Assembly (NCBI RefSeq): GCF_001995215.1
Contig: NZ_MUXN01000017.1
Coordinates: 62,001-126,000 of the forward strand
Direction: 5' to 3'
DNA: 64,000 nucleotides
Origin: Amycolatopsis azurea DSM 43854
GTDB lineage: Bacteria; Actinomycetota; Actinomycetes; Mycobacteriales; Pseudonocardiaceae
Shown here: piece after piece, positions 1 through 64,000 of the stretch
Position numbering within the stretch: position 1 is the first letter of the stretch
Layout: each line of letters starts with the position of its first letter
The notes under the pieces: generated by a model
Told to the model about the DNA's origin: nothing
Seen by the model: only the letters and a program-made list of their open reading frames with translations
The model's database searches: none
Position numbers and translations under genes: made by a program

Positions 1-394
1 CGACCCGCGACTTGAGGATCCGCTTTCCGATGAGCGAGCCGTACGGCGTGGTGAAGGTGTCGCCGTGCACCAGCACCAGCGGCGGACGGCCGTCCTCGAC
101 CAGCGCGGCCTTCAGCTCGGCGCGGCGGCTCCACGCGGTCCGCAGCACCTGCGCGGCCCAGCCCGGCACCTGCGCGGGCGACTCCAGGTTGTGCGCCTTC
201 TCCTTCGGCACGAGCCAGACGTCGGGCTCCGGGAGGTTCAGGTCGGCGAGCACGTCCGAGACCTCGTCGACGTGCTGGGCGGTGAACCAGATCTTCGGCC
301 GGACCCCGCGTTCGAGGATGCCGTGGTAGACCGGCGCGATTTTGATCAGTTCCGCCGTGGTGCCGAGAATGAAGGAAATCACCGGAAGAGCCAT
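1..394 (-). CDS. UDP-N-acetylglucosamine 2-epimerase-like protein (N-terminal part, cut by window edge)
   Basis: Only the first 131 codons are inside the window; the gene runs off the left edge. The translation opens MALPVISFILGTTAELIKIA, which matches the nucleotide-binding start of the WecB/NeuC type UDP-GlcNAc 2-epimerase family. It also shows the family-typical TAQH and VHGDTFTT motifs near residues 38 and 109. Such enzymes convert UDP-GlcNAc to UDP-ManNAc in the cytoplasm for glycan synthesis. It is divergent from the glycosyltransferase gene at 456, with 61 bases between the starts, and probably belongs to the same envelope-glycan locus. The family call is fairly sure; the exact substrate is not, because the C-terminal half is missing. 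Confidence 0.75.
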   Translation of the reverse strand, partial: MALPVISFILGTTAELIKIAPVYHGILERGVRPKIWFTAQHVDEVSDVLADLNLPEPDVWLVPKEKAHNLESPAQVPGWAAQVLRTAWSRRAELKAALVEDGRPPLVLVHGDTFTTPYGSLIGKRILKSRV

Positions 395-455
395 TCTGTC
401 GGGGTCTGCGGTGCCCGAAGGATACTGGTGGGCCGCGCAAGGTAGCCTCGCCGGG

Positions 456-1472
456 GTGAGTGCGAATTCGCTCCTCCCGGCCCTGTCCGTCGTGATCCCG
501 GTCTACAACGAGCAGAACTGGATCGACCGCAGTGTGGGCGCGCTGATCGCGTCGGCACAGGCGGCGAACTGGCCGGTCGAGGTGGTCGTGGTCGACGACG
601 GCAGCACCGACGGCACCGGCGACAAGCTCACCAGGCTGCAGGAGTTGTACGGCATCACCGTCCTCTCCCAGCCGAACAGCGGCCGGTTCGAGGCTCGCCG
701 GGCGGGGATCGCGAAGGCGTCCGGGCGGCAGATCCTGCTGCTCGACAGCCGCGTGATCGTGGACTCCGGCTCGCTCACCTTCCTGCGCGACCAGCTCGTG
801 GACCACCCCGAGCGCACGGTGTGGAACGGTCACATCAACGTCGCGTCCGAACACAATCCGTACGCGGGATTCATGGCGGGTCTGGTGAAGATCCCATGGC
901 GCCGTTATTGCGCGAACCCGCGGTTGATGTCGTTCGGTATCGAGGAGTTCGACGTCTTCCCCAAAGGCACCGGATTCTTTTCCGCGCCGAAGGACGTTCT
1001 CGAGGATTCGTCCAACGCGTTCGAGTCGCTCTTCGAAGACGTTCGTTTCGCCAGTGACGACACGGGTGTTCTCCGCTGGATCGCGGAACGGCACCGAATC
1101 TTCCTCGCCCCGGAGTTCTCCGCGACCTATCACGGGCGGGATTCCTTCAAGAAGTTCATCGGGCAGTCGTATTTCCGCGGCACCACGTTCGTCGATTCGT
1201 ATCTCGCGTCGCCCGGTCCCGCGCGCAACGGCCTGTTCGCCGCGATGGCCGTCGGAGTGCTCGGGCTCGGTGTCGCCGCGAAGCGCCCGAAGACCGCTGT
1301 CGCGCTGGCCGCCGCCGGTTCGACGGCCGCCGGGTTCGCGGTGACGAAGTTCGGCGCGACCAAGGCCGAGGCCAAGGCCGTCGCCCAGCTCACGCCTGTG
1401 TTCGCCGCAGGGTTCGGGGCCGGGGCGGTCCGGGGTCTCCTCATGGCGCTGCGGGCGCGGCTGCGTAAATGA
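456..1472 (+). CDS. Family 2 glycosyltransferase with C-terminal membrane segments
   Basis: A 338-residue GT-A type glycosyltransferase. The N-terminal half shows the GT2 signature VVIPVYNE, the nucleotide-binding motif VVVDDGSTDGT and an acidic LLLDSRV strand at the DXD position. Two hydrophobic stretches at the C-terminus (from about residue 255) suggest membrane anchoring at the inner face. The GTG at 456 was preferred to an ATG at 342, because the longer form would run into the divergent epimerase gene and adds residues unlike the family. The stop overlaps the next start (ATGA), so it is translationally coupled to the flippase. It probably adds a sugar to a lipid-linked envelope glycan; donor and acceptor are unknown. 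Confidence 0.8.
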   Translation: MSANSLLPALSVVIPVYNEQNWIDRSVGALIASAQAANWPVEVVVVDDGSTDGTGDKLTRLQELYGITVLSQPNSGRFEARRAGIAKASGRQILLLDSRVIVDSGSLTFLRDQLVDHPERTVWNGHINVASEHNPYAGFMAGLVKIPWRRYCANPRLMSFGIEEFDVFPKGTGFFSAPKDVLEDSSNAFESLFEDVRFASDDTGVLRWIAERHRIFLAPEFSATYHGRDSFKKFIGQSYFRGTTFVDSYLASPGPARNGLFAAMAVGVLGLGVAAKRPKTAVALAAAGSTAAGFAVTKFGATKAEAKAVAQLTPVFAAGFGAGAVRGLLMALRARLRK

Positions 1473-2773
1473 GCACCGTGGCTGACGAAACCGGCGAGAA
1501 ACTGGCCAAGAGCACCGGGAAATCCGCCGGCCGCATCGGCGTCTACCTGCTGATCGCGATCGCGCTCGGCTATGTCCTCACCGTGGTCTGGGGCCGGACG
1601 CTGTCGACGGCTGACAACGCTGTCCTGCTCTCGTTCTGGGGCATGCTGATGGGGCTGGGCGCCGCCCTGTCCCCGCTCGAACAGGAGATCTCGCGCCAGT
1701 CCGCGCACGCCGCGCTCGAAGGCCGCAAGGCCGGGCGACCGGCCGTGATCGCCTTCGTCACCAGCCTGGTCGCGGTCGCCGTCGTGGCCCTGTTCACGCT
1801 GATCCCGCCGGTGACCGACAAGGTCTACGGCGGCCAGTTCGCGCTCGCGGTGATCGTGCTGGCGGGCGGGGTTTCGTTCGCCTTCCAGTTCGCCGCGCGC
1901 GGCCTGCTCATCGGCCAGGACCACGTCCGGTCCTACTCGTGGCTGATCCTGGTCGAGGCCGCGGTGCGGATCCTCGTGGTCGCCGCCCTCGTGGTCGCCG
2001 GGCTCACCCAGCTGTACTGGTTCGCCGTCGCCGCCGCGACCGGATCGTTCGCCTGGCTGCTCTTCGCTCGCGGTGCCGCTCGCCTGGTCGACCCCAAGCT
2101 GGACATCGACGAGCCCGCGAAGCCGGTCGTCACGAACATGCTGATGCTGCTGGCGGGCGCCGGACTCACCGCGAGCGTCATCACCGGCTATCCCGCGCTG
2201 GTCAGCCTGCTCGCGCCCGGCGGCGACAAGGACAAGCTCGGCGTGCTCTTCGTCGCCCTGTTCGTGGCCAGGACACCGCTCACGCTGATGGCGCCGGTCC
2301 AGGCCCTCGCGGTCCCGACCGTGGTGCGCCTGTCCAGCACCGAGGAGGGCAAGCACCGGCTGCGGAAGCTGCTCGCGCTCGGCTCGGCGGGCGCGCTGGC
2401 GCTCGCGGCGCTGGGCGCGCTGATCGGCTGGCTGATCGGCCCGTGGGTGGTCCGCCTGGTCTACGGCGGCAAGAACGACCCCGAGGCCTGGTGGATGGCC
2501 GGACTGGTCTGGTCTTCGGTGCTGCTGGCCGCGATGCAGCTGCTCGCCGCCGTCCTCGTCGCGCAGGCCAAGGCCAAGAAGGTGCTGATCACCTGGGCCG
2601 CGGTCGTCGTCGCGACCGCGCTGGTCCTGCTGTTCTTCCCCGGTGACACCGTCGTGCGCGCCGTCGTCGGGCTCGCCGCCGGTCCGACGGTCGGACTGCT
2701 GGTCGTCATGGCTTTCGTGGTGAGAGGCACGCCGGAGACGGGCAACGCGAAGCCGTCCGAAACGTCTCGATAG
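1469..2773 (+). CDS. Polysaccharide/lipid flippase-like membrane protein (MATE/Wzx superfamily)
   Basis: 434 residues, almost wholly hydrophobic, with roughly 12-14 predicted membrane segments after a short polar N-terminus. The size, the pattern and the place between two glycosyltransferase genes fit a Wzx/MurJ-like exporter that flips a lipid-linked glycan across the membrane. The start codon overlaps the preceding stop. No strict catalytic motif exists for this family, so the call rests on topology and context. A generic oligosaccharide exporter is the main alternative. Confidence 0.7.
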   Translation: MSTVADETGEKLAKSTGKSAGRIGVYLLIAIALGYVLTVVWGRTLSTADNAVLLSFWGMLMGLGAALSPLEQEISRQSAHAALEGRKAGRPAVIAFVTSLVAVAVVALFTLIPPVTDKVYGGQFALAVIVLAGGVSFAFQFAARGLLIGQDHVRSYSWLILVEAAVRILVVAALVVAGLTQLYWFAVAAATGSFAWLLFARGAARLVDPKLDIDEPAKPVVTNMLMLLAGAGLTASVITGYPALVSLLAPGGDKDKLGVLFVALFVARTPLTLMAPVQALAVPTVVRLSSTEEGKHRLRKLLALGSAGALALAALGALIGWLIGPWVVRLVYGGKNDPEAWWMAGLVWSSVLLAAMQLLAAVLVAQAKAKKVLITWAAVVVATALVLLFFPGDTVVRAVVGLAAGPTVGLLVVMAFVVRGTPETGNAKPSETSR

Positions 2774-2845
2774 TGTGGCCGCGCCATCACGCGCCGCGAA
2801 CGGGATGGCGTTATCAGCGCCGAATAGGGTTGGACAGCGAATTCG

Positions 2846-4825
2846 ATGAACGTTCTTTTGGTCTTACTGGCGTTCTGGCTGCCGGGGCTCGTCTTCGGCG
2901 CCGCGATCAGGTTGCGCGGCTGGACCCTCGCCGCCGCGGCCCCGCTGCTGACCTTCGGTCTCGTCGCCATCGGCATCCCGATCCTCGGCCGGTTCGGCAT
3001 CCGCTGGACCATGCTGAACGTCGGCCTGTGGGTGCTGCTGCTGTCCGTGCTCGGCTTCGCGCTCTCGTTCCTCGTCCTCCGCTTCACCGCGAAGCGCCAT
3101 GCCGACTGGGCCGAGGACGAAGACGACGACGAGACGAAGCGCTCCCTGCGTGACCACCTGCTGATCGGCGCCGGTGTCGTGGTCGGCCTCGGCGTCGGCA
3201 CGGTGACCTTCCTGCGCGGCTCGCGCAGCCTGGAGAACGTCCAGCAGGGCTGGGACGCCCCGTTCCACGGCAACCTGGTGCGCTGGATCGCCGAGCACGG
3301 CGACGCGCGCGCGTCGACGGTCGGCACCATCGCGAACCTGCCGGACCAGACCGACTACTTCTACCCGGACACCTATCACGCGCTGCTCGCCCTGGTCTTC
3401 GGCAAGGGCGGCCTGACGATGATGCCGACGCTGAACCTGGCGGCGCTCATGGTCGTGCTGGTCGTCCCGGTCGGCGTCGCGGCGATGTGCCGCGCCTGGC
3501 GCATGCCGGTCCTCGCGACCGCCGCCGCCGCGGCCGTGTCCACCTGGTTCACCGCGTTCCCGTACGACTCGCTGTGGCGCGGCCCGCTCTGGCCGTACGT
3601 CGCCGGGGTGGCGCTCGTGCCCGCGATGCTCGCGCTCGCCCGCCTGCTGCTCAAGCCGAACGGCGTCGCCGGGCCGGTCGCGATCGGTGTCGGCGTCGCC
3701 GGGCTGGCCGGCCTCCACACCAGCCTGATCTTCGTGATCATGGTCTACTTCCTGCTGATCCTGCTCGCGGTGCTGTTCCGCTTCGAGAAGATCGACTGGC
3801 GCCGGAGCGCCGCCTCGCTGGTGGCCACGGTCGTGCTGGCGGTCGTGCTCGGCGTGCCGCAGGTCCTGCCCGCGCTCTACAACGCGGGTGGCGTGACGAG
3901 CGCGTTCTGGGCGTCGGAGACCAGTGTGTCCGGCGCGCTCGGGCAGACCATCACGTTCTCGCCGATGGCGTCGTTCCCGCAGTGGTGGATCGGCATCCCG
4001 GCGATCATCGGCGTGTTCTTCCTGGTCAAGCACCGGCGGATGCTCTGGATGGTCGGCGCGTACGTCGTCCTCGGCGGCCTCTTCGCCGCGACGATCTCGC
4101 TGGAGACCCCGCTCATCCACACCCTGACCGGGGTGTTCTACAACGACCACTGGCGGATCGGCGCGCTCGTGCCGCTGGCGGGCGCCGTCGCGTTCGGCGA
4201 GTTCGTGCACACCGCGTCGGGCAAGTTCGCCGAGAAGCTCGGCGAGCGCAAGCCGAACCTGAACCCGGTCACCGCGGCCATCGCGGGCGCGCTGGTGATC
4301 GGCCTGGTGGTCACGGTGCTGAGCCGCGGCGGCTACATCGGCCGCAACTCCGCGCGGCTCGCGCTGAACTACGGCGCGGACGGCCCCTCGGTCAGCAAGG
4401 CCGAGGAGGAGGCCTACGACTGGCTCGGCAAGCACGTCGTGCCGGGTGAGCGCGTCATGAACGACAGGGCCGACGGCTCGGTGTGGATGTACGCCCTTTC
4501 GGGGGTCCAGCCGGTCGAGTGGACCAACTACGGCGCCGAGTTCACCACCAAGGCCGGCTGGCTCAGCGTGTTCCTGAACGACATCAACCGCGAGCCGCGC
4601 GTGCGCGAGGCGCTCACCGACCTCAAGGTGCGCTACGTGCTGGTCGGCAAGGGCAAGGTGGCCCCCAACGCGCAGTCCGCGGTGGGTCTCCAGCGCCTCG
4701 ACATCACCCCGGGTTTCAAGCGCGTTTTCCACAACCTCGACGCGTCGGTCTACGAAATCGAAGGTCAGCAAGGTGTGGTCGCCGACGGCGCCACCACCGG
4801 GTCCGACACCGCTCACGGCCAGTAA
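2846..4825 (+). CDS. DUF6541-type large integral membrane protein
   Basis: 659 residues with about a dozen membrane helices and a soluble C-terminal domain of about 160 residues. An extracytoplasmic-looking loop carries the conserved WDAPFHGNLVRWIAEHGDA stretch followed by an FYPDTYHALLALVF motif, typical of actinobacterial DUF6541 proteins. That architecture resembles GT-C polyprenyl-phosphate-sugar-dependent transferases, so a role in extracellular sugar transfer is plausible but unproven. The next gene is a dolichyl-phosphate-mannose-synthase-like GT2, which could make its lipid-linked donor. The ATG at 2846 starts directly on a membrane helix. A 72-base gap separates it from the flippase. 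Confidence 0.7.
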   Translation: MNVLLVLLAFWLPGLVFGAAIRLRGWTLAAAAPLLTFGLVAIGIPILGRFGIRWTMLNVGLWVLLLSVLGFALSFLVLRFTAKRHADWAEDEDDDETKRSLRDHLLIGAGVVVGLGVGTVTFLRGSRSLENVQQGWDAPFHGNLVRWIAEHGDARASTVGTIANLPDQTDYFYPDTYHALLALVFGKGGLTMMPTLNLAALMVVLVVPVGVAAMCRAWRMPVLATAAAAAVSTWFTAFPYDSLWRGPLWPYVAGVALVPAMLALARLLLKPNGVAGPVAIGVGVAGLAGLHTSLIFVIMVYFLLILLAVLFRFEKIDWRRSAASLVATVVLAVVLGVPQVLPALYNAGGVTSAFWASETSVSGALGQTITFSPMASFPQWWIGIPAIIGVFFLVKHRRMLWMVGAYVVLGGLFAATISLETPLIHTLTGVFYNDHWRIGALVPLAGAVAFGEFVHTASGKFAEKLGERKPNLNPVTAAIAGALVIGLVVTVLSRGGYIGRNSARLALNYGADGPSVSKAEEEAYDWLGKHVVPGERVMNDRADGSVWMYALSGVQPVEWTNYGAEFTTKAGWLSVFLNDINREPRVREALTDLKVRYVLVGKGKVAPNAQSAVGLQRLDITPGFKRVFHNLDASVYEIEGQQGVVADGATTGSDTAHGQ

Positions 4826-4842
4826 GAAGATAGAGTGATCCA

Positions 4843-5586
4843 GTGTCCAGTACGTCCGTGACCACCCGTCGCGTGCTCATCGTGATGCCTGCTTTGAACG
4901 AGCAGGCCAGTGTCGGCACGGTCATTTCCCAGGTCAAGCAGTCCTTGCCGGGTATGGACGTGCTGGTGGTCGACGATGGCTCGTCCGACGACACGGCCAA
5001 GCTCGCCCGCGCGGCGGGCGCGGAGGTGGCCCGCCTGTCGGTGAACCTCGGCGTCGGCGGGGCGATGCGCACCGGCTTCCGGTACGCGGCCGCCCGCGGC
5101 TACGACGTCGTCGTCCAGGTCGACGCGGACGGCCAGCACGACCCGGACGAGGTCGCCGCCCTGCTGGACGCGCTCGACGACGCCGACATCGCGATCGGCT
5201 CGCGGTTCGCGGGCAAGGGCGCGTACAAGGCGAGCGGCCCGCGGAAATACGCGATGGTCGTGCTCTCGTTCGTTTTCTCCCGGCTCGGGAAGACCAAGCT
5301 CACCGACGTGACCTCCGGGTTCAAGGCGATGGGCCCGCGCGCGATCAAAATGTTCGCCGCGTACTACCCGGCCGAATACCTCGGCGACACGGTCGAATCG
5401 CTGGTGATGGCGATCCGCGCCGAACTGAAGATCAAGGAAATCCCGGTGATCATGCGGGAACGGGCCGGTGGCACACCGAGCCATTCACCGGTGAAATCGG
5501 CCGTCTACCTCGGCCGCGCCGGACTCGCCCTGCTGCTGGCGCTGGTGCGCCGCCGCCCCGCCGTCGACTCGTCGGATTCGGCGTAA
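4843..5586 (+). CDS. Dolichyl-phosphate-mannose-synthase-like GT2 glycosyltransferase
   Basis: 247 residues. It shows VMPALNEQ, the DVLVVDDGSSDDT nucleotide-binding motif, the NLGVGGAMRTGF loop and a QVDADGQHDP metal-binding DXD region, the standard order in polyprenyl-phosphate sugar synthases such as DPM1. It has no large C-terminal membrane domain. The expected reaction is transfer of a hexose from a nucleotide sugar to polyprenyl phosphate on the cytoplasmic side. It starts with GTG 17 bases after the DUF6541 gene and is followed by DUF2304, a pairing very common in Actinobacteria. The family is confident; the sugar is not known. Confidence 0.88.
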   Translation: MSSTSVTTRRVLIVMPALNEQASVGTVISQVKQSLPGMDVLVVDDGSSDDTAKLARAAGAEVARLSVNLGVGGAMRTGFRYAAARGYDVVVQVDADGQHDPDEVAALLDALDDADIAIGSRFAGKGAYKASGPRKYAMVVLSFVFSRLGKTKLTDVTSGFKAMGPRAIKMFAAYYPAEYLGDTVESLVMAIRAELKIKEIPVIMRERAGGTPSHSPVKSAVYLGRAGLALLLALVRRRPAVDSSDSA

Positions 5587-5598
5587 AAGGAGCTGATT

Positions 5599-6036
5599 AT
5601 GGCTGGCTGGCGCATTCTCAGCATCGTCGTCGCCTGTCTGGTGCTGTTCGTCGTCCTCGAGATGATGCGACGGCGGAAACTGCGGGAAAAGTACGCGGGT
5701 GTCTGGCTCGTCCTCGCCATCGGCGTGGTCGTGCTCGCCCTCGTTCCACAGGCCGCCGACTTCCTCGCGCGGATAACCGGTGTGCAAACGCCGTCGAACT
5801 TCGTATTCCTCTTGGCCGGTGTGGTTCTCGCGCTGGTCGCGTTGCACCTGTCGACCGAGGTCGGGCATCTCGAAGAAGAGGTCCGGACCTCCGTCGAGGA
5901 GATCGCGCTGCTCCGCTGCGAACTCGCCGACGCCCAGCGTGATCTGGAAGAACGCGTCGCCGCGCTCGAAGCACGGACGGCCACGCCCGACAACGTCAAA
6001 GGGCTCCCCGAAGTGAGCCCCGCACGCGCGCGCTGA
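5599..6036 (+). CDS. DUF2304 small membrane protein
   Basis: 145 residues. Three hydrophobic helices (about residues 4-22, 36-53 and 66-84) are followed by a charged, coiled-coil-prone tail rich in E, R and A. This is the DUF2304 layout, and DUF2304 genes typically sit directly after a DPM1-like glycosyltransferase, as here. AAAAGGAGCTG before the ATG gives a strong ribosome binding site. The likely role is a partner or membrane anchor for the neighbouring glycosyltransferase, inferred from gene pairing only. Confidence 0.82.
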   Translation: MAGWRILSIVVACLVLFVVLEMMRRRKLREKYAGVWLVLAIGVVVLALVPQAADFLARITGVQTPSNFVFLLAGVVLALVALHLSTEVGHLEEEVRTSVEEIALLRCELADAQRDLEERVAALEARTATPDNVKGLPEVSPARAR

Positions 6037-6065
6037 TAGACGCGCTTCTCGCGGCCCCGCCGAGG

Positions 6066-6623
6066 TTGGGGACCGTCCGCGTGCTCGCCGTCGACGGGCC
6101 TTCCGGGTCCGGGAAATCCACCCTGGCCGGGAAGATCGTGGCCGGACTCGCCGGTCGCGGCGTCCGCGTGGCGCTGGTCAGCACGGATGAGTTCGCGACC
6201 TGGGACGAGCCCGTTTCCTGGTGGCCGCGACTGGAAACCGGTGTCCTGGAACCGCTGCGCGCGGGCAGGCCCGGTCGTTACCGGCGCGTGGACTGGTCTT
6301 CCGGCGTCCCCTCGCCCGGTGAAGCGGTCGAGATCCCGGTCCCCGAAGTCCTCGTGCTGGAGGGCGTTTCCAGTGGCAGGGCGCGGATGCGGCCGTCGTT
6401 GAGCCTGCTGACCTGGTTGGACGGCGGGAACGAGGTCGAGCGCCTCGACCGTGCCACCGGCCGGGACGGCGAGGAATCGCGGGCGGATCTGCGCCGCTGG
6501 CAGCTGTTCGAACGGGGCTGGTTCACCGTGGACGGAACCCGGGCCGCAGCGGATTTCGTGGTCTCACTGTCCACTTCTGTCAGTGATCCGATGAGCCTAG
6601 TGGTGGACACCCATTTGAGTTAG
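6066..6623 (+). CDS. Uridine kinase-like P-loop protein
   Basis: About 185 residues. A Walker A motif GPSGSGKST sits near the N-terminus, followed by a STDEF substrate-site motif and VLVLEGVSSGR. This resembles the actinobacterial uridine kinase-like P-loop family, which phosphorylates nucleosides or related small molecules. The start is uncertain. The TTG at 6066 is the first in-frame start-like codon, but homologues often begin with extra residues, and here the open frame extends upstream over the DUF2304 stop (…RALIDALLAAPPRLG) without an ATG or GTG. Either a rare start or the TTG is used. It follows DUF2304 by 29 bases, probably in the same transcript. Confidence 0.6.
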   Translation: MGTVRVLAVDGPSGSGKSTLAGKIVAGLAGRGVRVALVSTDEFATWDEPVSWWPRLETGVLEPLRAGRPGRYRRVDWSSGVPSPGEAVEIPVPEVLVLEGVSSGRARMRPSLSLLTWLDGGNEVERLDRATGRDGEESRADLRRWQLFERGWFTVDGTRAAADFVVSLSTSVSDPMSLVVDTHLS

Positions 6624-6853
6624 TGGACCGGCACTCTGCGCGTTAGTTGCCCGGAATTGATTACACTAAGTGCGGAATTGTGGACACTTTGCGGTCGTAT
6701 TGGCCTTCGTGTAGCGCGATCGTAACCTCGCGTGCTTAAGTGCGGGCTGAGTTCCCGCTAGTGTCGGCGAGCACACCGATCGTCCGCGGAGTTCGAGTTT
6801 CCGACCGACCGGACGGTGCCTAAAACACCGAAATTCTCCTCAAGGGGTGCCAG
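6624..6853 (+). promoter_or_regulatory. Upstream region of the peptide importer operon
   Basis: No gene is visible here. The stretch is less GC-rich than its flanks and contains a small hairpin (GCGGG and CCCGC arms at 6742-6758) in what would be the 5' untranslated region. I could not single out a convincing -35/-10 pair, so only the general promoter location is claimed. Confidence 0.35.
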
Positions 6854-8527
6854 ATGCAGCAACTGCGGGTGACCCGAGCACGCCGTGTGGCCCTGATCGG
6901 GCTTGCCGGCGCACTCGCGGTCTCCATTTCCGCCTGTGCCGATTCGAAGCGTGAAGAAGGCGCAGGGGGTGGCTCGGGAGGCACCATGGTCTTCGGCGCC
7001 GCCGGTAACCCGAAGACTTTCGACCCGCTCTTCAACGACGACGGTGAGACCTTCCGCATCATCCGCCAGATGATGGACACCCTGATCATGAACAAGCCGG
7101 GGACCGCGGACCTCGAGCCCGGCCTGGCGGAGAAGTGGGAAGGCAGCAACGAAGGCAAGACCTGGACCTTCACCCTCAAGAAGGGCGTGAAGTTCCACGA
7201 CGGAACCGCGTTCAACGCCGAAGCGGTCTGCTTCAACTTCAACCGCATGTTCAACATGAAGGGCGCGGCGGCCCAGAGCCAGATGATCTACTACGGCGAC
7301 GTCTTCGAGGGCTTCGCCAAGAACGAGGGCGACGCCTCCGGCGACCCGGTGTTCAAGGACTGCCAGGTCAAGGACGAGTCGACAGCCGTCCTGAACCTGA
7401 ACAAGGCCAAGGGCGCGTTCCCGGCCGCCTTCACGCTGCCGTCGTTCTCGATCCAGAGCCCGGACGCGCTGAAGAAGTACAACGCGGACCAGGTCACCCA
7501 GAGCGGTGACTCGTTCTCCTACCCGGAGTACGCGCTGAAGCACCCGACCGGCACCGGCCCGTTCAAGTTCGAGAGCTGGGACCAGGCCAAGGGTGAGATC
7601 ACGCTCTCCAAGGCGACCGACTCGCCGACCCAGACGGCCAAGCTCGACAAGCTGGTCTTCAAGGTCATCCCGGACGAGAACGCCCGCAAGCAGGCGTTGA
7701 AGGCCGGCGACATCCAGGGCTACGACTACCCGTCGCCCGCGGACTACGGTCTCCTGCGCAACGACGGCGAGCAGGTGCTCATCCGCCCGTCGTTCAACAT
7801 CCTGTACCTGGGCATCAACCAGGCGAACAACCCGAAGCTGAAGGACCCCAACGTCCGCAAGGCGCTGGCCTACGGTCTCAACCGCGACCAGTTCGTGAAG
7901 TCGAAGCTCCCCGAGGGCGCCGAGACCGCGACGCAGTTCGTGCCGAAGGCGATCGACGGCTACAACGAGAACGTCACCAAGTACCCGTACGACCTCAACA
8001 AGGCCAAGCAGCTTCTCAAGGACGCCGGCGCCGAGGGCATGACGCTGAAGTTCTACTACCCGACCGAGGTCTCCCGGCCGTACATGCCGAACCCGGCGGA
8101 CATCTTCACCTCGCTGTCCGAGGACATGAAGGCCATGGGCATCAAGGTCGAGCCGATCGCCAAGCCGTGGAACGGTGGCTACAAGGACGACGTGCAGAAG
8201 GCCGGCAAGCAGGACGTCCACCTGCTCGGCTGGACCGGTGACTACAACGACGCCGGCAACTTCGTCGGCACCTTCTTCGGCCGCGAGAAGGCGGAGTTCG
8301 GCTTCAACAACCCGGAGCTGTTCTCGGCCCTGGCCGCCGCGGACGCCGCGCCCGCCGGTGAGGCGCACACCAAGGCGTACCAGGAAGCGAACCAGAAGAT
8401 CATGGAGTACCTGCCCGCCATCCCCATCTCCTACGGCCCCCCGGCGATCGTCGTCGGCCCGAAGGTGAAGGGCCTGGTGGCCAGCCCGCTGACCGACGAG
8501 CGCTTCTACACCGTCACGGTCAACTGA
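6854..8527 (+). CDS. ABC transporter substrate-binding lipoprotein, family 5 (peptide/nickel type)
   Basis: 557 residues. The N-terminus is a lipoprotein signal: basic RVTRARR, a hydrophobic core, then lipobox ISAC with the modified cysteine at residue 28. The mature part has the family-5 signature region (LEPGLAEKWEGSNEGKTWTF, then KFHDGTAFNAEAVCFNFNRM) and the usual length. It captures oligopeptides or a similar solute outside the membrane and delivers it to the permeases encoded next. It heads a five-gene operon (6854-12664) with all parts of a Dpp/Opp importer. The ATG has AGGGGTGCC upstream. The 230-base region before it, free of genes, must hold the operon promoter. Substrate is not predictable from sequence. 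Confidence 0.9.
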   Translation: MQQLRVTRARRVALIGLAGALAVSISACADSKREEGAGGGSGGTMVFGAAGNPKTFDPLFNDDGETFRIIRQMMDTLIMNKPGTADLEPGLAEKWEGSNEGKTWTFTLKKGVKFHDGTAFNAEAVCFNFNRMFNMKGAAAQSQMIYYGDVFEGFAKNEGDASGDPVFKDCQVKDESTAVLNLNKAKGAFPAAFTLPSFSIQSPDALKKYNADQVTQSGDSFSYPEYALKHPTGTGPFKFESWDQAKGEITLSKATDSPTQTAKLDKLVFKVIPDENARKQALKAGDIQGYDYPSPADYGLLRNDGEQVLIRPSFNILYLGINQANNPKLKDPNVRKALAYGLNRDQFVKSKLPEGAETATQFVPKAIDGYNENVTKYPYDLNKAKQLLKDAGAEGMTLKFYYPTEVSRPYMPNPADIFTSLSEDMKAMGIKVEPIAKPWNGGYKDDVQKAGKQDVHLLGWTGDYNDAGNFVGTFFGREKAEFGFNNPELFSALAAADAAPAGEAHTKAYQEANQKIMEYLPAIPISYGPPAIVVGPKVKGLVASPLTDERFYTVTVN

Positions 8528-8548
8528 TCCACCACCACTAGTGGCTCG

Positions 8549-8576
8549 GGGGGTGGGCGCTACCGCGCTCACCCCC
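8549..8576 (+). terminator. Intercistronic hairpin after the binding-protein gene
   Basis: Arms 8549-8560 and 8565-8576 pair over 12 positions with one mismatch and a 4-base loop. It lies between the binding-protein stop and the first permease start. In importer operons such hairpins commonly stabilise or partly terminate the upstream message, giving excess binding protein; that role is inferred here. Confidence 0.6.
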
Positions 8577-8613
8577 TGAAGTCCATTCCCGGGCTGGCAA
8601 CAAAGGAACGCAC

Positions 8614-9615
8614 GTGCTCCGTTTTCTCGTGCGTCGGCTGCTACAAGCGATACCGACGCTCTTGATCCTGTCCATCTTGATCTTCGCCTGGCTCCGGTCC
8701 CTGCCCGGCGGCCCCGCCGGCGCCCTCCTGGGTGACAAGGCGACCCCGGAGAAGATCGCCGACCTGAACCGGATCCTCGGCCTCGACGATCCGATCTTCG
8801 TCCAGTACTTCAAGTTCCTCGGCCGGGCCATCACCGGCGACTTCGGCAACTCGCTGGTCTCCGCCCAGCCGGTCATGTCGGAGATCGGGAACTTCCTCCC
8901 CGCCACCATCGAGCTCGGCTTCTGCGCGATGCTCATCGCGGTGGGCCTCGGCATCCCGTTCGGCTACCTGTCCGCCCGCTTCCGCGGCGGGGCCGTCGAC
9001 AACGTCATCATCGTGCTTTCGCTGGTCGGCGTCGCCGTGCCGGTGTTCTTCCTCGGCTACATGATGCAGGACCTGCTGGCCGCCCCACTGGGACTTCCCT
9101 CGCAGGGCCGTCAGATGGCCGGTCTCGACGCCACCACCGTCACCGGCTTCGCGGTCTTCGACGGCATCATCACCCAGGAATGGGACGCCGCCTGGGACGC
9201 GATCCTCCACTTGATCCTCCCGGCGTTCGCGCTGGCCACCATCCCGCTCGCGGTGATCGTGCGGATCACCCGCGCTTCGGTGCTGGACGTGCTGAACGAG
9301 GACTTCATCCGCACGGCCAACTCGAAGGGCCTGACCCAGCCGGTCGTCCGGCGCCGTCACGTGCTCCGCAACGGCCTGCTGCCGGTGGTCACCACCATCG
9401 GCCTGCAGACCGGCGCGCTGCTCGGTGGCGCCGTGCTGACCGAGCGGGTGTTCAACTTCCGCGGCCTCGGCTTCCTGCTCGCCGAAGGCATCGAACGGCG
9501 TGACTATCCGCGCCTGCAAGCGCTGCTGCTGTTCGGCGCGCTGGTGTACGTGCTGGTGAACATGCTGGTCGACGTCTCGTACGGGCTCATCGACCCGAGG
9601 GTGCGTGTCCGATGA
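8614..9615 (+). CDS. ABC transporter permease, DppB/OppB type
   Basis: 333 residues with six predicted membrane helices. The N-terminus MLRFLVRRLLQAIPTLLIL is typical of DppB. The EAA-like cytoplasmic loop is visible as DFIRTANSKGLTQPVVRRRH near residues 230-250, the contact site for the ATPase. It starts at GTG 8614 with AAAGGAACG upstream. The stop overlaps the second permease start (ATGA). Forms the membrane channel of the peptide-type importer. Confidence 0.9.
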   Translation: MLRFLVRRLLQAIPTLLILSILIFAWLRSLPGGPAGALLGDKATPEKIADLNRILGLDDPIFVQYFKFLGRAITGDFGNSLVSAQPVMSEIGNFLPATIELGFCAMLIAVGLGIPFGYLSARFRGGAVDNVIIVLSLVGVAVPVFFLGYMMQDLLAAPLGLPSQGRQMAGLDATTVTGFAVFDGIITQEWDAAWDAILHLILPAFALATIPLAVIVRITRASVLDVLNEDFIRTANSKGLTQPVVRRRHVLRNGLLPVVTTIGLQTGALLGGAVLTERVFNFRGLGFLLAEGIERRDYPRLQALLLFGALVYVLVNMLVDVSYGLIDPRVRVR

Positions 9616-10547
9616 ACACATTGCTGAACAAGAAGAAGGAGCCGATCGACAAGCTCGCCGCGTCGTCGGCGAAGGGGCACAGCCTCGGCGGCGAGGCCGT
9701 GCGCCGGATGCTGCGGAGCCCGGTGGCCATCACCGGCGCCGTGATCACCGGCCTGTTCCTGCTGGTGGCGATCTTCGCGCCGCTTCTCGCGCCGAAGGAC
9801 CCCTACGAGCGGTATCTGCAGAGCCAGGTCATCCTCGGCCAGGGCATCATCCCGGGCGCTCAGCCCGGATTCCCGCTCGGTGTCGACGACTTCGGCCGCG
9901 ACTACCTTTCGCGGCTGCTGGTCGGCGCCCAGAACACGCTGCTGGTCGGTGTGCTCGCGACGATCATCGGGGTCGCGGTCGGCATGATCATCGGCGGGCT
10001 CGCCGGTGCCTTCGGCGGCTGGGTCGACACGGTGCTGATGCGCCTGGTCGACGTCATGCTGTCGGTGCCTTCGCTGCTGCTGGCGATCTCGGTCGCCGCG
10101 CTGTTCCAGAAGCCGAGCCAGTGGACCGTGATCGTGGCCGTGTCGATGGTCGGCGTGCCGATCTTCGCGCGGTTGCTGCGCGGTTCGATGCTCGCGCAGA
10201 GAAACAGCGACCATGTGCTCGCGGCGACGTCACTCGGCGTCAAACGCGGGACGATCGTGTTGCGGCACATGCTGCCCAACTCGCTCGGCCCGGTCATCGT
10301 GCAGGCGACGCTGACCCTGGCGACCGCGATCCTCGAGGCGGCGGCGCTGTCGTTCCTCGGTCTCGGCGACCCGGACCCGAACCGGGCGGAATGGGGCATC
10401 ATGCTGAGCCGCAGTGCCCGGCAGTTCCTCGACATCCGCCCCGAGCTGGCGTACTACCCGGCCATCGCGATCATTATCGTCGCGCTCGGCTTCACGCTGC
10501 TCGGCGAGTCCTTGCGGGAAGCCCTCGATCCGAAGAACAGGCGGTGA
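9612..10547 (+). CDS. ABC transporter permease, DppC/OppC type
   Basis: 311 residues. A cytoplasmic N-terminal tail and a first helix are followed by the OppC N-terminal-domain pattern (GQGIIPGAQPGFPLGVDDFGRD), then the permease core. The EAA loop reads DHVLAATSLGVKRGTIVLRH near residues 200-220. It overlaps the DppB-type gene by 4 bases and pairs with it as the heterodimeric channel. Confidence 0.9.
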   Translation: MNTLLNKKKEPIDKLAASSAKGHSLGGEAVRRMLRSPVAITGAVITGLFLLVAIFAPLLAPKDPYERYLQSQVILGQGIIPGAQPGFPLGVDDFGRDYLSRLLVGAQNTLLVGVLATIIGVAVGMIIGGLAGAFGGWVDTVLMRLVDVMLSVPSLLLAISVAALFQKPSQWTVIVAVSMVGVPIFARLLRGSMLAQRNSDHVLAATSLGVKRGTIVLRHMLPNSLGPVIVQATLTLATAILEAAALSFLGLGDPDPNRAEWGIMLSRSARQFLDIRPELAYYPAIAIIIVALGFTLLGESLREALDPKNRR

Positions 10548-10553
10548 TCTTTC

Positions 10554-11549
10554 ATGGCTCTCCTTGAAGTACGCGACCTCAAGGTCGTTTTCCAGCGACG
10601 CGGCGAGAAGCCGTTCACCGCGGTGGACGAGGTCAGTTTCGACGTCGAACCCGGCCAGACGGTCGGTCTCGTCGGTGAGTCCGGTTGCGGAAAGTCCGTC
10701 ACCTCGCTGGCGATCATGCGGCTGCTCGCGAAGCGCGGCAACAAGGTCAGCGGTTCGGTGTCGTTCGAAGGCACGGATCTGCTTCGCCTGTCGGACAGGG
10801 AAATGCGGGACCGCCGGGGTCGCGACCTCGGCATGGTCTTCCAGGACCCGCTGTCCTCGCTGAACCCGGTCATCCCGATCGGGCTCCAGATCACCGAGGT
10901 GCTGGAGCGGCACCGCGGGATGTCGCGCAAGGTGGCGTCGAAGGAAGCCGTCGAACTGCTGGACAAGGTCGGCATCCCCGACCCGTCGCGACGGCTTTCC
11001 GAGTACCCGCACCAGCTTTCCGGCGGGATGCGGCAGCGCGCGCTGATCGCGATCGCGCTGGCTTGCCGTCCGCGGCTGCTCATCGCCGACGAGCCGACCA
11101 CCGCGCTCGACGTGACGATCCAGGCGCAGATCCTCGCGCTGCTGCGCGAACTGGTGCAGGACACCGGGACCGCGCTGATCATGATCACGCACGACCTCGG
11201 TGTCGTCGCCGGTCTCTGCGACGAGGTCAACGTGCTCTACGGCGGCAAGATCGTCGAGCGCGCGGAGCGGCACTCGCTGTTCGCCGAACCGCGGCACCCG
11301 TACACCCACGGCCTGCTCGCCTCGATCCCGCGTCTCGACGCGGGCCGCGGCGAGAAACTGATCCCCATCAAGGGATCCGTCGCCGACAACATCCCGTGGG
11401 ACGCCGGTTGCGCGTTCGCGCCCCGCTGCCCGAACGCTCTCGGCGTGTGCCGGGAGGTTTCACCGCAGCTGACCCCCGATCGCGGTGGGTTGCTGCGCTG
11501 CCACAACCCGGTGATCCCGGCCGTGGCCGCACAAGGAGGGGCCCGATGA
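10554..11549 (+). CDS. ABC transporter ATPase, DppD/OppD type
   Basis: 331 residues with Walker A GESGCGKS, signature LSGGMRQR, Walker [13 protein letters not shown] and the H-loop MITHDLG. The C-terminal oligopeptide-transporter extension holds a Cys cluster ([14 protein letters not shown]), which in family members binds an iron-sulfur cluster. It energises uptake by the permeases encoded just before it. Six bases separate it from the upstream stop, and its own stop overlaps the next start. Confidence 0.92.
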
Positions 11550-12664
11550 CGCATACGGCACCGGCACCGGAAGTGCTCCTGGAGGTCGAAGACCTCAAGG
11601 TCCACTTCCCGATCAAGCGCGGCATCGTGGTCGACAAGACGGTCGGGCACGTGTTCGCCGTCGACGGCGTCGATCTGGCCATCCGCAAGGGTGAGACCTA
11701 CGGCCTGGTCGGGGAATCCGGCTGCGGCAAGTCCACTTTGGGCAGGGCGATCCTCCGGCTGACCGAGCTGACGGCGGGCAAGGTCGTCTTCGACGGCACC
11801 GACGTCGCCGGGCTCAAGGGCGAGGAACTGCGCAAGGCGCGCCGCCGGATGCAGATGGTCTTCCAGGACCCGATGTCCTCTTTGGACCCTCGGCAGTCGG
11901 TGGAATCCATTCTGACGGAAGGGATGAAGGCGCACGGCCTCGACAAGGACAAGGACGCGACCGCCAGGCGGCTGCGGGAACTCCTTGCCGCGGTCGGGCT
12001 TCCGGAGTCTTCGCTGCGGAAGTACCCGCACGAGTTCTCGGGCGGCCAGCGTCAGCGCATCGGCATCGCGCGGGCGCTCGCGGTGCAGCCGGACCTGATC
12101 GTCGCCGACGAACCGGTGTCCGCGCTGGACGTCTCGGTGCAGGCGCAGGTGGTCAACCTCCTGGAGGACCTGCAGGAGAAGCTCGGGCTCACGTACCTGG
12201 TGATCGCGCACGACCTCGCGGTGGTGCGGCACATCTCCGACCGCATCGGCGTGATGTACCTCGGCTCGCTGGTCGAGGAGGCCGACGCCGACACGCTGTA
12301 CGAGAACCCGCTGCACCCGTACACGCGGGCGCTGCTCTCGGCGATCCCCGTGCCGGACCCGACGGTGGAGGACACCCGGGAGCAGATCCTGCTCGCCGGT
12401 GACCTGCCCTCGCCGGCGCGGCCGCCGTCTGGCTGCCGCTTCCACACGCGGTGCCCGTGGAAGCAGCAGAGCCTGTGCGACACCGACCGCCCGCAGCTGC
12501 GGGAGATCGGCGCCGGTCACCGGGTCGCCTGTCACTACGCGGAGGACATCCGCGACGGGCGGATCCAGCCGCACGCGGTCGAGGCGGAACTCGTCGGAGC
12601 CGGGGACCTGAACCCCGACGTCGGCGGGCTGCCGGACGTCGGCTCGGCGGCGGAGATCCTCTAG
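11546..12664 (+). CDS. ABC transporter ATPase, DppF/OppF type
   Basis: 372 residues counted from ATG 11546, which overlaps the DppD-type stop and has AAGGAGG upstream. The open frame runs much further back without being coding there. Motifs are Walker [10 protein letters not shown], signature FSGGQRQR, Walker [13 protein letters not shown], then a C-terminal oligopeptide domain with CRFHTRCPW. It forms the ATPase heterodimer with the DppD-type protein. An acidic tail of about 40 residues follows the family domain. It is the last gene of the operon and is followed by a long hairpin. Confidence 0.92.
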
Positions 12665-12675
12665 CCCCGCTTTGC

Positions 12676-12726
12676 GCGTGAAGGCCCCCTTCCCTCGGCT
12701 CAGCCGAGGGAAGGGGGCCTTCACGC
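12676..12726 (+). terminator. Long hairpin terminator after importer operon
   Basis: Near-perfect inverted repeat with arms of about 23 bases (GCGTGAAGGCCCCC… against its complement) and a 4-base CTCA loop, 12 bases after the stop codon. There is no T-run, as is usual for high-GC actinobacteria. The same GTGAAGGCC core recurs in other hairpins of this chromosome segment (19,121, 18,941 and, in a related form, 31,905). Confidence 0.8.
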
Positions 12727-12734
12727 GCTTCCCC

Positions 12735-12754
12735 GCATTTAGAGGACGAAATGC
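12735..12754. repeat. Short interspersed repeat, copy 1
   Basis: GCATTTAGAGGACGAAATGC: 6-base complementary ends around AGAGGACG. An identical copy lies at 12,865-12,884 and a variant at 32,236-32,255. All flank copies of the longer palindromic repeat. Confidence 0.75.
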
Positions 12755-12775
12755 GGGCGTTCCCCAGGCCCGGTC

Positions 12776-12832
12776 GTGTTGCGAAAGCCACTTTCGCAAC
12801 CTTGAGCGTTGCGAACGTGGCTTTCGCAACAC
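12776..12832. repeat. Interspersed palindromic repeat, copy 1
   Basis: A 57-base palindrome built of two half-units. Each half is itself a hairpin (GTTGCGAAAG, then CTTTCGCAAC), and the whole folds on itself through the GTGTTGCGAAAGCC ends. Further copies are at 19,005, 32,042 and 32,156. Noncoding. Confidence 0.85.
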
Positions 12833-12864
12833 GCGGTCCCGCCGGCGAGCGCTCGGTACTTCCC

Positions 12865-12884
12865 GCATTTAGAGGACGAAATGC
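12865..12884. repeat. Short interspersed repeat, copy 2
   Basis: Identical to the 20-base element at 12,735. The two bracket the long palindrome at 12,776. Confidence 0.75.
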
Positions 12885-12937
12885 GTGGGGTGGGCGCGTG
12901 ACCGGCGTGGGCGGCCGTGATCAGGCAGACTCGTGTC

Positions 12938-13579
12938 ATGCGGGTCACAGTGCTGGGTGCGTCGGGGCGGACGGGGATTCACGTGGTCCGGCTGCTGCGG
13001 GGGCGGGGACATCAGGTGCGGGCTGGGCTGCGCAGCCGTCGCCGCGCCGAGGAGGTCGCCGGGCTCGGCGCCGAAACCGTGGTCGCGGACGTCACCGCCG
13101 ACGCGGACGACCTCGTCGAGGCGCTCGCCGGTTCCGAGGTCGTGATCAGCGCGATCGGCGCGCCCGATCCGGACCAGGCCTCGGTCGACCTCGTCGACCG
13201 CGACGGCGTGATCACCGCGATCCGCGCCGCGGAGAAGGCGGGGGTCTCGCGGTTCGTGCAGCTCTCCGCGCAGTTCGCGGATTCGCCGGATCAAGGCGAC
13301 CGGCTGGTGCGGTCGATCCTGATGGCGAAGCAGATCTCCGACAGCGTCCTGAGCCGTTCCAGCCTGACCTGGACGATCGTCCGCCCCGGCACCCTCACCG
13401 ACGACCAGCCGACCGGCCGCGTCAAGCTCGGCGGTCACCTCGAACCCGGGCACGTCTCCCGCGCCGACGTCGCCGCGGTCCTGGTCGCCGCCCTCGACGA
13501 GCCGCTCGCGGAGAACCAGGGTTTCGACGTCATCGGTGGCGAGATCCCGATCCCGTCGGCGCTCGCCTCGCTCAGCTGA
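12938..13579 (+). CDS. NAD(P)-binding atypical SDR (NmrA/biliverdin-reductase-B-like)
   Basis: 213 residues. It begins MRVTVLGASGRTGIHVVRLL, a Rossmann glycine-rich motif of the GXXGXXG type seen in NAD(P)H-binding atypical SDRs. Further in are VVISAIGAPDPDQ and a FVQLSAQFAD strand. The catalytic YXXXK of classical SDRs is not apparent, as is usual for this group, whose members range from reductases to redox sensors. ATG 12938 was preferred over an upstream ATG because the motif follows immediately. Its last 8 bases overlap the convergent CGNR gene. Substrate unknown. Confidence 0.8.
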   Translation: MRVTVLGASGRTGIHVVRLLRGRGHQVRAGLRSRRRAEEVAGLGAETVVADVTADADDLVEALAGSEVVISAIGAPDPDQASVDLVDRDGVITAIRAAEKAGVSRFVQLSAQFADSPDQGDRLVRSILMAKQISDSVLSRSSLTWTIVRPGTLTDDQPTGRVKLGGHLEPGHVSRADVAAVLVAALDEPLAENQGFDVIGGEIPIPSALASLS

Positions 13580-14135
13580 GCGCTTTCTTCCGTTCCCGGG
13601 AAGCCCGCAGGTTCGCGACGTTCCCGCAGGTCCGCACGTCGTGCCAGACCCCGCTGTTGTTGCGCGAGACGTCGTAGAACGCCGAACGGCAGCCGTCGAG
13701 ACGGCACAGTTTCAGCCGCGGCCAGATCCCGGCCTGCTGCGCGAGCAGCGTCTCCGTCCACAGCGCCGAAGCGAGCCACTGCCGTCCCGCGCCGGACGGG
13801 AACAGCCGGACGACGCCGTCCCGCACGGCCAGATCGGCCTTGACCGGTTTCTCGACGGCCGCTTCGCCGCCGTCCAAGAGCGAAACGAACGACTCCCGCA
13901 GGTCGCGAAGCGCTCGAAGGTCGCTCGTGCCCAGCGTGATCTCGGGAACTTCGGATTCCCGCACGCGAGACCATTCCGCCAGCGCCTCGGCGGCCCACGG
14001 TCGCGCCAGATCGGCGTCGCTCAGCAGGTCGAGGCCGTGCGTCTTGATCGCCTTCGTGTTGAGGAAGTCCTGAACGAGCGCCAGCCCCGAGGGGGCGGTG
14101 CGTAACCGGTAGCGGTCCGTCGCGGTCCATGACAT
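13572..14135 (-). CDS. CGNR zinc-finger (ABATE-domain) transcriptional regulator
   Basis: 187 residues. An N-terminal ABATE-like domain (LVQDFLNTKAIK) is followed by the CGNR zinc finger CRLDGCRSAFYDVSRNNS and, further on, TCGNVANLRASR. This is the usual layout of small actinobacterial stress-type repressors. One common Cys/Trp position reads VWHDVR, with His in place of the more usual Cys, so the zinc site may be C2HC-like. It is divergent from the SDR gene at 14,223, with a palindrome-rich gap between, so it probably controls that gene and itself. Confidence 0.85.
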   Translation of the reverse strand: MSWTATDRYRLRTAPSGLALVQDFLNTKAIKTHGLDLLSDADLARPWAAEALAEWSRVRESEVPEITLGTSDLRALRDLRESFVSLLDGGEAAVEKPVKADLAVRDGVVRLFPSGAGRQWLASALWTETLLAQQAGIWPRLKLCRLDGCRSAFYDVSRNNSGVWHDVRTCGNVANLRASRERKKALS

Positions 14136-14138
14136 AGG

Positions 14139-14185
14139 TCAAGCGTACTTGACTCTGTCAGCGCGCGCCGCCATCCTGATGACAG
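14139..14185. promoter_or_regulatory. Candidate operator(s) between CGNR regulator and SDR gene
   Basis: Two inverted repeats lie in the 87-base divergent gap: TCAAG-CGTA-CTTGA at 14,139-14,152 and CTGTCA…TGACAG with arms at 14,155-14,160 and 14,180-14,185. CTTCTGTCA recurs just before the SDR ribosome binding site. Either could be the binding site of the CGNR protein. Confidence 0.45.
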
Positions 14186-14222
14186 AGGCAAGCATCAAAC
14201 ACTTCTGTCAAAGGAGCAAATC

Positions 14223-14921
14223 ATGACCTCCATCGAAGGCGCGGTCGTCCTGGTCACCGGCGGGCAGCGCGGGCTGGGCAGGGCGTTCGTCGCCGAACTG
14301 CTCGAACGCGGTGCCGCCAAGGTCTACGCGACGGCCAGGACGCCGCGCGCGGAGACCGATCCGCGGATCGTGCCGCTCCCGCTCGACGTCACCGACCCGG
14401 AGTCCGTCCGCGCGCTGGCCGCCGAAGCGAGCGACGCGACGATCGTCTTCAACAACGCCGGGGTCCTCGGGCTCGGCTCGCTGCTCGGCGAAGACGTCGA
14501 CGCGCACCGGCCGGTCTTCGAGACGAACGTCTTCGGGGCGCTGCGCGTCGCGCAAGCGTTTGCGGCGGGGCTCAAGGACGGCGGAGCGCTGGTCAACGTC
14601 CACTCCGTCCTGTCGTGGGCGGCTGGCTCGGGGTCCTACGGCGCGTCGAAGGCGGCCTTCTGGTCGCTCACCAACTCGCTCCGCATCGAGTTCGCCGAGC
14701 AGGGCACCCAGGTGGTCGGCGTCCACCTCGGCTACACCGACACGGACATGACCCAGGGGCTCGACATCCCGAAGAACGACCCGCGCGACGTCGCCCGCCA
14801 GGTCGTCGACGGGCTGGAGAAGGGGGAGACCGAAGTGCTCACCGACGACCTCACCCGCCGGGTCAAGGCCGCGCTGTCCGGTCCGGTCGAGCACCTCGGC
14901 ACCAGCCGGATCGCCGGCTAG
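14223..14921 (+). CDS. Short-chain dehydrogenase/reductase
   Basis: 232 residues, classical SDR. It has an LVTGGQRGLG cofactor motif, an NNAG motif (IVFNNAGVLG) and the catalytic pair YGASK (Tyr and Lys in YxxxK). The N-terminal glycine motif lacks an acidic residue favouring NAD, so cofactor choice is open. CAAAGGAGCAAATC gives a strong ribosome binding site before ATG. It is probably repressed by the divergent CGNR regulator. Substrate unknown. Confidence 0.85.
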   Translation: MTSIEGAVVLVTGGQRGLGRAFVAELLERGAAKVYATARTPRAETDPRIVPLPLDVTDPESVRALAAEASDATIVFNNAGVLGLGSLLGEDVDAHRPVFETNVFGALRVAQAFAAGLKDGGALVNVHSVLSWAAGSGSYGASKAAFWSLTNSLRIEFAEQGTQVVGVHLGYTDTDMTQGLDIPKNDPRDVARQVVDGLEKGETEVLTDDLTRRVKAALSGPVEHLGTSRIAG

Positions 14922-14966
14922 AAAACCGTTGGCGGGAGCACTCCGGCACGGGGTAGCTTCGCCGCC

Positions 14967-15005
14967 ATGTGTGCTTCCGCGTTCACCAGGACCCGCCGCG
15001 CCTAG
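14967..15005 (+). CDS. Candidate erm leader peptide MCASAFTRTRRA
   Basis: A 12-codon open frame (ATG 14,967, TAG 15,003-15,005) ends about 100 bases before the proposed erm start. The peptide contains Arg-Thr-Arg-Arg. Known ErmD-type leader peptides carry an Arg/Lys-X-Arg/Lys motif at which macrolide-bound ribosomes stall. The stop codon lies at the edge of a perfect 7-bp stem that has an alternative partner downstream, the classical attenuator layout. Translation of this frame is inferred, not shown. Confidence 0.55.
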   Translation: MCASAFTRTRRA

Positions 15006-15080
15006 CGGCGGATCCCACGCGTCCAGCAAGGAACCGCCGCCCGAGCGAGTCATCGCCGGGCAGGCCTCGTGCTGCCCGGC
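14993..15080 (+). promoter_or_regulatory. Candidate translational/transcriptional attenuator of erm
   Basis: GCGGCGG at 15,005-15,011 can pair with CCGCCGC at 14,993-14,999, inside the leader frame, or with CCGCCGC at 15,034-15,040. These pairings exclude each other. A further perfect 9-bp stem (15,055-15,063 with 15,072-15,080, 8-base loop) lies just before erm. A ribosome stalled on the leader peptide would cover the first strand and free the other pairing. The regulatory outcome is inferred. Confidence 0.55.
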
Positions 15081-15104
15081 TCACCTCGAAGCCGCGGAGA
15101 TCCC

Positions 15105-15839
15105 TTGCGCACACATCGTCCCGGCCGTCACGAACTCGGCCAGAACTTCCTCATCGACCACGACATCATCGAAACCGTCGTCGGGCTTGTCGCCGGAACC
15201 GACGGGCCCATCATCGAATTCGGCACCGGCGACGGCGCGCTCACCCTGCCACTGGAACGGCTCGGCAGGCCACTGACCGGTGTCGAGATCGACGACCGTC
15301 GAGCGCTGAGGCTGGCGGGCCGCGTCCGGACGTCCACGGAGATCGTCGCCGAGGACTACCTGCGGTTCCCCCTGCCGAAGACGCCCTACGTCCTGGTCGG
15401 GAATCTGCCGTTCCACCTGACCACCGCGACACTGCGCCACGTCCTCGCCGCTCCCGGCTGGACCGACGCCGTCCTGCTCATGCAGTGGGAGGTGGCGCGC
15501 CGCCGGGCCGGGGTCGGCGGCGCGACCCTGCTGACCGCGCAGTGGTGGCCGTGGTTCGACTTCCGGCTGGCCCGCCGGGTCCCCGCGGCGGCGTTCAGTC
15601 CCCGGCCCGGCGTCGACGGTGGGCTCCTGACCATGACCCGACGCGAGCGCCCGCTCGTCGACGACGCGGATCGTGAGCGCTACCAGGACTTCGTGCGGCA
15701 GGTGTTCACCCGGCCCGGCAAAGAAGTCGTGCCCAAACGCCTCACCGCACACCAGTGGGCTGAGGCGTTTCGGCTTCGGCGAGGAAATCCGGCTCGCGGG
15801 CGCGGCGCTTCGTCGAACCGAACAGGACCCCGCCGATGA
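15105..15839 (+). CDS. erm: 23S rRNA adenine N6-methyltransferase, Erm family
   Basis: About 244 residues from TTG 15,105 (MRTHRPGRHELGQNFL), with GCGGAGA upstream. An in-frame GTG at 15,069 sits inside a hairpin and is less likely. It has the GQNFL motif (12-16), SAM motif IIEFGTGDGA (about 36-45) and the catalytic NLPF motif at residues 100-103. The LLMQWEVARRRAGVGG and QWWPWFDF stretches are typical of actinobacterial Erm. Erm dimethylates the 23S rRNA adenine in the peptide tunnel, giving resistance to macrolides, lincosamides and streptogramin B. The C-terminal domain looks shortened: KRLTAHQWAEAF comes soon after VRQVFTRPGKE. The last 98 bases overlap the convergent EamA gene. Confidence 0.88.
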   Translation: MRTHRPGRHELGQNFLIDHDIIETVVGLVAGTDGPIIEFGTGDGALTLPLERLGRPLTGVEIDDRRALRLAGRVRTSTEIVAEDYLRFPLPKTPYVLVGNLPFHLTTATLRHVLAAPGWTDAVLLMQWEVARRRAGVGGATLLTAQWWPWFDFRLARRVPAAAFSPRPGVDGGLLTMTRRERPLVDDADRERYQDFVRQVFTRPGKEVVPKRLTAHQWAEAFRLRRGNPARGRGASSNRTGPRR

Positions 15840-16692
15840 CGACGGCCGCGGCGATGATCTCCACCAGCGAGGGGCGCTCGTCGAGGACCAGGAACGCCAT
15901 CGACAGCCCGACCACCGGCACCAGCAGGGAGAACGGCGCGACCACGCCCGCCGGGTTGCGGCGCATCAGCGACGTCCAGATCCCGGAGCCGACGATCGTG
16001 CCGAACAGCACGACGTAGGCGAGCCCGCCGAGGCCGATCAGGCCGGTCGTCGTGCCGAGGGTGCTCAGCGAGCGCCCGATCTCGGCGGGCCCCTCCATCG
16101 CCAGCGACAGCGCGAACATCGGCAGCGGCGGCACCACGGACATCCAGAGGACGAAGTTCAGCGGGTTGTCCGGGGCCGCCTGCCGCGTGCTCAGGTTTCC
16201 GAAGGCCCAGCTCAGCGCGCCGAGCAGGGTCAGGATCACCGGCAGCAGGGCGGCGTTGCCGGCCTGCTGCCAGGCGATCGTCGCCATCCCGGCGACGGCG
16301 AGCAGGATCCCGCCCAGCTGCCGTCCGGACACCCGTTCCCGCAGGAAGACGGCGCCGAGCAGGACGGTGAACGGGGCCGAAGCCTGCAGCACCAGCGACG
16401 CGAGACCGGTCGGCATGCCGGTGTCCATCGCGATGAAGAGGAAGACGAACTGCCCGGTGCCGAAGCCCAGCCCGTAGCCGAGCAGGTGGCGGATCTTCAC
16501 CTTCGGCCACGGTACGAAGAGGATGGTCGGGATCGCGATGATCGCGAAGCGCAGCCCGCCGGCGAAGACGGGCGGGAACTGTCCGAGGGTGGCGTGGATG
16601 GCGAGGAAGTTGCAGCCCCAGAGGACGGCGACGAGCAGGGCGAGCAAACGGTCGCGGGCGGGCATGTCCTTCACTCTGACGTGGATGACCAT
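15742..16692 (-). CDS. EamA/DMT-superfamily transporter
   Basis: 316 residues with ten hydrophobic helices in two EamA repeats (about residues 15-145 and 160-295). Examples are LLVAVLWGCNFLAIHATLG at the first helix and ASAPFTVLLGAVFLRERVSG near helix 4. Such proteins export metabolites or amino acids. It starts at ATG 16,692; ATG 16,665 (MPARD) is an alternative. It is divergent from a LysR gene with a 60-base gap, a usual arrangement for an effector-induced exporter. The 3' end overlaps erm by 98 bases on the opposite strand. Confidence 0.88.
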   Translation of the reverse strand: MVIHVRVKDMPARDRLLALLVAVLWGCNFLAIHATLGQFPPVFAGGLRFAIIAIPTILFVPWPKVKIRHLLGYGLGFGTGQFVFLFIAMDTGMPTGLASLVLQASAPFTVLLGAVFLRERVSGRQLGGILLAVAGMATIAWQQAGNAALLPVILTLLGALSWAFGNLSTRQAAPDNPLNFVLWMSVVPPLPMFALSLAMEGPAEIGRSLSTLGTTTGLIGLGGLAYVVLFGTIVGSGIWTSLMRRNPAGVVAPFSLLVPVVGLSMAFLVLDERPSLVEIIAAAVVIGGVLFGSTKRRAREPDFLAEAETPQPTGVR

Positions 16693-16752
16693 TTAGGACC
16701 AGCGAGAATATTTGCAGCGACCGTTCAGTTTCGCTTCACATATGCTGGTGTC

Positions 16753-17691
16753 ATGGACATCGGCCGGTTGCGGACCCTGCGGGAGTTCGCCGACCGCGGC
16801 AGCGTGACGGCGGCCGCGAAGGCGTTGCACTGCACGCCGTCCGCGGTTTCCCAGCAGCTGCGCGCCTTGCAGGGTGACGTCGGTCTCGCGCTGACGGAGC
16901 CCGCCGGGCGCGGGCTGCGGCTGACCGACGCGGGCCGCGCGCTGGTCGCCCGCGCGGACGACGTGCTCGCCGCGCTCGATCGCGCGGAGTCCGAATTGGA
17001 CACTTATCGCAGCGCCCCGCGCGGCCGGGTCCGGGTGGCGATCTTCCAGTCGGCCGGGCTGATGCTGCTGCCCGGGCTGCTGCACCGGACGGCGGAGTTC
17101 GACGGGCTGGACGTCATCGTGCGCGACGTCGACATGACGCCGCCCGAGGTGCCGGGGCTCGTCGCGGACTACGACATCGTGGTGGCGCACCGGGACGAGC
17201 ACGCGGAGTCGCTCGGATCGGAGCGGCTGGAGTCACGGCACCTGCTGCGCGAACCGCTCGACGTCGCGCTCCCCACCGGGCACCGGCTCGCGAAACGGCG
17301 TCGCCTCGAACTCGCGGAACTGGCCGACGAAAGCTGGATCAGCGTCAACGCCGGGTTCCCGGTGGACGACATTCTCCAGTCGCTGATCATCCGCACCGGC
17401 GTGCGGCCGCGGGTGGTGCAGCGCATCAACGACTTCCGGATCATTGAACGGCTGGTGGCCGCGGGACACGGGATCGCGCTGCTGCCCCGGTACACAGTGG
17501 ACACCCGGCGTGGCAGCGGCCTGGTCTGCCGTCCGCTCGCCGGGATCAAGGCGGCGCGGCACGTCGAGGCGGTCTGCCGGCTCGGCGCGTCCTCGCGGCC
17601 CGCGGTGGCGAAGGTCCTCGACGCGCTCGCCGACGAGGTCGAGGCGCTCACGGGCGAGCGTGACTCTTCAGGTGGTCCAGCGCGATCTTGA
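16753..17691 (+). CDS. LysR-family transcriptional regulator
   Basis: 312 residues. The N-terminal winged helix-turn-helix is clear: FADRGSVTAAAKALHCTPSAVSQQL, then LTDAGRALVARAD. The C-terminal periplasmic-binding-like effector domain follows. ATG 16,753 is chosen because the HTH begins directly; the open frame extends over 1 kb upstream without coding character. Divergent to the EamA exporter, which is its probable target. Its end overlaps the convergent TetR gene by 44 bases. Confidence 0.88.
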   Translation: MDIGRLRTLREFADRGSVTAAAKALHCTPSAVSQQLRALQGDVGLALTEPAGRGLRLTDAGRALVARADDVLAALDRAESELDTYRSAPRGRVRVAIFQSAGLMLLPGLLHRTAEFDGLDVIVRDVDMTPPEVPGLVADYDIVVAHRDEHAESLGSERLESRHLLREPLDVALPTGHRLAKRRRLELAELADESWISVNAGFPVDDILQSLIIRTGVRPRVVQRINDFRIIERLVAAGHGIALLPRYTVDTRRGSGLVCRPLAGIKAARHVEAVCRLGASSRPAVAKVLDALADEVEALTGERDSSGGPARS

Positions 17692-18253
17692 GCGCGTCGG
17701 CGATCGGCGTGATGTCGTGCCGCAGGTGGGCCATCAACAGGCCGCCCTGGAGGCAGGTCATCGCGGCCTGCGCGAGCCGCGCCGGGTCGGCGCCCTCGAC
17801 GAGCTTTCCCTGTTCCCGCAAGGACTTCAGGCCGCGTTCGAGATGGGACTCCCATTCGCGGTAGGCCTTGTCCAGCAGCGGGGCCATCTTCGGGTCGTCG
17901 CCGAGCTCGCCGGTGAGGTTGCCGAGCGGACAGGCGACCGGGCCTTTCGGAGTGCTCTGGATGGCGAGGATCTCCTGTGCCCACTGGTCGAAGTCCGCCC
18001 ATTCGCGGAGTTCGAAGATCGTGGGCTGGTTGCCGAGGATCAGTTCGAGACAGCGGTCGATGACCGCGCCGACGAGTTCGTCCTTGTTCTTGAAGTAGTG
18101 GTACATCTGCGATTTCCCGGCTCCGCTGGCCGCGAGAACCTTGTCGACGCTCGTCGCGGCGACGCCGTTGACGTACATCAGCTCGGCCGCCGCGTCGACG
18201 ATCGCGTCACGCGTCATCCGCCCTCGCGGGGTCTTCGCCGGTTGACCACTCAT
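17648..18253 (-). CDS. TetR-family repressor
   Basis: 201 residues. TetR N-terminal HTH: TRDAIVDAAAELMYVNGVAATSVDKVLAASG, then KSQMYHYFKNKDELVGAVI. The C-terminal ligand domain resembles that of YcdC/AcrR-like regulators. ATG 18,253 is the start; a longer frame reads through the divergent gene. The start codon sits on one of two 16-base palindromes, so autorepression together with control of the divergent peroxiredoxin gene is likely. Confidence 0.9.
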   Translation of the reverse strand: MSGQPAKTPRGRMTRDAIVDAAAELMYVNGVAATSVDKVLAASGAGKSQMYHYFKNKDELVGAVIDRCLELILGNQPTIFELREWADFDQWAQEILAIQSTPKGPVACPLGNLTGELGDDPKMAPLLDKAYREWESHLERGLKSLREQGKLVEGADPARLAQAAMTCLQGGLLMAHLRHDITPIADALKIALDHLKSHARP

Positions 18254-18295
18254 GTACCGAATAGTACAGTTGGCCGCACTGTACCGATCAGTACA
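18253..18295. promoter_or_regulatory. Paired TetR operators
   Basis: TGTACCGAATAGTACA (18,253-18,268) and TGTACCGATCAGTACA (18,280-18,295) share TGTAC…GTACA arms and lie 27 bases apart centre to centre. The first overlaps the TetR start codon and the second precedes the peroxiredoxin ribosome binding site. Two sites in the divergent promoter strongly suggest cooperative TetR binding. Confidence 0.75.
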
Positions 18296-18311
18296 ACCAA
18301 AGGAGCTGACG

Positions 18312-18938
18312 ATGGGGGATCTCAACACCGACCTCGCCGACCTGCGCGTCGCCGTCGCGGAGCACCTGCCGGAGGAGGTGGCGCCGGTGCTCAAGGCCGA
18401 CCGGGAGAAGTTCGTCGGACTGGTCGTCGAGGCGGCGGTGAAGCCGGGGGCGGCGATGCCGGACCTCACGCTGCCGGACGCTTCCGGTGAGCGGATCCGG
18501 GTCGCGGACGGGCCTGCCGTCGTGGTGTTCTATCGCGGCGCGTGGTGTCCGTACTGCAACCTCGCCCTGCGCGCGTATCAGCAGGAACTACTGCCGGAGC
18601 TGGAGAATCTGGGAGTGAAGCTGGTCGCGGTCAGCCCGCAGCTGCCGGACGGCTCGCTGTCCACGAACGATCTGGAATTCGCCGTGCTGTCCGATGTGGA
18701 CAACGAGCTCGGGCGCGCGCTCGGCATCACGTTCCGGCAGGACCCGGAGCTCAAGCCGACCTTCGACGCGCTCATCGGCGACGTCGAGAAGCTCAACGGT
18801 GCGGCGGAGTGGGAACTGCCGTACCCGACCGTCCTGGTGGTCGACGGTGAAGGTGTCATCCGCTACATCGACGTCCACCCGGACTACACCACCCGCACCG
18901 ACCCGGCCGACATCCTGGCCGCGGTGAAGGCCCTGTAG
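18312..18938 (+). CDS. Peroxiredoxin-like AhpC/TSA-family protein
   Basis: 208 residues. Thioredoxin fold with the redox motif FYRGAWCPYCNLALRAYQQ (CxxC) near residue 80, followed by LVAVSPQLPD and a C-terminal YPTVLVVDGEGVIRYIDVHPDY. This matches the AhpC/TSA-like thiol peroxidase or oxidoreductase group of about 200-220 residues. AAAGGAGCTGACG precedes ATG 18,312; the frame opens earlier but that part overlaps the operators. It is likely induced by an electrophile or oxidant through the divergent TetR regulator. Confidence 0.85.
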   Translation: MGDLNTDLADLRVAVAEHLPEEVAPVLKADREKFVGLVVEAAVKPGAAMPDLTLPDASGERIRVADGPAVVVFYRGAWCPYCNLALRAYQQELLPELENLGVKLVAVSPQLPDGSLSTNDLEFAVLSDVDNELGRALGITFRQDPELKPTFDALIGDVEKLNGAAEWELPYPTVLVVDGEGVIRYIDVHPDYTTRTDPADILAAVKAL

Positions 18939-18940
18939 AG

Positions 18941-18979
18941 GTACATGAAGGCCCCCTTCCGGTGCTGGCCTTCATGTAC
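18941..18979. terminator. Hairpin after peroxiredoxin gene
   Basis: Perfect 13-bp stem (GTACATGAAGGCC at 18,941-18,953 with 18,967-18,979) two bases after the stop codon. It shares the TGAAGGCC core with other terminator hairpins nearby. Confidence 0.75.
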
Positions 18980-19004
18980 TCGGGCCCGGCGCTGAGCGGA
19001 GGGA

Positions 19005-19060
19005 TGTTGCGAAAGCCACTTTCGCAACCTTCAACGTTGCGAAAGTGGCTTTCGCAACAC
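19005..19060. repeat. Interspersed palindromic repeat, copy 2
   Basis: Same two-hairpin palindrome as at 12,776 (TGTTGCGAAAGCC … GGCTTTCGCAACA), with a different central spacer (CTTCAAC). It lies between the convergent ends of the peroxiredoxin and leuA genes. Confidence 0.85.
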
Positions 19061-19120
19061 GCGTCAAGGCCGCATCGCGCCTGATGCGCCGCCCTTGCCT
19101 CTCCGCACTAGGGGGAAGTC

Positions 19121-19169
19121 CGTGAAGGCCTCCTTGAGGGACCCAGAGTCCCTCAAGGAGGCCTTCACG
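19121..19169 (-). terminator. Hairpin terminator of leuA
   Basis: Perfect 21-bp stem (19,121-19,141 with 19,149-19,169) and a 7-base loop, located 24 bases past the leuA stop. Carries the recurring GTGAAGGCC core. Confidence 0.85.
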
Positions 19170-19192
19170 GAACGGAACAGAAGCGGGAAGAG

Positions 19193-21563
<2,371 letters not shown>

Positions 21564-21572
21564 GCTCGGTCT

Positions 21573-22166
21573 ATGCGTGGGCCGGACGCGGCGTACGAGA
21601 TCGTCGCCATCGGATCGTCGGCGGGCGGAGTCAAGGCGCTCATCGAGATCCTCGGCGCCCTTCCCGCCGATTTTCCCGTGCCCGTGGTCGCCGTCCAGCA
21701 TCTCGACCCGCGGCGGCACACCATCCTCGCCGAACTCCTCGGCCGCCGGTCGTACCTGCGGGTCAAACTGGCCGAGGCCGGGGACGCCGTCGAGCGCGGT
21801 GTCGTCCACTTGGCCCCGCCGGACCGGCACCTGACGCTGGCTTCTGACGGAAGGCTCCGCCTGTCGTCCGGTGAGCAGGTGAATTTCGTACGCCCGTCGG
21901 TCGATCTGCTCTTCGAATCCGTCGCCGCCGTGTACGGCCCGGGGACGCTCGCCTGTGTTCTCACCGGAACGGGTTCCGACGGCGCGGCGGGTGCGGTCGC
22001 GGTGAAGGAACGGGGCGGTACGGTGGTCATCGAAGATCCGGAAACCGCCGAGTTCAAGGGCATGCCGGCGGCGGTGGCGAAAGCCATGACGGTCGATTTG
22101 ACGTTTTCGCTGGAGGAAATGGCCGGAGCCCTGATCGGCTTGGTGAAGGGAACGAGGTCGCCATGA
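21573..22166 (+). CDS. CheB-type methylesterase domain protein (no receiver domain)
   Basis: 197 residues, only the CheB catalytic domain. The triad is visible: Ser in IGSSAGGVKAL (near residue 15), His in VAVQHLDPRRHT (near 42) and Asp in LTGTGSDGAAG. It lacks the N-terminal receiver domain of chemotaxis CheB. It hydrolyses glutamyl methyl esters in classical systems; here the host shows no flagellar context. The stop overlaps the CheR-PAS start by 4 bases, so the two are made together. Confidence 0.88.
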   Translation: MRGPDAAYEIVAIGSSAGGVKALIEILGALPADFPVPVVAVQHLDPRRHTILAELLGRRSYLRVKLAEAGDAVERGVVHLAPPDRHLTLASDGRLRLSSGEQVNFVRPSVDLLFESVAAVYGPGTLACVLTGTGSDGAAGAVAVKERGGTVVIEDPETAEFKGMPAAVAKAMTVDLTFSLEEMAGALIGLVKGTRSP

Positions 22167-24010
22167 GCGCGCCGGAAGGCGGGAACGACGAGGACAGGGA
22201 CCTCGAGACCCTGCTGACGTTCATCCGGGACTCCCGCGGTTTCGACTTCACCGGCTACAAGCGGACCTCGCTCGCCCGCCGGATCCGGAAACGCATGCAG
22301 ACGGTGAAAATCGACGACTACGCCGATTACCGCGACCACCTGGAGATCAATTCCGACGAGTTCCAGGAACTGTTCAACACCATTCTGATCAACGTCACCA
22401 GCTTCTTCCGTGATCCCGAAGCCTGGACCTACCTGCGGGCGACCGTCGTGCCCGATCTGGTCAAGAAGGTCGGCCCGACCGAGGAGATCCGGCTCTGGAG
22501 CGCGGGGTGTTCGAGTGGCGAGGAGGCGTACTCGCTGGCGATGATCTTCGCCGAGTATCTCGGCCTCGAGGCGGCCACTTCGCGGGTCAAGATCTACGGC
22601 ACCGACGTCGACGAGGAAGCCCTGCGCGAGGCCAGAGCCGGTCTGTACTCCGCGAAAGCGCTGGAACGGCTTCCCGAGGACCTGAAGAACAAGTACTTCG
22701 AGCCGGCAGGCGACCTCTTCGCGTTCAGCCGTGACCTCCGCCGCCGGGTGATCTTCGGCAGGCACGACATCACCCGCGACGCCCCCATTTCCCGCGTCGA
22801 CCTGCTCTCCTGCCGCAACACCCTGATGTACTTCAACATCGAGACCCAGACGAAGATCATCGAACGTTTCCACTTCGCCCTCAACGAGGGTGGCCACCTG
22901 TTCCTCGGCAAGGCCGAGATGTTGCTGTCCGACGGCGCCCGGTTCGAGATCGCCAACATGCGGAACCGGGTCTTCACCGTGCGCTCGGGCAGGGTGACGA
23001 CGAAGGCCCCGCGGTTCGACGTGTGGGCGGACGCGGGGATGCGGGACACCAACCGGAGACGTCTCGTGAGCGAACTCGCCCTGGCCTCTTCCCCCGATTC
23101 GGTGCTGGGCATCGACCACGACGGCGCGATCGCCCTGATCAACGGTTCGGCACGGCTCCAGTTCGGGCTCAGCCTGAACGACGTGGGCAAACCGTTCCAC
23201 GAACTCGAAATCTCCTACCGGCCGATCGAGCTCCGGTCCGTGATCGACCAGGCGCACGGCGAGCGCCGCAGCATCCGGATCAACTCGGTGCGGCGGCAGA
23301 AGAGCGAGAACGAGGCACAGTACTTCGACATCATCGTCCGGCCGCTGCTCACCATCGACGGCGAGGACATCGGCGCCGCGATCACCTTCATCGACACCAC
23401 CGAGGCGACCCGCCTCCAACACGAGGTCAAGCGGGTCCAGGAGGATCTCGCGACGGCGTACGCGGAACTCCAGTCCACGAACGCGGAACTCGAAACGGTC
23501 AACGAGGAACTCCAGTCGAGCATCGAGGAACTCGAGACCACCAACGAGGAACTCCAGTCCACCAACGAAGAACTCGAGACCACCAACGAAGAACTCCAGT
23601 CCACCAACGAAGAACTCGAAACCATGAACGAGGAGATGCGCGTCCGCACCACGGAACTCGACGAGACGCGCGTCTTCTTCGAAGGCGTACTTTCGAGCAT
23701 CGAGGCCGGGGTGGTCGTGCTGGACGGCGATCTCCTGGTACGCAGCTGGAATCGTGGCGCGGAGGATCTGTGGGGGCTTCGATCCGACGAGGTCTACCGG
23801 GAAGACTTCTTCGCGCTGGACTTCGGCCTGCCGACGGCCGGGCTCCGCGATGCCGTCGAGGCCTGCAACGAGACCGGGGAAAAGGGCGACCGGATCGAAC
23901 TCGACGCCGTCGACCGCAAGGGCCGGAGCCTGGTCGCGTCGATCGGCTGCTCGCCGCTGCACGGGCCGGGCGGCGGGGTCGTGCTGCTGATGGAGCACTC
24001 GCGGAACTGA
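22163..24010 (+). CDS. CheR-type methyltransferase fused to coiled coil and PAS domains
   Basis: 615 residues. An N-terminal CheR all-alpha domain and SAM methyltransferase domain contain WSAGCSSGEEAYSLAM (SAM site) and LLSCRNTLMYF. A PAS-like domain follows from about residue 310. Next comes a long coiled coil (about residues 435-500) made of nearly repeated ELETTNEELQSTNE units, then a second PAS domain at the C-terminus. With the overlapping cheB this forms an orphan methylation-type sensory pair rather than a motility system. The repeats are visible in DNA as well as protein but are in-frame and coding. Confidence 0.88.
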   Translation: MSAPEGGNDEDRDLETLLTFIRDSRGFDFTGYKRTSLARRIRKRMQTVKIDDYADYRDHLEINSDEFQELFNTILINVTSFFRDPEAWTYLRATVVPDLVKKVGPTEEIRLWSAGCSSGEEAYSLAMIFAEYLGLEAATSRVKIYGTDVDEEALREARAGLYSAKALERLPEDLKNKYFEPAGDLFAFSRDLRRRVIFGRHDITRDAPISRVDLLSCRNTLMYFNIETQTKIIERFHFALNEGGHLFLGKAEMLLSDGARFEIANMRNRVFTVRSGRVTTKAPRFDVWADAGMRDTNRRRLVSELALASSPDSVLGIDHDGAIALINGSARLQFGLSLNDVGKPFHELEISYRPIELRSVIDQAHGERRSIRINSVRRQKSENEAQYFDIIVRPLLTIDGEDIGAAITFIDTTEATRLQHEVKRVQEDLATAYAELQSTNAELETVNEELQSSIEELETTNEELQSTNEELETTNEELQSTNEELETMNEEMRVRTTELDETRVFFEGVLSSIEAGVVVLDGDLLVRSWNRGAEDLWGLRSDEVYREDFFALDFGLPTAGLRDAVEACNETGEKGDRIELDAVDRKGRSLVASIGCSPLHGPGGGVVLLMEHSRN

Positions 24011-24020
24011 CGGTCCCGGC

Positions 24021-24773
24021 TCAGCTCCGGCGAGAGGCCTTCGCCCTCTCCTCCAGCAGGCCGGACGCGGTCAACCGCCGGGCGACCAGCTTCTCGGAAA
24101 CCTCGGAGATCCGCTGGTTGTGGCTCCGCGCGTAGCGGCGCATCAGGAGGAACGCCTCACTCGGGCTGACTTCGAGCCGGGCGGACACCAGGCCCTTGGC
24201 CTGCTCGATGGGCACCCGGCTGGTGAGCGCGCCTTGGAGTTGCGAGGAGGTTTCGGTCAGCTTCGCGATGGCGCGATGGTTCAGCATGCCGATCGTCGCG
24301 ACGTCGGCGAGCGCGCTCGCGATCCGGATGTCGGCGCTCGGCAGCGGTGCCATCCCGGTGGTCAGGATCGTCACCGAGCCCAGGATGTCTTCCCTGCGGT
24401 TGAACGGGAACGCGTGCACGGAACGGTAGCCGAGCGAAAGGGCCGCCGGGGCCAGTCGCGGCCAGCGGGCGGTCGCTTCCTCGAGACGCGCGTTGACCAC
24501 GGGCACGCCCGTGGAGTGGCAGTCGAAGCCTGGGCCCTCTCTGGCGAACAACCCGTCGAGTGGCGGTTCGCCCAGGCGTTCATCGGTGTGCACCACCATC
24601 TGCCCGCCGGGGTTTTCACCGGCGACGGCCAGCCGGACCGAGGCCGAGGCGACCAGCCGGGTGTACCGGTCCGCCACGACCGGCCAGAAACTCGCCGGAT
24701 CCAAGGCGGGGACCAGCGTGTCGGCCAGCTCGACCAGGGTTTCGGCGATCCACTCTTCACGGTTCTGAGGCAC
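24021..24773 (-). CDS. GAF-ANTAR regulator 1
   Basis: 250 residues from GTG 24,773, with CAGGAAGGCC upstream; the longer frame covers the neighbouring promoter. It has an N-terminal GAF-like sensor (about 20-160) and a C-terminal ANTAR RNA-binding domain: IEQAKGLVSARLEVSPSEAF and LLMRRYARSHNQRI. ANTAR proteins act by antitermination at paired hairpins in target messages. It is convergent with the CheR-PAS gene and divergent from a second GAF-ANTAR gene, suggesting linked signalling. Its RNA targets are unknown. Confidence 0.85.
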   Translation of the reverse strand: MPQNREEWIAETLVELADTLVPALDPASFWPVVADRYTRLVASASVRLAVAGENPGGQMVVHTDERLGEPPLDGLFAREGPGFDCHSTGVPVVNARLEEATARWPRLAPAALSLGYRSVHAFPFNRREDILGSVTILTTGMAPLPSADIRIASALADVATIGMLNHRAIAKLTETSSQLQGALTSRVPIEQAKGLVSARLEVSPSEAFLLMRRYARSHNQRISEVSEKLVARRLTASGLLEERAKASRRS

Positions 24774-24915
24774 GACAGGCCTTCCTGCTGCTTCCTGGCG
24801 GGGGCACGTGAGTACCGGGGAGTCAACGCTAGACCGTTTCGCCAACCCGGGGAACCGGTCAGGCTCAGCCGTTCGGGTCTCCTTGACCGGCCATGGTGCG
24901 GCGTACCCTCCGCTC

Positions 24916-25797
24916 ATGAAGGACGGCAGGCGCGATTCTTCGACCCTCCGTGGCATGGCGGAGGACGAGGCAGGCCGTGCCGACAGGGCCGCGAACGTGG
25001 CCCATCGGCATGAGGGCCTTGCCGAAACGGCCACTGTGTCGATGCGCGCCTTTCACCGGAGAATGGCCGGGATCCACCGATCGACCGAGCGGGTGCACCG
25101 GACTTCCGCCGAATTGCATCTCGCCCACGCGGATTCCGTGGACCGATCGGCGATCGGCGGACGGCGGCCGCCCACCCGGTTCATCGCGACGGTCGCCGAA
25201 GTGGCCGACAGCCCGAGCACGGCCGTGACCTTGTTCGGCAGGAACGCGGACACGACGGTCGTCGCGACGTCCGATCCGATCGCCGAGGCGGCTTGTGACT
25301 TCGAATACGTCTTCGGCGAGGGGCCGTCCTGGACACCGCCCACCACCTCCACACCGTTGCGGGTCTGTGGCCAAGAGGAGCTGACACGCCGCTGGCCTCA
25401 GTTCGGTCCCGCCGCGCACGACCTCGGAGTCCGGGCGGTGGTCGTGGCCCCGCTCGGTCTTCCCGAGAGGCCACTGGGCACCTTGACCGCCTACCGGTTC
25501 GACACGGACCCCGCCCCCGAGGTGGCCAGGGCGGTCGGGACGGTCGCCGCCGCCCTGACGACGACCGCGTTGCTCTCGTCGCCGCGGAGGACAGAGGATG
25601 GACTGCCCGACCATCCTCTGTTCGAAGAAGTGGATTTCCGTGTCGTGGTGCACCAGGCCACCGGAATGGTGATGGCCGCCGGCGGCCGCGGGGCCTCCGA
25701 CGCGCTGGCCTTGATCCGGGCGCAGGCCTTCCTCCGGAACGAAAGTGTCACCGAAGTCGCTCTCGCGATCGTGAACCGGACCCTGCGGATCAGCTGA
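24916..25797 (+). CDS. GAF-ANTAR regulator 2
   Basis: 293 residues from ATG 24,916. The N-terminal 70 residues are charged and histidine- and arginine-rich, possibly coiled. A GAF-like domain follows (about 80-220), then a C-terminal ANTAR domain: VVVHQATGMVMAAGGRGASD and LIRAQAFLRNESVTEVA. It is divergent from GAF-ANTAR 1 over a shared 142-base gap. The 3' end overlaps the next convergent gene by 8 bases. Confidence 0.82.
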   Translation: MKDGRRDSSTLRGMAEDEAGRADRAANVAHRHEGLAETATVSMRAFHRRMAGIHRSTERVHRTSAELHLAHADSVDRSAIGGRRPPTRFIATVAEVADSPSTAVTLFGRNADTTVVATSDPIAEAACDFEYVFGEGPSWTPPTTSTPLRVCGQEELTRRWPQFGPAAHDLGVRAVVVAPLGLPERPLGTLTAYRFDTDPAPEVARAVGTVAAALTTTALLSSPRRTEDGLPDHPLFEEVDFRVVVHQATGMVMAAGGRGASDALALIRAQAFLRNESVTEVALAIVNRTLRIS

Positions 25798-26383
25798 CGC
25801 CGAGTCTTTCGTAAGCCTCGACGGCGGCCTTCGGGTCGTCGGCCTGGAACTTCACGACGCGGACGGTCTCGGTCGCGCCGAGCGGGCGGGTCACGGTGAC
25901 CGGCTCACGCAGTTCGGCGACCAGGTTCGTCTCGTAGAAGTTGTCGTGGCTCAGCCAGGTTTCGTCGCGGAACTTCTGCGCCTTGAGCGGGTCGTGGCTC
26001 TCTTTCAGATGCCGCAGCGAGGCGACGTTCTCCCTCGGGATCCGCACGTCGTAGAACGAGCTCCAGCGCACCCGCACCTCACGCGAGGAGACCACGTGCG
26101 GCCGGACGACGGTGCCGGCGTAGACCCCGAACACCAGCAGTACCGAGTACACGCCCAAGACGAGCAGCACGACGTCGACGACGATGCCGAAGTCGATCAG
26201 CCAGAAGAGACCCGCTTCGACGGCGCTCACCACCGCCAGGACGATGAAGATCGCCTTGCCGCTGGAGCCGTACGGCACCGCGACGGCGTCCCCGTCGATG
26301 CCGTCCTTGCGGCCTCTCACATACAGCCAGAGTCCTGCCATCGTGCGGGATTCGTTGCGGACGATATTGCGTAAAGCCCCCAT
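25790..26383 (-). CDS. Membrane protein of unknown function
   Basis: 197 residues. After a basic N-terminus there are two hydrophobic helices (about residues 44-66 and 69-92), then a soluble C-terminal domain of about 100 residues with strands resembling a bacterial PH-type domain. No family assigned with confidence. It sits between GAF-ANTAR 2 and the XRE regulator, with 9 bases to the latter's stop, and reads as an independent gene. Confidence 0.6.
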   Translation of the reverse strand: MGALRNIVRNESRTMAGLWLYVRGRKDGIDGDAVAVPYGSSGKAIFIVLAVVSAVEAGLFWLIDFGIVVDVVLLVLGVYSVLLVFGVYAGTVVRPHVVSSREVRVRWSSFYDVRIPRENVASLRHLKESHDPLKAQKFRDETWLSHDNFYETNLVAELREPVTVTRPLGATETVRVVKFQADDPKAAVEAYERLGVS

Positions 26384-26392
26384 GACCCCATG

Positions 26393-27232
26393 TTAGCGAT
26401 CAAAATGGGTCAAGATCTCGAGCGCGTCGGCGGACCCCGGATCCTTCGGTGTGTAGATCTCCAGCCGGTGGCCGGGGCTGTCGGGCTGGAGCCACACCTG
26501 GTAGTCGACGTCGACCGCGCCGACCGTCGGATGCCGCAGGAGCATGGTGCCGACCGTGCAGTCGGCGACGTCGCCGGTCGCCCAGAGCGTCGCGAACTCG
26601 TCGCTGCGCATGGTCAGTTCGCCGATGAGCCCGGCGAGGCGGGCGTCGGTGGGATACCGGCCCGCGGTCAGCCGCAGGTAGGCGACGTGGATCCGGGCGA
26701 GTTCGGCCCAGTTGCCGAACAGGTTCCTGGTGAGCGGGTCGAGGAAGAACATCCGCGGCACGGACGGCCGATGTCCGGGATCCGCCGGTGAAGCGAAGTC
26801 GACGTGTTCCGCGGTGAGCGCGTGACCGGCGCGATTCCACGCGAGGACGTCGCCGCGCCTGCCGAGCACGACGGCGGGCACGGATTCGGCGAGGTTCTCC
26901 AGCAGCGCGAGGACGCGGGGATGCGGCTCTTCCGGGCCGGGGTCGGACAGTTCCGGGAGCGAGGACCGCCGGGCGAGGTTGTGCAGATGGCCGGTTTCGA
27001 CGTCGTCGAGCCGGAGGACGCGGGCGAGCGCGTCGAGCACTTGCTGTGAAGCGGTTTCGGCCAGTCCCTGCTCCAGCCGCGTGTAGTACCCGGCGCTCAC
27101 CCCGGCGAGCTGGGCGAGTTCCTCGCGGCGCAGGCCGGGCACGCGGCGCGAGGTGCCGTAGGTGCGCAGGCCGATCTCGGCGGGGGTCACCCGGTCACGA
27201 CGGCTCTTGAGGTACACGCCGAGGCTTTCCAT
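26393..27232 (-). CDS. XRE-family regulator with MmyB-like ligand domain
   Basis: 279 residues from ATG 27,232 (MESLGVYLKSRRDRV). N-terminal HTH: VPGLRREELAQLAGVSAGYYTRLEQG. A C-terminal MmyB-like domain follows (DVLAWNRAGHALTAEHVDF, then RMFFLDPLTRNLFGNW), which in this family binds fatty-acid-like ligands. It is divergent from the MFS exporter, the usual target of such regulators. Paired GGGTGTACCC sites lie between them. Confidence 0.88.
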   Translation of the reverse strand: MESLGVYLKSRRDRVTPAEIGLRTYGTSRRVPGLRREELAQLAGVSAGYYTRLEQGLAETASQQVLDALARVLRLDDVETGHLHNLARRSSLPELSDPGPEEPHPRVLALLENLAESVPAVVLGRRGDVLAWNRAGHALTAEHVDFASPADPGHRPSVPRMFFLDPLTRNLFGNWAELARIHVAYLRLTAGRYPTDARLAGLIGELTMRSDEFATLWATGDVADCTVGTMLLRHPTVGAVDVDYQVWLQPDSPGHRLEIYTPKDPGSADALEILTHFDR

Positions 27233-27264
27233 GACTTCGAGCCTAAGTTCCTTCGCGCTCGCGT

Positions 27265-27287
27265 GGGTGTACCCGCGGGGTGTACCC
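27265..27287. promoter_or_regulatory. Tandem GGGTGTACCC operator candidate
   Basis: GGGTGTACCC occurs at 27,265-27,274 and 27,278-27,287, 13 bases apart, each nearly palindromic. They lie in the 103-base gap between the XRE regulator and the MFS gene. The likely binding site of that regulator. Confidence 0.6.
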
Positions 27288-27335
27288 ACGGCACGGGGCT
27301 GGTCGCTCTCGCGGGTTCGATCCAGCGTCGAGGGC

Positions 27336-28805
27336 ATGACACGACAGCACAACCGGGCCTGGTTCGGCCTGCTGGTGATCCTCTGCCCGGTCTTCCTGGT
27401 CTCGATGGACGGCTCGATCCTGTTCCTCGCGATGCCCAGGATCAGCCAGGCGCTCACCCCGACGGCCGATCAGGCCCTGTGGATCCTGGACGTCTACGGC
27501 TTCGCGGTCGGCTCGCTGCTCATCGCGTTCGGCAACCTCGGCGACCGGTACGGCCGCCTGAAGCTGCTGATGATCGGCGCCGCCGTGTTCGGCGCGGCCT
27601 CCACCGGGGCGGCGTTCGCCCCGAGCCCGGAACTGCTGATCGCGTTCCGCGCGCTGATGGGGCTGGCGGGCGCGACGCTGCTGCCGTCCGCGCTGGCCGT
27701 GCTGAGCGAACTCTTCCCCGATCCGGGACGGCGGGCGCGGGCCATCGGGATCTTCGCGGCCGCGTTCGCCGCCGGTTTCGCGATCGGCCCGGTCGTCGGC
27801 GGTGTCCTGCTGGGGCGGTTCGCCTGGGGTTCGATCTTCCTGGTCAACCTGCCGGTGATCGTGGTGTTCCTGGCGCTCGCGCCGGTGCTGCTCCGGGAGG
27901 TGCGGGCCACCCGCCCCGGACGCGTGGACGCGCTGAGCGTCGTGCTCTCCGCCGCCGGTCTGCTGCTCGCGATCTACGGGATCAAGCACGCCGCCGCCGA
28001 CGGGCTGTCCGTTCTCGCAGTCTCGGCGGGGGTCGCCGGGGCCGGGCTGCTGGTGTGGTTCGCCCGGCGCCAGCGTGGTCTCGACCACCCGCTGATCGAG
28101 TTCTCCCTGTTCCGCGACCGCGTCTTCACGATCGCGGTCGTCACCGGGCTGCTGCCCCTCGCCGCGTGGTCGGCGGCCGCGTACCTGTCGGGGATCCACC
28201 TCCAGTCCGTGCTCGGCCTGCCCGTCCTGCACGCGGCGCTGCTGGCGCTGCCCGGGGCGGCCGTGCTCACCACGATGTGCGTCGTCACGCCCGCGCTGGT
28301 CGACCGGATCGGCAAGCGCGCGGCGCTGGTCACCTGCCACTTCTCCATCGCCCTCGGGCTGGCGCTGCTGCTCATGACCGGCGTCACGGGCGGGGCGGGC
28401 TGGTACGTCGCCTCGACCGTGGTCGCCGGTGTCGGCTACGGGATCTCGTTCAGCGTGGTGGCCGACACGGCCGTCGCCGCGGTGCCCGCCGAACGGGCGG
28501 GAGCGGCGAGCGCGATCGCCGAGACCAGCAACGAGATCGGCAACGCGCTGGGGATCGCGCTCATGGGGTCGCTCGCCGCGCTGGTGTTCCGCCTGGCCGG
28601 TCCGGGCCTCGCGCCCACGCTCGGCGAAACTCTTCAGCATTCGGGTATCGCGCCCACGGCTGCCGTTGACGCGAAGGAGGCTTTCGTCGCGGGTCTGCAC
28701 ACCGCCGTCGCGGTGCTGAGCCTGCTGCATGTCGGGCTCGGCGTCCTCGCGTCACGCTGGCTCCCTCAGTCGGAGAAGGCGCTCGTGCCCCACGTGTCGG
28801 CGTAG
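27336..28805 (+). CDS. MFS drug exporter, 14-helix DHA2 type
   Basis: 489 residues. It opens MTRQHNRAWFGLLVILCPVF and shows the DHA2 motifs VSMDGSILFLAMP (helix 1), NLGDRYGRLKLLMIG (motif A), and motif-C-like GIFAAAFAAGFAIGPVVGG in helix 5. About 14 hydrophobic helices. It exports drugs or other amphiphiles using the proton gradient. Probably controlled by the divergent MmyB-type XRE regulator. The 3' end overlaps the convergent nitroreductase gene by 40 bases. Confidence 0.88.
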   Translation: MTRQHNRAWFGLLVILCPVFLVSMDGSILFLAMPRISQALTPTADQALWILDVYGFAVGSLLIAFGNLGDRYGRLKLLMIGAAVFGAASTGAAFAPSPELLIAFRALMGLAGATLLPSALAVLSELFPDPGRRARAIGIFAAAFAAGFAIGPVVGGVLLGRFAWGSIFLVNLPVIVVFLALAPVLLREVRATRPGRVDALSVVLSAAGLLLAIYGIKHAAADGLSVLAVSAGVAGAGLLVWFARRQRGLDHPLIEFSLFRDRVFTIAVVTGLLPLAAWSAAAYLSGIHLQSVLGLPVLHAALLALPGAAVLTTMCVVTPALVDRIGKRAALVTCHFSIALGLALLLMTGVTGGAGWYVASTVVAGVGYGISFSVVADTAVAAVPAERAGAASAIAETSNEIGNALGIALMGSLAALVFRLAGPGLAPTLGETLQHSGIAPTAAVDAKEAFVAGLHTAVAVLSLLHVGLGVLASRWLPQSEKALVPHVSA

Positions 28806-29362
28806 GCGAATTCCCCCAGCGAGACGCGCTCGCGCGGTGCCTTCTCACGCTCGATCCGCCAGTCTTCTTCGAGTACCGAGGGATCCGCCGGGTGGCCGAC
28901 GGCGATGGCGACCTTGGGGACGACGTCGTCGGGGAGCCCGAAGAAGTCCGTCGCCGCCTCGGCGGAGAAGCCGGCCATCTGGTGCGCGATCAGGCCGAGC
29001 TCGACGGCCTGGAGCACGAGGTTCTCGCTCGCCAGGCCCAGCCCGTACTCGGCGTACGGGACCTCGCCCTTCTCGTTCGTGGTCACCATCACGCCGATCA
29101 GCAGCAGCCCGGCGCGATGGGCCCACGCGCGGTTGCCGGAGTTGAGCGTCGAGAGGACGCGGTCGAACGACGGCGTGCCCCGGAGGCCGACCAGGTAACG
29201 GGCGGGCTGGGTGTTGCCGAACGACGGCGCCCAGCGGGCCGCTTCGAGCAGCGCGCGGACCTGGTCGTCGGTGACGGTGGCGGCCTCGTCGTAAGCGCGA
29301 GGGCTCCACCTGGCGGCCATGATCGACGCGATCGGGGTACTCGTTTGGGCGGGCTTGTGCAT
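28766..29362 (-). CDS. Nitroreductase-family flavoprotein
   Basis: 198 residues from ATG 29,362; a GTG 33 bases earlier is less likely. FMN-binding signature: SIMAARWSPRAYDEAATV near the N-terminus, then LLEAARWAPSFGNTQPARYL, and EYGLGLASENLVLQAVELGL in the middle. This is the NfsA/NfsB-like fold. It reduces quinones or nitro compounds with NAD(P)H. Stands alone, convergent to the MFS gene. Confidence 0.88.
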   Translation of the reverse strand: MHKPAQTSTPIASIMAARWSPRAYDEAATVTDDQVRALLEAARWAPSFGNTQPARYLVGLRGTPSFDRVLSTLNSGNRAWAHRAGLLLIGVMVTTNEKGEVPYAEYGLGLASENLVLQAVELGLIAHQMAGFSAEAATDFFGLPDDVVPKVAIAVGHPADPSVLEEDWRIEREKAPRERVSLGEFAYADTWGTSAFSD

Positions 29363-29589
29363 TGGCGGACCATAACAAGGCGTGCTCTCCGTCACTAAAG
29401 TGAAAGCCCTCCGACTATTTCGTTGGTGTTAAGGAAGATTTACTTCCAGAAGTCCCCGAAGTGGTGGTCAGGCCCACTTACGAGGGTGGCGGGCATGCGT
29501 GTCCCCGGTAGGCTTTCGCCCAAATAAGGGACGCGGGGGCTCCTCGGTGCCCACCAGGAGCACGCCCGGCCCGTCGAGGAGGTTCGGGC

Positions 29590-31895
<2,306 letters not shown>

Positions 31896-31904
31896 TGTGG
31901 GCTG

Positions 31905-31945
31905 AAGGGGCCTTTCGCCGCATGTGATGCGGTGAAAGGCCCCTT
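31905..31945 (+). terminator. Hairpin terminator of lysC-asd
   Basis: Stem of about 19 bp with one G-T pair (AAGGGGCCTTTC… at 31,905 with …GAAAGGCCCCTT ending 31,945), 3-base loop, then TTGTCG. It ends the amino-acid operon. Confidence 0.8.
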
Positions 31946-32041
31946 TGTCGCTTCAGATGCGGTGAAGGACGCTTTCAGCCCGGGCGGCCGCCCCGTTTGC
32001 GACTATCGCCCGCGCGCTAGCCCGTATATCGGCCGGTTTCG

Positions 32042-32092
32042 GTGTCGCGAAAGCCACTTTCGGGACGTCTGATGTCGCGAAAGTGGCTTTCG
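32042..32092. repeat. Interspersed palindromic repeat, copy 3 (diverged)
   Basis: GTGTCGCGAAAGCC … GGCTTTCGCG, the same two-hairpin plan as copies 1 and 2, with TCGCGA in place of TTGCGA and a partly broken central arm. Confidence 0.75.
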
Positions 32093-32155
32093 CGCCGCGG
32101 GAGCGCGGTGGGCCGGTGGGGTCGTGAGCGGACAGGTGAGACCCGGCGGAAGCTG

Positions 32156-32212
32156 GTGTCGTGAAAGCCACTTTCACAACACTCAACGTTGCGAAAGTGG
32201 CTTTCACAACAC
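32156..32212. repeat. Interspersed palindromic repeat, copy 4
   Basis: GTGTCGTGAAAGCC … GGCTTTCACAACAC with centre ACTCAACGTT. Compensating changes (CGCAAC to CACAAC with GCGAAAG to GTGAAAG) keep the outer stem partly paired. Confidence 0.8.
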
Positions 32213-32266
32213 CTCCGGCGGGACCGGCCACCGCCGCCTTCAGAGGACGAAACGCACACACCCCCG

Positions 32267-32312
32267 CGCGATTAGTCACCTACTTGCGAACGCAAGTAGG
32301 TGACTAATCGCG
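32267..32312. terminator. Perfect 22-bp inverted repeat
   Basis: Arms 32,267-32,288 and 32,291-32,312 are perfectly complementary around a 2-base AA centre, and the element abuts the stop codon of the minus-strand gene ending at 32,313. Best read as its terminator. It differs in sequence from the GTGAAGGCC hairpins. Confidence 0.75.
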
Positions 32313-33443
32313 TCACGGGCGGGTCGCGCCGAAGCAGGCCGCGTACCGCGTCGCCAGGAACTCGCTCCGCGGATCCCCGTAGTAGGACCACATCCCGCCG
32401 TCGGCCCGCGTCCCCAGGTGCCGGAACTGCTCGACGGCTTCGTCGAAGCGCCCGTTCTCCACGAGCGCCTTCGCCGCGTACGAACGGTCCGAGCGGGTCG
32501 ACGAGTGATCCCGCCCTTCGCCGTCGAGCCAGGCCAGGATCCCGTCGAGCGCGCCGGTGACCCGCGGGTCACGCCACGCGGGAGCACCCTGGAGGTCGGC
32601 TTCGTGCGCGGCGACCAGCAGCAGCGGAGCCAGCTTCGGCGACTTCGACGCGGCGGTTTCGGCGAACTCCCACATCTTCTCGTTGGAGCCGAACCACTTG
32701 GCGCACCAGTACTGCAAGGCGCGTCCGTGCGCCCCACGGTGCTGCGGGTCGCGTTCGGTGAGCTCCTCCCAGACCTTCAGGTACCGGTCGTTCTCGTACT
32801 GCCGCCCCATCGCGATCGCGAGCGCGGACACCCACGGCGTCGGATCCTCGGGAGCGAGCTCCGATGCCTCGCGCACGGCGTCCTCGGCCTGCTCCAGCAC
32901 CCGGAAGAACGCGGCGAACTGCTCCTCCGAGACGTGCTCCGCCCGCAGCCCGCTGCGCACCTCCCACGCCACGTGCACCAGCGATTCCGCGTTGACCAGC
33001 GCCACGCCCGCGTCACCGGGCCGGGCCTTGCGCCACGCGCGCAGCCACTCGTCGTCCTTCGCCGCGGCCTCGCCGAGCACGCCGGTCACCAGGTCGCGAC
33101 GATCCCAGTCACCCCAGGTCGACGCCAGCAGCGCGGCGGCGCCCTCCCATTCGCCGCGCGCGGTCGACTCCTGGACGGCGAGGACCTCCTCGTCGGTCCA
33201 GTACTCCTTGGCCGACACCTCGCCGTCGGCCGGGAGGTCCCAGCGCGTGACGTCCGGGATCTTGCCCTTGAACTTGGGCTTTTCCGGCGGCAGCAGCGCG
33301 GCGAACTCCTCCGGTGTCATCACGTTCTCGAGTTCGTCGATCTCGACGCCGCGTCGCTTGGCCTCCTTCATCATGGCGAAGACGGCCTTGCGTTCACGGG
33401 ATTTGAGCAGCCAAAGCACTTGAAACTCCTTACGAACGAACAA
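32313..33443 (-). CDS. Hypothetical protein, partner of M48 protease
   Basis: 376 residues, soluble, rich in E, A and W. The C-terminal two thirds look helical and repeat-like (for example LEQAEDAVREASELAPEDPTPW and NGRFDEAVEQFRHLG), resembling TPR-type folds without a clean consensus. The N-terminus (VLWLLKSRERKAVFAMMKEAKRRGVEIDE) is basic. The start overlaps the M48 protease stop by 14 bases, so the two are co-translated and probably act together. No function can be assigned. Confidence 0.7.
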   Translation of the reverse strand: MFVRKEFQVLWLLKSRERKAVFAMMKEAKRRGVEIDELENVMTPEEFAALLPPEKPKFKGKIPDVTRWDLPADGEVSAKEYWTDEEVLAVQESTARGEWEGAAALLASTWGDWDRRDLVTGVLGEAAAKDDEWLRAWRKARPGDAGVALVNAESLVHVAWEVRSGLRAEHVSEEQFAAFFRVLEQAEDAVREASELAPEDPTPWVSALAIAMGRQYENDRYLKVWEELTERDPQHRGAHGRALQYWCAKWFGSNEKMWEFAETAASKSPKLAPLLLVAAHEADLQGAPAWRDPRVTGALDGILAWLDGEGRDHSSTRSDRSYAAKALVENGRFDEAVEQFRHLGTRADGGMWSYYGDPRSEFLATRYAACFGATRP

Positions 33444-34929
33444 GAGTGAGCGACGGCCGGTAACCGGCGGGCACCCCGGCGGCCGTCAGCAACGCGCGCA
33501 GCGGCGCGGTGTCGGATTCGGCCGCGGCGGCCTCGTCGAGCGCGGGCGCGAGCTGCTCCTCCAGCGGCTCGTCCAGGACGAACGGGGCCGGACCGGACCA
33601 CGACAGCGACCAGCGACCGGCACCGACGTCGGTGAGCGCCGCGTGCACCACGACCGCGAGCCGCCCGCGGACGGAGGCCGCGGCGAACTCCCGCCGGGCT
33701 CGGGAGCCTGCCCCGGCGGGCGGTTTCGAGGCGGGGTCGGCGAGTTCTTCGTGCCTGCCCGCGTCGAGCAGGTCCAGCGCCATGTCCAGGGTGCGTTCGC
33801 CGAGGACCTCGGCGGCCGCTTCGGCGGCGGCGTACCGACGGCCGATCGCGACCAGCGACTGCCAGTCCGTCCGCCGCTTCGTGTGCGCCTCGTCGGAGAA
33901 GACGGCGAACAGCGCCTCGTCGAGCATCTTCTCGGCACCGGTCAGCAGTTCGGTCGCCTGCCGTTCGCCGCCGGAGCGGACCGGGAACCGGGTGCCCGCT
34001 TCGAGCGTCGCGACGCGGTCGCGGGTGGCCGGATGCGTGTCCCACCGCGAGGTCTTCTCCTCCGACGGATTCTGACGCATCTCCTCCATCTGCTCGGCCC
34101 TGGTCGGGTCGGTGAGCAGCGCGCGGTAGCCCTCGCCGAACCGGTCCGGGAGGTAACCCGCGTCCCAGCCGACAGCGGCGTAGTTGTTCATGAAGAACCG
34201 CCAGGTGACGGCCAGCGCTTCGATCTCGCGCAGGGCCGAGGCCGCCGCGTCGGTACCGGCGAGCCGCGCGGAGACGGCGTCGGCCGCGAGTTCCTGGTTC
34301 CGGCAGACGCTCATCGAGACCATGAAGTACAGCTTCGCGTACTGCTTAAACAGCCAGCCGACGAAGCGTTCGAAGTAGCCTTCGCGGCCCAGGCCGTTGA
34401 CCACCCGCGCGATCGACTTGCGCCCGCGATAGGTCAGCGCGGAGAACCGGGTGTCCTTGTTGCTGTAGTGGCCCAGCTCGTGCGCGAGCACCGCGCGGAA
34501 CTGGTCCTGGCGCAGGCCCATGATCAGTGGGACCCCGATGATCATCCGGCGGCGCAGCACCCGCAGCCCGAGCCACGAGGTGCGCTCGGTGACCGCGGCG
34601 TTGACGTCGGCGTCGAGGTGGATCTCGTCCGGCGGCCGGGTGCCCGCCTCGTCCGCCAGTTCCCGGACCAGCGCCCACAGGGCGGGCTGGGACTCCGGTG
34701 TCACCTCGACGCCGGGTATGTCGTCGTCGGTGGCCCGCTCGACCGTGAGCAGGGTCTTGAGCAGGATCCAGCCGACCGGGACGGTGATGATGCCGAGCTT
34801 CACCGCCGTGAAAACGTTGTGCCGCAGCGCCAGCACTTCGAGCGTCACGATCCCGCCCACGAACGCCAGCACGAGCAGCGGGAACGCCGCCAGCAGGACG
34901 GCAGCGAGCAGCCCACGTAAAGATTTCAC
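33430..34929 (-). CDS. M48-family membrane metallopeptidase
   Basis: 499 residues from GTG 34,929. Two N-terminal membrane helices are followed by a peptidase domain with the zinc motif VLAHELGHYSNKD (HExxH) near residue 167 and a downstream NQELAADAVSARLAG that supplies the third ligand. This is the HtpX/Ste24-like order. The C-terminal 200 residues are an extra soluble region. Probably processes membrane or envelope proteins. Overlaps the downstream TPR-like gene, forming a two-gene operon. Confidence 0.85.
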   Translation of the reverse strand: MKSLRGLLAAVLLAAFPLLVLAFVGGIVTLEVLALRHNVFTAVKLGIITVPVGWILLKTLLTVERATDDDIPGVEVTPESQPALWALVRELADEAGTRPPDEIHLDADVNAAVTERTSWLGLRVLRRRMIIGVPLIMGLRQDQFRAVLAHELGHYSNKDTRFSALTYRGRKSIARVVNGLGREGYFERFVGWLFKQYAKLYFMVSMSVCRNQELAADAVSARLAGTDAAASALREIEALAVTWRFFMNNYAAVGWDAGYLPDRFGEGYRALLTDPTRAEQMEEMRQNPSEEKTSRWDTHPATRDRVATLEAGTRFPVRSGGERQATELLTGAEKMLDEALFAVFSDEAHTKRRTDWQSLVAIGRRYAAAEAAAEVLGERTLDMALDLLDAGRHEELADPASKPPAGAGSRARREFAAASVRGRLAVVVHAALTDVGAGRWSLSWSGPAPFVLDEPLEEQLAPALDEAAAAESDTAPLRALLTAAGVPAGYRPSLTLVRS

Positions 34930-35166
34930 CGTGAAACGGACCTTCCCCAGTTGGTGTACCCCCGACACCGAGCGCTCATTGTGCCCGAAACACCGCCACC
35001 GGCCGATCACTTTTCGAATACGATCGAAGACTTCGGGATGAACATCACCTCACGCGTGGTAGTCGCTTGTGGACTGTCCATTGTGGATATCGGTAAATGC
35101 GTTGTCCGGTTCGTCCGGCCCATGCATGCTCATACGTGACAAAACGTTTTCCACGAAGGGAAAGTC

Positions 35167-35979
35167 ATGTACACGGCGGTCGAAGGCTCGCGGGTTCCGA
35201 TCCGGATGTGGGCCGATCCCACGTCGGTCGAAGACCAGGCCATGCGGCAGCTGCACAACGTCGCCAACCTGCCGTGGGTGCACGGCGTCGCGGTCATGCC
35301 CGACGTCCATTACGGCAAGGGCGCGACCGTCGGCAGCGTGATCGCGATGCGCGACGCCGTGTCCCCGGCCGCCGTCGGCGTGGACATCGGCTGCGGGATG
35401 AGCGCGGTACGGACGTCGCTCACCGCCGCCGACCTGCCCGACGACCTGCTGAAGCTCCGCCGCCGGATCGAATCGGCCGTCCCGGTCGGTTTCGGTCTGC
35501 ACAAGACGCCGGTGAACCCGGCGAAGGTGCACGGTGTCGGTGGCTGGGACGCGTTCTGGAAGTCCTTCGGCGACCTGCATCCCGGCGTCCAGGACCTGCA
35601 CGACCGCGCGTCGCGGCAGATCGGGAGCCTCGGTGGCGGCAACCACTTCATCGAGGTCTGCCTCGAACAGGGCGGCGACGACGAAGGCCGCGTATGGCTG
35701 ATGCTGCACTCGGGTTCGCGCAACATCGGCAAGGAGCTCGCGGAACGGCACATGGCCGTCGCGCGGAAGCTGCCGCACAACGCGGACCTGCCGGATCCGG
35801 ACCTCGCGGTGTTCGTCGCGGGCACCCCGGAGATGCAGGCGTACCGGCGCGACCTGTTCTGGGCGCAGGACTACGCGGCGCGCAACCGTGCCACCATGGT
35901 CGCGCTCGTGAAGCAGGCGCTGAAGGACGTCGTCCCGCGGACGACGTTCGACGACGCGATCTCGTGCCACCACAACTAG
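35167..35979 (+). pseudogene. rtcB: RtcB RNA ligase, truncated by prophage insertion
   Basis: 270 residues against about 390-400 expected. RtcB joins 2',3'-cyclic phosphate and 5'-OH RNA ends using GTP and manganese. Present are the VDIGCGM motif (Asp73, Cys76), GSLGGGNHFIEV, and the metal site at the very end: SCHHN, followed at once by TAG. The rest, including the histidine that carries GMP, is missing. The integrase of the adjoining prophage starts the foreign DNA 82 bases further on. The sequence suggests the original continued …HNY…, and TAG arises at the junction. Excision would restore the gene. The fragment should be inactive as a ligase. Confidence 0.85.
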
Positions 35980-35985
35980 GTAGCA
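35960..35985. other. Left prophage attachment site (attL), approximate
   Basis: The rtcB reading frame ends abruptly at about 35,977 (CACCACAAC then TAG), directly before phage DNA with an inward integrase gene. The core identity cannot be fixed because the right attachment site is outside the window. Confidence 0.6.
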
Positions 35986-36020
35986 ACACCGCGCCGACCA
36001 GCGGATTTACGTTTACGAGC

Positions 36021-36115
36021 GTCTGCGAGTCTGTGTCAGATTACGCGACTGTATCCCCTGGTCAACCGGCAGAACGGCGGACCCGCCCGCGATCTTGCGC
36101 GAGTGTCTGCGAGTC
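36021..36115. repeat. Direct repeat near attL, candidate integrase arm sites
   Basis: GTCTGCGAGTC occurs at 36,021-36,031 and again at 36,105-36,115, 84 bases apart, flanking the integrase stop codon. Direct repeats beside the core are typical arm-type sites of tyrosine integrases. Confidence 0.45.
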
Positions 36116-37327
36116 GACCTTTGCCCCAGACTTTGCCCCAGATCCAGCCTGAGTATCCGACGTCTGCCCCAAGCCGCCTTCAATCACGGTGAGCTGCGGA
36201 TACTTCGACAACGCCGCAACGAGCTTCATCCGCGCGGCCGGCGTCTGCTGCACGTACTCCTGCGCCTGGTCGAGGGTGGCGTGTCCGAGGATCTCGGCGA
36301 TCTGAAACGCGTCTAGCCCGCCCTCGGCTGCACGGGTGGCCCATCCCCGCCGGATCGAGTACGGGCTGCGGCGCGGGACCTTCGCATCCTCGGCCGCATT
36401 CCTCATGTGGTAGCCCATCGTGTCGGGGTGCATGATCCGCCCGCGCACGGTCATGAACGTCAGGACACCGCTGCACGGCAGGCCGTCGCTGTGGACGAAC
36501 CCGCACCCCTTGCTTTCGTCTCTCGCGCCGAGGCGCCGGGCGGCGATCTCGCACGCCAAGTCGGTCAGCGGCACCCACCGCACGTCACCGTCCTTGGGGT
36601 ACGGGCGGATGATCCCGCGCCGCTTGACGAACGTCTCGGCAACCAGCATCCAACCGCGGTCGAGGTCGATCCGGTCGGAGTGCAACCCGCACAGCTCGCC
36701 GGGGCGAACGCCGGTCTCGAGCCCGAACGCCAGGGCATCCCGGTAGTCCTCGCGCAGGTGCGCGCTCATGGCCGCGTTCGACTTCGTCGACAGGTACGGC
36801 TTGGGTTTCTTGTGTCGCTTGGGGAGCTTGACCCCGGCGAGCGGCGAGGCTGTGAGTACCTCCTGATCCAACGCTTCCTTAATCGTCACGTTGAATATGC
36901 TGAAAATGCGGTGCACGTATCCGGGCGACATGCCAGGGCGAACTTTGAGATCTCCCTCTTGCACCCAATGTTTGGCCGCTTTGTACGTGATATCGCGCAG
37001 CGCGATGTCGCCCCATTTTGGGCGGAGGTACTTCTTGACGATGTTTGCCTCAGTTGATGCGGTGTCCGTGTCGTCGAATGTGCGTTTTGTGGCGAGGTGA
37101 TCCCACCATGCGCCCCACTTTGTGGTGGCCTCCATCGGGACTTCGGAGGGCGCCGCTGCCTTGCGTCGCGCGTCGACTTCCTTCTCGTTGGCGGCTGCCT
37201 TTGCCTTCTTTTTCGTATCGTATCGGACGGTTTTCCCGTCGAGGTCCTTTACATACCTCTTGTTGCCCGCGCTGTCGCGGTAGCCGCCACGGAAACCACC
37301 TCCGGGGTATGGATCAGCCCAAGCCAT
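36062..37327 (-). CDS. int: Tyrosine-recombinase phage integrase
   Basis: 421 residues. An N-terminal arm-binding domain (GGFRGGYRDSAGNKRYVKD) is followed by a core-binding SAM-like domain (about 70-165) and a catalytic domain with Arg208 (GLETGVRPGELCGL), a basic residue near 245, Arg326, His349 (ILGHATLDQAQEYVQ) and nucleophile Tyr358. At the usual HxxR position the sequence is YSIRR, with Tyr in place of the first His. An unusually long tail of about 60 residues follows the nucleophile. It mediates integration into rtcB. Base composition is visibly less GC-rich than the chromosome. Confidence 0.93.
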   Translation of the reverse strand: MAWADPYPGGGFRGGYRDSAGNKRYVKDLDGKTVRYDTKKKAKAAANEKEVDARRKAAAPSEVPMEATTKWGAWWDHLATKRTFDDTDTASTEANIVKKYLRPKWGDIALRDITYKAAKHWVQEGDLKVRPGMSPGYVHRIFSIFNVTIKEALDQEVLTASPLAGVKLPKRHKKPKPYLSTKSNAAMSAHLREDYRDALAFGLETGVRPGELCGLHSDRIDLDRGWMLVAETFVKRRGIIRPYPKDGDVRWVPLTDLACEIAARRLGARDESKGCGFVHSDGLPCSGVLTFMTVRGRIMHPDTMGYHMRNAAEDAKVPRRSPYSIRRGWATRAAEGGLDAFQIAEILGHATLDQAQEYVQQTPAARMKLVAALSKYPQLTVIEGGLGQTSDTQAGSGAKSGAKVDSQTLAQDRGRVRRSAG

Positions 37328-37401
37328 TTTTCGACCTCCTGTGTTCTGCGTTGCAAATCCGGGGGAGAACGGCTCGACCGTGGCGCCGCTCTCCCCCAGC
37401 G

Positions 37402-37713
37402 CTAAGCACCGCGGAAACGTCGTTCCAATCGAGCTATCTCAAGGTCGATCGCGTCGCCGCCCTCAGTCTCGGCTCGGTCGATCAGGTCCTGTCGCAGAGC
37501 GACGATCACGCTTTGTGTGCACAGGGTCAGAATCGCCGCGAACCAAACGACGGCGACCACCGTGCAATTCAAGATCAGCAGTGGCGCGCTCCACCCGAAG
37601 TGGTGGGCGGCAACTGCATGTGCGGTCAGTTCGGCGGTAAGTAACCCGGAGAGCCAGAACAGCATCCGATGTAGCGGGATGGTGGTGGGTTCTGGTAGCG
37701 GGCGGTTGTGCAT
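37402..37713 (-). CDS. Small phage membrane protein
   Basis: 103 residues with two hydrophobic helices (about residues 17-36 and 44-66) and a charged C-terminal tail. It has a very strong ribosome binding site (AAGGAGGT) whose 5' part sits in a 9-bp hairpin (37,725-37,760). It lies between integrase and repressor, so it is likely expressed in the lysogen. That place often holds superinfection-exclusion or immunity genes, but function here is unknown. Confidence 0.65.
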   Translation of the reverse strand: MHNRPLPEPTTIPLHRMLFWLSGLLTAELTAHAVAAHHFGWSAPLLILNCTVVAVVWFAAILTLCTQSVIVALRQDLIDRAETEGGDAIDLEIARLERRFRGA

Positions 37714-37724
37714 AGTTGTGACCT

Positions 37725-37760
37725 CCTTCTGCCTGCGGGGGTAACCCGTTTGGCAGAAGG
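37725..37760 (-). promoter_or_regulatory. Hairpin overlapping a ribosome binding site
   Basis: CCTTCTGCC (37,725-37,733) pairs with GGCAGAAGG (37,752-37,760). On the minus strand the stem includes the first part of AGAAGGAGGT, the ribosome binding site of the small membrane protein, so folding could limit its translation. Confidence 0.5.
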
Positions 37761-37911
37761 AATTTCGCTAACTGGTGGCGACGCGTTAGAGGTAGGACGA
37801 ATGTTCGACCTGATTGGCGTAAACCTCACGCAGTAGCGTTCACTCTAACGGCCTATGAATTGACAAAGTTGCTTGCGGAAATCCTCGAAACACCTAGGAT
37901 GACCAGCCGTT

Positions 37912-38421
37912 TTAGGTGTTACGGCCGTCCTCGCTGATCGCTGCGGCAGCCTCGGCGGCCTCGGCCTTGATTTGAAACACGGCCTTCAAGTAGTTCAATT
38001 GGGCTAGTCGCCCATCCTCTATTCGGATGTGGCGCGCCTCGGCAAGGTGTTCTTCGTCGGACATCTCGAGGGCTCGAGCGCGGAAACTTGCTGACCACTC
38101 GTGTGTGCGCCGAGGTTCGCCGGCGGATGGCGTCTCGGGGTCGGGGGTCGGTGGGATCGGACCGCCCTCAAGGATCACCCGCGGGGTGTCTTCATTCCAG
38201 TTCGGCAGCGCTCGCCCGACGGCGAACAGAACGGCCTCGGCAACCCCAGGTTTGCCGTTCTCGAGCAACTCGAGGCTTCGTGTGTTGATGCCCTCGTGTT
38301 TCTGCGCGAACGTCGTTCGGTACTTGGCGCCAGCAGCCCGCCGGGCGACCGCGACAGCATCGCCAAGTCGGCGCCGTGCTGCCTCTGAGTAGTTCGCCGT
38401 GCGCGTCCTGCCGCTGCCCAT
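37912..38421 (-). CDS. Putative phage repressor (HTH)
   Basis: 169 residues from ATG 38,421; an ATG at 38,439 is possible. An N-terminal region (RRRLGDAVAVARRAAGAKYRTTF, then AQKHEGINTRSLELLENGKP) has the length and pattern of an XRE-like helix-turn-helix, though diverged. The C-terminal half is helical and acidic. No peptidase motif of LexA type is seen. It is divergent from the Cro-like gene, with an array of GCATNATGC sites between and over its own start. That context makes it the best candidate for the lysogeny repressor. Confidence 0.6.
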   Translation of the reverse strand: MGSGRTRTANYSEAARRRLGDAVAVARRAAGAKYRTTFAQKHEGINTRSLELLENGKPGVAEAVLFAVGRALPNWNEDTPRVILEGGPIPPTPDPETPSAGEPRRTHEWSASFRARALEMSDEEHLAEARHIRIEDGRLAQLNYLKAVFQIKAEAAEAAAAISEDGRNT

Positions 38422-38425
38422 GCGT

Positions 38426-38626
38426 GCATCATGCCGCATGCCCCCGCATGACGCACGTCTCTGTGGTCGATGCTTCCACGTCCCATGCCCCTCGAACTCC
38501 CTGAGTAAGGTTCGCATGGTTAGGCATCATGCGGCATGGTGGCGCATGATGCAACCCTTTCCATGGATGTCCATGCAGGATCATGCTTGACCAAGCGCGC
38601 ATGATCGCGCATGATGTGCCGCATGC
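38426..38626. promoter_or_regulatory. Immunity-region operator array (GCATNATGC sites)
   Basis: Perfect 9-base palindromes GCATCATGC at 38,426 and 38,524 and GCATGATGC at 38,544. Near matches are GCATGACGC at 38,446, GCATGATCG at 38,599, GCATGATGT at 38,609 and several bare GCATG sites. They cover the whole divergent gap of the repressor and Cro-like genes. Likely operators for one or both. Confidence 0.65.
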
Positions 38627-39000
38627 CCCTCCTAAATGGACAGAGGGTCCGCCACCGGGCGGCGTTGCTCGGTTGGGACCTTCACACCCTCGCGGCCGCG
38701 GCCGCACTCCCCGTTCGCGCAGTGCAGAACAGCACGCGGGCGGAACGCCCGCAGACGATGAAGATCACCCGTATCTACGCGCTCGGCCGCGCTCTCGCGC
38801 AGCACGGAGAAGACCCGGTCAAGGTCTCGGCTGACATCGTCGCCGACCCCGCCGTCGCCGCCGAGATCCTCGCGAACAACGACGGCGTGCCCGACACGCC
38901 GCCCAAGCAGCCGACCCGGACGAACACCGGGCCCACCCGGCGCGAGACCACCGAACAGACCAAGGGCCCCCGCCGGAACCGTGCCGAGGCCGCAGCGTGA
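38623..39000 (+). CDS. Cro-like DNA-binding protein (candidate)
   Basis: 125 residues from ATG 38,623; ATG 38,611 would add four. The N-terminal 65 residues read as a diverged helix-turn-helix (RHRAALLGWDLHTLAAAAAL, then PVRAVQNSTRAERPQTMKIT). The C-terminal 40 residues are low-complexity, rich in T, P, R and E. First rightward gene after the operator array, overlapping the excisionase-like gene. Position suggests a Cro or early regulator. Confidence 0.55.
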   Translation: MPLLNGQRVRHRAALLGWDLHTLAAAAALPVRAVQNSTRAERPQTMKITRIYALGRALAQHGEDPVKVSADIVADPAVAAEILANNDGVPDTPPKQPTRTNTGPTRRETTEQTKGPRRNRAEAAA

Positions 39001-39233
39001 CCGGCTCCCCGTGGATGACGTTGCAGGAAACCGCGGCCTACCTGCGCATGCACGTCCGGACCATTCAGAAAAAGGCCCTCGAGTACGACCGCTCGAACGG
39101 CAAGAGCGGCCTCAAGAACATGCAGCCGTCCGGACCGGACGGAAAGCGGTTGGTGCACATCGACGACGCGAACCGCTGGATGGACAAACAGCCCCCGTCG
39201 CGCGGTATCCGCCGGTTCTCCGTCGCTTCCTGA
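38997..39233 (+). CDS. Excisionase-like helix-turn-helix protein
   Basis: 78 residues with a MerR/Xis-type winged helix: SPWMTLQETAAYLRMHVRTI near the start and KRLVHIDDANRWMDK at the end. This is the pattern of the HTH_17 excisionase family. Starts at GTG overlapping the preceding stop (GTGA). Probably directs excision with the integrase, or acts as an early regulator. Two hairpins follow it. Confidence 0.75.
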   Translation: MTGSPWMTLQETAAYLRMHVRTIQKKALEYDRSNGKSGLKNMQPSGPDGKRLVHIDDANRWMDKQPPSRGIRRFSVAS

Positions 39234-39250
39234 CCCCCGCAAGAAAAAGC

Positions 39251-39297
39251 GCCCGCCTCGCGCATGCAGGCGCGAGACGGGCAGGCCCCGAGGGGCC
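39251..39297 (+). terminator. Tandem hairpins after the excisionase-like gene
   Basis: A 13-position stem (39,251-39,263 with 39,270-39,282, one mismatch) is followed by GGCCCC-GA-GGGGCC at 39,284-39,297. Together they likely terminate or limit transcription into the early operon, whose next gene has its own AGAGGAG site. Confidence 0.65.
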
Positions 39298-39318
39298 ACG
39301 ACCAGAGGAGATGCCCTC

Positions 39319-39750
39319 GTGATCGCAGCGAAGAATACCGCCGCCGGCGGCCGCCATCGTTCGTGTCGTCCCGCGTCGTTCCGGACGTGGTTCCGTCGCG
39401 TGACCGGCCGCGCGTTCGTCGTCCCGGCCGAGGCGACCCGGATCCTTCCTGCTGTTGGCGACCTGATCGACCACCCGGACGTGCGGGTGATGCAGCTGCG
39501 TGCGCTCGGCGACGTCGAGGTCAGCCTCGACCCGGAGTTCGTCCCGCGTGAGTGCGAGTGGTGCCTCGGGTCGCGCCGCATCACCACCGTGCGGGTGCAC
39601 GGCGCCCCGGACCCGCACGATCCGCACCGTCCCCTGCTGATGGCCGAGGCGTGCCACCCCTGCGCGCTGCGCCCGTACGGCCCGATCAGGCAGGCCCTGG
39701 TCGAACGGATCGACTTCACGCGCCCGGTGCAGCTCGAGGTGTGCCCGTGA
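39319..39750 (+). CDS. Phage protein with two CxxC pairs, function unknown
   Basis: 143 residues. Basic N-terminus, then a central domain with CEWC (near residue 80) and CHPC (near 112), probably one zinc site. No family recognised. First gene of the early operon, starting at GTG 39,319 after AGAGGAGATGCC; its stop overlaps the next start (GTGA). Confidence 0.55.
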   Translation: MIAAKNTAAGGRHRSCRPASFRTWFRRVTGRAFVVPAEATRILPAVGDLIDHPDVRVMQLRALGDVEVSLDPEFVPRECEWCLGSRRITTVRVHGAPDPHDPHRPLLMAEACHPCALRPYGPIRQALVERIDFTRPVQLEVCP

Positions 39751-40049
39751 TCGCGGATCGGTTGAGCGAGGCGCAGCTGCGCGAGGCGCTCGACGTCTTC
39801 ACGTCCACGCTGCGGCAGGAACGCGATCAGGCCGCGGTACTCGCGAAGGGCGGCGCGTGGCGCGAGGGCGCCCGCGTGGGCGGGCTGTCGTCCGCGCTGT
39901 CGCTGCTGTGGCAGCTCACGTGCGGTGAATTCGGAGAGGACCCCGAAGAGCGCACGCGGCAGGTGTTCGGCGAACTCGACCGCACGGTCGCGGCGATCCG
40001 CGCCGACCGCGCCGCCGAGGTCGACGGCGAGCGGGGCGGGCAGCGATGA
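39747..40049 (+). CDS. Hypothetical phage protein
   Basis: 100 residues, helical, acidic and basic mixed (LSEAQLREALDVFTSTLRQERDQ). Not recognised. GTG start overlaps the upstream stop and the stop overlaps the next ATG, so coupling is tight on both sides. Confidence 0.55.
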   Translation: MIADRLSEAQLREALDVFTSTLRQERDQAAVLAKGGAWREGARVGGLSSALSLLWQLTCGEFGEDPEERTRQVFGELDRTVAAIRADRAAEVDGERGGQR

Positions 40050-40303
40050 CGGTCCGCCTTGACATCCCGCCGCCCCTGCCCCTGTCCCCGTCGCGGCCGG
40101 TCCCGGTTCCGCCGCGGCTCGAGGTGCGCGAGTCGTTCGACGGCGTGGTCGCGATCCGTAGCGCGCGCACCGGCTGCCTACGGCGCCCGTGGTCGGTGGT
40201 CTACGTCCCGCCCGCTTTCCGCCTCGCCCACGTGATGCAGGCCCTCAGCGACGACCAGGTCGCCGGGTGGGTCCCGCTTGTCCAGGAAGGACTGTCCCGA
40301 TGA
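40046..40303 (+). CDS. Hypothetical phage protein
   Basis: 85 residues with a proline-rich N-terminus (PPPLPLSPSRPVPVPPR) and a small beta-rich rest. Not recognised. ATGA overlaps on both sides place it in the early operon. Confidence 0.55.
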   Translation: MTVRLDIPPPLPLSPSRPVPVPPRLEVRESFDGVVAIRSARTGCLRRPWSVVYVPPAFRLAHVMQALSDDQVAGWVPLVQEGLSR

Positions 40304-40752
40304 TCGACGCCGACGGGGTCACCTACCCCACCCGCGCGCGGCTGGTCGTGCGCAAGCTCGGCCCGACCGGGCGCGCCGAGGCCCGCCCGGTCGGGATCGA
40401 GTGGCGCTACGACCGCGCTGACCCGTGGGCGATCACCATGCAGGTGATCGGCACCGAGTACGTGTACCGGTTCGCCCGCGATCTGCTCGACCGCGGCCGG
40501 AACGAACCTGTCGGCGCCGACGGTTTCGTGTTCGTGCAGCCGCTGTTGTCGCAGTGGATCGAGGTCACGGTGCGCTGCAACTGCGGCACGGGCACGTGCA
40601 CGTCGGTTGCGCTGTTCTCGTTCAATCACGCCGAGATCGACAACGTGCTCGACGTGACCGAGCAGCTTGTGCCGCTCGGCGCCGAGGCCGACCAAGTCGA
40701 CCCGGCCGCGGTCGACGTCGAACTCGCCCGGATCGTGCTGGGCGGCCAGTGA
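40300..40752 (+). CDS. SsgA-like (SALP) cell-division/sporulation regulator
   Basis: 150 residues, close to the 130-150 of SsgA/SsgB proteins. The match is to the family core: RPVGIEWRYDRADPWAITMQ, then YRFARDLLDRGRNEPVGADG, resembling the RYD-x-ADPYAV and FARDLL-x-EGL-x-P-x-G signatures of Streptomyces SsgB, and the C-terminal VDVELARIVLG fits as well. SsgA-like proteins steer FtsZ and septum placement in sporulating actinobacteria. Encoded here inside a phage early operon with 4-base overlaps to both neighbours. A role in modifying host division is inferred, not shown. Confidence 0.72.
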   Translation: MIDADGVTYPTRARLVVRKLGPTGRAEARPVGIEWRYDRADPWAITMQVIGTEYVYRFARDLLDRGRNEPVGADGFVFVQPLLSQWIEVTVRCNCGTGTCTSVALFSFNHAEIDNVLDVTEQLVPLGAEADQVDPAAVDVELARIVLGGQ

Positions 40753-41225
40753 GCACACGTTCGCACCTGTCGGTGGCGGGCGGCGACGGCGAGCGCCGTC
40801 CCGCCCGCCGCCGCAAGACCGACACCGCGGTCACGTCCGGCTACGACTACCCGCGCAACCCGCTGTTGCAGTACACGCCGGGCCCGGACAACACGAACTG
40901 CCCCGCGTGCGCGTGGCTCAAGCTCGAGGCGTGCCCGCATCACCTCGCGTGGCAGGCCGCGGCCGACTACTACGGCCATCCCGCCGAGACGGCACCGGAT
41001 CCGACGGACTACCCGACCAGCCCGCCCGCGTTCGAGGTCGACCAGCCGCTGCTACTGCGCGGCACCTTGCACTGCGTCGTCGCCCGTCGCGAGTGGACGG
41101 CCGTCGGCTGGGTGTACCTGGTCGCGCTCCACCCGCGCGGCACTCCCGCCTCGGCCCGCGAAGTCGAGTTCACCGCGCTCCCGCCCGGTGAGGACCACGA
41201 CACCATGAAGGGAACGCGCACATGA
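40749..41225 (+). CDS. Phage protein with Cys/His cluster, function unknown
   Basis: 158 residues. The N-terminus is basic and disordered. NCPACAWLKLEACPHH near residue 55 is a likely zinc knuckle. The C-terminal half is beta-rich. GTG start overlaps the SsgA-like stop. Not recognised further. Confidence 0.55.
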   Translation: MSTRSHLSVAGGDGERRPARRRKTDTAVTSGYDYPRNPLLQYTPGPDNTNCPACAWLKLEACPHHLAWQAAADYYGHPAETAPDPTDYPTSPPAFEVDQPLLLRGTLHCVVARREWTAVGWVYLVALHPRGTPASAREVEFTALPPGEDHDTMKGTRT

Positions 41226-41884
41226 GTGTGAGCTTGTCCGGCAAGTTGCCTAAGGACGACAAGAACGGCCTCGGCAGGATCTCCGCGACGCTGGTCGAGG
41301 ACTCGGCGAGCACGCACCTGATCGTCGCCGTTGTCAACTGCGCGACGGTCACGACCAACATGGACACCGGCGAGGTGATCCCGACCGCGCGCATTGTCGC
41401 GGTCGAGGCGTTCCCCGGCTCGAGCGCGGACGCGAAGCAGTTGCGCCGGGTGTGGCGCGAGGCGTACGAGCAGCGGACCGGGCAGCAGCAGGCGTTGCCG
41501 TTCGAGAAGACCGTGACCGCCCCGGCCGACGCCGCCGGCGACTTGCTGCGTGACGGCGCCGGGGTCGTTGTCACGTTCCCCGGCCCGAACTCGAGCAGGA
41601 CACCCGACGAGGTCGACCTGATCTGTCAGGCCGCCGATCTGGTGATCACGGCGAACCTCGCCTCGGTGTCCATGCTCGCCCGGAAGCTGCGCATCGGGCG
41701 CGAGGCCGCCGAACGGCTCATGCAGGAGCTACGGCGCCGGGGCGTGGTCGGCGACGCCGAGGGCAGCAAGGAACCGCCGGTGATCGTCGAGGCGGCCGAC
41801 CTGCCCGCGATCGTCGAGGCGATCCGCGGCCCGCGCGCCGACGAGGACCAGGCCGACGACGCCACCGATCCGGACCAGACGTGA
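41222..41884 (+). CDS. Phage protein with FtsK-gamma-like winged helix
   Basis: 220 residues. The N-terminal 110 residues form an unrecognised domain that opens MSVSLSGKLPKDDKNGLGRI. The C-terminal part (about 128-190) resembles the DNA-binding gamma domain of FtsK/SpoIIIE translocases: ASVSMLARKLRIGREAAERL, followed by MQELRRRGVVG. No ATPase motor is present. A gamma domain alone could recognise polarity sequences near the host terminus, or simply be a winged-helix DNA-binding module. Tightly coupled to its neighbours. Confidence 0.6.
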   Translation: MSVSLSGKLPKDDKNGLGRISATLVEDSASTHLIVAVVNCATVTTNMDTGEVIPTARIVAVEAFPGSSADAKQLRRVWREAYEQRTGQQQALPFEKTVTAPADAAGDLLRDGAGVVVTFPGPNSSRTPDEVDLICQAADLVITANLASVSMLARKLRIGREAAERLMQELRRRGVVGDAEGSKEPPVIVEAADLPAIVEAIRGPRADEDQADDATDPDQT

Positions 41885-42213
41885 CCGGCGCGCCCCGCAC
41901 GGCCGAGGACCTCCCGGCCGTGATCCGGCAGGCCACCGCGCAGTGGGCCCGCCGCCACAACGCCGAGGTGCCGCTGCCCGACTTCGCGGTCTACCTCGCC
42001 GACGCCGTGCAGCACCGGGTGATCGACCCGACGTTCGCCGACTGCCGCACCTACCTCGCCGAACTCGAGGTCGACAACGCGCTGTTGGCCGACGAAACCG
42101 CCCGCCTCGGCGAGGCCCTCAAAGCGCAGACCCTCGCCGCCGAGACCGCCGTCGCCGAACTCGAGCAGTACCGCCAGACCACCCCCGAACTCGACGAGAG
42201 GACACGAGCATGA
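41881..42213 (+). CDS. Phage coiled-coil protein
   Basis: 110 residues. The C-terminal half is a predicted coiled coil (ELEVDNALLADETARLGEAL, then KAQTLAAETAVAELEQYRQ). No family assigned. Overlaps both neighbours by 4 bases. Confidence 0.55.
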   Translation: MTGAPRTAEDLPAVIRQATAQWARRHNAEVPLPDFAVYLADAVQHRVIDPTFADCRTYLAELEVDNALLADETARLGEALKAQTLAAETAVAELEQYRQTTPELDERTRA

Positions 42214-42644
42214 CCACCGCCCCGAAACTGTCCAGTTTGGACGGATCGCGCGGGCTGCGCGAGACGTTCGCCCGCGCCATGTACGAGCGCAACGTGCCCG
42301 GCGCCCGCTGGGACGACATCGTCAACGACGGCCCGCAACGCGTGGTGAAGCTGTACAGGGGCGCCGCCGCGGCCGCGGTCGACGTCTGGGGCGACAGCAT
42401 GGCGCAGACCGTCACCGCCCTGGTAAAGCTCACCAACGAGACCAAGGCCGCGCAAGCGCAGTTGCTCGCCGCCGACGGGCTGCTCGAGACCGTGTTCGAC
42501 TACCTCGCCACCGGCGAGCGCGGCCACCCCGGCGAGGCCGCCCGCCGTACCGGCTGGATCGCGCAGCGCCGGATCGACGAACTCGGCGAGCGGCTGCGCG
42601 CGTGGCGCGCATCGTGGGCGCCGACCGAATCGGTGGTGTCCTAA
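42210..42644 (+). CDS. Hypothetical phage protein
   Basis: 144 residues, mostly helical and alanine-rich, with a central amphipathic region (VVKLYRGAAAAAVDVWGDSM). Not recognised. ATG 42,210 overlaps the preceding stop; its TAA shares a base with the next ATG. Confidence 0.55.
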   Translation: MTTAPKLSSLDGSRGLRETFARAMYERNVPGARWDDIVNDGPQRVVKLYRGAAAAAVDVWGDSMAQTVTALVKLTNETKAAQAQLLAADGLLETVFDYLATGERGHPGEAARRTGWIAQRRIDELGERLRAWRASWAPTESVVS

Positions 42645-42775
42645 TGGGACTGAACGTCACCGAGGCGAACGCCGCCAACGCCGTGCTTCGGTACGCGATC
42701 GCCTTGCAGGCGGATGAACGCGGCGGCCGGTTCGGGCGCGGCGGCCGCGGTCATGCCACGGCAGGGGGCGAGTGA
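42644..42775 (+). CDS. Phage microprotein, 43 residues
   Basis: MGLNVTEANAANAVLRYAIA, then a Gly/Arg-rich tail (ERGGRFGRGGRGHATAGG). The start shares an A with the upstream TAA, and the stop shares an A with the next ATG. Coupling on both sides and matching codon use support a real gene; function unknown. Confidence 0.55.
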   Translation: MGLNVTEANAANAVLRYAIALQADERGGRFGRGGRGHATAGGE

Positions 42776-43206
42776 TGGCCGACCAGGACGACCGCGCCCA
42801 CGTGGTCGACACCGCCGCCGTGTTCCTGCGCGCGGCCGCGGCCGACTCGCTGGAGGCCGCCGACGTCGTGGTGCGCGAGTACCTCGGCGAGGGCGACCCG
42901 ATCGACCGCTACGGGAAGTTGTGGGCGCTGATCTCCATCGGCCTGGTGGTGGTCGGCGAGACGTTGCGCGCGCTGATGAACCCGCCCGGCCCGGTCACGC
43001 TCGAGGCCGAGGTCGCGCCGGATCCGGTCGAGATCACCGCCATGCAGGCGATCACCGCGCAGGTGAACCTCGACCCCGAGGCCGCGCAGGACGTCGTCAC
43101 CGGCCACGTGGCCGCCGAGGGGCTCGACGGGCTGGTCGCGCTGCTGCCCGTGCTGCTCGACGTCTACCGCCTCAACGCGATTTGGGGAACGGAGACCGCG
43201 TCATGA
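42775..43206 (+). CDS. Hypothetical phage protein
   Basis: 143 residues, acidic, helical, with one moderately hydrophobic stretch (KLWALISIGLVVVGETLRAL, about residues 48-67). Start ATG 42,775; the GTG at 42,772 is an alternative. Not recognised. Confidence 0.55.
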   Translation: MADQDDRAHVVDTAAVFLRAAAADSLEAADVVVREYLGEGDPIDRYGKLWALISIGLVVVGETLRALMNPPGPVTLEAEVAPDPVEITAMQAITAQVNLDPEAAQDVVTGHVAAEGLDGLVALLPVLLDVYRLNAIWGTETAS

Positions 43207-43310
43207 CGGTCGAGGAGCTGCTGCGCGCGTGGCGCGAGGACATCGACAGTGCCCCGTTTCCCGACTTCGCCGAACTCGGCGCCCGCCCTGATCCCTCGAG
43301 CGGACGCTGA
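43203..43310 (+). CDS. Phage microprotein, 35 residues
   Basis: MTVEELLRAWREDIDSAPFP, then DFAELGARPDPSSGR. The start overlaps the upstream stop (ATGA), and a strong hairpin follows 4 bases after its stop. Probably the last gene of this coupled block. Confidence 0.5.
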   Translation: MTVEELLRAWREDIDSAPFPDFAELGARPDPSSGR

Positions 43311-43314
43311 CCGG

Positions 43315-43349
43315 GCGGGGCCGGAGTCGCTACGGCGACCCGGCCCCGC
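43315..43349 (+). terminator. Hairpin ending the first early block
   Basis: GCGGGGCCGG (43,315-43,324) pairs with CCGGCCCCGC (43,340-43,349), and the loop folds again (GTCGC with GCGAC). No T-run. A likely terminator or pause before the HNH block. Confidence 0.65.
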
Positions 43350-43377
43350 TTTCCAACTGGGACAAGGAGAAACCCCC

Positions 43378-43467
43378 GTGATCCACCGGCACGACCCCGC
43401 CGACCCGGCGCCCGCACGGCGCCGGGTTTCCGCGCGTATTCCGGGCGGTGCCTCATGCCGTGGCTGA
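43378..43467 (+). CDS. Possible 29-residue phage peptide coupled to the HNH gene
   Basis: Begins GTG 43,378 behind an excellent AAGGAGA site and ends 13 bases inside the next gene. The peptide is basic (VIHRHDPADPAPARRRVSAR). It may be a real microprotein or a coupling leader for the gene at 43,455, which has no good site of its own. Confidence 0.4.
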   Translation: MIHRHDPADPAPARRRVSARIPGGASCRG

Positions 43468-44462
43468 GGCTTAACGACGTCGGTTACGACGACCCGCAAG
43501 TGCACGCCGTCGGCAATAGCGCTTACGGCGCCTTGACGCGCCTCAAGCAGTACGCGAGTGCGCAGCGCACCGACGGGTGGGTGCCGACCCTCAAGACGCG
43601 TCAGATCGCCACCCGGCGCGAACTGCGGGCCCTGCTCGACGTTCGCCTCGGCGACGGCCCGCCGATGATCCACCGGCCCGGCGACGAATGCCGATGCCTC
43701 GAGGGAAAGAAGTGGAACGAGGGTCTCGGCGGGTACTGGATTCACGCGTTCCTCGACGAGAACCCCTCACGGGCTGAGAACGACGTGCACCGCGCCAAGA
43801 CGCGCGAACTCAAGGACAAGGAACTCAGGGCTGCGGTCAAGGCCCGTGACGGCATGTTCTGTCGGTACTGCGGCATCACCGTGAAGTGGGCCGACCGCAA
43901 GACCCCCAACGGTGGCGTGCTCGACCACGTCGATCCGAAGATCGCCGCCGGTGCCGAGAACCTGGTCGTGGCGTGCCGCGGCTGCAACGGCCGCAAGAAG
44001 GACTGCACCCCGGAGGCCGCCGGGCTGATCCTGCTGCCCCCGCCGAACCTCGTCGCGATCAACGCCGAATCAACGCCGGATCAAGCGCCGATCACCGGCC
44101 GATCACCGGATCGACCAGAAACCGACCCGGATCCCGCGCAGAACACCATCTCGACCGGAAACCAGGCCCCACCAGGGGAATCCGGCAACAACACCAGGCT
44201 CGACCCTGCCCAAAACCAGCCGCAGAACCCCATGATCACCGACGGAATCACCGGCCCGATGACTACCGGGACGGGTAGGGGACGGGACGGGGTAGCTCCC
44301 CTGACTGACCCCTTCCCTTACCGGGACCGCGTAGGCGACGCAGGACCCACCGGCCACCGCCCCACCGTGGGCCCCGCCGACACACCCCGCGACCAACTCA
44401 GCCCCAACCCCTACACCCGCACCGCCACCCCGCCACCGAGACCGCCGGGACATCCCCGGTGA
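43455..44462 (+). CDS. HNH-endonuclease protein with replisome-organiser-like N-terminus
   Basis: 335 residues in three parts. Residues 1-45 (MPWLRLNDVGYDDPQVHAVG, then SAYGALTRLKQYA) resemble the start of phage replication-initiator or replisome-organiser proteins. Residues about 115-185 are a zinc-bound HNH nuclease: FCRYCGITVKWA, GGVLDHVDPKIAAGAENLV, ACRGCNGRKKDC. Residues 195-335 are a low-complexity Pro/Thr/Asn/Asp-rich tail. Its place at the end of the early region and the absence of other replication genes make it a candidate initiator or nuclease. The fusion is notable; exact role unknown. Confidence 0.75.
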   Translation: MPWLRLNDVGYDDPQVHAVGNSAYGALTRLKQYASAQRTDGWVPTLKTRQIATRRELRALLDVRLGDGPPMIHRPGDECRCLEGKKWNEGLGGYWIHAFLDENPSRAENDVHRAKTRELKDKELRAAVKARDGMFCRYCGITVKWADRKTPNGGVLDHVDPKIAAGAENLVVACRGCNGRKKDCTPEAAGLILLPPPNLVAINAESTPDQAPITGRSPDRPETDPDPAQNTISTGNQAPPGESGNNTRLDPAQNQPQNPMITDGITGPMTTGTGRGRDGVAPLTDPFPYRDRVGDAGPTGHRPTVGPADTPRDQLSPNPYTRTATPPPRPPGHPR

Positions 44463-44686
44463 CCCGCTACCGGGGACAGTTCTCCGACCGGGAACTCGAG
44501 GCCCTCGCCGCGCGCGAACTCCTCGAGCGTGAGCGCGAACTCGCCCTCGCCGTCGACTGCCCCGAATGCGACCAGCCCGCCGGCCACCCGTGCCTCACCC
44601 CCGACGGCCGACCCCTGCTCGCCCCCGCCCACTGGAAACGGATTCGGGCGGCCGACCACCACCGACAGGAGCGTGACCCCCGATGA
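44459..44686 (+). CDS. Small phage zinc-finger protein
   Basis: 75 residues. The helical N-terminus is followed by a single knuckle, DCPECDQPAGHPCLTPDGRP, then a conserved His region (LLAPAHWKRIRAADHHR). This CPxC…G-PC-T-x-G-x…H layout recurs in small actinobacterial and phage zinc proteins of unknown function. Overlaps both neighbours by 4 bases. Confidence 0.6.
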   Translation: MTRYRGQFSDRELEALAARELLERERELALAVDCPECDQPAGHPCLTPDGRPLLAPAHWKRIRAADHHRQERDPR

Positions 44687-45099
44687 CCGCCAAACCCGAA
44701 CGCCCCGGCCCGGCCGACGTCGTCGACTTCATCGAGACCGTGGTCGGTGTCGACCTCGAGCCGTGGCAGCGCCGTTTCGCCGAGGCGCAGTTCGCCCACG
44801 CGAGAGCGGTCGACGAGATCGCGCGGACGACGCTCGCCGCCATCGTGCCCGGAGTCGCGGCCGCCGCCGTCCACATCGGCCGGTCGTTCGCCGCGCTCGC
44901 CGAGGCAGTGCAGGGCGCAGCGCCCGCGTTCGCCGAGGCAGTGCAGGGCGCAGCGCCCGCGTTCGCCGTCCTCGACGAGATCGCCGCCCGCGACGACCGG
45001 TTCGCGGCCGCGCTCGACCACATCCGTACCCGCAACACCGGACCCGCCCGGCAGCCTCGGCCGCCGCGCACGATCAACGCGAGGGGAACCCGCCCGTGA
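44683..45099 (+). CDS. Hypothetical phage protein with internal tandem duplication
   Basis: 138 residues, helical. DNA 44,899-44,931 is repeated exactly at 44,932-44,964, giving AEAVQGAAPAF twice. The protein ends in a basic disordered tail. Not recognised. Confidence 0.55.
   Translation: MTAKPERPGPADVVDFIETVVGVDLEPWQRRFAEAQFAHARAVDEIARTTLAAIVPGVAAAAVHIGRSFAALAEAVQGAAPAFAEAVQGAAPAFAVLDEIAARDDRFAAALDHIRTRNTGPARQPRPPRTINARGTRP
44899..44964 (+). repeat. Exact 33-base tandem duplication
   Basis: Two head-to-tail copies of a 33-base unit beginning GCCGAGGCAGTGCAGGGCGC, in frame within the gene at 44,683. The lack of divergence points to a recent duplication. Confidence 0.9.
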
Positions 45100-45878
45100 A
45101 CGACCTGACCAACCCGAAGAACTTGCGGCAGTGGCAGGACGAACTGGCCTCGCTCGCCGCCAAGCTCACCGACCCGATCACCCTCAAGGTGATCCGCGAC
45201 GACCTGACGACCACGACGCACACCAAACCGGGATTGCTCGAGCAGCTGCGCCAAGCGCACGCGCACGGGGGCGAGACCGGCAAGGCATCGGGCAGCTCGC
45301 CCGGCGCCCCGATCCGGGTCGCCGCGGCCGACTTGCAGCGCAACCTCGACCGCGAGGCCGCGACGCTCCACTTCAACACCTTGGTGCAGGACGCTGACGT
45401 CGTGTCCCGGATCCGCGCGGCCGCCGGCATCGCCGGGCGCTGGGCCGACGTCCACCGGGTCGCAAACGCCGTGCTCGAGCTGCGGTACATGGTGGAGCGG
45501 ATCGAGGAGCTGCTCGACCCGCCGCGACGGCTGCACATCGCCGCGGCCTGCCCCGCGTGCGGGCAGGGCATGGTGTGGCGCCTCGACCCGAGTACCGGCG
45601 AACTGGTCCAGGCCCCGGCGCTCGCCCTCGACGCCCGCACCGGCTGCACCTGCCTCGGATGCGGGCAGGTGTGGGGCCCGGAAAACCTCGAGTTCCTACA
45701 GGGCGTGCTCACTGTGGAGCAGACACAGCGGCCGCGGCTGCGCAGCAGCGCCGAGGGCAACGGGCACCGCTCCGAGGTCCCGCTCACCCACACCGGCGAC
45801 CCGGACCGTAACGACGACCAGGCGGCCGCGCGATCTGCTGGAGTGAACTCCGACCAGCGAGGGGGAGCACGTCCATGA
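45096..45878 (+). CDS. Phage protein with zinc ribbon, function unknown
   Basis: 260 residues from GTG 45,096. Helical N-terminal 150 residues, then a zinc ribbon: ACPACGQGMVW … CTCLGCGQVWG (about residues 156-195), and a disordered tail. Similar helical-plus-ribbon proteins are common in actinophage early regions without known function. Confidence 0.6.
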   Translation: MNDLTNPKNLRQWQDELASLAAKLTDPITLKVIRDDLTTTTHTKPGLLEQLRQAHAHGGETGKASGSSPGAPIRVAAADLQRNLDREAATLHFNTLVQDADVVSRIRAAAGIAGRWADVHRVANAVLELRYMVERIEELLDPPRRLHIAAACPACGQGMVWRLDPSTGELVQAPALALDARTGCTCLGCGQVWGPENLEFLQGVLTVEQTQRPRLRSSAEGNGHRSEVPLTHTGDPDRNDDQAAARSAGVNSDQRGGARP

Positions 45879-46465
45879 CGAATGAGTACGAGTACTACGC
45901 ACGTTCGACCGGCGACTGCGGGCACCCGCAGAACGGCAATGGCAACTGCTTCGAGCCCGGTTGCCCACACTCGAACAGCCGGCGGCACCACCCGCACGCC
46001 GGGCAGCCCGTCGACGAGGTGGCCGAGTTCGTGCGGGCTCGCCTCATCGCCAGTAAAGAGGCCGCGCAGGACCAGCCCGGCCACGTTGCGGCGCGCGAGG
46101 TGCGCCGGGTCGACGGGCTGCTGCAACTGCTCGAGGTGTGGGAGTCCAACCGGGATCTCGGCGACCGGCCGCACCCACTCGAGCTGCGGTTACCCTCGCT
46201 GCTCGCCGTCGAATTCGTCGAGGATCCCGACCGCGAGGTCGACCCGGTGCTCGACCTGCCTTACGACGAGCAGCAGGCCGTCACCAACGCTCTGGAAGAG
46301 ATCGGCCGGACCGTGGCGCGGCTGCTCGCCGACGTCCCCGCCGACAACCGGCGGGTACAGGCGCTCATCAATCGCGCCATGGCGTCCTCGTCGGACACGT
46401 TCACCGCGCTCGAGGCGATCGCCGCCGCGTGCCCCGACCTGCCGCGCGCAGGCAACACGCGTTAA
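45875..46465 (+). CDS. Hypothetical phage protein
   Basis: 196 residues. The N-terminus has a Cys/His cluster (CGHPQNGNGNCFEPGCPHS). Then comes VDEVAEFVRARLIASKEAAQ with a nearby EVRRVDGLLQLLEVWE, reminiscent of DUF6221-type actinobacterial proteins. The C-terminus is helical. Last gene of the early operon; a terminator follows. Confidence 0.55.
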   Translation: MTNEYEYYARSTGDCGHPQNGNGNCFEPGCPHSNSRRHHPHAGQPVDEVAEFVRARLIASKEAAQDQPGHVAAREVRRVDGLLQLLEVWESNRDLGDRPHPLELRLPSLLAVEFVEDPDREVDPVLDLPYDEQQAVTNALEEIGRTVARLLADVPADNRRVQALINRAMASSSDTFTALEAIAAACPDLPRAGNTR

Positions 46466-46548
46466 ACCGAACCCCTGTTCGACTAACCGGTGATCGTTCT
46501 GCATACTGGGGGCACTTAGGCGAAGTGTGCCCGGACACGGCACCGAGT

Positions 46549-46578
46549 GAAGCCCCGACCCGAACAGGTCGGGGCTTC
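46549..46578 (+). terminator. Terminator between early and late regions
   Basis: Perfect 12-bp stem GAAGCCCCGACC / GGTCGGGGCTTC with a 6-base loop, followed by TCTCGTCT. Lies 83 bases after the last early gene and 33 before the HNH gene, so late transcription probably begins nearby. Confidence 0.8.
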
Positions 46579-46610
46579 TCTCGTCTCGCCGCCCTCATGA
46601 GCTCTACGTC

Positions 46611-46973
46611 ATGGCTGATGTGGACGCGCCGTCGCCGCCGGGCTGCTGTTCGGACTCCACATGTCCGAGGCCCGGCCCAACACTTCGGGGCGGGGGAATG
46701 GCCTCGGCGAACGGGCGCCCGTGGCGCCGGGTCACTGCGCAGCTGCGCGAACTTGCGGCCGCATCCGGTGCCGCGTGCGGGTTGTGTGGGCACCGGATCG
46801 ACCTCGGCCTGCCCGCCGGGCACAAGTGGTCGTTCACCGCGGACCACATCGTGCCGCGGAGCAAGGGCGGCCCGGACACCCTCGACAACGCGCGGCCCGC
46901 GCATCGCAGCTGCAATTCGAGCCGCGGCAACCGGGCACGCGAAGCGCCGATGCCGACATCGCGAAGGTGGTGA
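46611..46973 (+). CDS. HNH endonuclease next to terminase
   Basis: 120 residues. C-terminal HNH domain: ACGLCGHRIDLGL, SFTADHIVPRSKGG, ARPAHRSCNSSRGNR (Cys pairs and the HNH core). Start ATG 46,611; ATG 46,698 is possible and would keep the whole nuclease domain. HNH proteins next to the terminase are needed with it for cos cleavage and packaging in several HK97-like phages, the likely role here. Confidence 0.85.
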   Translation: MADVDAPSPPGCCSDSTCPRPGPTLRGGGMASANGRPWRRVTAQLRELAAASGAACGLCGHRIDLGLPAGHKWSFTADHIVPRSKGGPDTLDNARPAHRSCNSSRGNRAREAPMPTSRRW

Positions 46974-46975
46974 CC

Positions 46976-47428
46976 ATGCGCCGGGTAGTGGTGATCGCGG
47001 GCCCGATCTGCGCGGGCAAGACCACGCTCGCCCACAAGCTCGCCGAGGAGCAGGGCGGGCGGGTGCTTGACCGTGACGAGATCGCCCGCGTGATGGGCAG
47101 CCCGCGCAAGTGGCTGCACAGCAAGACCTACAGCCAACGGGCCGAACAGGTGATGCGCCTCGAGCTGGACCGGATCGCCAAGTCGCGCGACGACATCGTA
47201 TTCGTGGTGCGGTCCCTGCCCGTGGCAGCACAGCGCGCCGCGCTGGTCGAGAGACTGCGAGCCGAGTTGATCCTGCTGGATCCCGGCCGCGACGAATGCG
47301 TGCGCCGCGCACGAGGTGACCGCCGGCCACCGGGCAGCGTGCCCGCTATCCACCGGTGGTACGCCCGGTACCTGCCCGGAGTCGAACCGCCGATCGAGGA
47401 GCAGTTCGCAACCTCGCGTGACTGGTGA
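46976..47428 (+). CDS. P-loop kinase-like protein
   Basis: 150 residues. Walker A VVVIAGPICAGKTTLAHKLA near the N-terminus, then RVLDRDEIARVMG and a lid-like RRARGDRRPPG. Resembles small polynucleotide/nucleoside kinases of the AAA_33/zeta group. Follows the HNH gene by 2 bases. May act in DNA end repair or nucleotide metabolism during packaging; inference only. Confidence 0.7.
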   Translation: MRRVVVIAGPICAGKTTLAHKLAEEQGGRVLDRDEIARVMGSPRKWLHSKTYSQRAEQVMRLELDRIAKSRDDIVFVVRSLPVAAQRAALVERLRAELILLDPGRDECVRRARGDRRPPGSVPAIHRWYARYLPGVEPPIEEQFATSRDW

Positions 47429-47564
47429 CCACCGTCCGCATGCGACACAGCCTCGCTCATCGATGCGCACCGCGCTGACCTGGGGTTTTTAGACGCGGAC
47501 GCACGGGAGACCCCGCGCCCACCATCCCTGAATTTCTCCCCGGCAGGACAACACAGGGCGGAGG

Positions 47565-48146
47565 GTGATCACATTGACGGCCGAACGGATCACGACGATC
47601 AGCGATGTGATCGCCGACGAGATCAAGGCGACGCGCAAGCGCGCCGGGCTCACGCGCGGCGAGTTCGCCGCGGCCGCATGGGAGCGCGGCGCGCCGGAGT
47701 CGTTCAGTGCCGCCGTGGTCGGCTACATCGAGACCGGCCGCCCGGACAAGGAAGGCCGCCGGCGGCGAGAGGTCACGGTCGACGAACTGCGCTTCATCGC
47801 CGCCGCCGCCGGAACGACCGGGCTCGGTCTCCTCGGCGAGCACGCCGCACTGCTCGGCGGCGACGAGCCACCGGAGTGCCCGCGCTGCGCCGCGGAAACG
47901 GGCACGCTCGAGCGGCAGGTGCGCGAGGACATCGCCGCACTCGGCGACCTCGCCGACACCGAACCGGCGCTCGCCGAACTCGCCTACGCCCTCGCGGCCG
48001 CGGTCGACCGCGGCGCCGACGAATCCCCGATACCGCCGCTCGCGAAAGAGTTGCGCGCGACGCTCAAGGCGCTGACCGACGCCGTAGCCGTCCGCACGGC
48101 GCCGGATGACGACGACGAGTTCGGCGACCTCGACGACCCGGAGTAG
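47565..48146 (+). CDS. HTH protein, candidate terminase small subunit
   Basis: 193 residues from GTG 47,565; a TTG 9 bases later is possible. An N-terminal helix-turn-helix-like region reads IKATRKRAGLTRGEFAAAAW, then SAAVVGYIETGR. Next come a CPRC pair and a helical acidic C-terminus. Position 20 bases before the large terminase subunit is where the small subunit is usually encoded, and small subunits carry DNA-binding HTH domains. A regulator is the alternative. The 136 gene-free bases before it could contain the packaging site. Confidence 0.55.
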   Translation: MITLTAERITTISDVIADEIKATRKRAGLTRGEFAAAAWERGAPESFSAAVVGYIETGRPDKEGRRRREVTVDELRFIAAAAGTTGLGLLGEHAALLGGDEPPECPRCAAETGTLERQVREDIAALGDLADTEPALAELAYALAAAVDRGADESPIPPLAKELRATLKALTDAVAVRTAPDDDDEFGDLDDPE

Positions 48147-48166
48147 CACCGAGGGGAGGTCCTCGC

Positions 48167-49687
48167 GTGCCCCTGTCCGAAGAGGACCGAACAGAAGCCC
48201 TCAAAGCGCAGCTGCTCGACGTGTACGGGCTGCGGTGTGTTCCCCGGTGGGGGACGCCGCGCGACCTGTCACGGAAGACGTACGGGCCCAAGGTGGCGCG
48301 GATCGCCGAGGCGTTCGGAACGCCGTTTATGCCCTGGCAGCGGTACGTCGCCGACGTCGCGCTCGAGGTCGACCCCGTCACCGGACGTCTGGCCTACCGC
48401 GACATCCTGCTCATGGTGCCCCGGCAGTCGGGCAAGACCACGCTTCTGCTCGCCAAGATGGTGTGGCGAGCGAACGCATGGGCACGGCAGAACATCCTCT
48501 ACGCGGCACAGACCCGCAACTCAGCCCGCAAGAAGTGGGAAGAGGAGCACGTCGCCGCCATCGACGCCGCGGCCCGGTTCGCCGGGCGCTACACCGTGCA
48601 CAAGGCCAACGGCAACGAGGCGATCCGGTGGCGCAACCGCAGTCGTCACGGGATCACCTCGAACACCGAGACGGCCGGCCACGGTGAGACGTTGGACGAC
48701 GGCACGATCGACGAGGCGTTCGCGCACGAGGACGGCCGGATGGAACAGGCGTTCTCTCCGGCGATGATCACTCGCCCGCAACCTCAGCAGTGGGTGGTGT
48801 CCACCGCGGGCACCCTCGCGAAGTCGCACTTCCTCAACGGCAAGCGCAAGCGCGGCCGCGCGATCATCGAGAGCGGCCTGCCGTCCACGTTCGCCGTGTT
48901 CGACTGGACCGTCGGTGACCGCTACGACCGCGACGACCCGGCGACCTGGTGGTCGTGCATGCCCGCGCTCGGCCACACCGTCACCGAGGCCGCCGTGCGT
49001 TCGGAGCGGGAAAAGATGGAGGCGGCCGAATTCGACCGCGCCTATCTCAACGTCACGAAAACCGTGGTCGTCGCCGACGACCCGAACGTGCCCACCAAGT
49101 GGTGGGCGGACCGGCACGACGCGCGATCTTCGGCGGCCGACATCACGCTCGCGGTCGATATCACACCGGACCGACAGAAAACCGCGATCATGGCTTACGG
49201 GCGCCGCCCGGACGGCCGCGGGCACGTCGAGATCATCGAGAACCGCGACGGCACCGACGGCGTGGTCGAACGGCTTATCGAGCTGCGTGACCGGCACAAC
49301 CCGATCGCCCTCGGCCTCGACGTCGCAGGGCCCGCCGGGTCGCTGCTGGTCCCGCTCAACAAAGCCGGATTCAAGGTCCCCGACGACCCGACGAAACCGG
49401 AGCGTGGGCAACTCGCGATCCCGACCACGCGGGAAGTCGCCGCCGCGTGCGGCGCGTTCGCCGACGCAGTGGAGCACGACCACCTGCGCCACCTCAACCA
49501 ACGACCGCTCAACGAAGCGTTGGCCGGCGCCCGAACCCGTCCTCTCGGCGACGCGTGGGCATGGGCCCGCCGCACGAGCGACTCGAATATCGCGCCGCTA
49601 GTGGGCGGGACCGTCGCCCGCTGGGCGCACGAAAGCCGCGCGCACCTGATCGTCGATGACTACGACCCGGTGGGGAACTTCTGGTGA
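48167..49687 (+). CDS. terL: Terminase large subunit
   Basis: 506 residues. N-terminal ATPase with LLMVPRQSGKTTLLLAKMVW (Walker A) and a Walker B-like DDGTIDEAF followed by the coupling motif VVSTAGTL. The C-terminal RNase H-like nuclease starts near ITLAVDITPDRQKTAIM, with its acidic residues in place. Starts GTG 48,167 after GGGGAGG. Packages DNA into the procapsid. Typical of HK97-type siphophages of Actinobacteria. Confidence 0.93.
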   Translation: MPLSEEDRTEALKAQLLDVYGLRCVPRWGTPRDLSRKTYGPKVARIAEAFGTPFMPWQRYVADVALEVDPVTGRLAYRDILLMVPRQSGKTTLLLAKMVWRANAWARQNILYAAQTRNSARKKWEEEHVAAIDAAARFAGRYTVHKANGNEAIRWRNRSRHGITSNTETAGHGETLDDGTIDEAFAHEDGRMEQAFSPAMITRPQPQQWVVSTAGTLAKSHFLNGKRKRGRAIIESGLPSTFAVFDWTVGDRYDRDDPATWWSCMPALGHTVTEAAVRSEREKMEAAEFDRAYLNVTKTVVVADDPNVPTKWWADRHDARSSAADITLAVDITPDRQKTAIMAYGRRPDGRGHVEIIENRDGTDGVVERLIELRDRHNPIALGLDVAGPAGSLLVPLNKAGFKVPDDPTKPERGQLAIPTTREVAAACGAFADAVEHDHLRHLNQRPLNEALAGARTRPLGDAWAWARRTSDSNIAPLVGGTVARWAHESRAHLIVDDYDPVGNFW

Positions 49688-49700
49688 AAGGGGACATCCC

Positions 49701-49892
49701 GTGACGAAGCTGCGCACCGCCTACCGCGCCGCCGCCGGTGCCGTGGCGACGTTCGCCGGGCACACCGTCCGCAGTGGACCCGGCATCGGCGCCGGGGTGT
49801 GTTTCGTGCTCGCCGGGTGGCTGGTCGCGGTTCCGCTTGGTCTCGCGATCGCCGGGGCGTTCCTGCTGTGGGCGGATTGGCGGATCCGGTGA
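49701..49892 (+). CDS. Small phage membrane protein between terminase and portal
   Basis: 63 residues: a short basic N-terminus, then one long or two short hydrophobic helices (about residues 31-57, GVCFVLAGWLVAVPLGLAIA). GTG start behind AAAGGGGAC; the stop overlaps the portal start. Function unknown. Confidence 0.55.
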   Translation: MTKLRTAYRAAAGAVATFAGHTVRSGPGIGAGVCFVLAGWLVAVPLGLAIAGAFLLWADWRIR

Positions 49893-51085
49893 GCCTCTGG
49901 TTTCGCAGCGCCAAACCCGAACAGCGGCCACAGATCTACTCGCCTGCGCCGTATCCGGTGCTTGCGCCGGGATCGTATGCCGATGTTGATCTGTCCTCGG
50001 CCGAGAGTGCGCTGCAATCGATCGCCGTGCACAGCGCGGTCGACCTGATCGCCTCGCTGTGTTCGGAACTGCCGGTCGAGGTCTACGCCGGTGAGGGCCC
50101 TGACCGGCGCAAGCTCACGACGCCGGGCAACCTCAAGGATCCATCGGGCGAGGGGCAGGGGCTCGAGGACTGGGCCTATCAGCTTGTCGAGTCGTGGCTG
50201 CTGCGCGGCAACGCGTTCGGGGACATCCTTGATGGCACGGTGGCGCAGCCGCGGCAGGTGCTGTTGCAGCACCCCGACGACGTCACCGGCTGGATCGAGG
50301 ACGGCACGCCGGTGTGGAACGTCCGCGGCCGCCAGGTCGACGCCGCCCGGTGGATGCACCGGCGGGTGATGCCGGTCGCCGGGCGGGTGCTCGGCGTCTC
50401 GCCGATCCAGTTCCACGCGTCCACGGTCGGGCTGTCGATCACGTCGGTGAAGTTCGGCGAATCGTGGTTCCGTGACGGCGCGCACCCCTCGGCGCTGCTG
50501 ACCAACGAGGAAGCGTCGATCAACGAACAGCAGGCGCGCGACGTCAAGAACCGGTTCCTCGCCGCGCTGCGCGGCAACCGCGAACCCGTGGTGATGGGCA
50601 AGGGCTGGAAGTACCAGGCGATCCAGATCAGCCCGGAGGAATCGCAGTTCCTCGCGACGCAGGGCTACACCGAAGCGCAGTGCGCCCGGATGTTCGGGCC
50701 CGGTATCGCCGAGGTGCTCGGCTACGAATCCGGCGGGTCGCTGACCTACACGAACGTGGAGTCGCGTTCGGCGCACCTGTTGGTGCTCACCATCAACAAG
50801 TGGTTGCGGCGTCTCGAGCGAGCACTGACCGCGCTGCTTCCCGCGCCGCAGTATGCCGTGATCCCTCGTGAGGGGATCTTGCAGGCGACCACGTTGGACA
50901 AGTACCGGGCGCATGAGTCCGCGCTGCGCAACCGGTGGAAGACCGTCAACGAGATCAGGCAGGGCGAGAACCTGCGCCCCGTGCCGTGGGGCGATAAGCC
51001 GAACACGGCCGGAACCGGTGCCCCGCAGGGGAAGACCGGCGACACCGGCGACGACACCGACAACAAGGAGGACGGCACCCCGTGA
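49889..51085 (+). CDS. HK97-family portal protein
   Basis: 398 residues from GTG 49,889, overlapping the preceding stop. Portal motifs include HSAVDLIASLCSELPVEVY, ESWLLRGNAFGDIL and FGPGIAEVLGYESGGSLTYT. The C-terminal tail is acidic. Forms the dodecameric DNA channel and head-tail vertex. Directly followed by the protease, as in HK97. Confidence 0.92.
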   Translation: MSLWFRSAKPEQRPQIYSPAPYPVLAPGSYADVDLSSAESALQSIAVHSAVDLIASLCSELPVEVYAGEGPDRRKLTTPGNLKDPSGEGQGLEDWAYQLVESWLLRGNAFGDILDGTVAQPRQVLLQHPDDVTGWIEDGTPVWNVRGRQVDAARWMHRRVMPVAGRVLGVSPIQFHASTVGLSITSVKFGESWFRDGAHPSALLTNEEASINEQQARDVKNRFLAALRGNREPVVMGKGWKYQAIQISPEESQFLATQGYTEAQCARMFGPGIAEVLGYESGGSLTYTNVESRSAHLLVLTINKWLRRLERALTALLPAPQYAVIPREGILQATTLDKYRAHESALRNRWKTVNEIRQGENLRPVPWGDKPNTAGTGAPQGKTGDTGDDTDNKEDGTP

Positions 51086-51876
51086 ACATCCTGACCGTGC
51101 CCGACCTCGACCTCGTGCGCGCGGTGCCGACCTGTGTCCGGGCCGACCGCGCCGAGGCCGAGGCAGGCGTCATGCCCACGATGGTCGTGCGGTTCTCCGC
51201 GTTCGATCGCTGGTACGAAATCGATTCGTGGTGGGAGGGCCGGTTTCTGGAGCGGACCGCCCGCGGCGCGTTCACCAAAACGATCAGCGAGAACCGCGCC
51301 AACATCAAGGTGCTCTACGACCACGGGTTCGACTACCAGATCGGGAACAAGGTTCTCGGCACGATCGAGGATCTGCGCGAGGACCCCGATTCCCCGGTCG
51401 GCGAGGTCCCGCTGTTCGACACGTCCTATAACCGTGACCTTCTGCCGGGCATCGAGGCGGGCGCCTACGGCTCGAGCTTCCGCATGCGGGTGATCAAGGA
51501 CGAGTGGAACGACGACCCCGGCCGCAGTGACCACAACCCGGACGGGATCCCGGAACGCACCATCAAAGAGGTGCGGCTGTTCGAGTTCGGGCCCGTCACG
51601 TGGCCGGCCAATCCGGACGCCACCGCCGGTGTCCGCGGCCTGACCGACACCTATTACGAGCGGCTGCGCTCGCGCGACCCGAACGCGGTCGACGACCTGC
51701 GTAGCCGGATCCAGACCCACCGCACTCCCGCCGACCGGGCAGCCGCCGAGGGCACTGCCCGCCGACAGGGAGCCGCATCCGACACCGACGAGCCGGCCGC
51801 GCGCCACTCGAGCGGGCTCACGCACGCCGCACGGCGTGCGCGCCTTTACCCCTACTTGGAAAGGAAACCGTCGTGA
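51082..51876 (+). CDS. HK97-type prohead protease
   Basis: 264 residues. Catalytic-type segments NIKVLYDHGFDYQIGNKVLG (His) and GIEAGAYGSSFRMRV (Ser), with an EVRLFEFGPVTWPANPDATA stretch, as in family U35/S78 proteases. The C-terminal 70 residues are charged and probably self-cleaved. Processes the capsid scaffold. Overlaps portal and capsid genes. Confidence 0.9.
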   Translation: MNILTVPDLDLVRAVPTCVRADRAEAEAGVMPTMVVRFSAFDRWYEIDSWWEGRFLERTARGAFTKTISENRANIKVLYDHGFDYQIGNKVLGTIEDLREDPDSPVGEVPLFDTSYNRDLLPGIEAGAYGSSFRMRVIKDEWNDDPGRSDHNPDGIPERTIKEVRLFEFGPVTWPANPDATAGVRGLTDTYYERLRSRDPNAVDDLRSRIQTHRTPADRAAAEGTARRQGAASDTDEPAARHSSGLTHAARRARLYPYLERKPS

Positions 51877-53366
51877 CGCTCGAGGAAATGCGCGCACGGC
51901 TCGAGGCGATCGAGACCGAGCGGCGAGAGCTGCATACCAGCGCGGGCGAGAACGCGCTGACCGACGAGCAGCAGACCCGATGGGATGCGCTCGACACCGA
52001 GGAGACCGGGCTGCGCTCGGACGTCCGCGCGGCCGAGACCGCCGCCCGCGAAGCGGCCGAGGCCGAGACCCGGTCGGCGCGGGTGGCCGAATCCCGCGCC
52101 CGCTACGGCGCGCGGATGGGCAGCACCGACGATCCGCTCGGCGAGCCGGACGCGTTGCGCGGCACGTTCCGTGGCAACCCGTGGGACCTCAACGCGGTCA
52201 CCCGGTCGCTGTACCAGGAGACCCCGGAGCGTGGCGGGGCTGACCTCGCCGCCCGTGCGATGGCCGCTGTGGAGCATTGCCGCGGTGTGAACGACGCGTC
52301 GAAGCAGCGGATCACGCAGCTGCTCGAGGGATCCGACTTCACTGACGACGAGGAAGAGGGCCGGTCGGCGCGCAAGGTCGCCGCGCAGATCATCGCCACG
52401 TCGTCCCCGGAGTACATGCGCGCGTGGTCCAAGGCGTTCAAGACCGGCATGCGCAACGGGCACCCGGACGTCGAGGCGCTCGCCGTGTTGCAGCGCGCCG
52501 CGTCGCTGACCGACGCCGCCGGCGGTTACGCCGTCCCGTTGCCGGTCGACCCGACGCTGATCCTGAACAGCGACGGAACGGTGTCCCCCATCCGGGAGAT
52601 CGCGACGAATCGCACGATCGTCACGGACAAGCTGCGCAGCGTCAACGCGACTGCGGTCACGGCGTCCTACGACCTCGAGGCGGCCGAGGTGTCCGACGAC
52701 GCCCCGACGTACGCGAACCGCGACATCGATATGCACATGGCACGGGCGTTCATTCCGCACTCGATCGAGATCGGGATGGATTACCCGAACTTCACGCAGG
52801 ACGTCGCGTTCCTGCTCGCCACCGCCAAGAAGGACCTCGAGAACAACAAGTTCGTGCTCGGCAACGGCACCACGGAACCGCGCGGCATCGTGACCGCGCT
52901 GACCGGGACCGCGTTCGAGCTGACTTCCACCACCGCGGACACCTTCGCGATGGCGGACGTGTACAAGGTCGACGACGACCTGCCGGAGAACTTCGCCGAC
53001 ACCGCATCGTGGATCGGCAACAAGAAGATCTTTTCGGCGATCCGGCAGGCGGGCGGGGCGAACCTGGATGACTTCTGGGCGAACGCTCGCGAAGGTCTCC
53101 CGGCGCGGCTGCTGGATCACCCGCTCTACCGCACGTCGGCGATGGATGGCGTGATCAACGCGACGCAGGAGAACCGCGTTCTCGTGCTCGGCGACTTCCG
53201 GTTCTTCTGGGTGGTCGACCGGGTCGGGTTCTCCATCGAGCTGATCCCGCACCTGTTCCACACCGGCAACAACCGGCCGTCGGGGCAGCGCGGTGTGTTC
53301 GCCTACTGGCGCAACGGATCCGACTCCGTGCTCGACCGCGCGTTCCGGATGCTCAACGTCACCTGA
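51873..53366 (+). CDS. HK97-type major capsid protein with N-terminal scaffold
   Basis: 497 residues. Residues 1 to about 90 are a charged coiled-coil delta/scaffold domain (MTLEEMRARLEAIETERREL…). The HK97 fold follows, with LQRAASLTDAAGGYAVPLPV leading into the E-loop and P-domain, and LLDHPLYRTSAMDGV late in the chain. Starts GTG 51,873 overlapping the protease stop. The scaffold is expected to be removed by the protease. A strong hairpin follows the gene. Confidence 0.93.
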   Translation: MTLEEMRARLEAIETERRELHTSAGENALTDEQQTRWDALDTEETGLRSDVRAAETAAREAAEAETRSARVAESRARYGARMGSTDDPLGEPDALRGTFRGNPWDLNAVTRSLYQETPERGGADLAARAMAAVEHCRGVNDASKQRITQLLEGSDFTDDEEEGRSARKVAAQIIATSSPEYMRAWSKAFKTGMRNGHPDVEALAVLQRAASLTDAAGGYAVPLPVDPTLILNSDGTVSPIREIATNRTIVTDKLRSVNATAVTASYDLEAAEVSDDAPTYANRDIDMHMARAFIPHSIEIGMDYPNFTQDVAFLLATAKKDLENNKFVLGNGTTEPRGIVTALTGTAFELTSTTADTFAMADVYKVDDDLPENFADTASWIGNKKIFSAIRQAGGANLDDFWANAREGLPARLLDHPLYRTSAMDGVINATQENRVLVLGDFRFFWVVDRVGFSIELIPHLFHTGNNRPSGQRGVFAYWRNGSDSVLDRAFRMLNVT

Positions 53367-53381
53367 TCCACCCGTACCCGC

Positions 53382-53426
53382 GCCGAGGGCGCCCGCTGTC
53401 CCGTGTGGACGCTGGGCGCCCTCGGC
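53382..53426 (+). terminator. Hairpin after the capsid gene
   Basis: Perfect 13-bp stem (GCCGAGGGCGCCC at 53,382 with 53,414-53,426) just past the capsid stop. A partial terminator or stabiliser here would raise capsid message relative to downstream genes. Confidence 0.75.
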
Positions 53427-53453
53427 CGTTTCACCGGAAGGGAAGGCCGTTTC

Positions 53454-53864
53454 ATGGCGCCACAGAAGTACTTGCGAGCGACCACCGGTTTCCTGCTGCC
53501 CGACCACACGATCGTGAAGAAGGGGCAGACCGTCGCCGCCGACGACCGTGTCGTGAAGGGACGCGAGGAGCTGTTCGCGCCGCTCGAGGACACCGTCGAG
53601 ATGCTCACCCGCGCGCCGGGCGAACAGCGGCTCAACGCGCAGCGACCCGACACCGTCGTGATGGCGGCCGCGCCCGCCTCGCGCCGCGCTCGCCGGGCAG
53701 CGCGCAAGGCCGCGGACAAGGCCGAGACACCCCCGGCCGCCACCGGCACGCCGCCGGCCGTCGACGAGCAGGACAACGCCGCGGCCACGGTCGAGGACCA
53801 TGGCGACGGCGCGGCCGCCGTCGAGGACCAGGCGGCCGCCGACGGCGACGCGACCGGGGACTGA
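53454..53864 (+). CDS. Capsid-adjacent phage protein, function unknown
   Basis: 136 residues. The first 60 look like a small beta domain (YLRATTGFLLPDHTIVKKGQ). The rest is Ala/Asp/Glu-rich and disordered. Position between capsid and connector suggests a head decoration or structural accessory protein. Start ATG 53,454 after GGAAGGGAAGG. Confidence 0.6.
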   Translation: MAPQKYLRATTGFLLPDHTIVKKGQTVAADDRVVKGREELFAPLEDTVEMLTRAPGEQRLNAQRPDTVVMAAAPASRRARRAARKAADKAETPPAATGTPPAVDEQDNAAATVEDHGDGAAAVEDQAAADGDATGD

Positions 53865-53870
53865 CCAGGG

Positions 53871-54470
53871 ATGGTCGTCACCGAATACGCCACCTTGGCG
53901 CCGCTCAAGCACGCGCTCAACATCCCGGAGAGCGACACCGCCGAGGACGACGCGTTGAACCGGGTGCTCGTCTCGGCATCGCGCGGTATCGACAGGTCGA
54001 CCGGCCGCCGCTTCTACCGCGACGACGCCGCTACAGCCAAGGTGTTCCCGGTGCGGGGGCGGACGTTGTTCGCCCCCGAGGGTTTCCTGCTGATGCTCGA
54101 CGACGTCGCGACCACCGCCGGGCTGGTCGTCGAGGCGGGCACCGCCTCGGGCGGCTACACGTCGGTGGTCGGCTATGAGCCGTACCCGCTCGACCCCGAT
54201 CCCGGTTGGCCGGTCGACGGGCTGCTGCGGGACCGCATGTGGCCGCAAGGCCCGATGGCGCGCGTGCGGGTCACCGCCGTGTGGGGATGGCCGGAGGTTC
54301 CCGACGACATCGAGCAGGCCACGTTGCTACTCGCCGCGCGGCTGCACCGGCGCAAGGACTCGCCGGAAGGAATCGCCGGGTCCGCCGAGTGGGGACTGAT
54401 CCGGGTCAGCCGCACCGACCCGGACGTCGGCGCGCTCATCGCCCCGTTCATCCGTCCCGGAATCGCGTAG
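53871..54470 (+). CDS. Head-tail connector (adaptor) protein
   Basis: 199 residues. The helical N-terminus (YATLAPLKHALNIPESDTAE) and ALNRVLVSASRGIDRSTGRRF followed by beta strands fit the gp6-like connector family that docks under the portal. Located at the standard position after the capsid. The C-terminal extension is longer than minimal members. Confidence 0.72.
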   Translation: MVVTEYATLAPLKHALNIPESDTAEDDALNRVLVSASRGIDRSTGRRFYRDDAATAKVFPVRGRTLFAPEGFLLMLDDVATTAGLVVEAGTASGGYTSVVGYEPYPLDPDPGWPVDGLLRDRMWPQGPMARVRVTAVWGWPEVPDDIEQATLLLAARLHRRKDSPEGIAGSAEWGLIRVSRTDPDVGALIAPFIRPGIA

Positions 54471-54482
54471 AGAGGGGGACGG

Positions 54483-54893
54483 GTGGACATCTCCGCAGTG
54501 AAGGCCGCGGCCGCCGCCGCGGTCGACCAGATCGACGGGCTGCGCTGCTTCCCGTTCGTCCCGGACGCGATCAGCCCGCCGGCCTTTTTCGTCGCCGAGG
54601 TCGAGGTCGAGTACGACGCCACGTTCGGCCGCGGCATGGACACCGTCTACCTGACCTGTCGTCTGTTGGTGTCGCACGCGACCGACCGCACCGGGCAGGA
54701 GCAACTCGACGGCTACCTGCGCGGCGCGGGCCCGCGTTCGGTCAAGACCGTGCTCGAGGCTGACCCGTCGCTCGGCGGGGTGTGCGACGCCGTGCGGGTC
54801 CAGCGGGTATCGGGCTACGGCCTGTACGAGCACAACGGAAACCAGTTCTACGGCGCCGAGTGGCGCGTGCTGATCATCGGGCGGGGGGACTGA
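54483..54893 (+). CDS. Probable tail-terminator/completion protein
   Basis: 136 residues from GTG 54,483 with GAGAGGGGGAC upstream. The MDISAVKAAAAAAVDQIDGL helix and alternating strands (FFVAEVEVEYDATFGRGMDT) fit small head-tail closure or tail-terminator proteins found just before the tail-tube gene. Identity rests mostly on position. Confidence 0.6.
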   Translation: MDISAVKAAAAAAVDQIDGLRCFPFVPDAISPPAFFVAEVEVEYDATFGRGMDTVYLTCRLLVSHATDRTGQEQLDGYLRGAGPRSVKTVLEADPSLGGVCDAVRVQRVSGYGLYEHNGNQFYGAEWRVLIIGRGD

Positions 54894-54895
54894 AC

Positions 54896-55630
54896 GTGTC
54901 GCATTTCGTGCTGCTCAACTGCCGGTTGTTCACCGGCGGCGCCGACCTCACCGGCTCGGCGAACAAGCTCGAGCTGTCCGCCGAGGTGTCCGACGAGGAG
55001 CGGACGAACTTCGGTTCCGGGGGATGGAAAGAGGTCATCGGCGGACTGCGCGAGACCGAACTGTCGGGCGGGGGACAGTGGGAGGCGGGCGACCCCGGAC
55101 GGGTCGACGATGCCCGGTGGGCCGAACTCGGCGGACTCGGCCCGTGGACGGCATGCCCGGATACGGCGAGCCTTGGCAGCCTCGCCTATTTCACCTTGGC
55201 GATGTCGGGCAAGTACAAGCTCGGCGACCAGGTCGGCGCCGTCGCGCCGTGGGAAGGCGACGCCAAGGGATCGTGGCCGCTGGTCCGCGGGCAGATCGCG
55301 CACCCGCCCGGCACCGCCCGCACCGCGACCGGCACCGGTTCCGGGATCCAGCTCGGCGCCGTCCCCGCCGGAAAGCACCTGTACGCCGCGGCTCACATCC
55401 TGTCGATCGCGGGCACCGGGTCGCCGTCGATCACGCTCGGCATCGAGTCCGACGCCGACAACACGTTCGCCTCACCGTCCACGGTCGCGACGTTCGCGGC
55501 CGCCGATGCGCTCGGCGGGCAGATCGTCCGCGCACCGGGCCCGGCCGCCGACACCTGGTTCCGTCCGAAGTGGACCGTCACCGGCACCGGTCCGTCGTTC
55601 CTGTTCGTCGTTGCCCTCGGCATCGCCTGA
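54896..55630 (+). CDS. Tail-tube paralogue 1 with extra C-terminal domain
   Basis: 244 residues from GTG 54,896. The first 60 residues (FVLLNCRLFTGGADLTGSAN, then KLELSAEVSDEERTNFGSGG, then WKEVIGGLRE) match the start of the next gene's product closely. The remainder diverges and ends in a beta-rich domain (KHLYAAAHILSIAGTGSPSI). Probably a second tube protein or a decorated variant. Spacing and orientation place it in the tail operon. Confidence 0.7.
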   Translation: MSHFVLLNCRLFTGGADLTGSANKLELSAEVSDEERTNFGSGGWKEVIGGLRETELSGGGQWEAGDPGRVDDARWAELGGLGPWTACPDTASLGSLAYFTLAMSGKYKLGDQVGAVAPWEGDAKGSWPLVRGQIAHPPGTARTATGTGSGIQLGAVPAGKHLYAAAHILSIAGTGSPSITLGIESDADNTFASPSTVATFAAADALGGQIVRAPGPAADTWFRPKWTVTGTGPSFLFVVALGIA

Positions 55631-55650
55631 TTCTGCAAGGAGAAAACCCC

Positions 55651-56061
55651 ATGGCGCACATGGTGCTGCTCGCGTCGTTCCTGTCCCTCAACGGTGGCGA
55701 CGTGTCCGAACACACGAGCAAGGTCGAACTCTCGACCGAGGTCGCCGACGAGGACGTGACGACCTTCAAGTCGCTCGGCTGGAAAGAAGTCACCGGCGGA
55801 CTCAAAGAAGGATCGCTCGGCGCGACGTTCAAACAGGACATCGCCGCGGGCAAACTCGACGCGACCATGTGGCCGCTGTTCGGAACCCTGATCCCGTTCG
55901 AGGTACGGCTGTCCGACGCGCCGGTCGGCCCGAACAACCCGAAGTACACCGGAACCGTTCTGGTGAAGAAGTGGGCGCCGATCGCCGGGGCGGTCGGATC
56001 CGTCGCCGAGGTCGACGTCGAATGGCCGACCTCGGGACAGGTCTCTCGCGCGGTGTCGTAG
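55651..56061 (+). CDS. Tail-tube paralogue 2 (major tail protein)
   Basis: 136 residues, with strong AAGGAG before ATG 55,651. Residues such as KVELSTEVADEDVTTFKSLG and WKEVTGGLKEGSL align with paralogue 1. It forms a compact single tube domain, the more likely main tube subunit. Its strong ribosome binding site agrees with high expression. Confidence 0.78.
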   Translation: MAHMVLLASFLSLNGGDVSEHTSKVELSTEVADEDVTTFKSLGWKEVTGGLKEGSLGATFKQDIAAGKLDATMWPLFGTLIPFEVRLSDAPVGPNNPKYTGTVLVKKWAPIAGAVGSVAEVDVEWPTSGQVSRAVS

Positions 56062-56553
56062 ATGCCGGTCGACCTCGACCTGTCGGGCCCGGAGAAGCGG
56101 CTACGCGACATCGCACGGGCCCTGCGCACCGAAGAGGACGGCAAGCAGCTACGGAAGGAACTGGCGCGGAACCTGCGTACCGCGCTGCAACCCGCGCGGC
56201 AGCAGGCCCGCGCCGCGATCCGGTCGATGCCCGCGCAGACCAAGCACCCCGGCCGGTCGCTGCGGTCGGCGATCGCCTCGAAAATCCAAGTCGTCGCGAA
56301 GATGTCCGGCAAAACAGCCGGCGCCCGCGCCGTCACCAAGACCATCAAGCTCCGGGGCTTCACTCACGCTCCCCGGCGCACGAACTCCGCGGCCGGTTGG
56401 TCGCATCCGAACTGGAACCACGGCAGCACGTCCCACCAGGTCGGCAAGCCGGACTGGTTCGACGACGCCATGCGCGGCGCGGCGATGGACGCCCGCCGCC
56501 GTGTGGTCGACGCGATGGACGCCACCGCGCGCCGCCTCTCCCGAAAGGTGTGA
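56062..56553 (+). CDS. Minor tail/tail-completion protein (HK97 gp10-like)
   Basis: 163 residues, strongly basic, helical at the start (LSGPEKRLRDIARALRTEED) with an internal WSHPNWNHGSTSHQVGKPDW stretch. Length and composition fit gp10-type tail-completion proteins, but its position after rather than before the tube genes is unusual. Starts directly after the tube stop codon. Confidence 0.6.
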   Translation: MPVDLDLSGPEKRLRDIARALRTEEDGKQLRKELARNLRTALQPARQQARAAIRSMPAQTKHPGRSLRSAIASKIQVVAKMSGKTAGARAVTKTIKLRGFTHAPRRTNSAAGWSHPNWNHGSTSHQVGKPDWFDDAMRGAAMDARRRVVDAMDATARRLSRKV

Positions 56554-56558
56554 ACCCC

Positions 56559-57017
56559 ATGAAATTCGTCATCGCCTACAGCCCGGACAACGGGCCCGCG
56601 CAGCGGTACGACTTCGACGCCGACGACCTGCGGGTCGCCGCGGCCGAGGACCTCGAGCGCCGGTTCGAGGGCAGCCTCGACGAGTTGCAGCAGGCGCTGA
56701 TGTCCGGATCCGTCCGCGCGAAGCGGGTGGCGCTGTGGCACGTTCTGCGGCAGGAGCACAAGGAACTGCGCTACGACGACGTCGATTTTCGCGCGGGCGA
56801 GGTCGAGGTCGTCCTCGGCCGTGAACTGCTCGAGCAGCTGCACCAGGCCGCGCAGACCGCGACCGGTGTCCCGGAGGACAAGCGGCGCGCCGCGGTCGCC
56901 GCGCTCGAGGCCCACCTGAACCGGATCCCCGGCGACGGCGAGGAGGGCCAGGACGACGAGGTGCCCGCCCCGACGGGAAAAGCGCCATCGAAGAAAAAGG
57001 CCGCAAGTACTGCCTGA
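56559..57017 (+). CDS. Tail assembly chaperone, frame 0 product
   Basis: 152 residues from ATG 56,559. Acidic helical domain (DLERRFEGSLDELQQALMSG), followed by a Lys-rich tail. Located directly before the tape-measure gene where gpG-type chaperones are found. Contains the slippery heptamer GGGAAAA in the correct phase near its end; see the fusion feature. Confidence 0.85.
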   Translation: MKFVIAYSPDNGPAQRYDFDADDLRVAAAEDLERRFEGSLDELQQALMSGSVRAKRVALWHVLRQEHKELRYDDVDFRAGEVEVVLGRELLEQLHQAAQTATGVPEDKRRAAVAALEAHLNRIPGDGEEGQDDEVPAPTGKAPSKKKAASTA

Positions 57018-57130
57018 AGATCGCCGAGGTACTGCACATCCGCCCGTGGGAACTCGGGCTGTTGACGGTCTCGCAGTTCCACGCAGCGTGTGCGTACATC
57101 GATCAAATCATTGAGGCACAACAAAACTGA
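56559..57130 (+). CDS. Tail assembly chaperone fusion (gpG-gpT type) by -1 frameshift
   Basis: Shifting -1 at G GGA AAA (56,975-56,981) joins the first 141 residues to a 49-residue extension that reads IAEVLHIRPWELGLLTVSQF and ends YIDQIIEAQQN, stop at 57,128-57,130. The extension is plausible coding sequence with WEL and AYID motifs usual in second-part chaperones. It has no start of its own. Lambda uses GGGAAAG the same way to make gpGT. Confidence 0.82.
56975..56981 (+). other. Slippery heptamer GGGAAAA
   Basis: Matches X XXY YYZ in the reading phase (G GGA AAA). It lies 36 bases before the frame 0 stop. Confidence 0.82.
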
Positions 57131-57148
57131 ATAGCGGCAGGGGGTGTC

Positions 57149-59299
57149 ATGGCTTCCGATACGTCCCTGTTGTTCAACATCCTCGGACGTGACGGGGTGT
57201 CTTCCGTCTTCCGGGAGATCCGGCGGGAGGCACTCGTCACGGCGGGGGTCATGCGCACCGCGGGCGAGTACACCGCGGGCATGGCGCAGAGCAATGCGCA
57301 GAGCATCCTCGGTCTCAGCAAGAACCTGGCGATGTTCGGCGCGGCCGCGTCGGCCTCTGCGTTGGTCGCCGGTGGCGCGCTCGCCGCGGTGCCGTTGGCG
57401 TTCGCCGGTATCGGCGCCTTGGTGCTCAAGGAAAACGCCGTGGTCCAACAGGCGTTCTCGTCGCTTGGCTCGCACGTCAAGCAGGAGCTGACCAACCTTG
57501 CCGCGCCGCTGGTCCCGTACCTCAAGGGAATCGCCGGTGAACTGCGCGCCACCTTTGACGAACTCGCCCCGTCGATCGGCCACGCGTTCTCGGCCGTCGG
57601 CCCGTACATGGCCACCCTCACAGACGGGATCACAGGTCTTGCGTCGCAGGCCATGCCGGGGTTGCTGACCGCGATCACCGCGGCCGGACCGGTGTTCGAC
57701 GGGTTGGCGAACTTCCTGACCTCGCTGGGATATGGGGTCGGTCAGTTCATGGCGAACCTGTCGACCGCGTCCGCGGCCGTTGGTCAAGCGTTCTCGGCGC
57801 TCGGCCCGTTCCTGGGCGATCTGCTCGCCACGGTCGGCGCCGTGCTCGCCACGCTCGCCGAGGCGGGCGGCCCGATCCTCGCCGCCCTCCTGCCGATCAT
57901 CGGGTCGATTGTGGACGGTTTGGCGTCAGCGCTGATCCCGGTTCTTCAATCCCTGGGCCCGATTTTCGTTCAGGTCGCGACCGCGCTCGGTCCGCTCGCC
58001 GACGCGCTGATCGGCGCGTTCGCCGCGGCCGGACCTGCCGTGACCGAGATTTTTTCCCAGCTTGGCGAGGTGCTGACCGGCTCGCTGCTCCCGGCCGCGA
58101 CGCAGATCCTTCAGGCCGTAACCCCTTTGATACCAGCGTTTTTGTCGCTGCTGTCGCCGATCCTGCCGCTGGTGCCCGCCATCGCCGAGATCGCCGCTCA
58201 ACTCGCCGGTGCGCTCGCCCCGATCCTGGTGCAGCTGGTACCGATCGTCTCGCAGATCATGGGGCTGATCTCGCAGTTCGCAGCCGACACGCTGCGGCAG
58301 CTCGCCGCCGCGATCGTGCCGCTGCTGCCTACCCTGGGGCAGCTCGCCCAGACCTTGGGCTCTGCGATTCTCCAGATCCTTCAAGCGATCTCGCCCGTGC
58401 TCGGCGCGCTCATCGGCGCGTTCGTGCAGCTGCTACCACCCCTGGTCCAGCTGCTGCCCCCGATCGCCGAACTGGTCCTCGCGCTCACGCCGGTCATCAC
58501 GATGGTCGCCGAACTCGCCGCGTTCCTGATCAACTTGCTCGCGCCCGCGCTGACGTTCCTGGTGACCCACATCGTGCAGTTCCACGCGTTCAGCCTCGCG
58601 CTGCTCGGCGCTGTCGTGAAATTCGTCGTCGACGTTTTCGGCGGCGCGTGGGAGTGGGTGAAGGGTGCGACGTCTCGCGCCATCGACGGGATCGCCGCGG
58701 CCATCTCGTGGTTCGGTTCCCTGCCGGGCAAGATCTCCGGGTGGTTCGGTGAGGTCACCCGGTGGATCCGAACCCGCTGGGATGAAGCAGTGTCCTTTGT
58801 GGCCGGTATCCCCGGCCGGATCCTCGACGCGTTGGGCGATCTCGGCGGGCTGCTGGTCCGCGCCGGTCGCGCGATCATCGACGGTTTCCTGCGTGGCCTC
58901 AAAAACGCGTGGGGTGCCGTGACCGACTTCGTGGGCGGTATCGGCGATTGGATCGCCGCGCACAAGGGACCGTTGTCCTACGACCGGACACTGCTGGTTC
59001 CCGCCGGTGAGGCGATCATGCGCGGCTTTCACGATTCGTTGGTCGAGAACTTCGGTTTGGTGCAGGGGTTCGTGCGCACGATCGGCCCGTCCATCGCCGC
59101 CAGTGCGGGCGGGCTCGGCGGAACGCTCGGCGCCGGATACGGCCCGCCCGGTGGCGGACCGCCCGGCGCGGCCGCGGCCGCCGGCGGATCCGGTGGCCGG
59201 TCGCTGGTCCATATCGAGAACTACCACCCGCCCGCGAACGCCTCGCCCGGCGAGGTCGCGCGTGATCTCGACTGGTTTTCCAAGAGCGGGGGTTACTGA
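57149..59299 (+). CDS. Tape measure protein
   Basis: 716 residues. Very hydrophobic, with long Ala/Leu/Ile/Pro-rich helical stretches between residues 60 and 500, amphipathic repeats such as [20 protein letters not shown], and a C-terminal part with Gly-rich linker and [11 protein letters not shown]. Sets tail length and enters the host membrane during injection. Shorter than many actinophage tape measures, which suggests a short tail. Directly follows the chaperones and overlaps the distal tail gene by one base. Confidence 0.92.
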
Positions 59300-60186
59300 T
59301 GGCGGGCGAGTTGGTGACCCTCGACGGACAGGTCGAGTGGCGCGCGACGCTGCTCGGCACCGACACGACGTTCGGTACCACCGGAATCGCGGGATGGTGG
59401 GACCTGCCGGGGCAGCGAGGCGGAAACGTCCCGCTCCCCGGCTACCACGGGAGCTACCTCGGTCAGCTGCTCTCCACCGACCGCGAAGTCGTCTGGGAAT
59501 GGAAGTACCTCGGCGATCATCCCGGACTGCCGGCCGCGCTGGACACGCTGCGGCGGATCACCGCGCCGGGTGAGAACCCGGACAACGAGGCACTGGTGAT
59601 CCAGCTCGACGGGCGGCCCATGCGGGTCAACGCCCGCGTGAAGCGCCGGGCGATCCCAACTGACCTCATGTACGCGAACGTCGGCTACGTCGCCGGAGCG
59701 ATCGCGTGGGAGACCAACGACCCGCGGTTGTACGGCATCGCCGAGAAGACCGTCACTACCCGGCTCGCGGTGCCTGCCGCGGGCGGGCTCGACTTCGGTG
59801 GGGGCGGGCTCGACTTCCGGGCGGGCGGGCTGGACTTCGGTCCGGGCACGACCGGCGGGCAGGCCACCGCCACCAACGACGGGCACGTCCCCACGTGGCC
59901 GGTGCTCGAGGTCACCGGCCCGGTGCCCGGACCACAGATCATCTACAGCGGCCGGACGCTGCTATTCGATCCCGCGTGGACCGTCCTCGCCGGACAGACA
60001 CTGCGGATCGACACCGCGCCCGGTGCCCGCACCGTCGAGATCAACGGCGTTAGCGTGCGGCAACGGCTGTTCGTCGCGCAGTGGACACCGCTCGAGCCCG
60101 GTGTCGCAACCCGGATCCAGTTCACCGGCGGTGCCTACAACCCGGCCGCCGAACTCCGCGCCTACTGGCGCGACGCCTATCAGTAG
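59299..60186 (+). CDS. Distal tail/minor tail protein
   Basis: 295 residues. The N-terminal domain (GWWDLPGQRGGNVPLPGYHG, then YLGQLLSTDREVVWEWKYLG) is typical of siphophage distal-tail or phage minor-tail proteins. Then comes a GGLDF repeat three times (GGLDFGG, GGLDFRA, GGLDFGP; about residues 162-180), then a beta-sandwich domain. The GGLDF linker is a recurring feature of actinophage tail-tip proteins. Starts at ATG sharing a base with the upstream stop. Confidence 0.8.
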   Translation: MAGELVTLDGQVEWRATLLGTDTTFGTTGIAGWWDLPGQRGGNVPLPGYHGSYLGQLLSTDREVVWEWKYLGDHPGLPAALDTLRRITAPGENPDNEALVIQLDGRPMRVNARVKRRAIPTDLMYANVGYVAGAIAWETNDPRLYGIAEKTVTTRLAVPAAGGLDFGGGGLDFRAGGLDFGPGTTGGQATATNDGHVPTWPVLEVTGPVPGPQIIYSGRTLLFDPAWTVLAGQTLRIDTAPGARTVEINGVSVRQRLFVAQWTPLEPGVATRIQFTGGAYNPAAELRAYWRDAYQ

Positions 60187-60210
60187 AAAGGGATCGCACC
60201 TGAAGTGCAC

Positions 60211-60912
60211 TTAGTTAGATACCTTATGTAGTGACCCGTCGTAATCCCTATGCCACTGTGACTCTCCATCGGAAAACTCGCAGCTGACCGAAATGTAATG
60301 CGAGTTGAGCAGCACGCCTCTATGTGCTCGCACCTCTTTTCGGCGATTGTTTTCGTAGATCTTCTGGTTCCGGTGGACGGGGCTGGGCGGTTCTTTCTCA
60401 TTCAGATCCTTCGCGGATACGCCATTGACAAACTCGAGTAAGGCGTCTGTAGCAAGGGGTACTACCTCCGGTTCGCTCGTGGGTGCCAGTAGTGGCAACA
60501 CGACGAGGAGCAGAGTCTTATCCATGAAGCGGGCCGTAATTTTCACATTGTAAACGGGGAGAGAGCCCGCATTGTGGTAGCGGATTGAATACAGCCATAC
60601 GTCCGGCGGCATGTTGGCCACCCGATCAGATTCCGGCCATACGCCGAACTTGGATGCGTGCTCACGCTGACTCGCTTCCTCGAGCCTTCGGAGCTGCTCA
60701 GACTGGTTTCGGTTTGTTGCAATTGTCGCGGTCGCGGCTACAGCTGCGGCGCCCAATGCAAACACGGCAATGATCGCGCTCGCACCGGATGCCCACGCGG
60801 AGAACCAATCCGCTTTCTTGTCTTGCAGGATTCCCCATGTCACGACACCGGTGACGAGGAGCACGAGAACCCCCGCGCCTGCGAGTGCGGCGCGCTTCCA
60901 CCATTGAGTCAT
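60211..60912 (-). CDS. Reverse-oriented membrane protein, probable phage moron
   Basis: 233 residues. Two N-terminal hydrophobic helices (about residues 9-29 and 42-66) are followed by a coiled stretch (NQSEQLRRLEEASQREHASK) and a beta-rich soluble domain of about 140 residues. It is the only leftward gene inside the late operon and sits between two tail genes. A sample 60-base line within it (60,241-60,300) has 29 G+C, far below the tail genes. Reverse orientation, different composition and its own TATG-proximal start suggest a lysogenic-conversion cargo gene. Function unknown; membrane anchoring fits superinfection exclusion or defence. Confidence 0.7.
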   Translation of the reverse strand: MTQWWKRAALAGAGVLVLLVTGVVTWGILQDKKADWFSAWASGASAIIAVFALGAAAVAATATIATNRNQSEQLRRLEEASQREHASKFGVWPESDRVANMPPDVWLYSIRYHNAGSLPVYNVKITARFMDKTLLLVVLPLLAPTSEPEVVPLATDALLEFVNGVSAKDLNEKEPPSPVHRNQKIYENNRRKEVRAHRGVLLNSHYISVSCEFSDGESQWHRDYDGSLHKVSN

Positions 60913-60964
60913 AGGCCAACTATCCCCTGCCCACCCAAAAGTGTTACGAGAACGGAGGCCCTAC

Positions 60965-62173
60965 GTGGCTGAGCGTGATAGCTGGGCGACCATGAACGGC
61001 GCAACCCGCGTTCTTGACGCTGAGGATTCCCGAGTCGCGTTCGGCGCGCTGTTGCAGCCCGGCGCGACCGCGACTGCGAACAGTGTCGGGATTATCAACG
61101 CCGCCGGAACTCCGGGTCAGGTCGCGGCGACGTCGCCGACACCGGACGTCAGCGTGAAGGTGTCCGCGTTCCGCGCCGTGGTCCCGGCGACCCGTGGCAT
61201 GGGGCCGTACATCGCGACGCTCGACGGCGACAAGACACTCAACGTGCTGGGCACCGACCCTGCGGACCCGTCGAACGCGCGCCGTGACCTGATCATCGCC
61301 CGGCAGACCGACACCTACTACGGCGACGGGTCGACCGCGTACACCGTGATGCGGGTCAAGGGAGTCGCGACCGGCAGCCCGACGGATCCCGACCCGACGC
61401 AGGGCGGGGTTTACCCGGATTACCTGCTGCTGGCCCGGATCCGGATCGGCGCCGGGGCGACCGCGATCACCGGCGCGATGATCGACGACCTGCGGCCGCC
61501 GCGCGTGGTCGCCCTCGGCGGTGTCGTCCCGGTCGCGTCGGTGACCGAACGGAACGCGTTGCCGGCGGTTCCGGGGTTCACGGTGTACCGGCGCGACAAG
61601 GGATGGACCGAGGTCTACAACGGCACGTGGCAGTGCCAGGGCACCGTGACCACGGGCGCGCTCGCCGACATCACCCACCCGTTCACCGGGCAGCTCGCGA
61701 TCCTCACCACCGACAACGTGCTGTACCGGTGGACCGGGTCCGCGTGGGCAGGGACGGTCAGCCTGGTCGACGGCGCGACTCCGCGCGGCATCATCGCGTT
61801 CGGTGTCCACGTGGGATCGGGCACCATCACCACGACCGACGCGCTACAGACCGAGAGGGCAACGGGCAACGTGGTGAACGGCCGGTCTTACAGGATCACG
61901 CATGTGCGGAGTGAGGCGGGCGCCTCGAACATCCTGACGTTGGGCTACCGGTTCAAGGCAGGCGCCACGATCGATTTTGCGGGCAGCACGGTGTTCGAGT
62001 TCCACACCGACGCGCCGCCCGGCAGCTACCGCACCACGACGCGCGAGTCGTATTGGCGGGCGCCGTTCACCGGGCAAGTCACGTTCGGGGTGTCCGCGCG
62101 GGTCAACTCGGGAGTTGCGACCATCGACGAGTTTCGCGCGCGGCAGCTGATGATCGAGGACACGGGCCTCTGA
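60965..62173 (+). CDS. Minor tail/baseplate or fibre protein
   Basis: 402 residues from GTG 60,965 with ACGGAGG upstream. N-terminal domain with DTYYGDGSTAYTVMRVKG and a receptor- or fibre-like beta-rich C-terminal region (SYRITHVRSEAGASNILTLG). Typical of actinophage tail-tip genes after the distal tail gene. Exact role uncertain. Confidence 0.65.
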   Translation: MAERDSWATMNGATRVLDAEDSRVAFGALLQPGATATANSVGIINAAGTPGQVAATSPTPDVSVKVSAFRAVVPATRGMGPYIATLDGDKTLNVLGTDPADPSNARRDLIIARQTDTYYGDGSTAYTVMRVKGVATGSPTDPDPTQGGVYPDYLLLARIRIGAGATAITGAMIDDLRPPRVVALGGVVPVASVTERNALPAVPGFTVYRRDKGWTEVYNGTWQCQGTVTTGALADITHPFTGQLAILTTDNVLYRWTGSAWAGTVSLVDGATPRGIIAFGVHVGSGTITTTDALQTERATGNVVNGRSYRITHVRSEAGASNILTLGYRFKAGATIDFAGSTVFEFHTDAPPGSYRTTTRESYWRAPFTGQVTFGVSARVNSGVATIDEFRARQLMIEDTGL

Positions 62174-63312
62174 TGGCGGCACCGATCTACACCTACATGG
62201 TGCACGACCTGCTGACCAACGCCCCGCTCGCCGAACTGCCTTTGTCCGGGGTCGAGTATTCCAAGCGGCTCAACGACTCCGGGGCCGCGCGCGGGTCGTT
62301 CGCCGTCGAGTCGCGTACCAACCGGTTCCGGAAGGTGCGCGACCCGTACGACCTCACGATGCCCGGCCGCCGGTGCCTGTACATCTACCGCGACGACAAG
62401 CCGATGTGGGGCGGCATCATCTGGACCCGCCGCTACTCCTCGAGTTCGCGCACGGTGGAGATCGGCGCGGGGGACTGGTGGAGCTACTTCGATCACCGGA
62501 AAGTTTTGCCAATCCTGAGTTTCCCGGTGGCACCCGCCTACGACATCGCCGAGGCGCGCGTCACCTACACCGGCGATCAGAACCAGATCGCCCGCGCGCT
62601 GGTCAACCTCGCGCAGTCGCACGCCGGTGGGAACCTCGGCATCATCGGCGACACGTCGCTCTCGGAGATCAACCGTGTGCGGCAGTACGCCGGGTACGAA
62701 CTGCCCTGGACGGGTGAGGCGCTGCGGCAGCTCGCCGGGGTCGAGGGCGGATCCGACATGATGTTCGACACCGGCGGGCCCGACGCGAACGGCAGGCCCA
62801 CCCGGCTGTTTCGGCAGGGTGAGCCGTGGCTCGGTCAGCAAGGCTCGCCGTGGGTGTTCGAGTTCGGCGCGAACCTCCTGAGCTACACATGGCCGTCGGA
62901 CGCGACCCGGTACGCGTCCCGCGGTTTCGTCACCGGCGAGGGATCCAACGACGGAACCCTGATCGCCGTCGCCGAGGATCCCAGCCGCTACGCCGGCGGT
63001 TTCCCGCTCATCGAGTCCGAGACCGCCTACACCACCGTGTCGAACGTCGACACGTTGCAAGAGCACGCCGACGCCGATCTGTTCGCGTCGCGTCTCCCGG
63101 TGGTTCTGCCGGAACTCGAGGTCCGCGGCGACCGGTCGCCGATCGTCGGCGAATGGGGACTCGGCGACGACGCGCACGTGCTCATTGAGGACGACTTCGT
63201 GCCGATCGGGATCGACACCAGTCTGCGGATCATCGGCATGTCCATCTCGCCCGGCGAGGACCGGGAATCCGTCCGGATCACCTGCGGCCCGCTGCTCGAC
63301 GACGTCGCCTGA
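62173..63312 (+). CDS. Tail-tip protein (Gp37-like minor tail protein)
   Basis: 379 residues. YTYMVHDLLTNAPLAELPLS at the start, then KRLNDSGAARGSFAVES and WGGIIWTRRYSSSSRTVEIG, the pattern of siphophage tail-associated proteins of the ReqiPepy6 Gp37 type common in actinophages. Start ATG overlaps the preceding stop by one base. Confidence 0.75.
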   Translation: MAAPIYTYMVHDLLTNAPLAELPLSGVEYSKRLNDSGAARGSFAVESRTNRFRKVRDPYDLTMPGRRCLYIYRDDKPMWGGIIWTRRYSSSSRTVEIGAGDWWSYFDHRKVLPILSFPVAPAYDIAEARVTYTGDQNQIARALVNLAQSHAGGNLGIIGDTSLSEINRVRQYAGYELPWTGEALRQLAGVEGGSDMMFDTGGPDANGRPTRLFRQGEPWLGQQGSPWVFEFGANLLSYTWPSDATRYASRGFVTGEGSNDGTLIAVAEDPSRYAGGFPLIESETAYTTVSNVDTLQEHADADLFASRLPVVLPELEVRGDRSPIVGEWGLGDDAHVLIEDDFVPIGIDTSLRIIGMSISPGEDRESVRITCGPLLDDVA

Positions 63313-63327
63313 ACGAAGGGAATCACG

Positions 63328-64000
63328 GTGGGGCAGCTCAACCAACCATCCAACCTGGTCGACCGGGTATCCAAAGTCGAACGCGCGCTCGAGGCGTTCC
63401 GCAAGCTGTCCGGCCTCACCTCGGCGATCATCCGCCGAGGCGGTATCACGCTGCTCGACGATTCGTTCCTCAAGGTCGTTGACGACCAGGGAACGCAGAT
63501 CCTCTACATCGGACCGAACAGCGAGGGCAAGCAGGTTGTATCGCTCGCTCGTGAGAACGGATCGGTAGTCCTTCAATCGAGCTACTTCGCCGGGCAACCG
63601 TTCTTCGCTATGCGAGACCAGCACAACGTGATCTTGTTCTCTGACAACGCTGCGGGATCGGGCGGGATGGCGCGCCCGTGGCTGCCCATCCCGATGTATC
63701 CACGGTTCGTCACGCACGACGAGGGTGCTGTCGATCCCGGACTCGGATACACCTACAGCAGCATGTGGATAGACAACGGCGCCATCGCAACCGAACAGGT
63801 TCTGTGGCGCGGCAGTGCGTCCGTGCTGCACAAGTTCGTGCAAGTCACTGGAGGATGGGGCCGCGCCGCGGGGTCGTCCCACGTTCCGCGCTACCGGCTC
63901 AAGTTCAACGGCACGACCGTTGGGACATGGACAGCAACGGACAGCATCGGTGCGACCGTGGGCCCGTACGACATCTCGGCATTCCTCGATCAGAACAACG
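63328..64000 (+). CDS. Tail fibre-like protein, cut by window edge
   Basis: At least 224 codons, open to the right edge, from GTG 63,328 with GAAGGGA upstream. A short coiled N-terminus (NLVDRVSKVERALEAFRKLS) is followed by beta-rich, Gly/Ser/Asp-containing sequence with VLFSDNAAGSGGMARPWLPI-like segments common in tail fibres and receptor-binding proteins. The remainder lies outside the window. Confidence 0.7.
   Translation, partial: MGQLNQPSNLVDRVSKVERALEAFRKLSGLTSAIIRRGGITLLDDSFLKVVDDQGTQILYIGPNSEGKQVVSLARENGSVVLQSSYFAGQPFFAMRDQHNVILFSDNAAGSGGMARPWLPIPMYPRFVTHDEGAVDPGLGYTYSSMWIDNGAIATEQVLWRGSASVLHKFVQVTGGWGRAAGSSHVPRYRLKFNGTTVGTWTATDSIGATVGPYDISAFLDQNN

Follow-up and report, generated by a model that had tools for sequence, protein, structure and literature searches.

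The window, the whole 64-kb stretch of Amycolatopsis azurea DNA analysed here, contains an erm gene separated from a short-chain dehydrogenase gene (14223-14921) by a compact control region (Table 1). In 5' to 3' order, this region comprises an A-tract with a -35 box, a -10 box, the ATG of a short leader ORF, GCGGCGG, GCAAGG, CCGCCGC, a 9-bp hairpin and GCGGAG, followed by the TTG start codon of erm (15105). The erm product scored 238.6 bits against the broad NCBIfam Erm model (cut-off 212), in agreement with the first-pass annotation of the gene; the best exception models were Erm(46), Erm(38) and Erm(55), each below its own cut-off, and the closest named relatives are from Amycolatopsis. The leader frame, the GCGGCGG stretch with its two CCGCCGC partners and the 9-bp hairpin before erm all lie where that annotation had placed them. 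A comparison of 14800-15300 with Rfam gave a single match with E ≤1 (0.78), under the gathering score and outside the element.

Table 1. Features of the erm control region of A. azurea, in window coordinates.
Feature	Coordinates	Strand	Basis
Putative WhiB7 site and -35 box, AAAA + CCG + TTGGCG	14922..14934	+	Sequence, locus comparison
-10 box, TAGCTT	14954..14959	+	Sequence; predicted transcription start 14967
Leader ORF, MCASAFTRTRRA-stop, 12 codons, ATG 14967, TAG 15003-15005	14967..15005	+	Sequence, conservation
5' lock strand, AUGUGUGC, pairs with 15109-15116 (erm codons 2-4)	14967..14974	+	Fold
Strand 1, CCGCCGC, inside Arg codons	14993..14999	+	Sequence, alignment, duplex test, fold
Strand 2, GCGGCGG, common to the 1:2 and 2:3 pairings	15005..15011	+	Conservation, alignment
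Anti-start strand, GCAAGG, pairs with 15103-15108 over the erm TTG	15026..15031	+	Fold, conservation
Strand 3, CCGCCGC; partner is strand 2, or its 3' part 15037-15040 with the Shine-Dalgarno region	15034..15040	+	Alignment, fold
Central 9-bp hairpin, GCCGGGCAG / CTGCCCGGC, 15055-15063 with 15072-15080	15055..15080	+	Fold, alignment
Strand 4, GCGGAG, including the Shine-Dalgarno GGAG	15094..15099	+	Alignment, fold
erm, 244 aa, Erm family of 23S rRNA methyltransferases, start TTG	15105..15839	+	Profile match

Exactly 7 nt (CGCCGCC) separate the -10 box from the leader ATG, and they include no Shine-Dalgarno sequence. The spacing from the -10 box places the predicted transcription start at the first base of the ATG (14967) and not downstream of it. 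Among the 154 Arg-X-Arg (RxR) leader calls from the loci described below, the -10 box and the start codon were separated by 7 nt in 118, 8 nt in 28 and 6 nt in 8. Because the start codon is mostly 7 nt after the -10 box, the mRNA is predicted to be leaderless, and it probably begins with the first base of the ATG at which reading of the leader starts. A generic sigma-70 promoter scan of 14600-15200 found 0 sites. A rule for leaderless short ORFs found one candidate on each strand of the 64-kb window, both with R-x-R; the plus-strand one is the erm leader, and the minus-strand one, at 21025-21066, or 42935-42976 in minus-strand numbering, may be chance.

The promoter carries sequences of the WhiB7 type. 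In the WhiB7 sites of M. abscessus, 3 bp separate an AT-rich sequence from the -35 box that follows it, and TANNNT lies further downstream (PMC10727445); such an AT-rich sequence is present before the -35 box at the A. azurea locus (AAAA-CCG-TTGGCG). TAGCTT starts 25 nt after the start of TTGGCG, with a 19-nt gap, compared with published distances of 13-14 or 23-24 nt that were possibly counted otherwise (PMC10727445). A strict WhiB7 promoter pattern had 0 matches in the window, the gap that it allows being too short for the erm leader promoter. In 91 representative loci, positions -31 to -29 of the -10 box were mostly A (64-71%) and a GGTTG-like stretch came next; a rule combining the A-tract and the -35 box was satisfied in only 78 of 149 loci, compared with 87 of 2980 shuffled segments. 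The A. azurea genome also encodes a WhiB7-like protein (L180) with EPWGVWGG and RGRPRK; EPW and RGRP are marks of WhiB7 (PMC10727445). Its gene is preceded by GAAAATAAGTTG, by short reading frames and by what looks to the eye like a hairpin followed by a T run, a layout that resembles the one published for whiB7. These sequences suggest that the erm promoter may be under WhiB7 control. The first-pass annotation had proposed a self-contained drug-sensing switch; that it is self-contained is doubtful, given the WhiB7-type look of the promoter and the presence of a WhiB7-like gene in the genome.

Related erm loci were collected for comparison. At E ≤1e-30, Erm homologues occurred in 35 of 80 genus genomes, 130 of 390 family genomes, 52 of 298 genomes of the order sample and 45 of 394 of the class sample, these samples being overlapping. 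A second collection, searched with a looser limit, contributed 22 contigs, not every one of them close, and 41 plasmid records also carried homologues. The family search provided 104 fetched places out of 131 erm places, and many matches of ~35-43% identity from the order search were left out of the sample, so that the distant erm clade is under-sampled. Of the fetched loci, 198 were tested and 196 were placed (some at the same place twice; L205 and L213 were not placeable), collapsing to 169 distinct upstream regions, with rows L002, L003, L052, L053, L054 and L174-L183 left out before the counts. A usable erm start was present in 149 of the 153 RxR loci, from which the 91 representatives, which are not phylogenetically independent, were drawn. 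At L054 (Amycolatopsis regifaucium GY080) only Erm residues 213-238 were matched, downstream of the start of a dehydrogenase-like gene, and the gene appears to have been lost there but for a remnant of its end.

A rule blind to the peptide (-10 box TANNNT, 6-8 nt, ATG or GTG, 8-40 codons, end before erm) detected a short ORF in 157 of the 169 distinct erm upstream regions, and in 153 of them it contained Arg-X-Arg. The same rule yielded a short ORF in 5/169 reverse complements (RxR in 3/169) and in 16/845 dinucleotide shuffles (RxR in 6/845). Random window stretches scored in 9/2000, a figure probably explained by the two candidates that the window contains. Since RxR occurred in 6 of the 16 shuffle ORFs and 3 of the 5 reverse-complement ORFs, part of the signal in this GC-rich DNA is the leaderless ORF itself. 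By frame, RxR was found in 154 (frame 0), 14 (+1) and 45 (+2) of 158 calls, and by erm sequence cluster the RxR leader was present in at least one member of 67/76 clusters and in all members of 61/76. A leader with Arg-X-Arg before erm is not chance, and the arrangement is not a single-locus curiosity: it is widespread among the actinobacterial erm loci sampled. The first-pass annotation had made its switch depend on conservation of the leader frame and the paired strands at homologous erm loci, and this conservation was found.

Detailed inspection of the 91 representatives showed that the first Arg is encoded by CGG (36), AGG (26), CGC (22) or CGT (7), and that X is L (40), I (16), P (13), D (8), T (4) or others. 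Use of four codons for the first Arg while X varies argues that the Arg residue is kept, and not the RNA alone. The motif ends exactly two codons before the stop in 73/91 representatives. Examples come from Saccharothrix (L043, MCCAFTALTRLRRA), Actinokineospora (L040, MGIQAIRLRRA), Murinocardiopsis (L041, MAMYGCTMNAGSIAVMRPRRV) and Enteractinococcus (L044, MCCLGIASMRLRRH), and from the plasmid genes erm(X) of Corynebacterium (L187, MLISGTAFLRLRSNR) and erm(36) of Micrococcus (L190, MGSPSIAVTRFRRF). Erm(38)-like genes, below the Erm(38) model cut-off, have the leaders MSAATFFIRIRIA, MTASMRLRTA and MSVTYIRLRIT (L129-L131), and an Erm(55) gene above its cut-off has MGITSVAVIRIRRF (L137), with the same frame in a Mycobacteroides plasmid locus (L188). 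Many leaders start with MCA, MCC or MG, with Cys or aromatic residues ahead of the motif.

Sixteen regions had no strict call. Five of them (L077, L160, L164, L165 and L201) contain an RxR leader-like frame at another spacing or start, and an accepted RxR leader is absent from the other eleven (L042, L106, L116, L128, L154, L185, L199, L200, L203, L207 and L212). Two of these are natural exceptions with a leader in the usual place and no Arg-X-Arg, namely MCAIAVSKPWGE in Actinokineospora auranticolor (L042) and MGNTNIAVTEFRRF at the Rhodococcus plasmid erm(46) (L185).

A purely transcriptional control, with WhiB7 alone inducing the promoter and drug stalling on the translated leader being incidental, would draw on the A-tract before the -35 box at the A. 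azurea locus and in 78/149 loci, on the EPW and RGRP motifs of the genome's WhiB7-like protein, on the published WhiB7 control of erm41 (PMC10727445) and on the treatment of erm(37) as an exception to leader control (PMC4128351). We consider it unlikely, since it leaves unexplained the Arg-X-Arg frame conserved in 153/169 regions, as well as the alternative strands and the sequestered erm start described next.

The RNA from 14967 to 15125 was predicted to fold with -77.3 kcal/mol (z -3.85), and 0/200 shuffles were as stable. Its helices join 14967-14974/15109-15116, 14993-14999/15005-15011, 15026-15031/15103-15108, 15037-15040/15094-15097 and 15055-15063/15072-15080, with three short ones in addition. 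Two of these helices, of 8 and 6 bp, lock the gene in the ground state: the leader's own start (AUGUGUGC) holds erm codons 2-4, and GCAAGG, paired with CCUUGC, holds the erm start codon. When the leader strand was removed, GCGGCGG paired with 15034-15039, in the second CCGCCGC copy, as the alternative pairing put forward in the first-pass annotation foresaw, and GCAAGG was drawn off the erm start. The pieces lacking the leader were not unusual when folded alone (15006-15125, z -1.31; 15015-15125, z -0.78). Mutually exclusive pairings, one of which hides the erm start, are characteristic of an erm translational attenuator and are present here as computed structures.

Duplex energies compared with shuffled partners gave a mean z of -1.54 for strands 1:2 (42/91 loci in the best 5%), -1.15 for 2:3 (26/88) and -0.48 for 3:4 (11/88), while two control pairings gave 0.03 (7/88) and 0.14 (4/91). 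The 1:2 and 2:3 pairings are clearly above shuffles, and 3:4 weakly so. The duplex between the leader start and the erm start had an energy of -7.05 across the 91 loci, compared with -6.05 (sd 0.20) for permuted partners. In an alignment of 51 loci picked from 69 for alignability, the 2:3 helix was paired in 88.5% of cells, and the whole ON structure in 86.0% compared with 34-52% for slid partners; for the OFF structure the values were 82.2% and 35-50%.

Covariation of the paired strands is weak to modest. Two-sided changes were few, with G-C to A-U at alignment columns 29/73 in three rows and single cases at 33/69 and 35/67. The covariation score was reached by 9/500 shuffles for OFF and 46/500 for ON, and pairs with two-sided changes were no more numerous than in shuffles (reached by 305/500 for OFF and 183/500 for ON), with as many for slid partners. 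Strands 2 and 3 are too invariant for a strong covariation test. In 16 same-genus loci, variable positions numbered 0/7 in strand 2, 0/6 in GCAAGG and 1/7 in strand 3, compared with 11/14 in the loop between strands 2 and 3 and 15/19 in the promoter spacer; within the leader, variation was found at 3/18 positions of the RTRRA-stop stretch and 7/21 of the first seven codons. It is invariance, and not covariation, that carries the case, as expected when one strand must serve two partners.

Conservation of the strands might have another cause, for instance binding of a protein or a coding requirement for the Arg codons, with no switch being formed. CCGCC repeats arise readily from GC-rich Arg codons, and both the weak covariation and a modelled stalled state not clearly more open than shuffles (see below) fit such a reading. 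This explanation is extremely improbable in our view, since the non-coding strands 2 and 3 complement each other, pairing is found in 86% of cells compared with 34-52% for slid partners, and the control pairings are at chance.

By analogy, R8-T9-R10 of the leader is the predicted stall site, with T9 in the P site and R10 in the A site. Stalling was modelled by blocking the footprint of a ribosome with X of the motif in the P site, in the 91 representatives and 10 shuffles of each. With the footprint in place, opening the erm Shine-Dalgarno and start cost on average 2.6 kcal/mol less, compared with 1.3 kcal/mol less in shuffles, and the gain exceeded the locus's own shuffle mean in 64/91 representatives (Wilcoxon P 3e-6), the other 27/91 showing no such excess. 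At the A. azurea locus, the opening energy fell from 12.6 to 8.9, and 0/10 shuffles had as large a change. The free state was tighter than in shuffles (10.9 vs 9.9, P 1e-4), and it is from this tighter free state that the gain comes; the stalled state was not clearly more open than in shuffles (8.3 vs 8.6, P 0.06). With the ribosome at the start codon or at the last codon, the opening energies were 9.6 and 9.7, respectively.

In A. azurea, a ribosome with T9 in the P site is expected to have a footprint ending at 15005 or 15006. With either end the 2:3 stem formed, and an end at 15007 returned the OFF fold. In the ON fold of this locus the Shine-Dalgarno sequence is still weakly paired with erm codons. 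The modelled switch is plausible but finely balanced, with a marginal ON state.

The fold model did not single out the RTR codon at the A. azurea locus: ribosome positions from six codons before to four after it gave 8.1-9.5 kcal/mol, each helping to about the same extent. The mean opening energy of the representatives was lowest from two codons before X to X (8.2, 8.1 and 8.3) and was 8.9 one codon later, and the lowest-energy position per locus was scattered, falling at the first Arg in 19/74 and at -6 and -4 in 11 each. Among leaders ending in RDRRA, the modelled RxR stall was predicted to close the erm start at five loci (L031, L167, L169, L171 and L189), to leave it unchanged at two (L100 and L103) and to open it at L168.

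The frame, motif, spacing, strand complementarity, conservation and modelled opening found by computation are consistent with a leaderless translational attenuator, in which a WhiB7-type promoter would drive a leader whose Arg-X-Arg motif stalls drug-bound ribosomes and frees erm. We regard this as the probable mechanism. Transcription would start from the WhiB7-type promoter at the A of the leader ATG, and ribosomes would begin on the 5'-terminal AUG with no Shine-Dalgarno sequence. In the absence of drug, the 12 codons would be read through and strands 1:2 would form; strand 3 and GCAAGG would hold the erm Shine-Dalgarno and TTG, and the leader start would close on erm codons 2-4, keeping erm off. 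A ribosome bound by a macrolide or ketolide would stall at Arg8-Thr9-Arg10 with T9 in the P site, as judged from ErmDL. The footprint of the stalled ribosome would cover strand 1 and the 5' lock, strand 2 would pair with strand 3, and the GCAAGG:CCUUGC lock over the erm start would be broken, allowing erm to be translated.

Two other roles for a ribosome on the leader can be weighed against this mechanism. The stalled ribosome might keep a terminator from forming before erm; ribosome-controlled terminators have been described for whiB7 itself (PMC10727445) and alternative hairpins are present before erm, but a consensus scan of 14600-15200 found 0 terminator-like sites and strand 4 carries a Shine-Dalgarno sequence instead, which makes transcription attenuation very improbable. 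A ribosome at the 5' end might instead shield the leaderless erm transcript from decay, with the hairpins mainly shaping decay. The title of PMC5118997 claims that erm expression is linked to mRNA stability independently of ribosome stalling, and a leaderless 5' end would be directly covered by a ribosome; such stabilisation, however, needs neither the 3:4 nor the start-codon pairings, which exceed the control (3:4 weakly), and we consider it quite improbable.

The attenuator proposed here shares elements with known systems. A short leader with Arg-X-Arg before erm is also found in ErmDL (PMC8298421), the A. azurea motif being RTR. In ErmDL the +X+ motif is critical for telithromycin stalling and less so for erythromycin, and the arrested ribosome has X (Leu7) in its P site and Arg in its A site (PMC8298421). 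The first-pass annotation regarded the leader as unlike the classical ErmC/ErmD peptides, which is half right: the N-terminus differs from that of ErmDL, by eye and with the ErmDL MTHSM taken from primer names (PMC8298421), whereas the Arg-X-Arg core is the +X+ motif critical in ErmDL. The A. azurea type also differs from ErmDL in its motif two codons before the stop, its predicted leaderless start, its GC-rich four-strand structure and its WhiB7-type-looking promoter. The leader may work like ErmDL; we do not class it as a homologue, since the two leaders share no more than the RxR core.

As in the ErmC attenuator, where hairpins are rearranged by a leader ribosome that the drug has stalled and the ribosome binding site becomes free (PMC13410324), the erm start would be released by refolding, but the A. 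azurea leader has neither an IFVI-type stall motif (ErmCL MGIFSIFVIS, PMC13410324) nor a Shine-Dalgarno sequence before it. The Corynebacterium plasmid erm(X) locus (L187) is similar in having MLISGTAFLRLRSNR 7 nt after the -10 box, and a leader peptide with possible translational attenuation has been noted before erm(X) (PMC3350403); it differs in being a distant relative (~56% identity) with no A-tract by the rule. In mycobacteria, short cysteine-codon-rich ORFs head leaderless transcripts and attenuation has been proposed for them (PMC4633059), but they precede other genes and are not drug sensors. The whiB7 uORF is an actinobacterial antibiotic-sensing attenuator (PMC10727445) that controls a terminator, whereas before erm the translation start is hidden instead. 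No conservation pattern common to all uORFs emerged from a survey, published in 2024, of the regions upstream of erm genes (PMC11264731). Among the literature matches listed (titles and abstract starts, with subscription literature mostly outside), none described a leaderless or conserved Arg-X-Arg leader for an actinobacterial erm. The A. azurea type can be regarded as attenuation of the ErmC/ErmD kind, differing in its predicted leaderless start, the RxR fixed just before the stop, the WhiB7-type promoter and its actinobacterial breadth.

A wider proposal, to which we give slightly less than even credence, is that most actinobacterial erm genes of this clade are under two-key control, by a WhiB7-type promoter and a leaderless 5'-terminal Arg-X-Arg sensor; through the pairing of leader start and erm start, each ribosome starting on the leader would unlock part of the gene, and only a drug-stalled one would open it fully. 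If so, erm genes at present regarded as WhiB7-controlled, for example the Erm(38) relatives of the same order and the Mycobacteroides plasmid Erm(55), would also be translationally attenuated. If the leader is truly leaderless, the drug sensor would be read by Shine-Dalgarno-independent initiation, and cross-talk between WhiB7 activation and leader attenuation could help to explain the induction of macrolide resistance in actinobacteria. The occurrence of one pattern in 153/169 regions of the sampled clade makes a general rule for inducible resistance testable, plasmid erm genes included.

Two further observations concern the 3' part of the A. azurea erm gene. The end of erm (15742-15839) overlaps tail to tail with a minus-strand ORF (15742-16692), transporter-like by eye. 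The C-terminal domain of Erm (15705-15839) is ~29 residues shorter in A. azurea, L033 and L034 than in L039, a shortfall that is smaller in comparison with L036-L038 and L129; twelve genus loci align across all 244 Erm residues.
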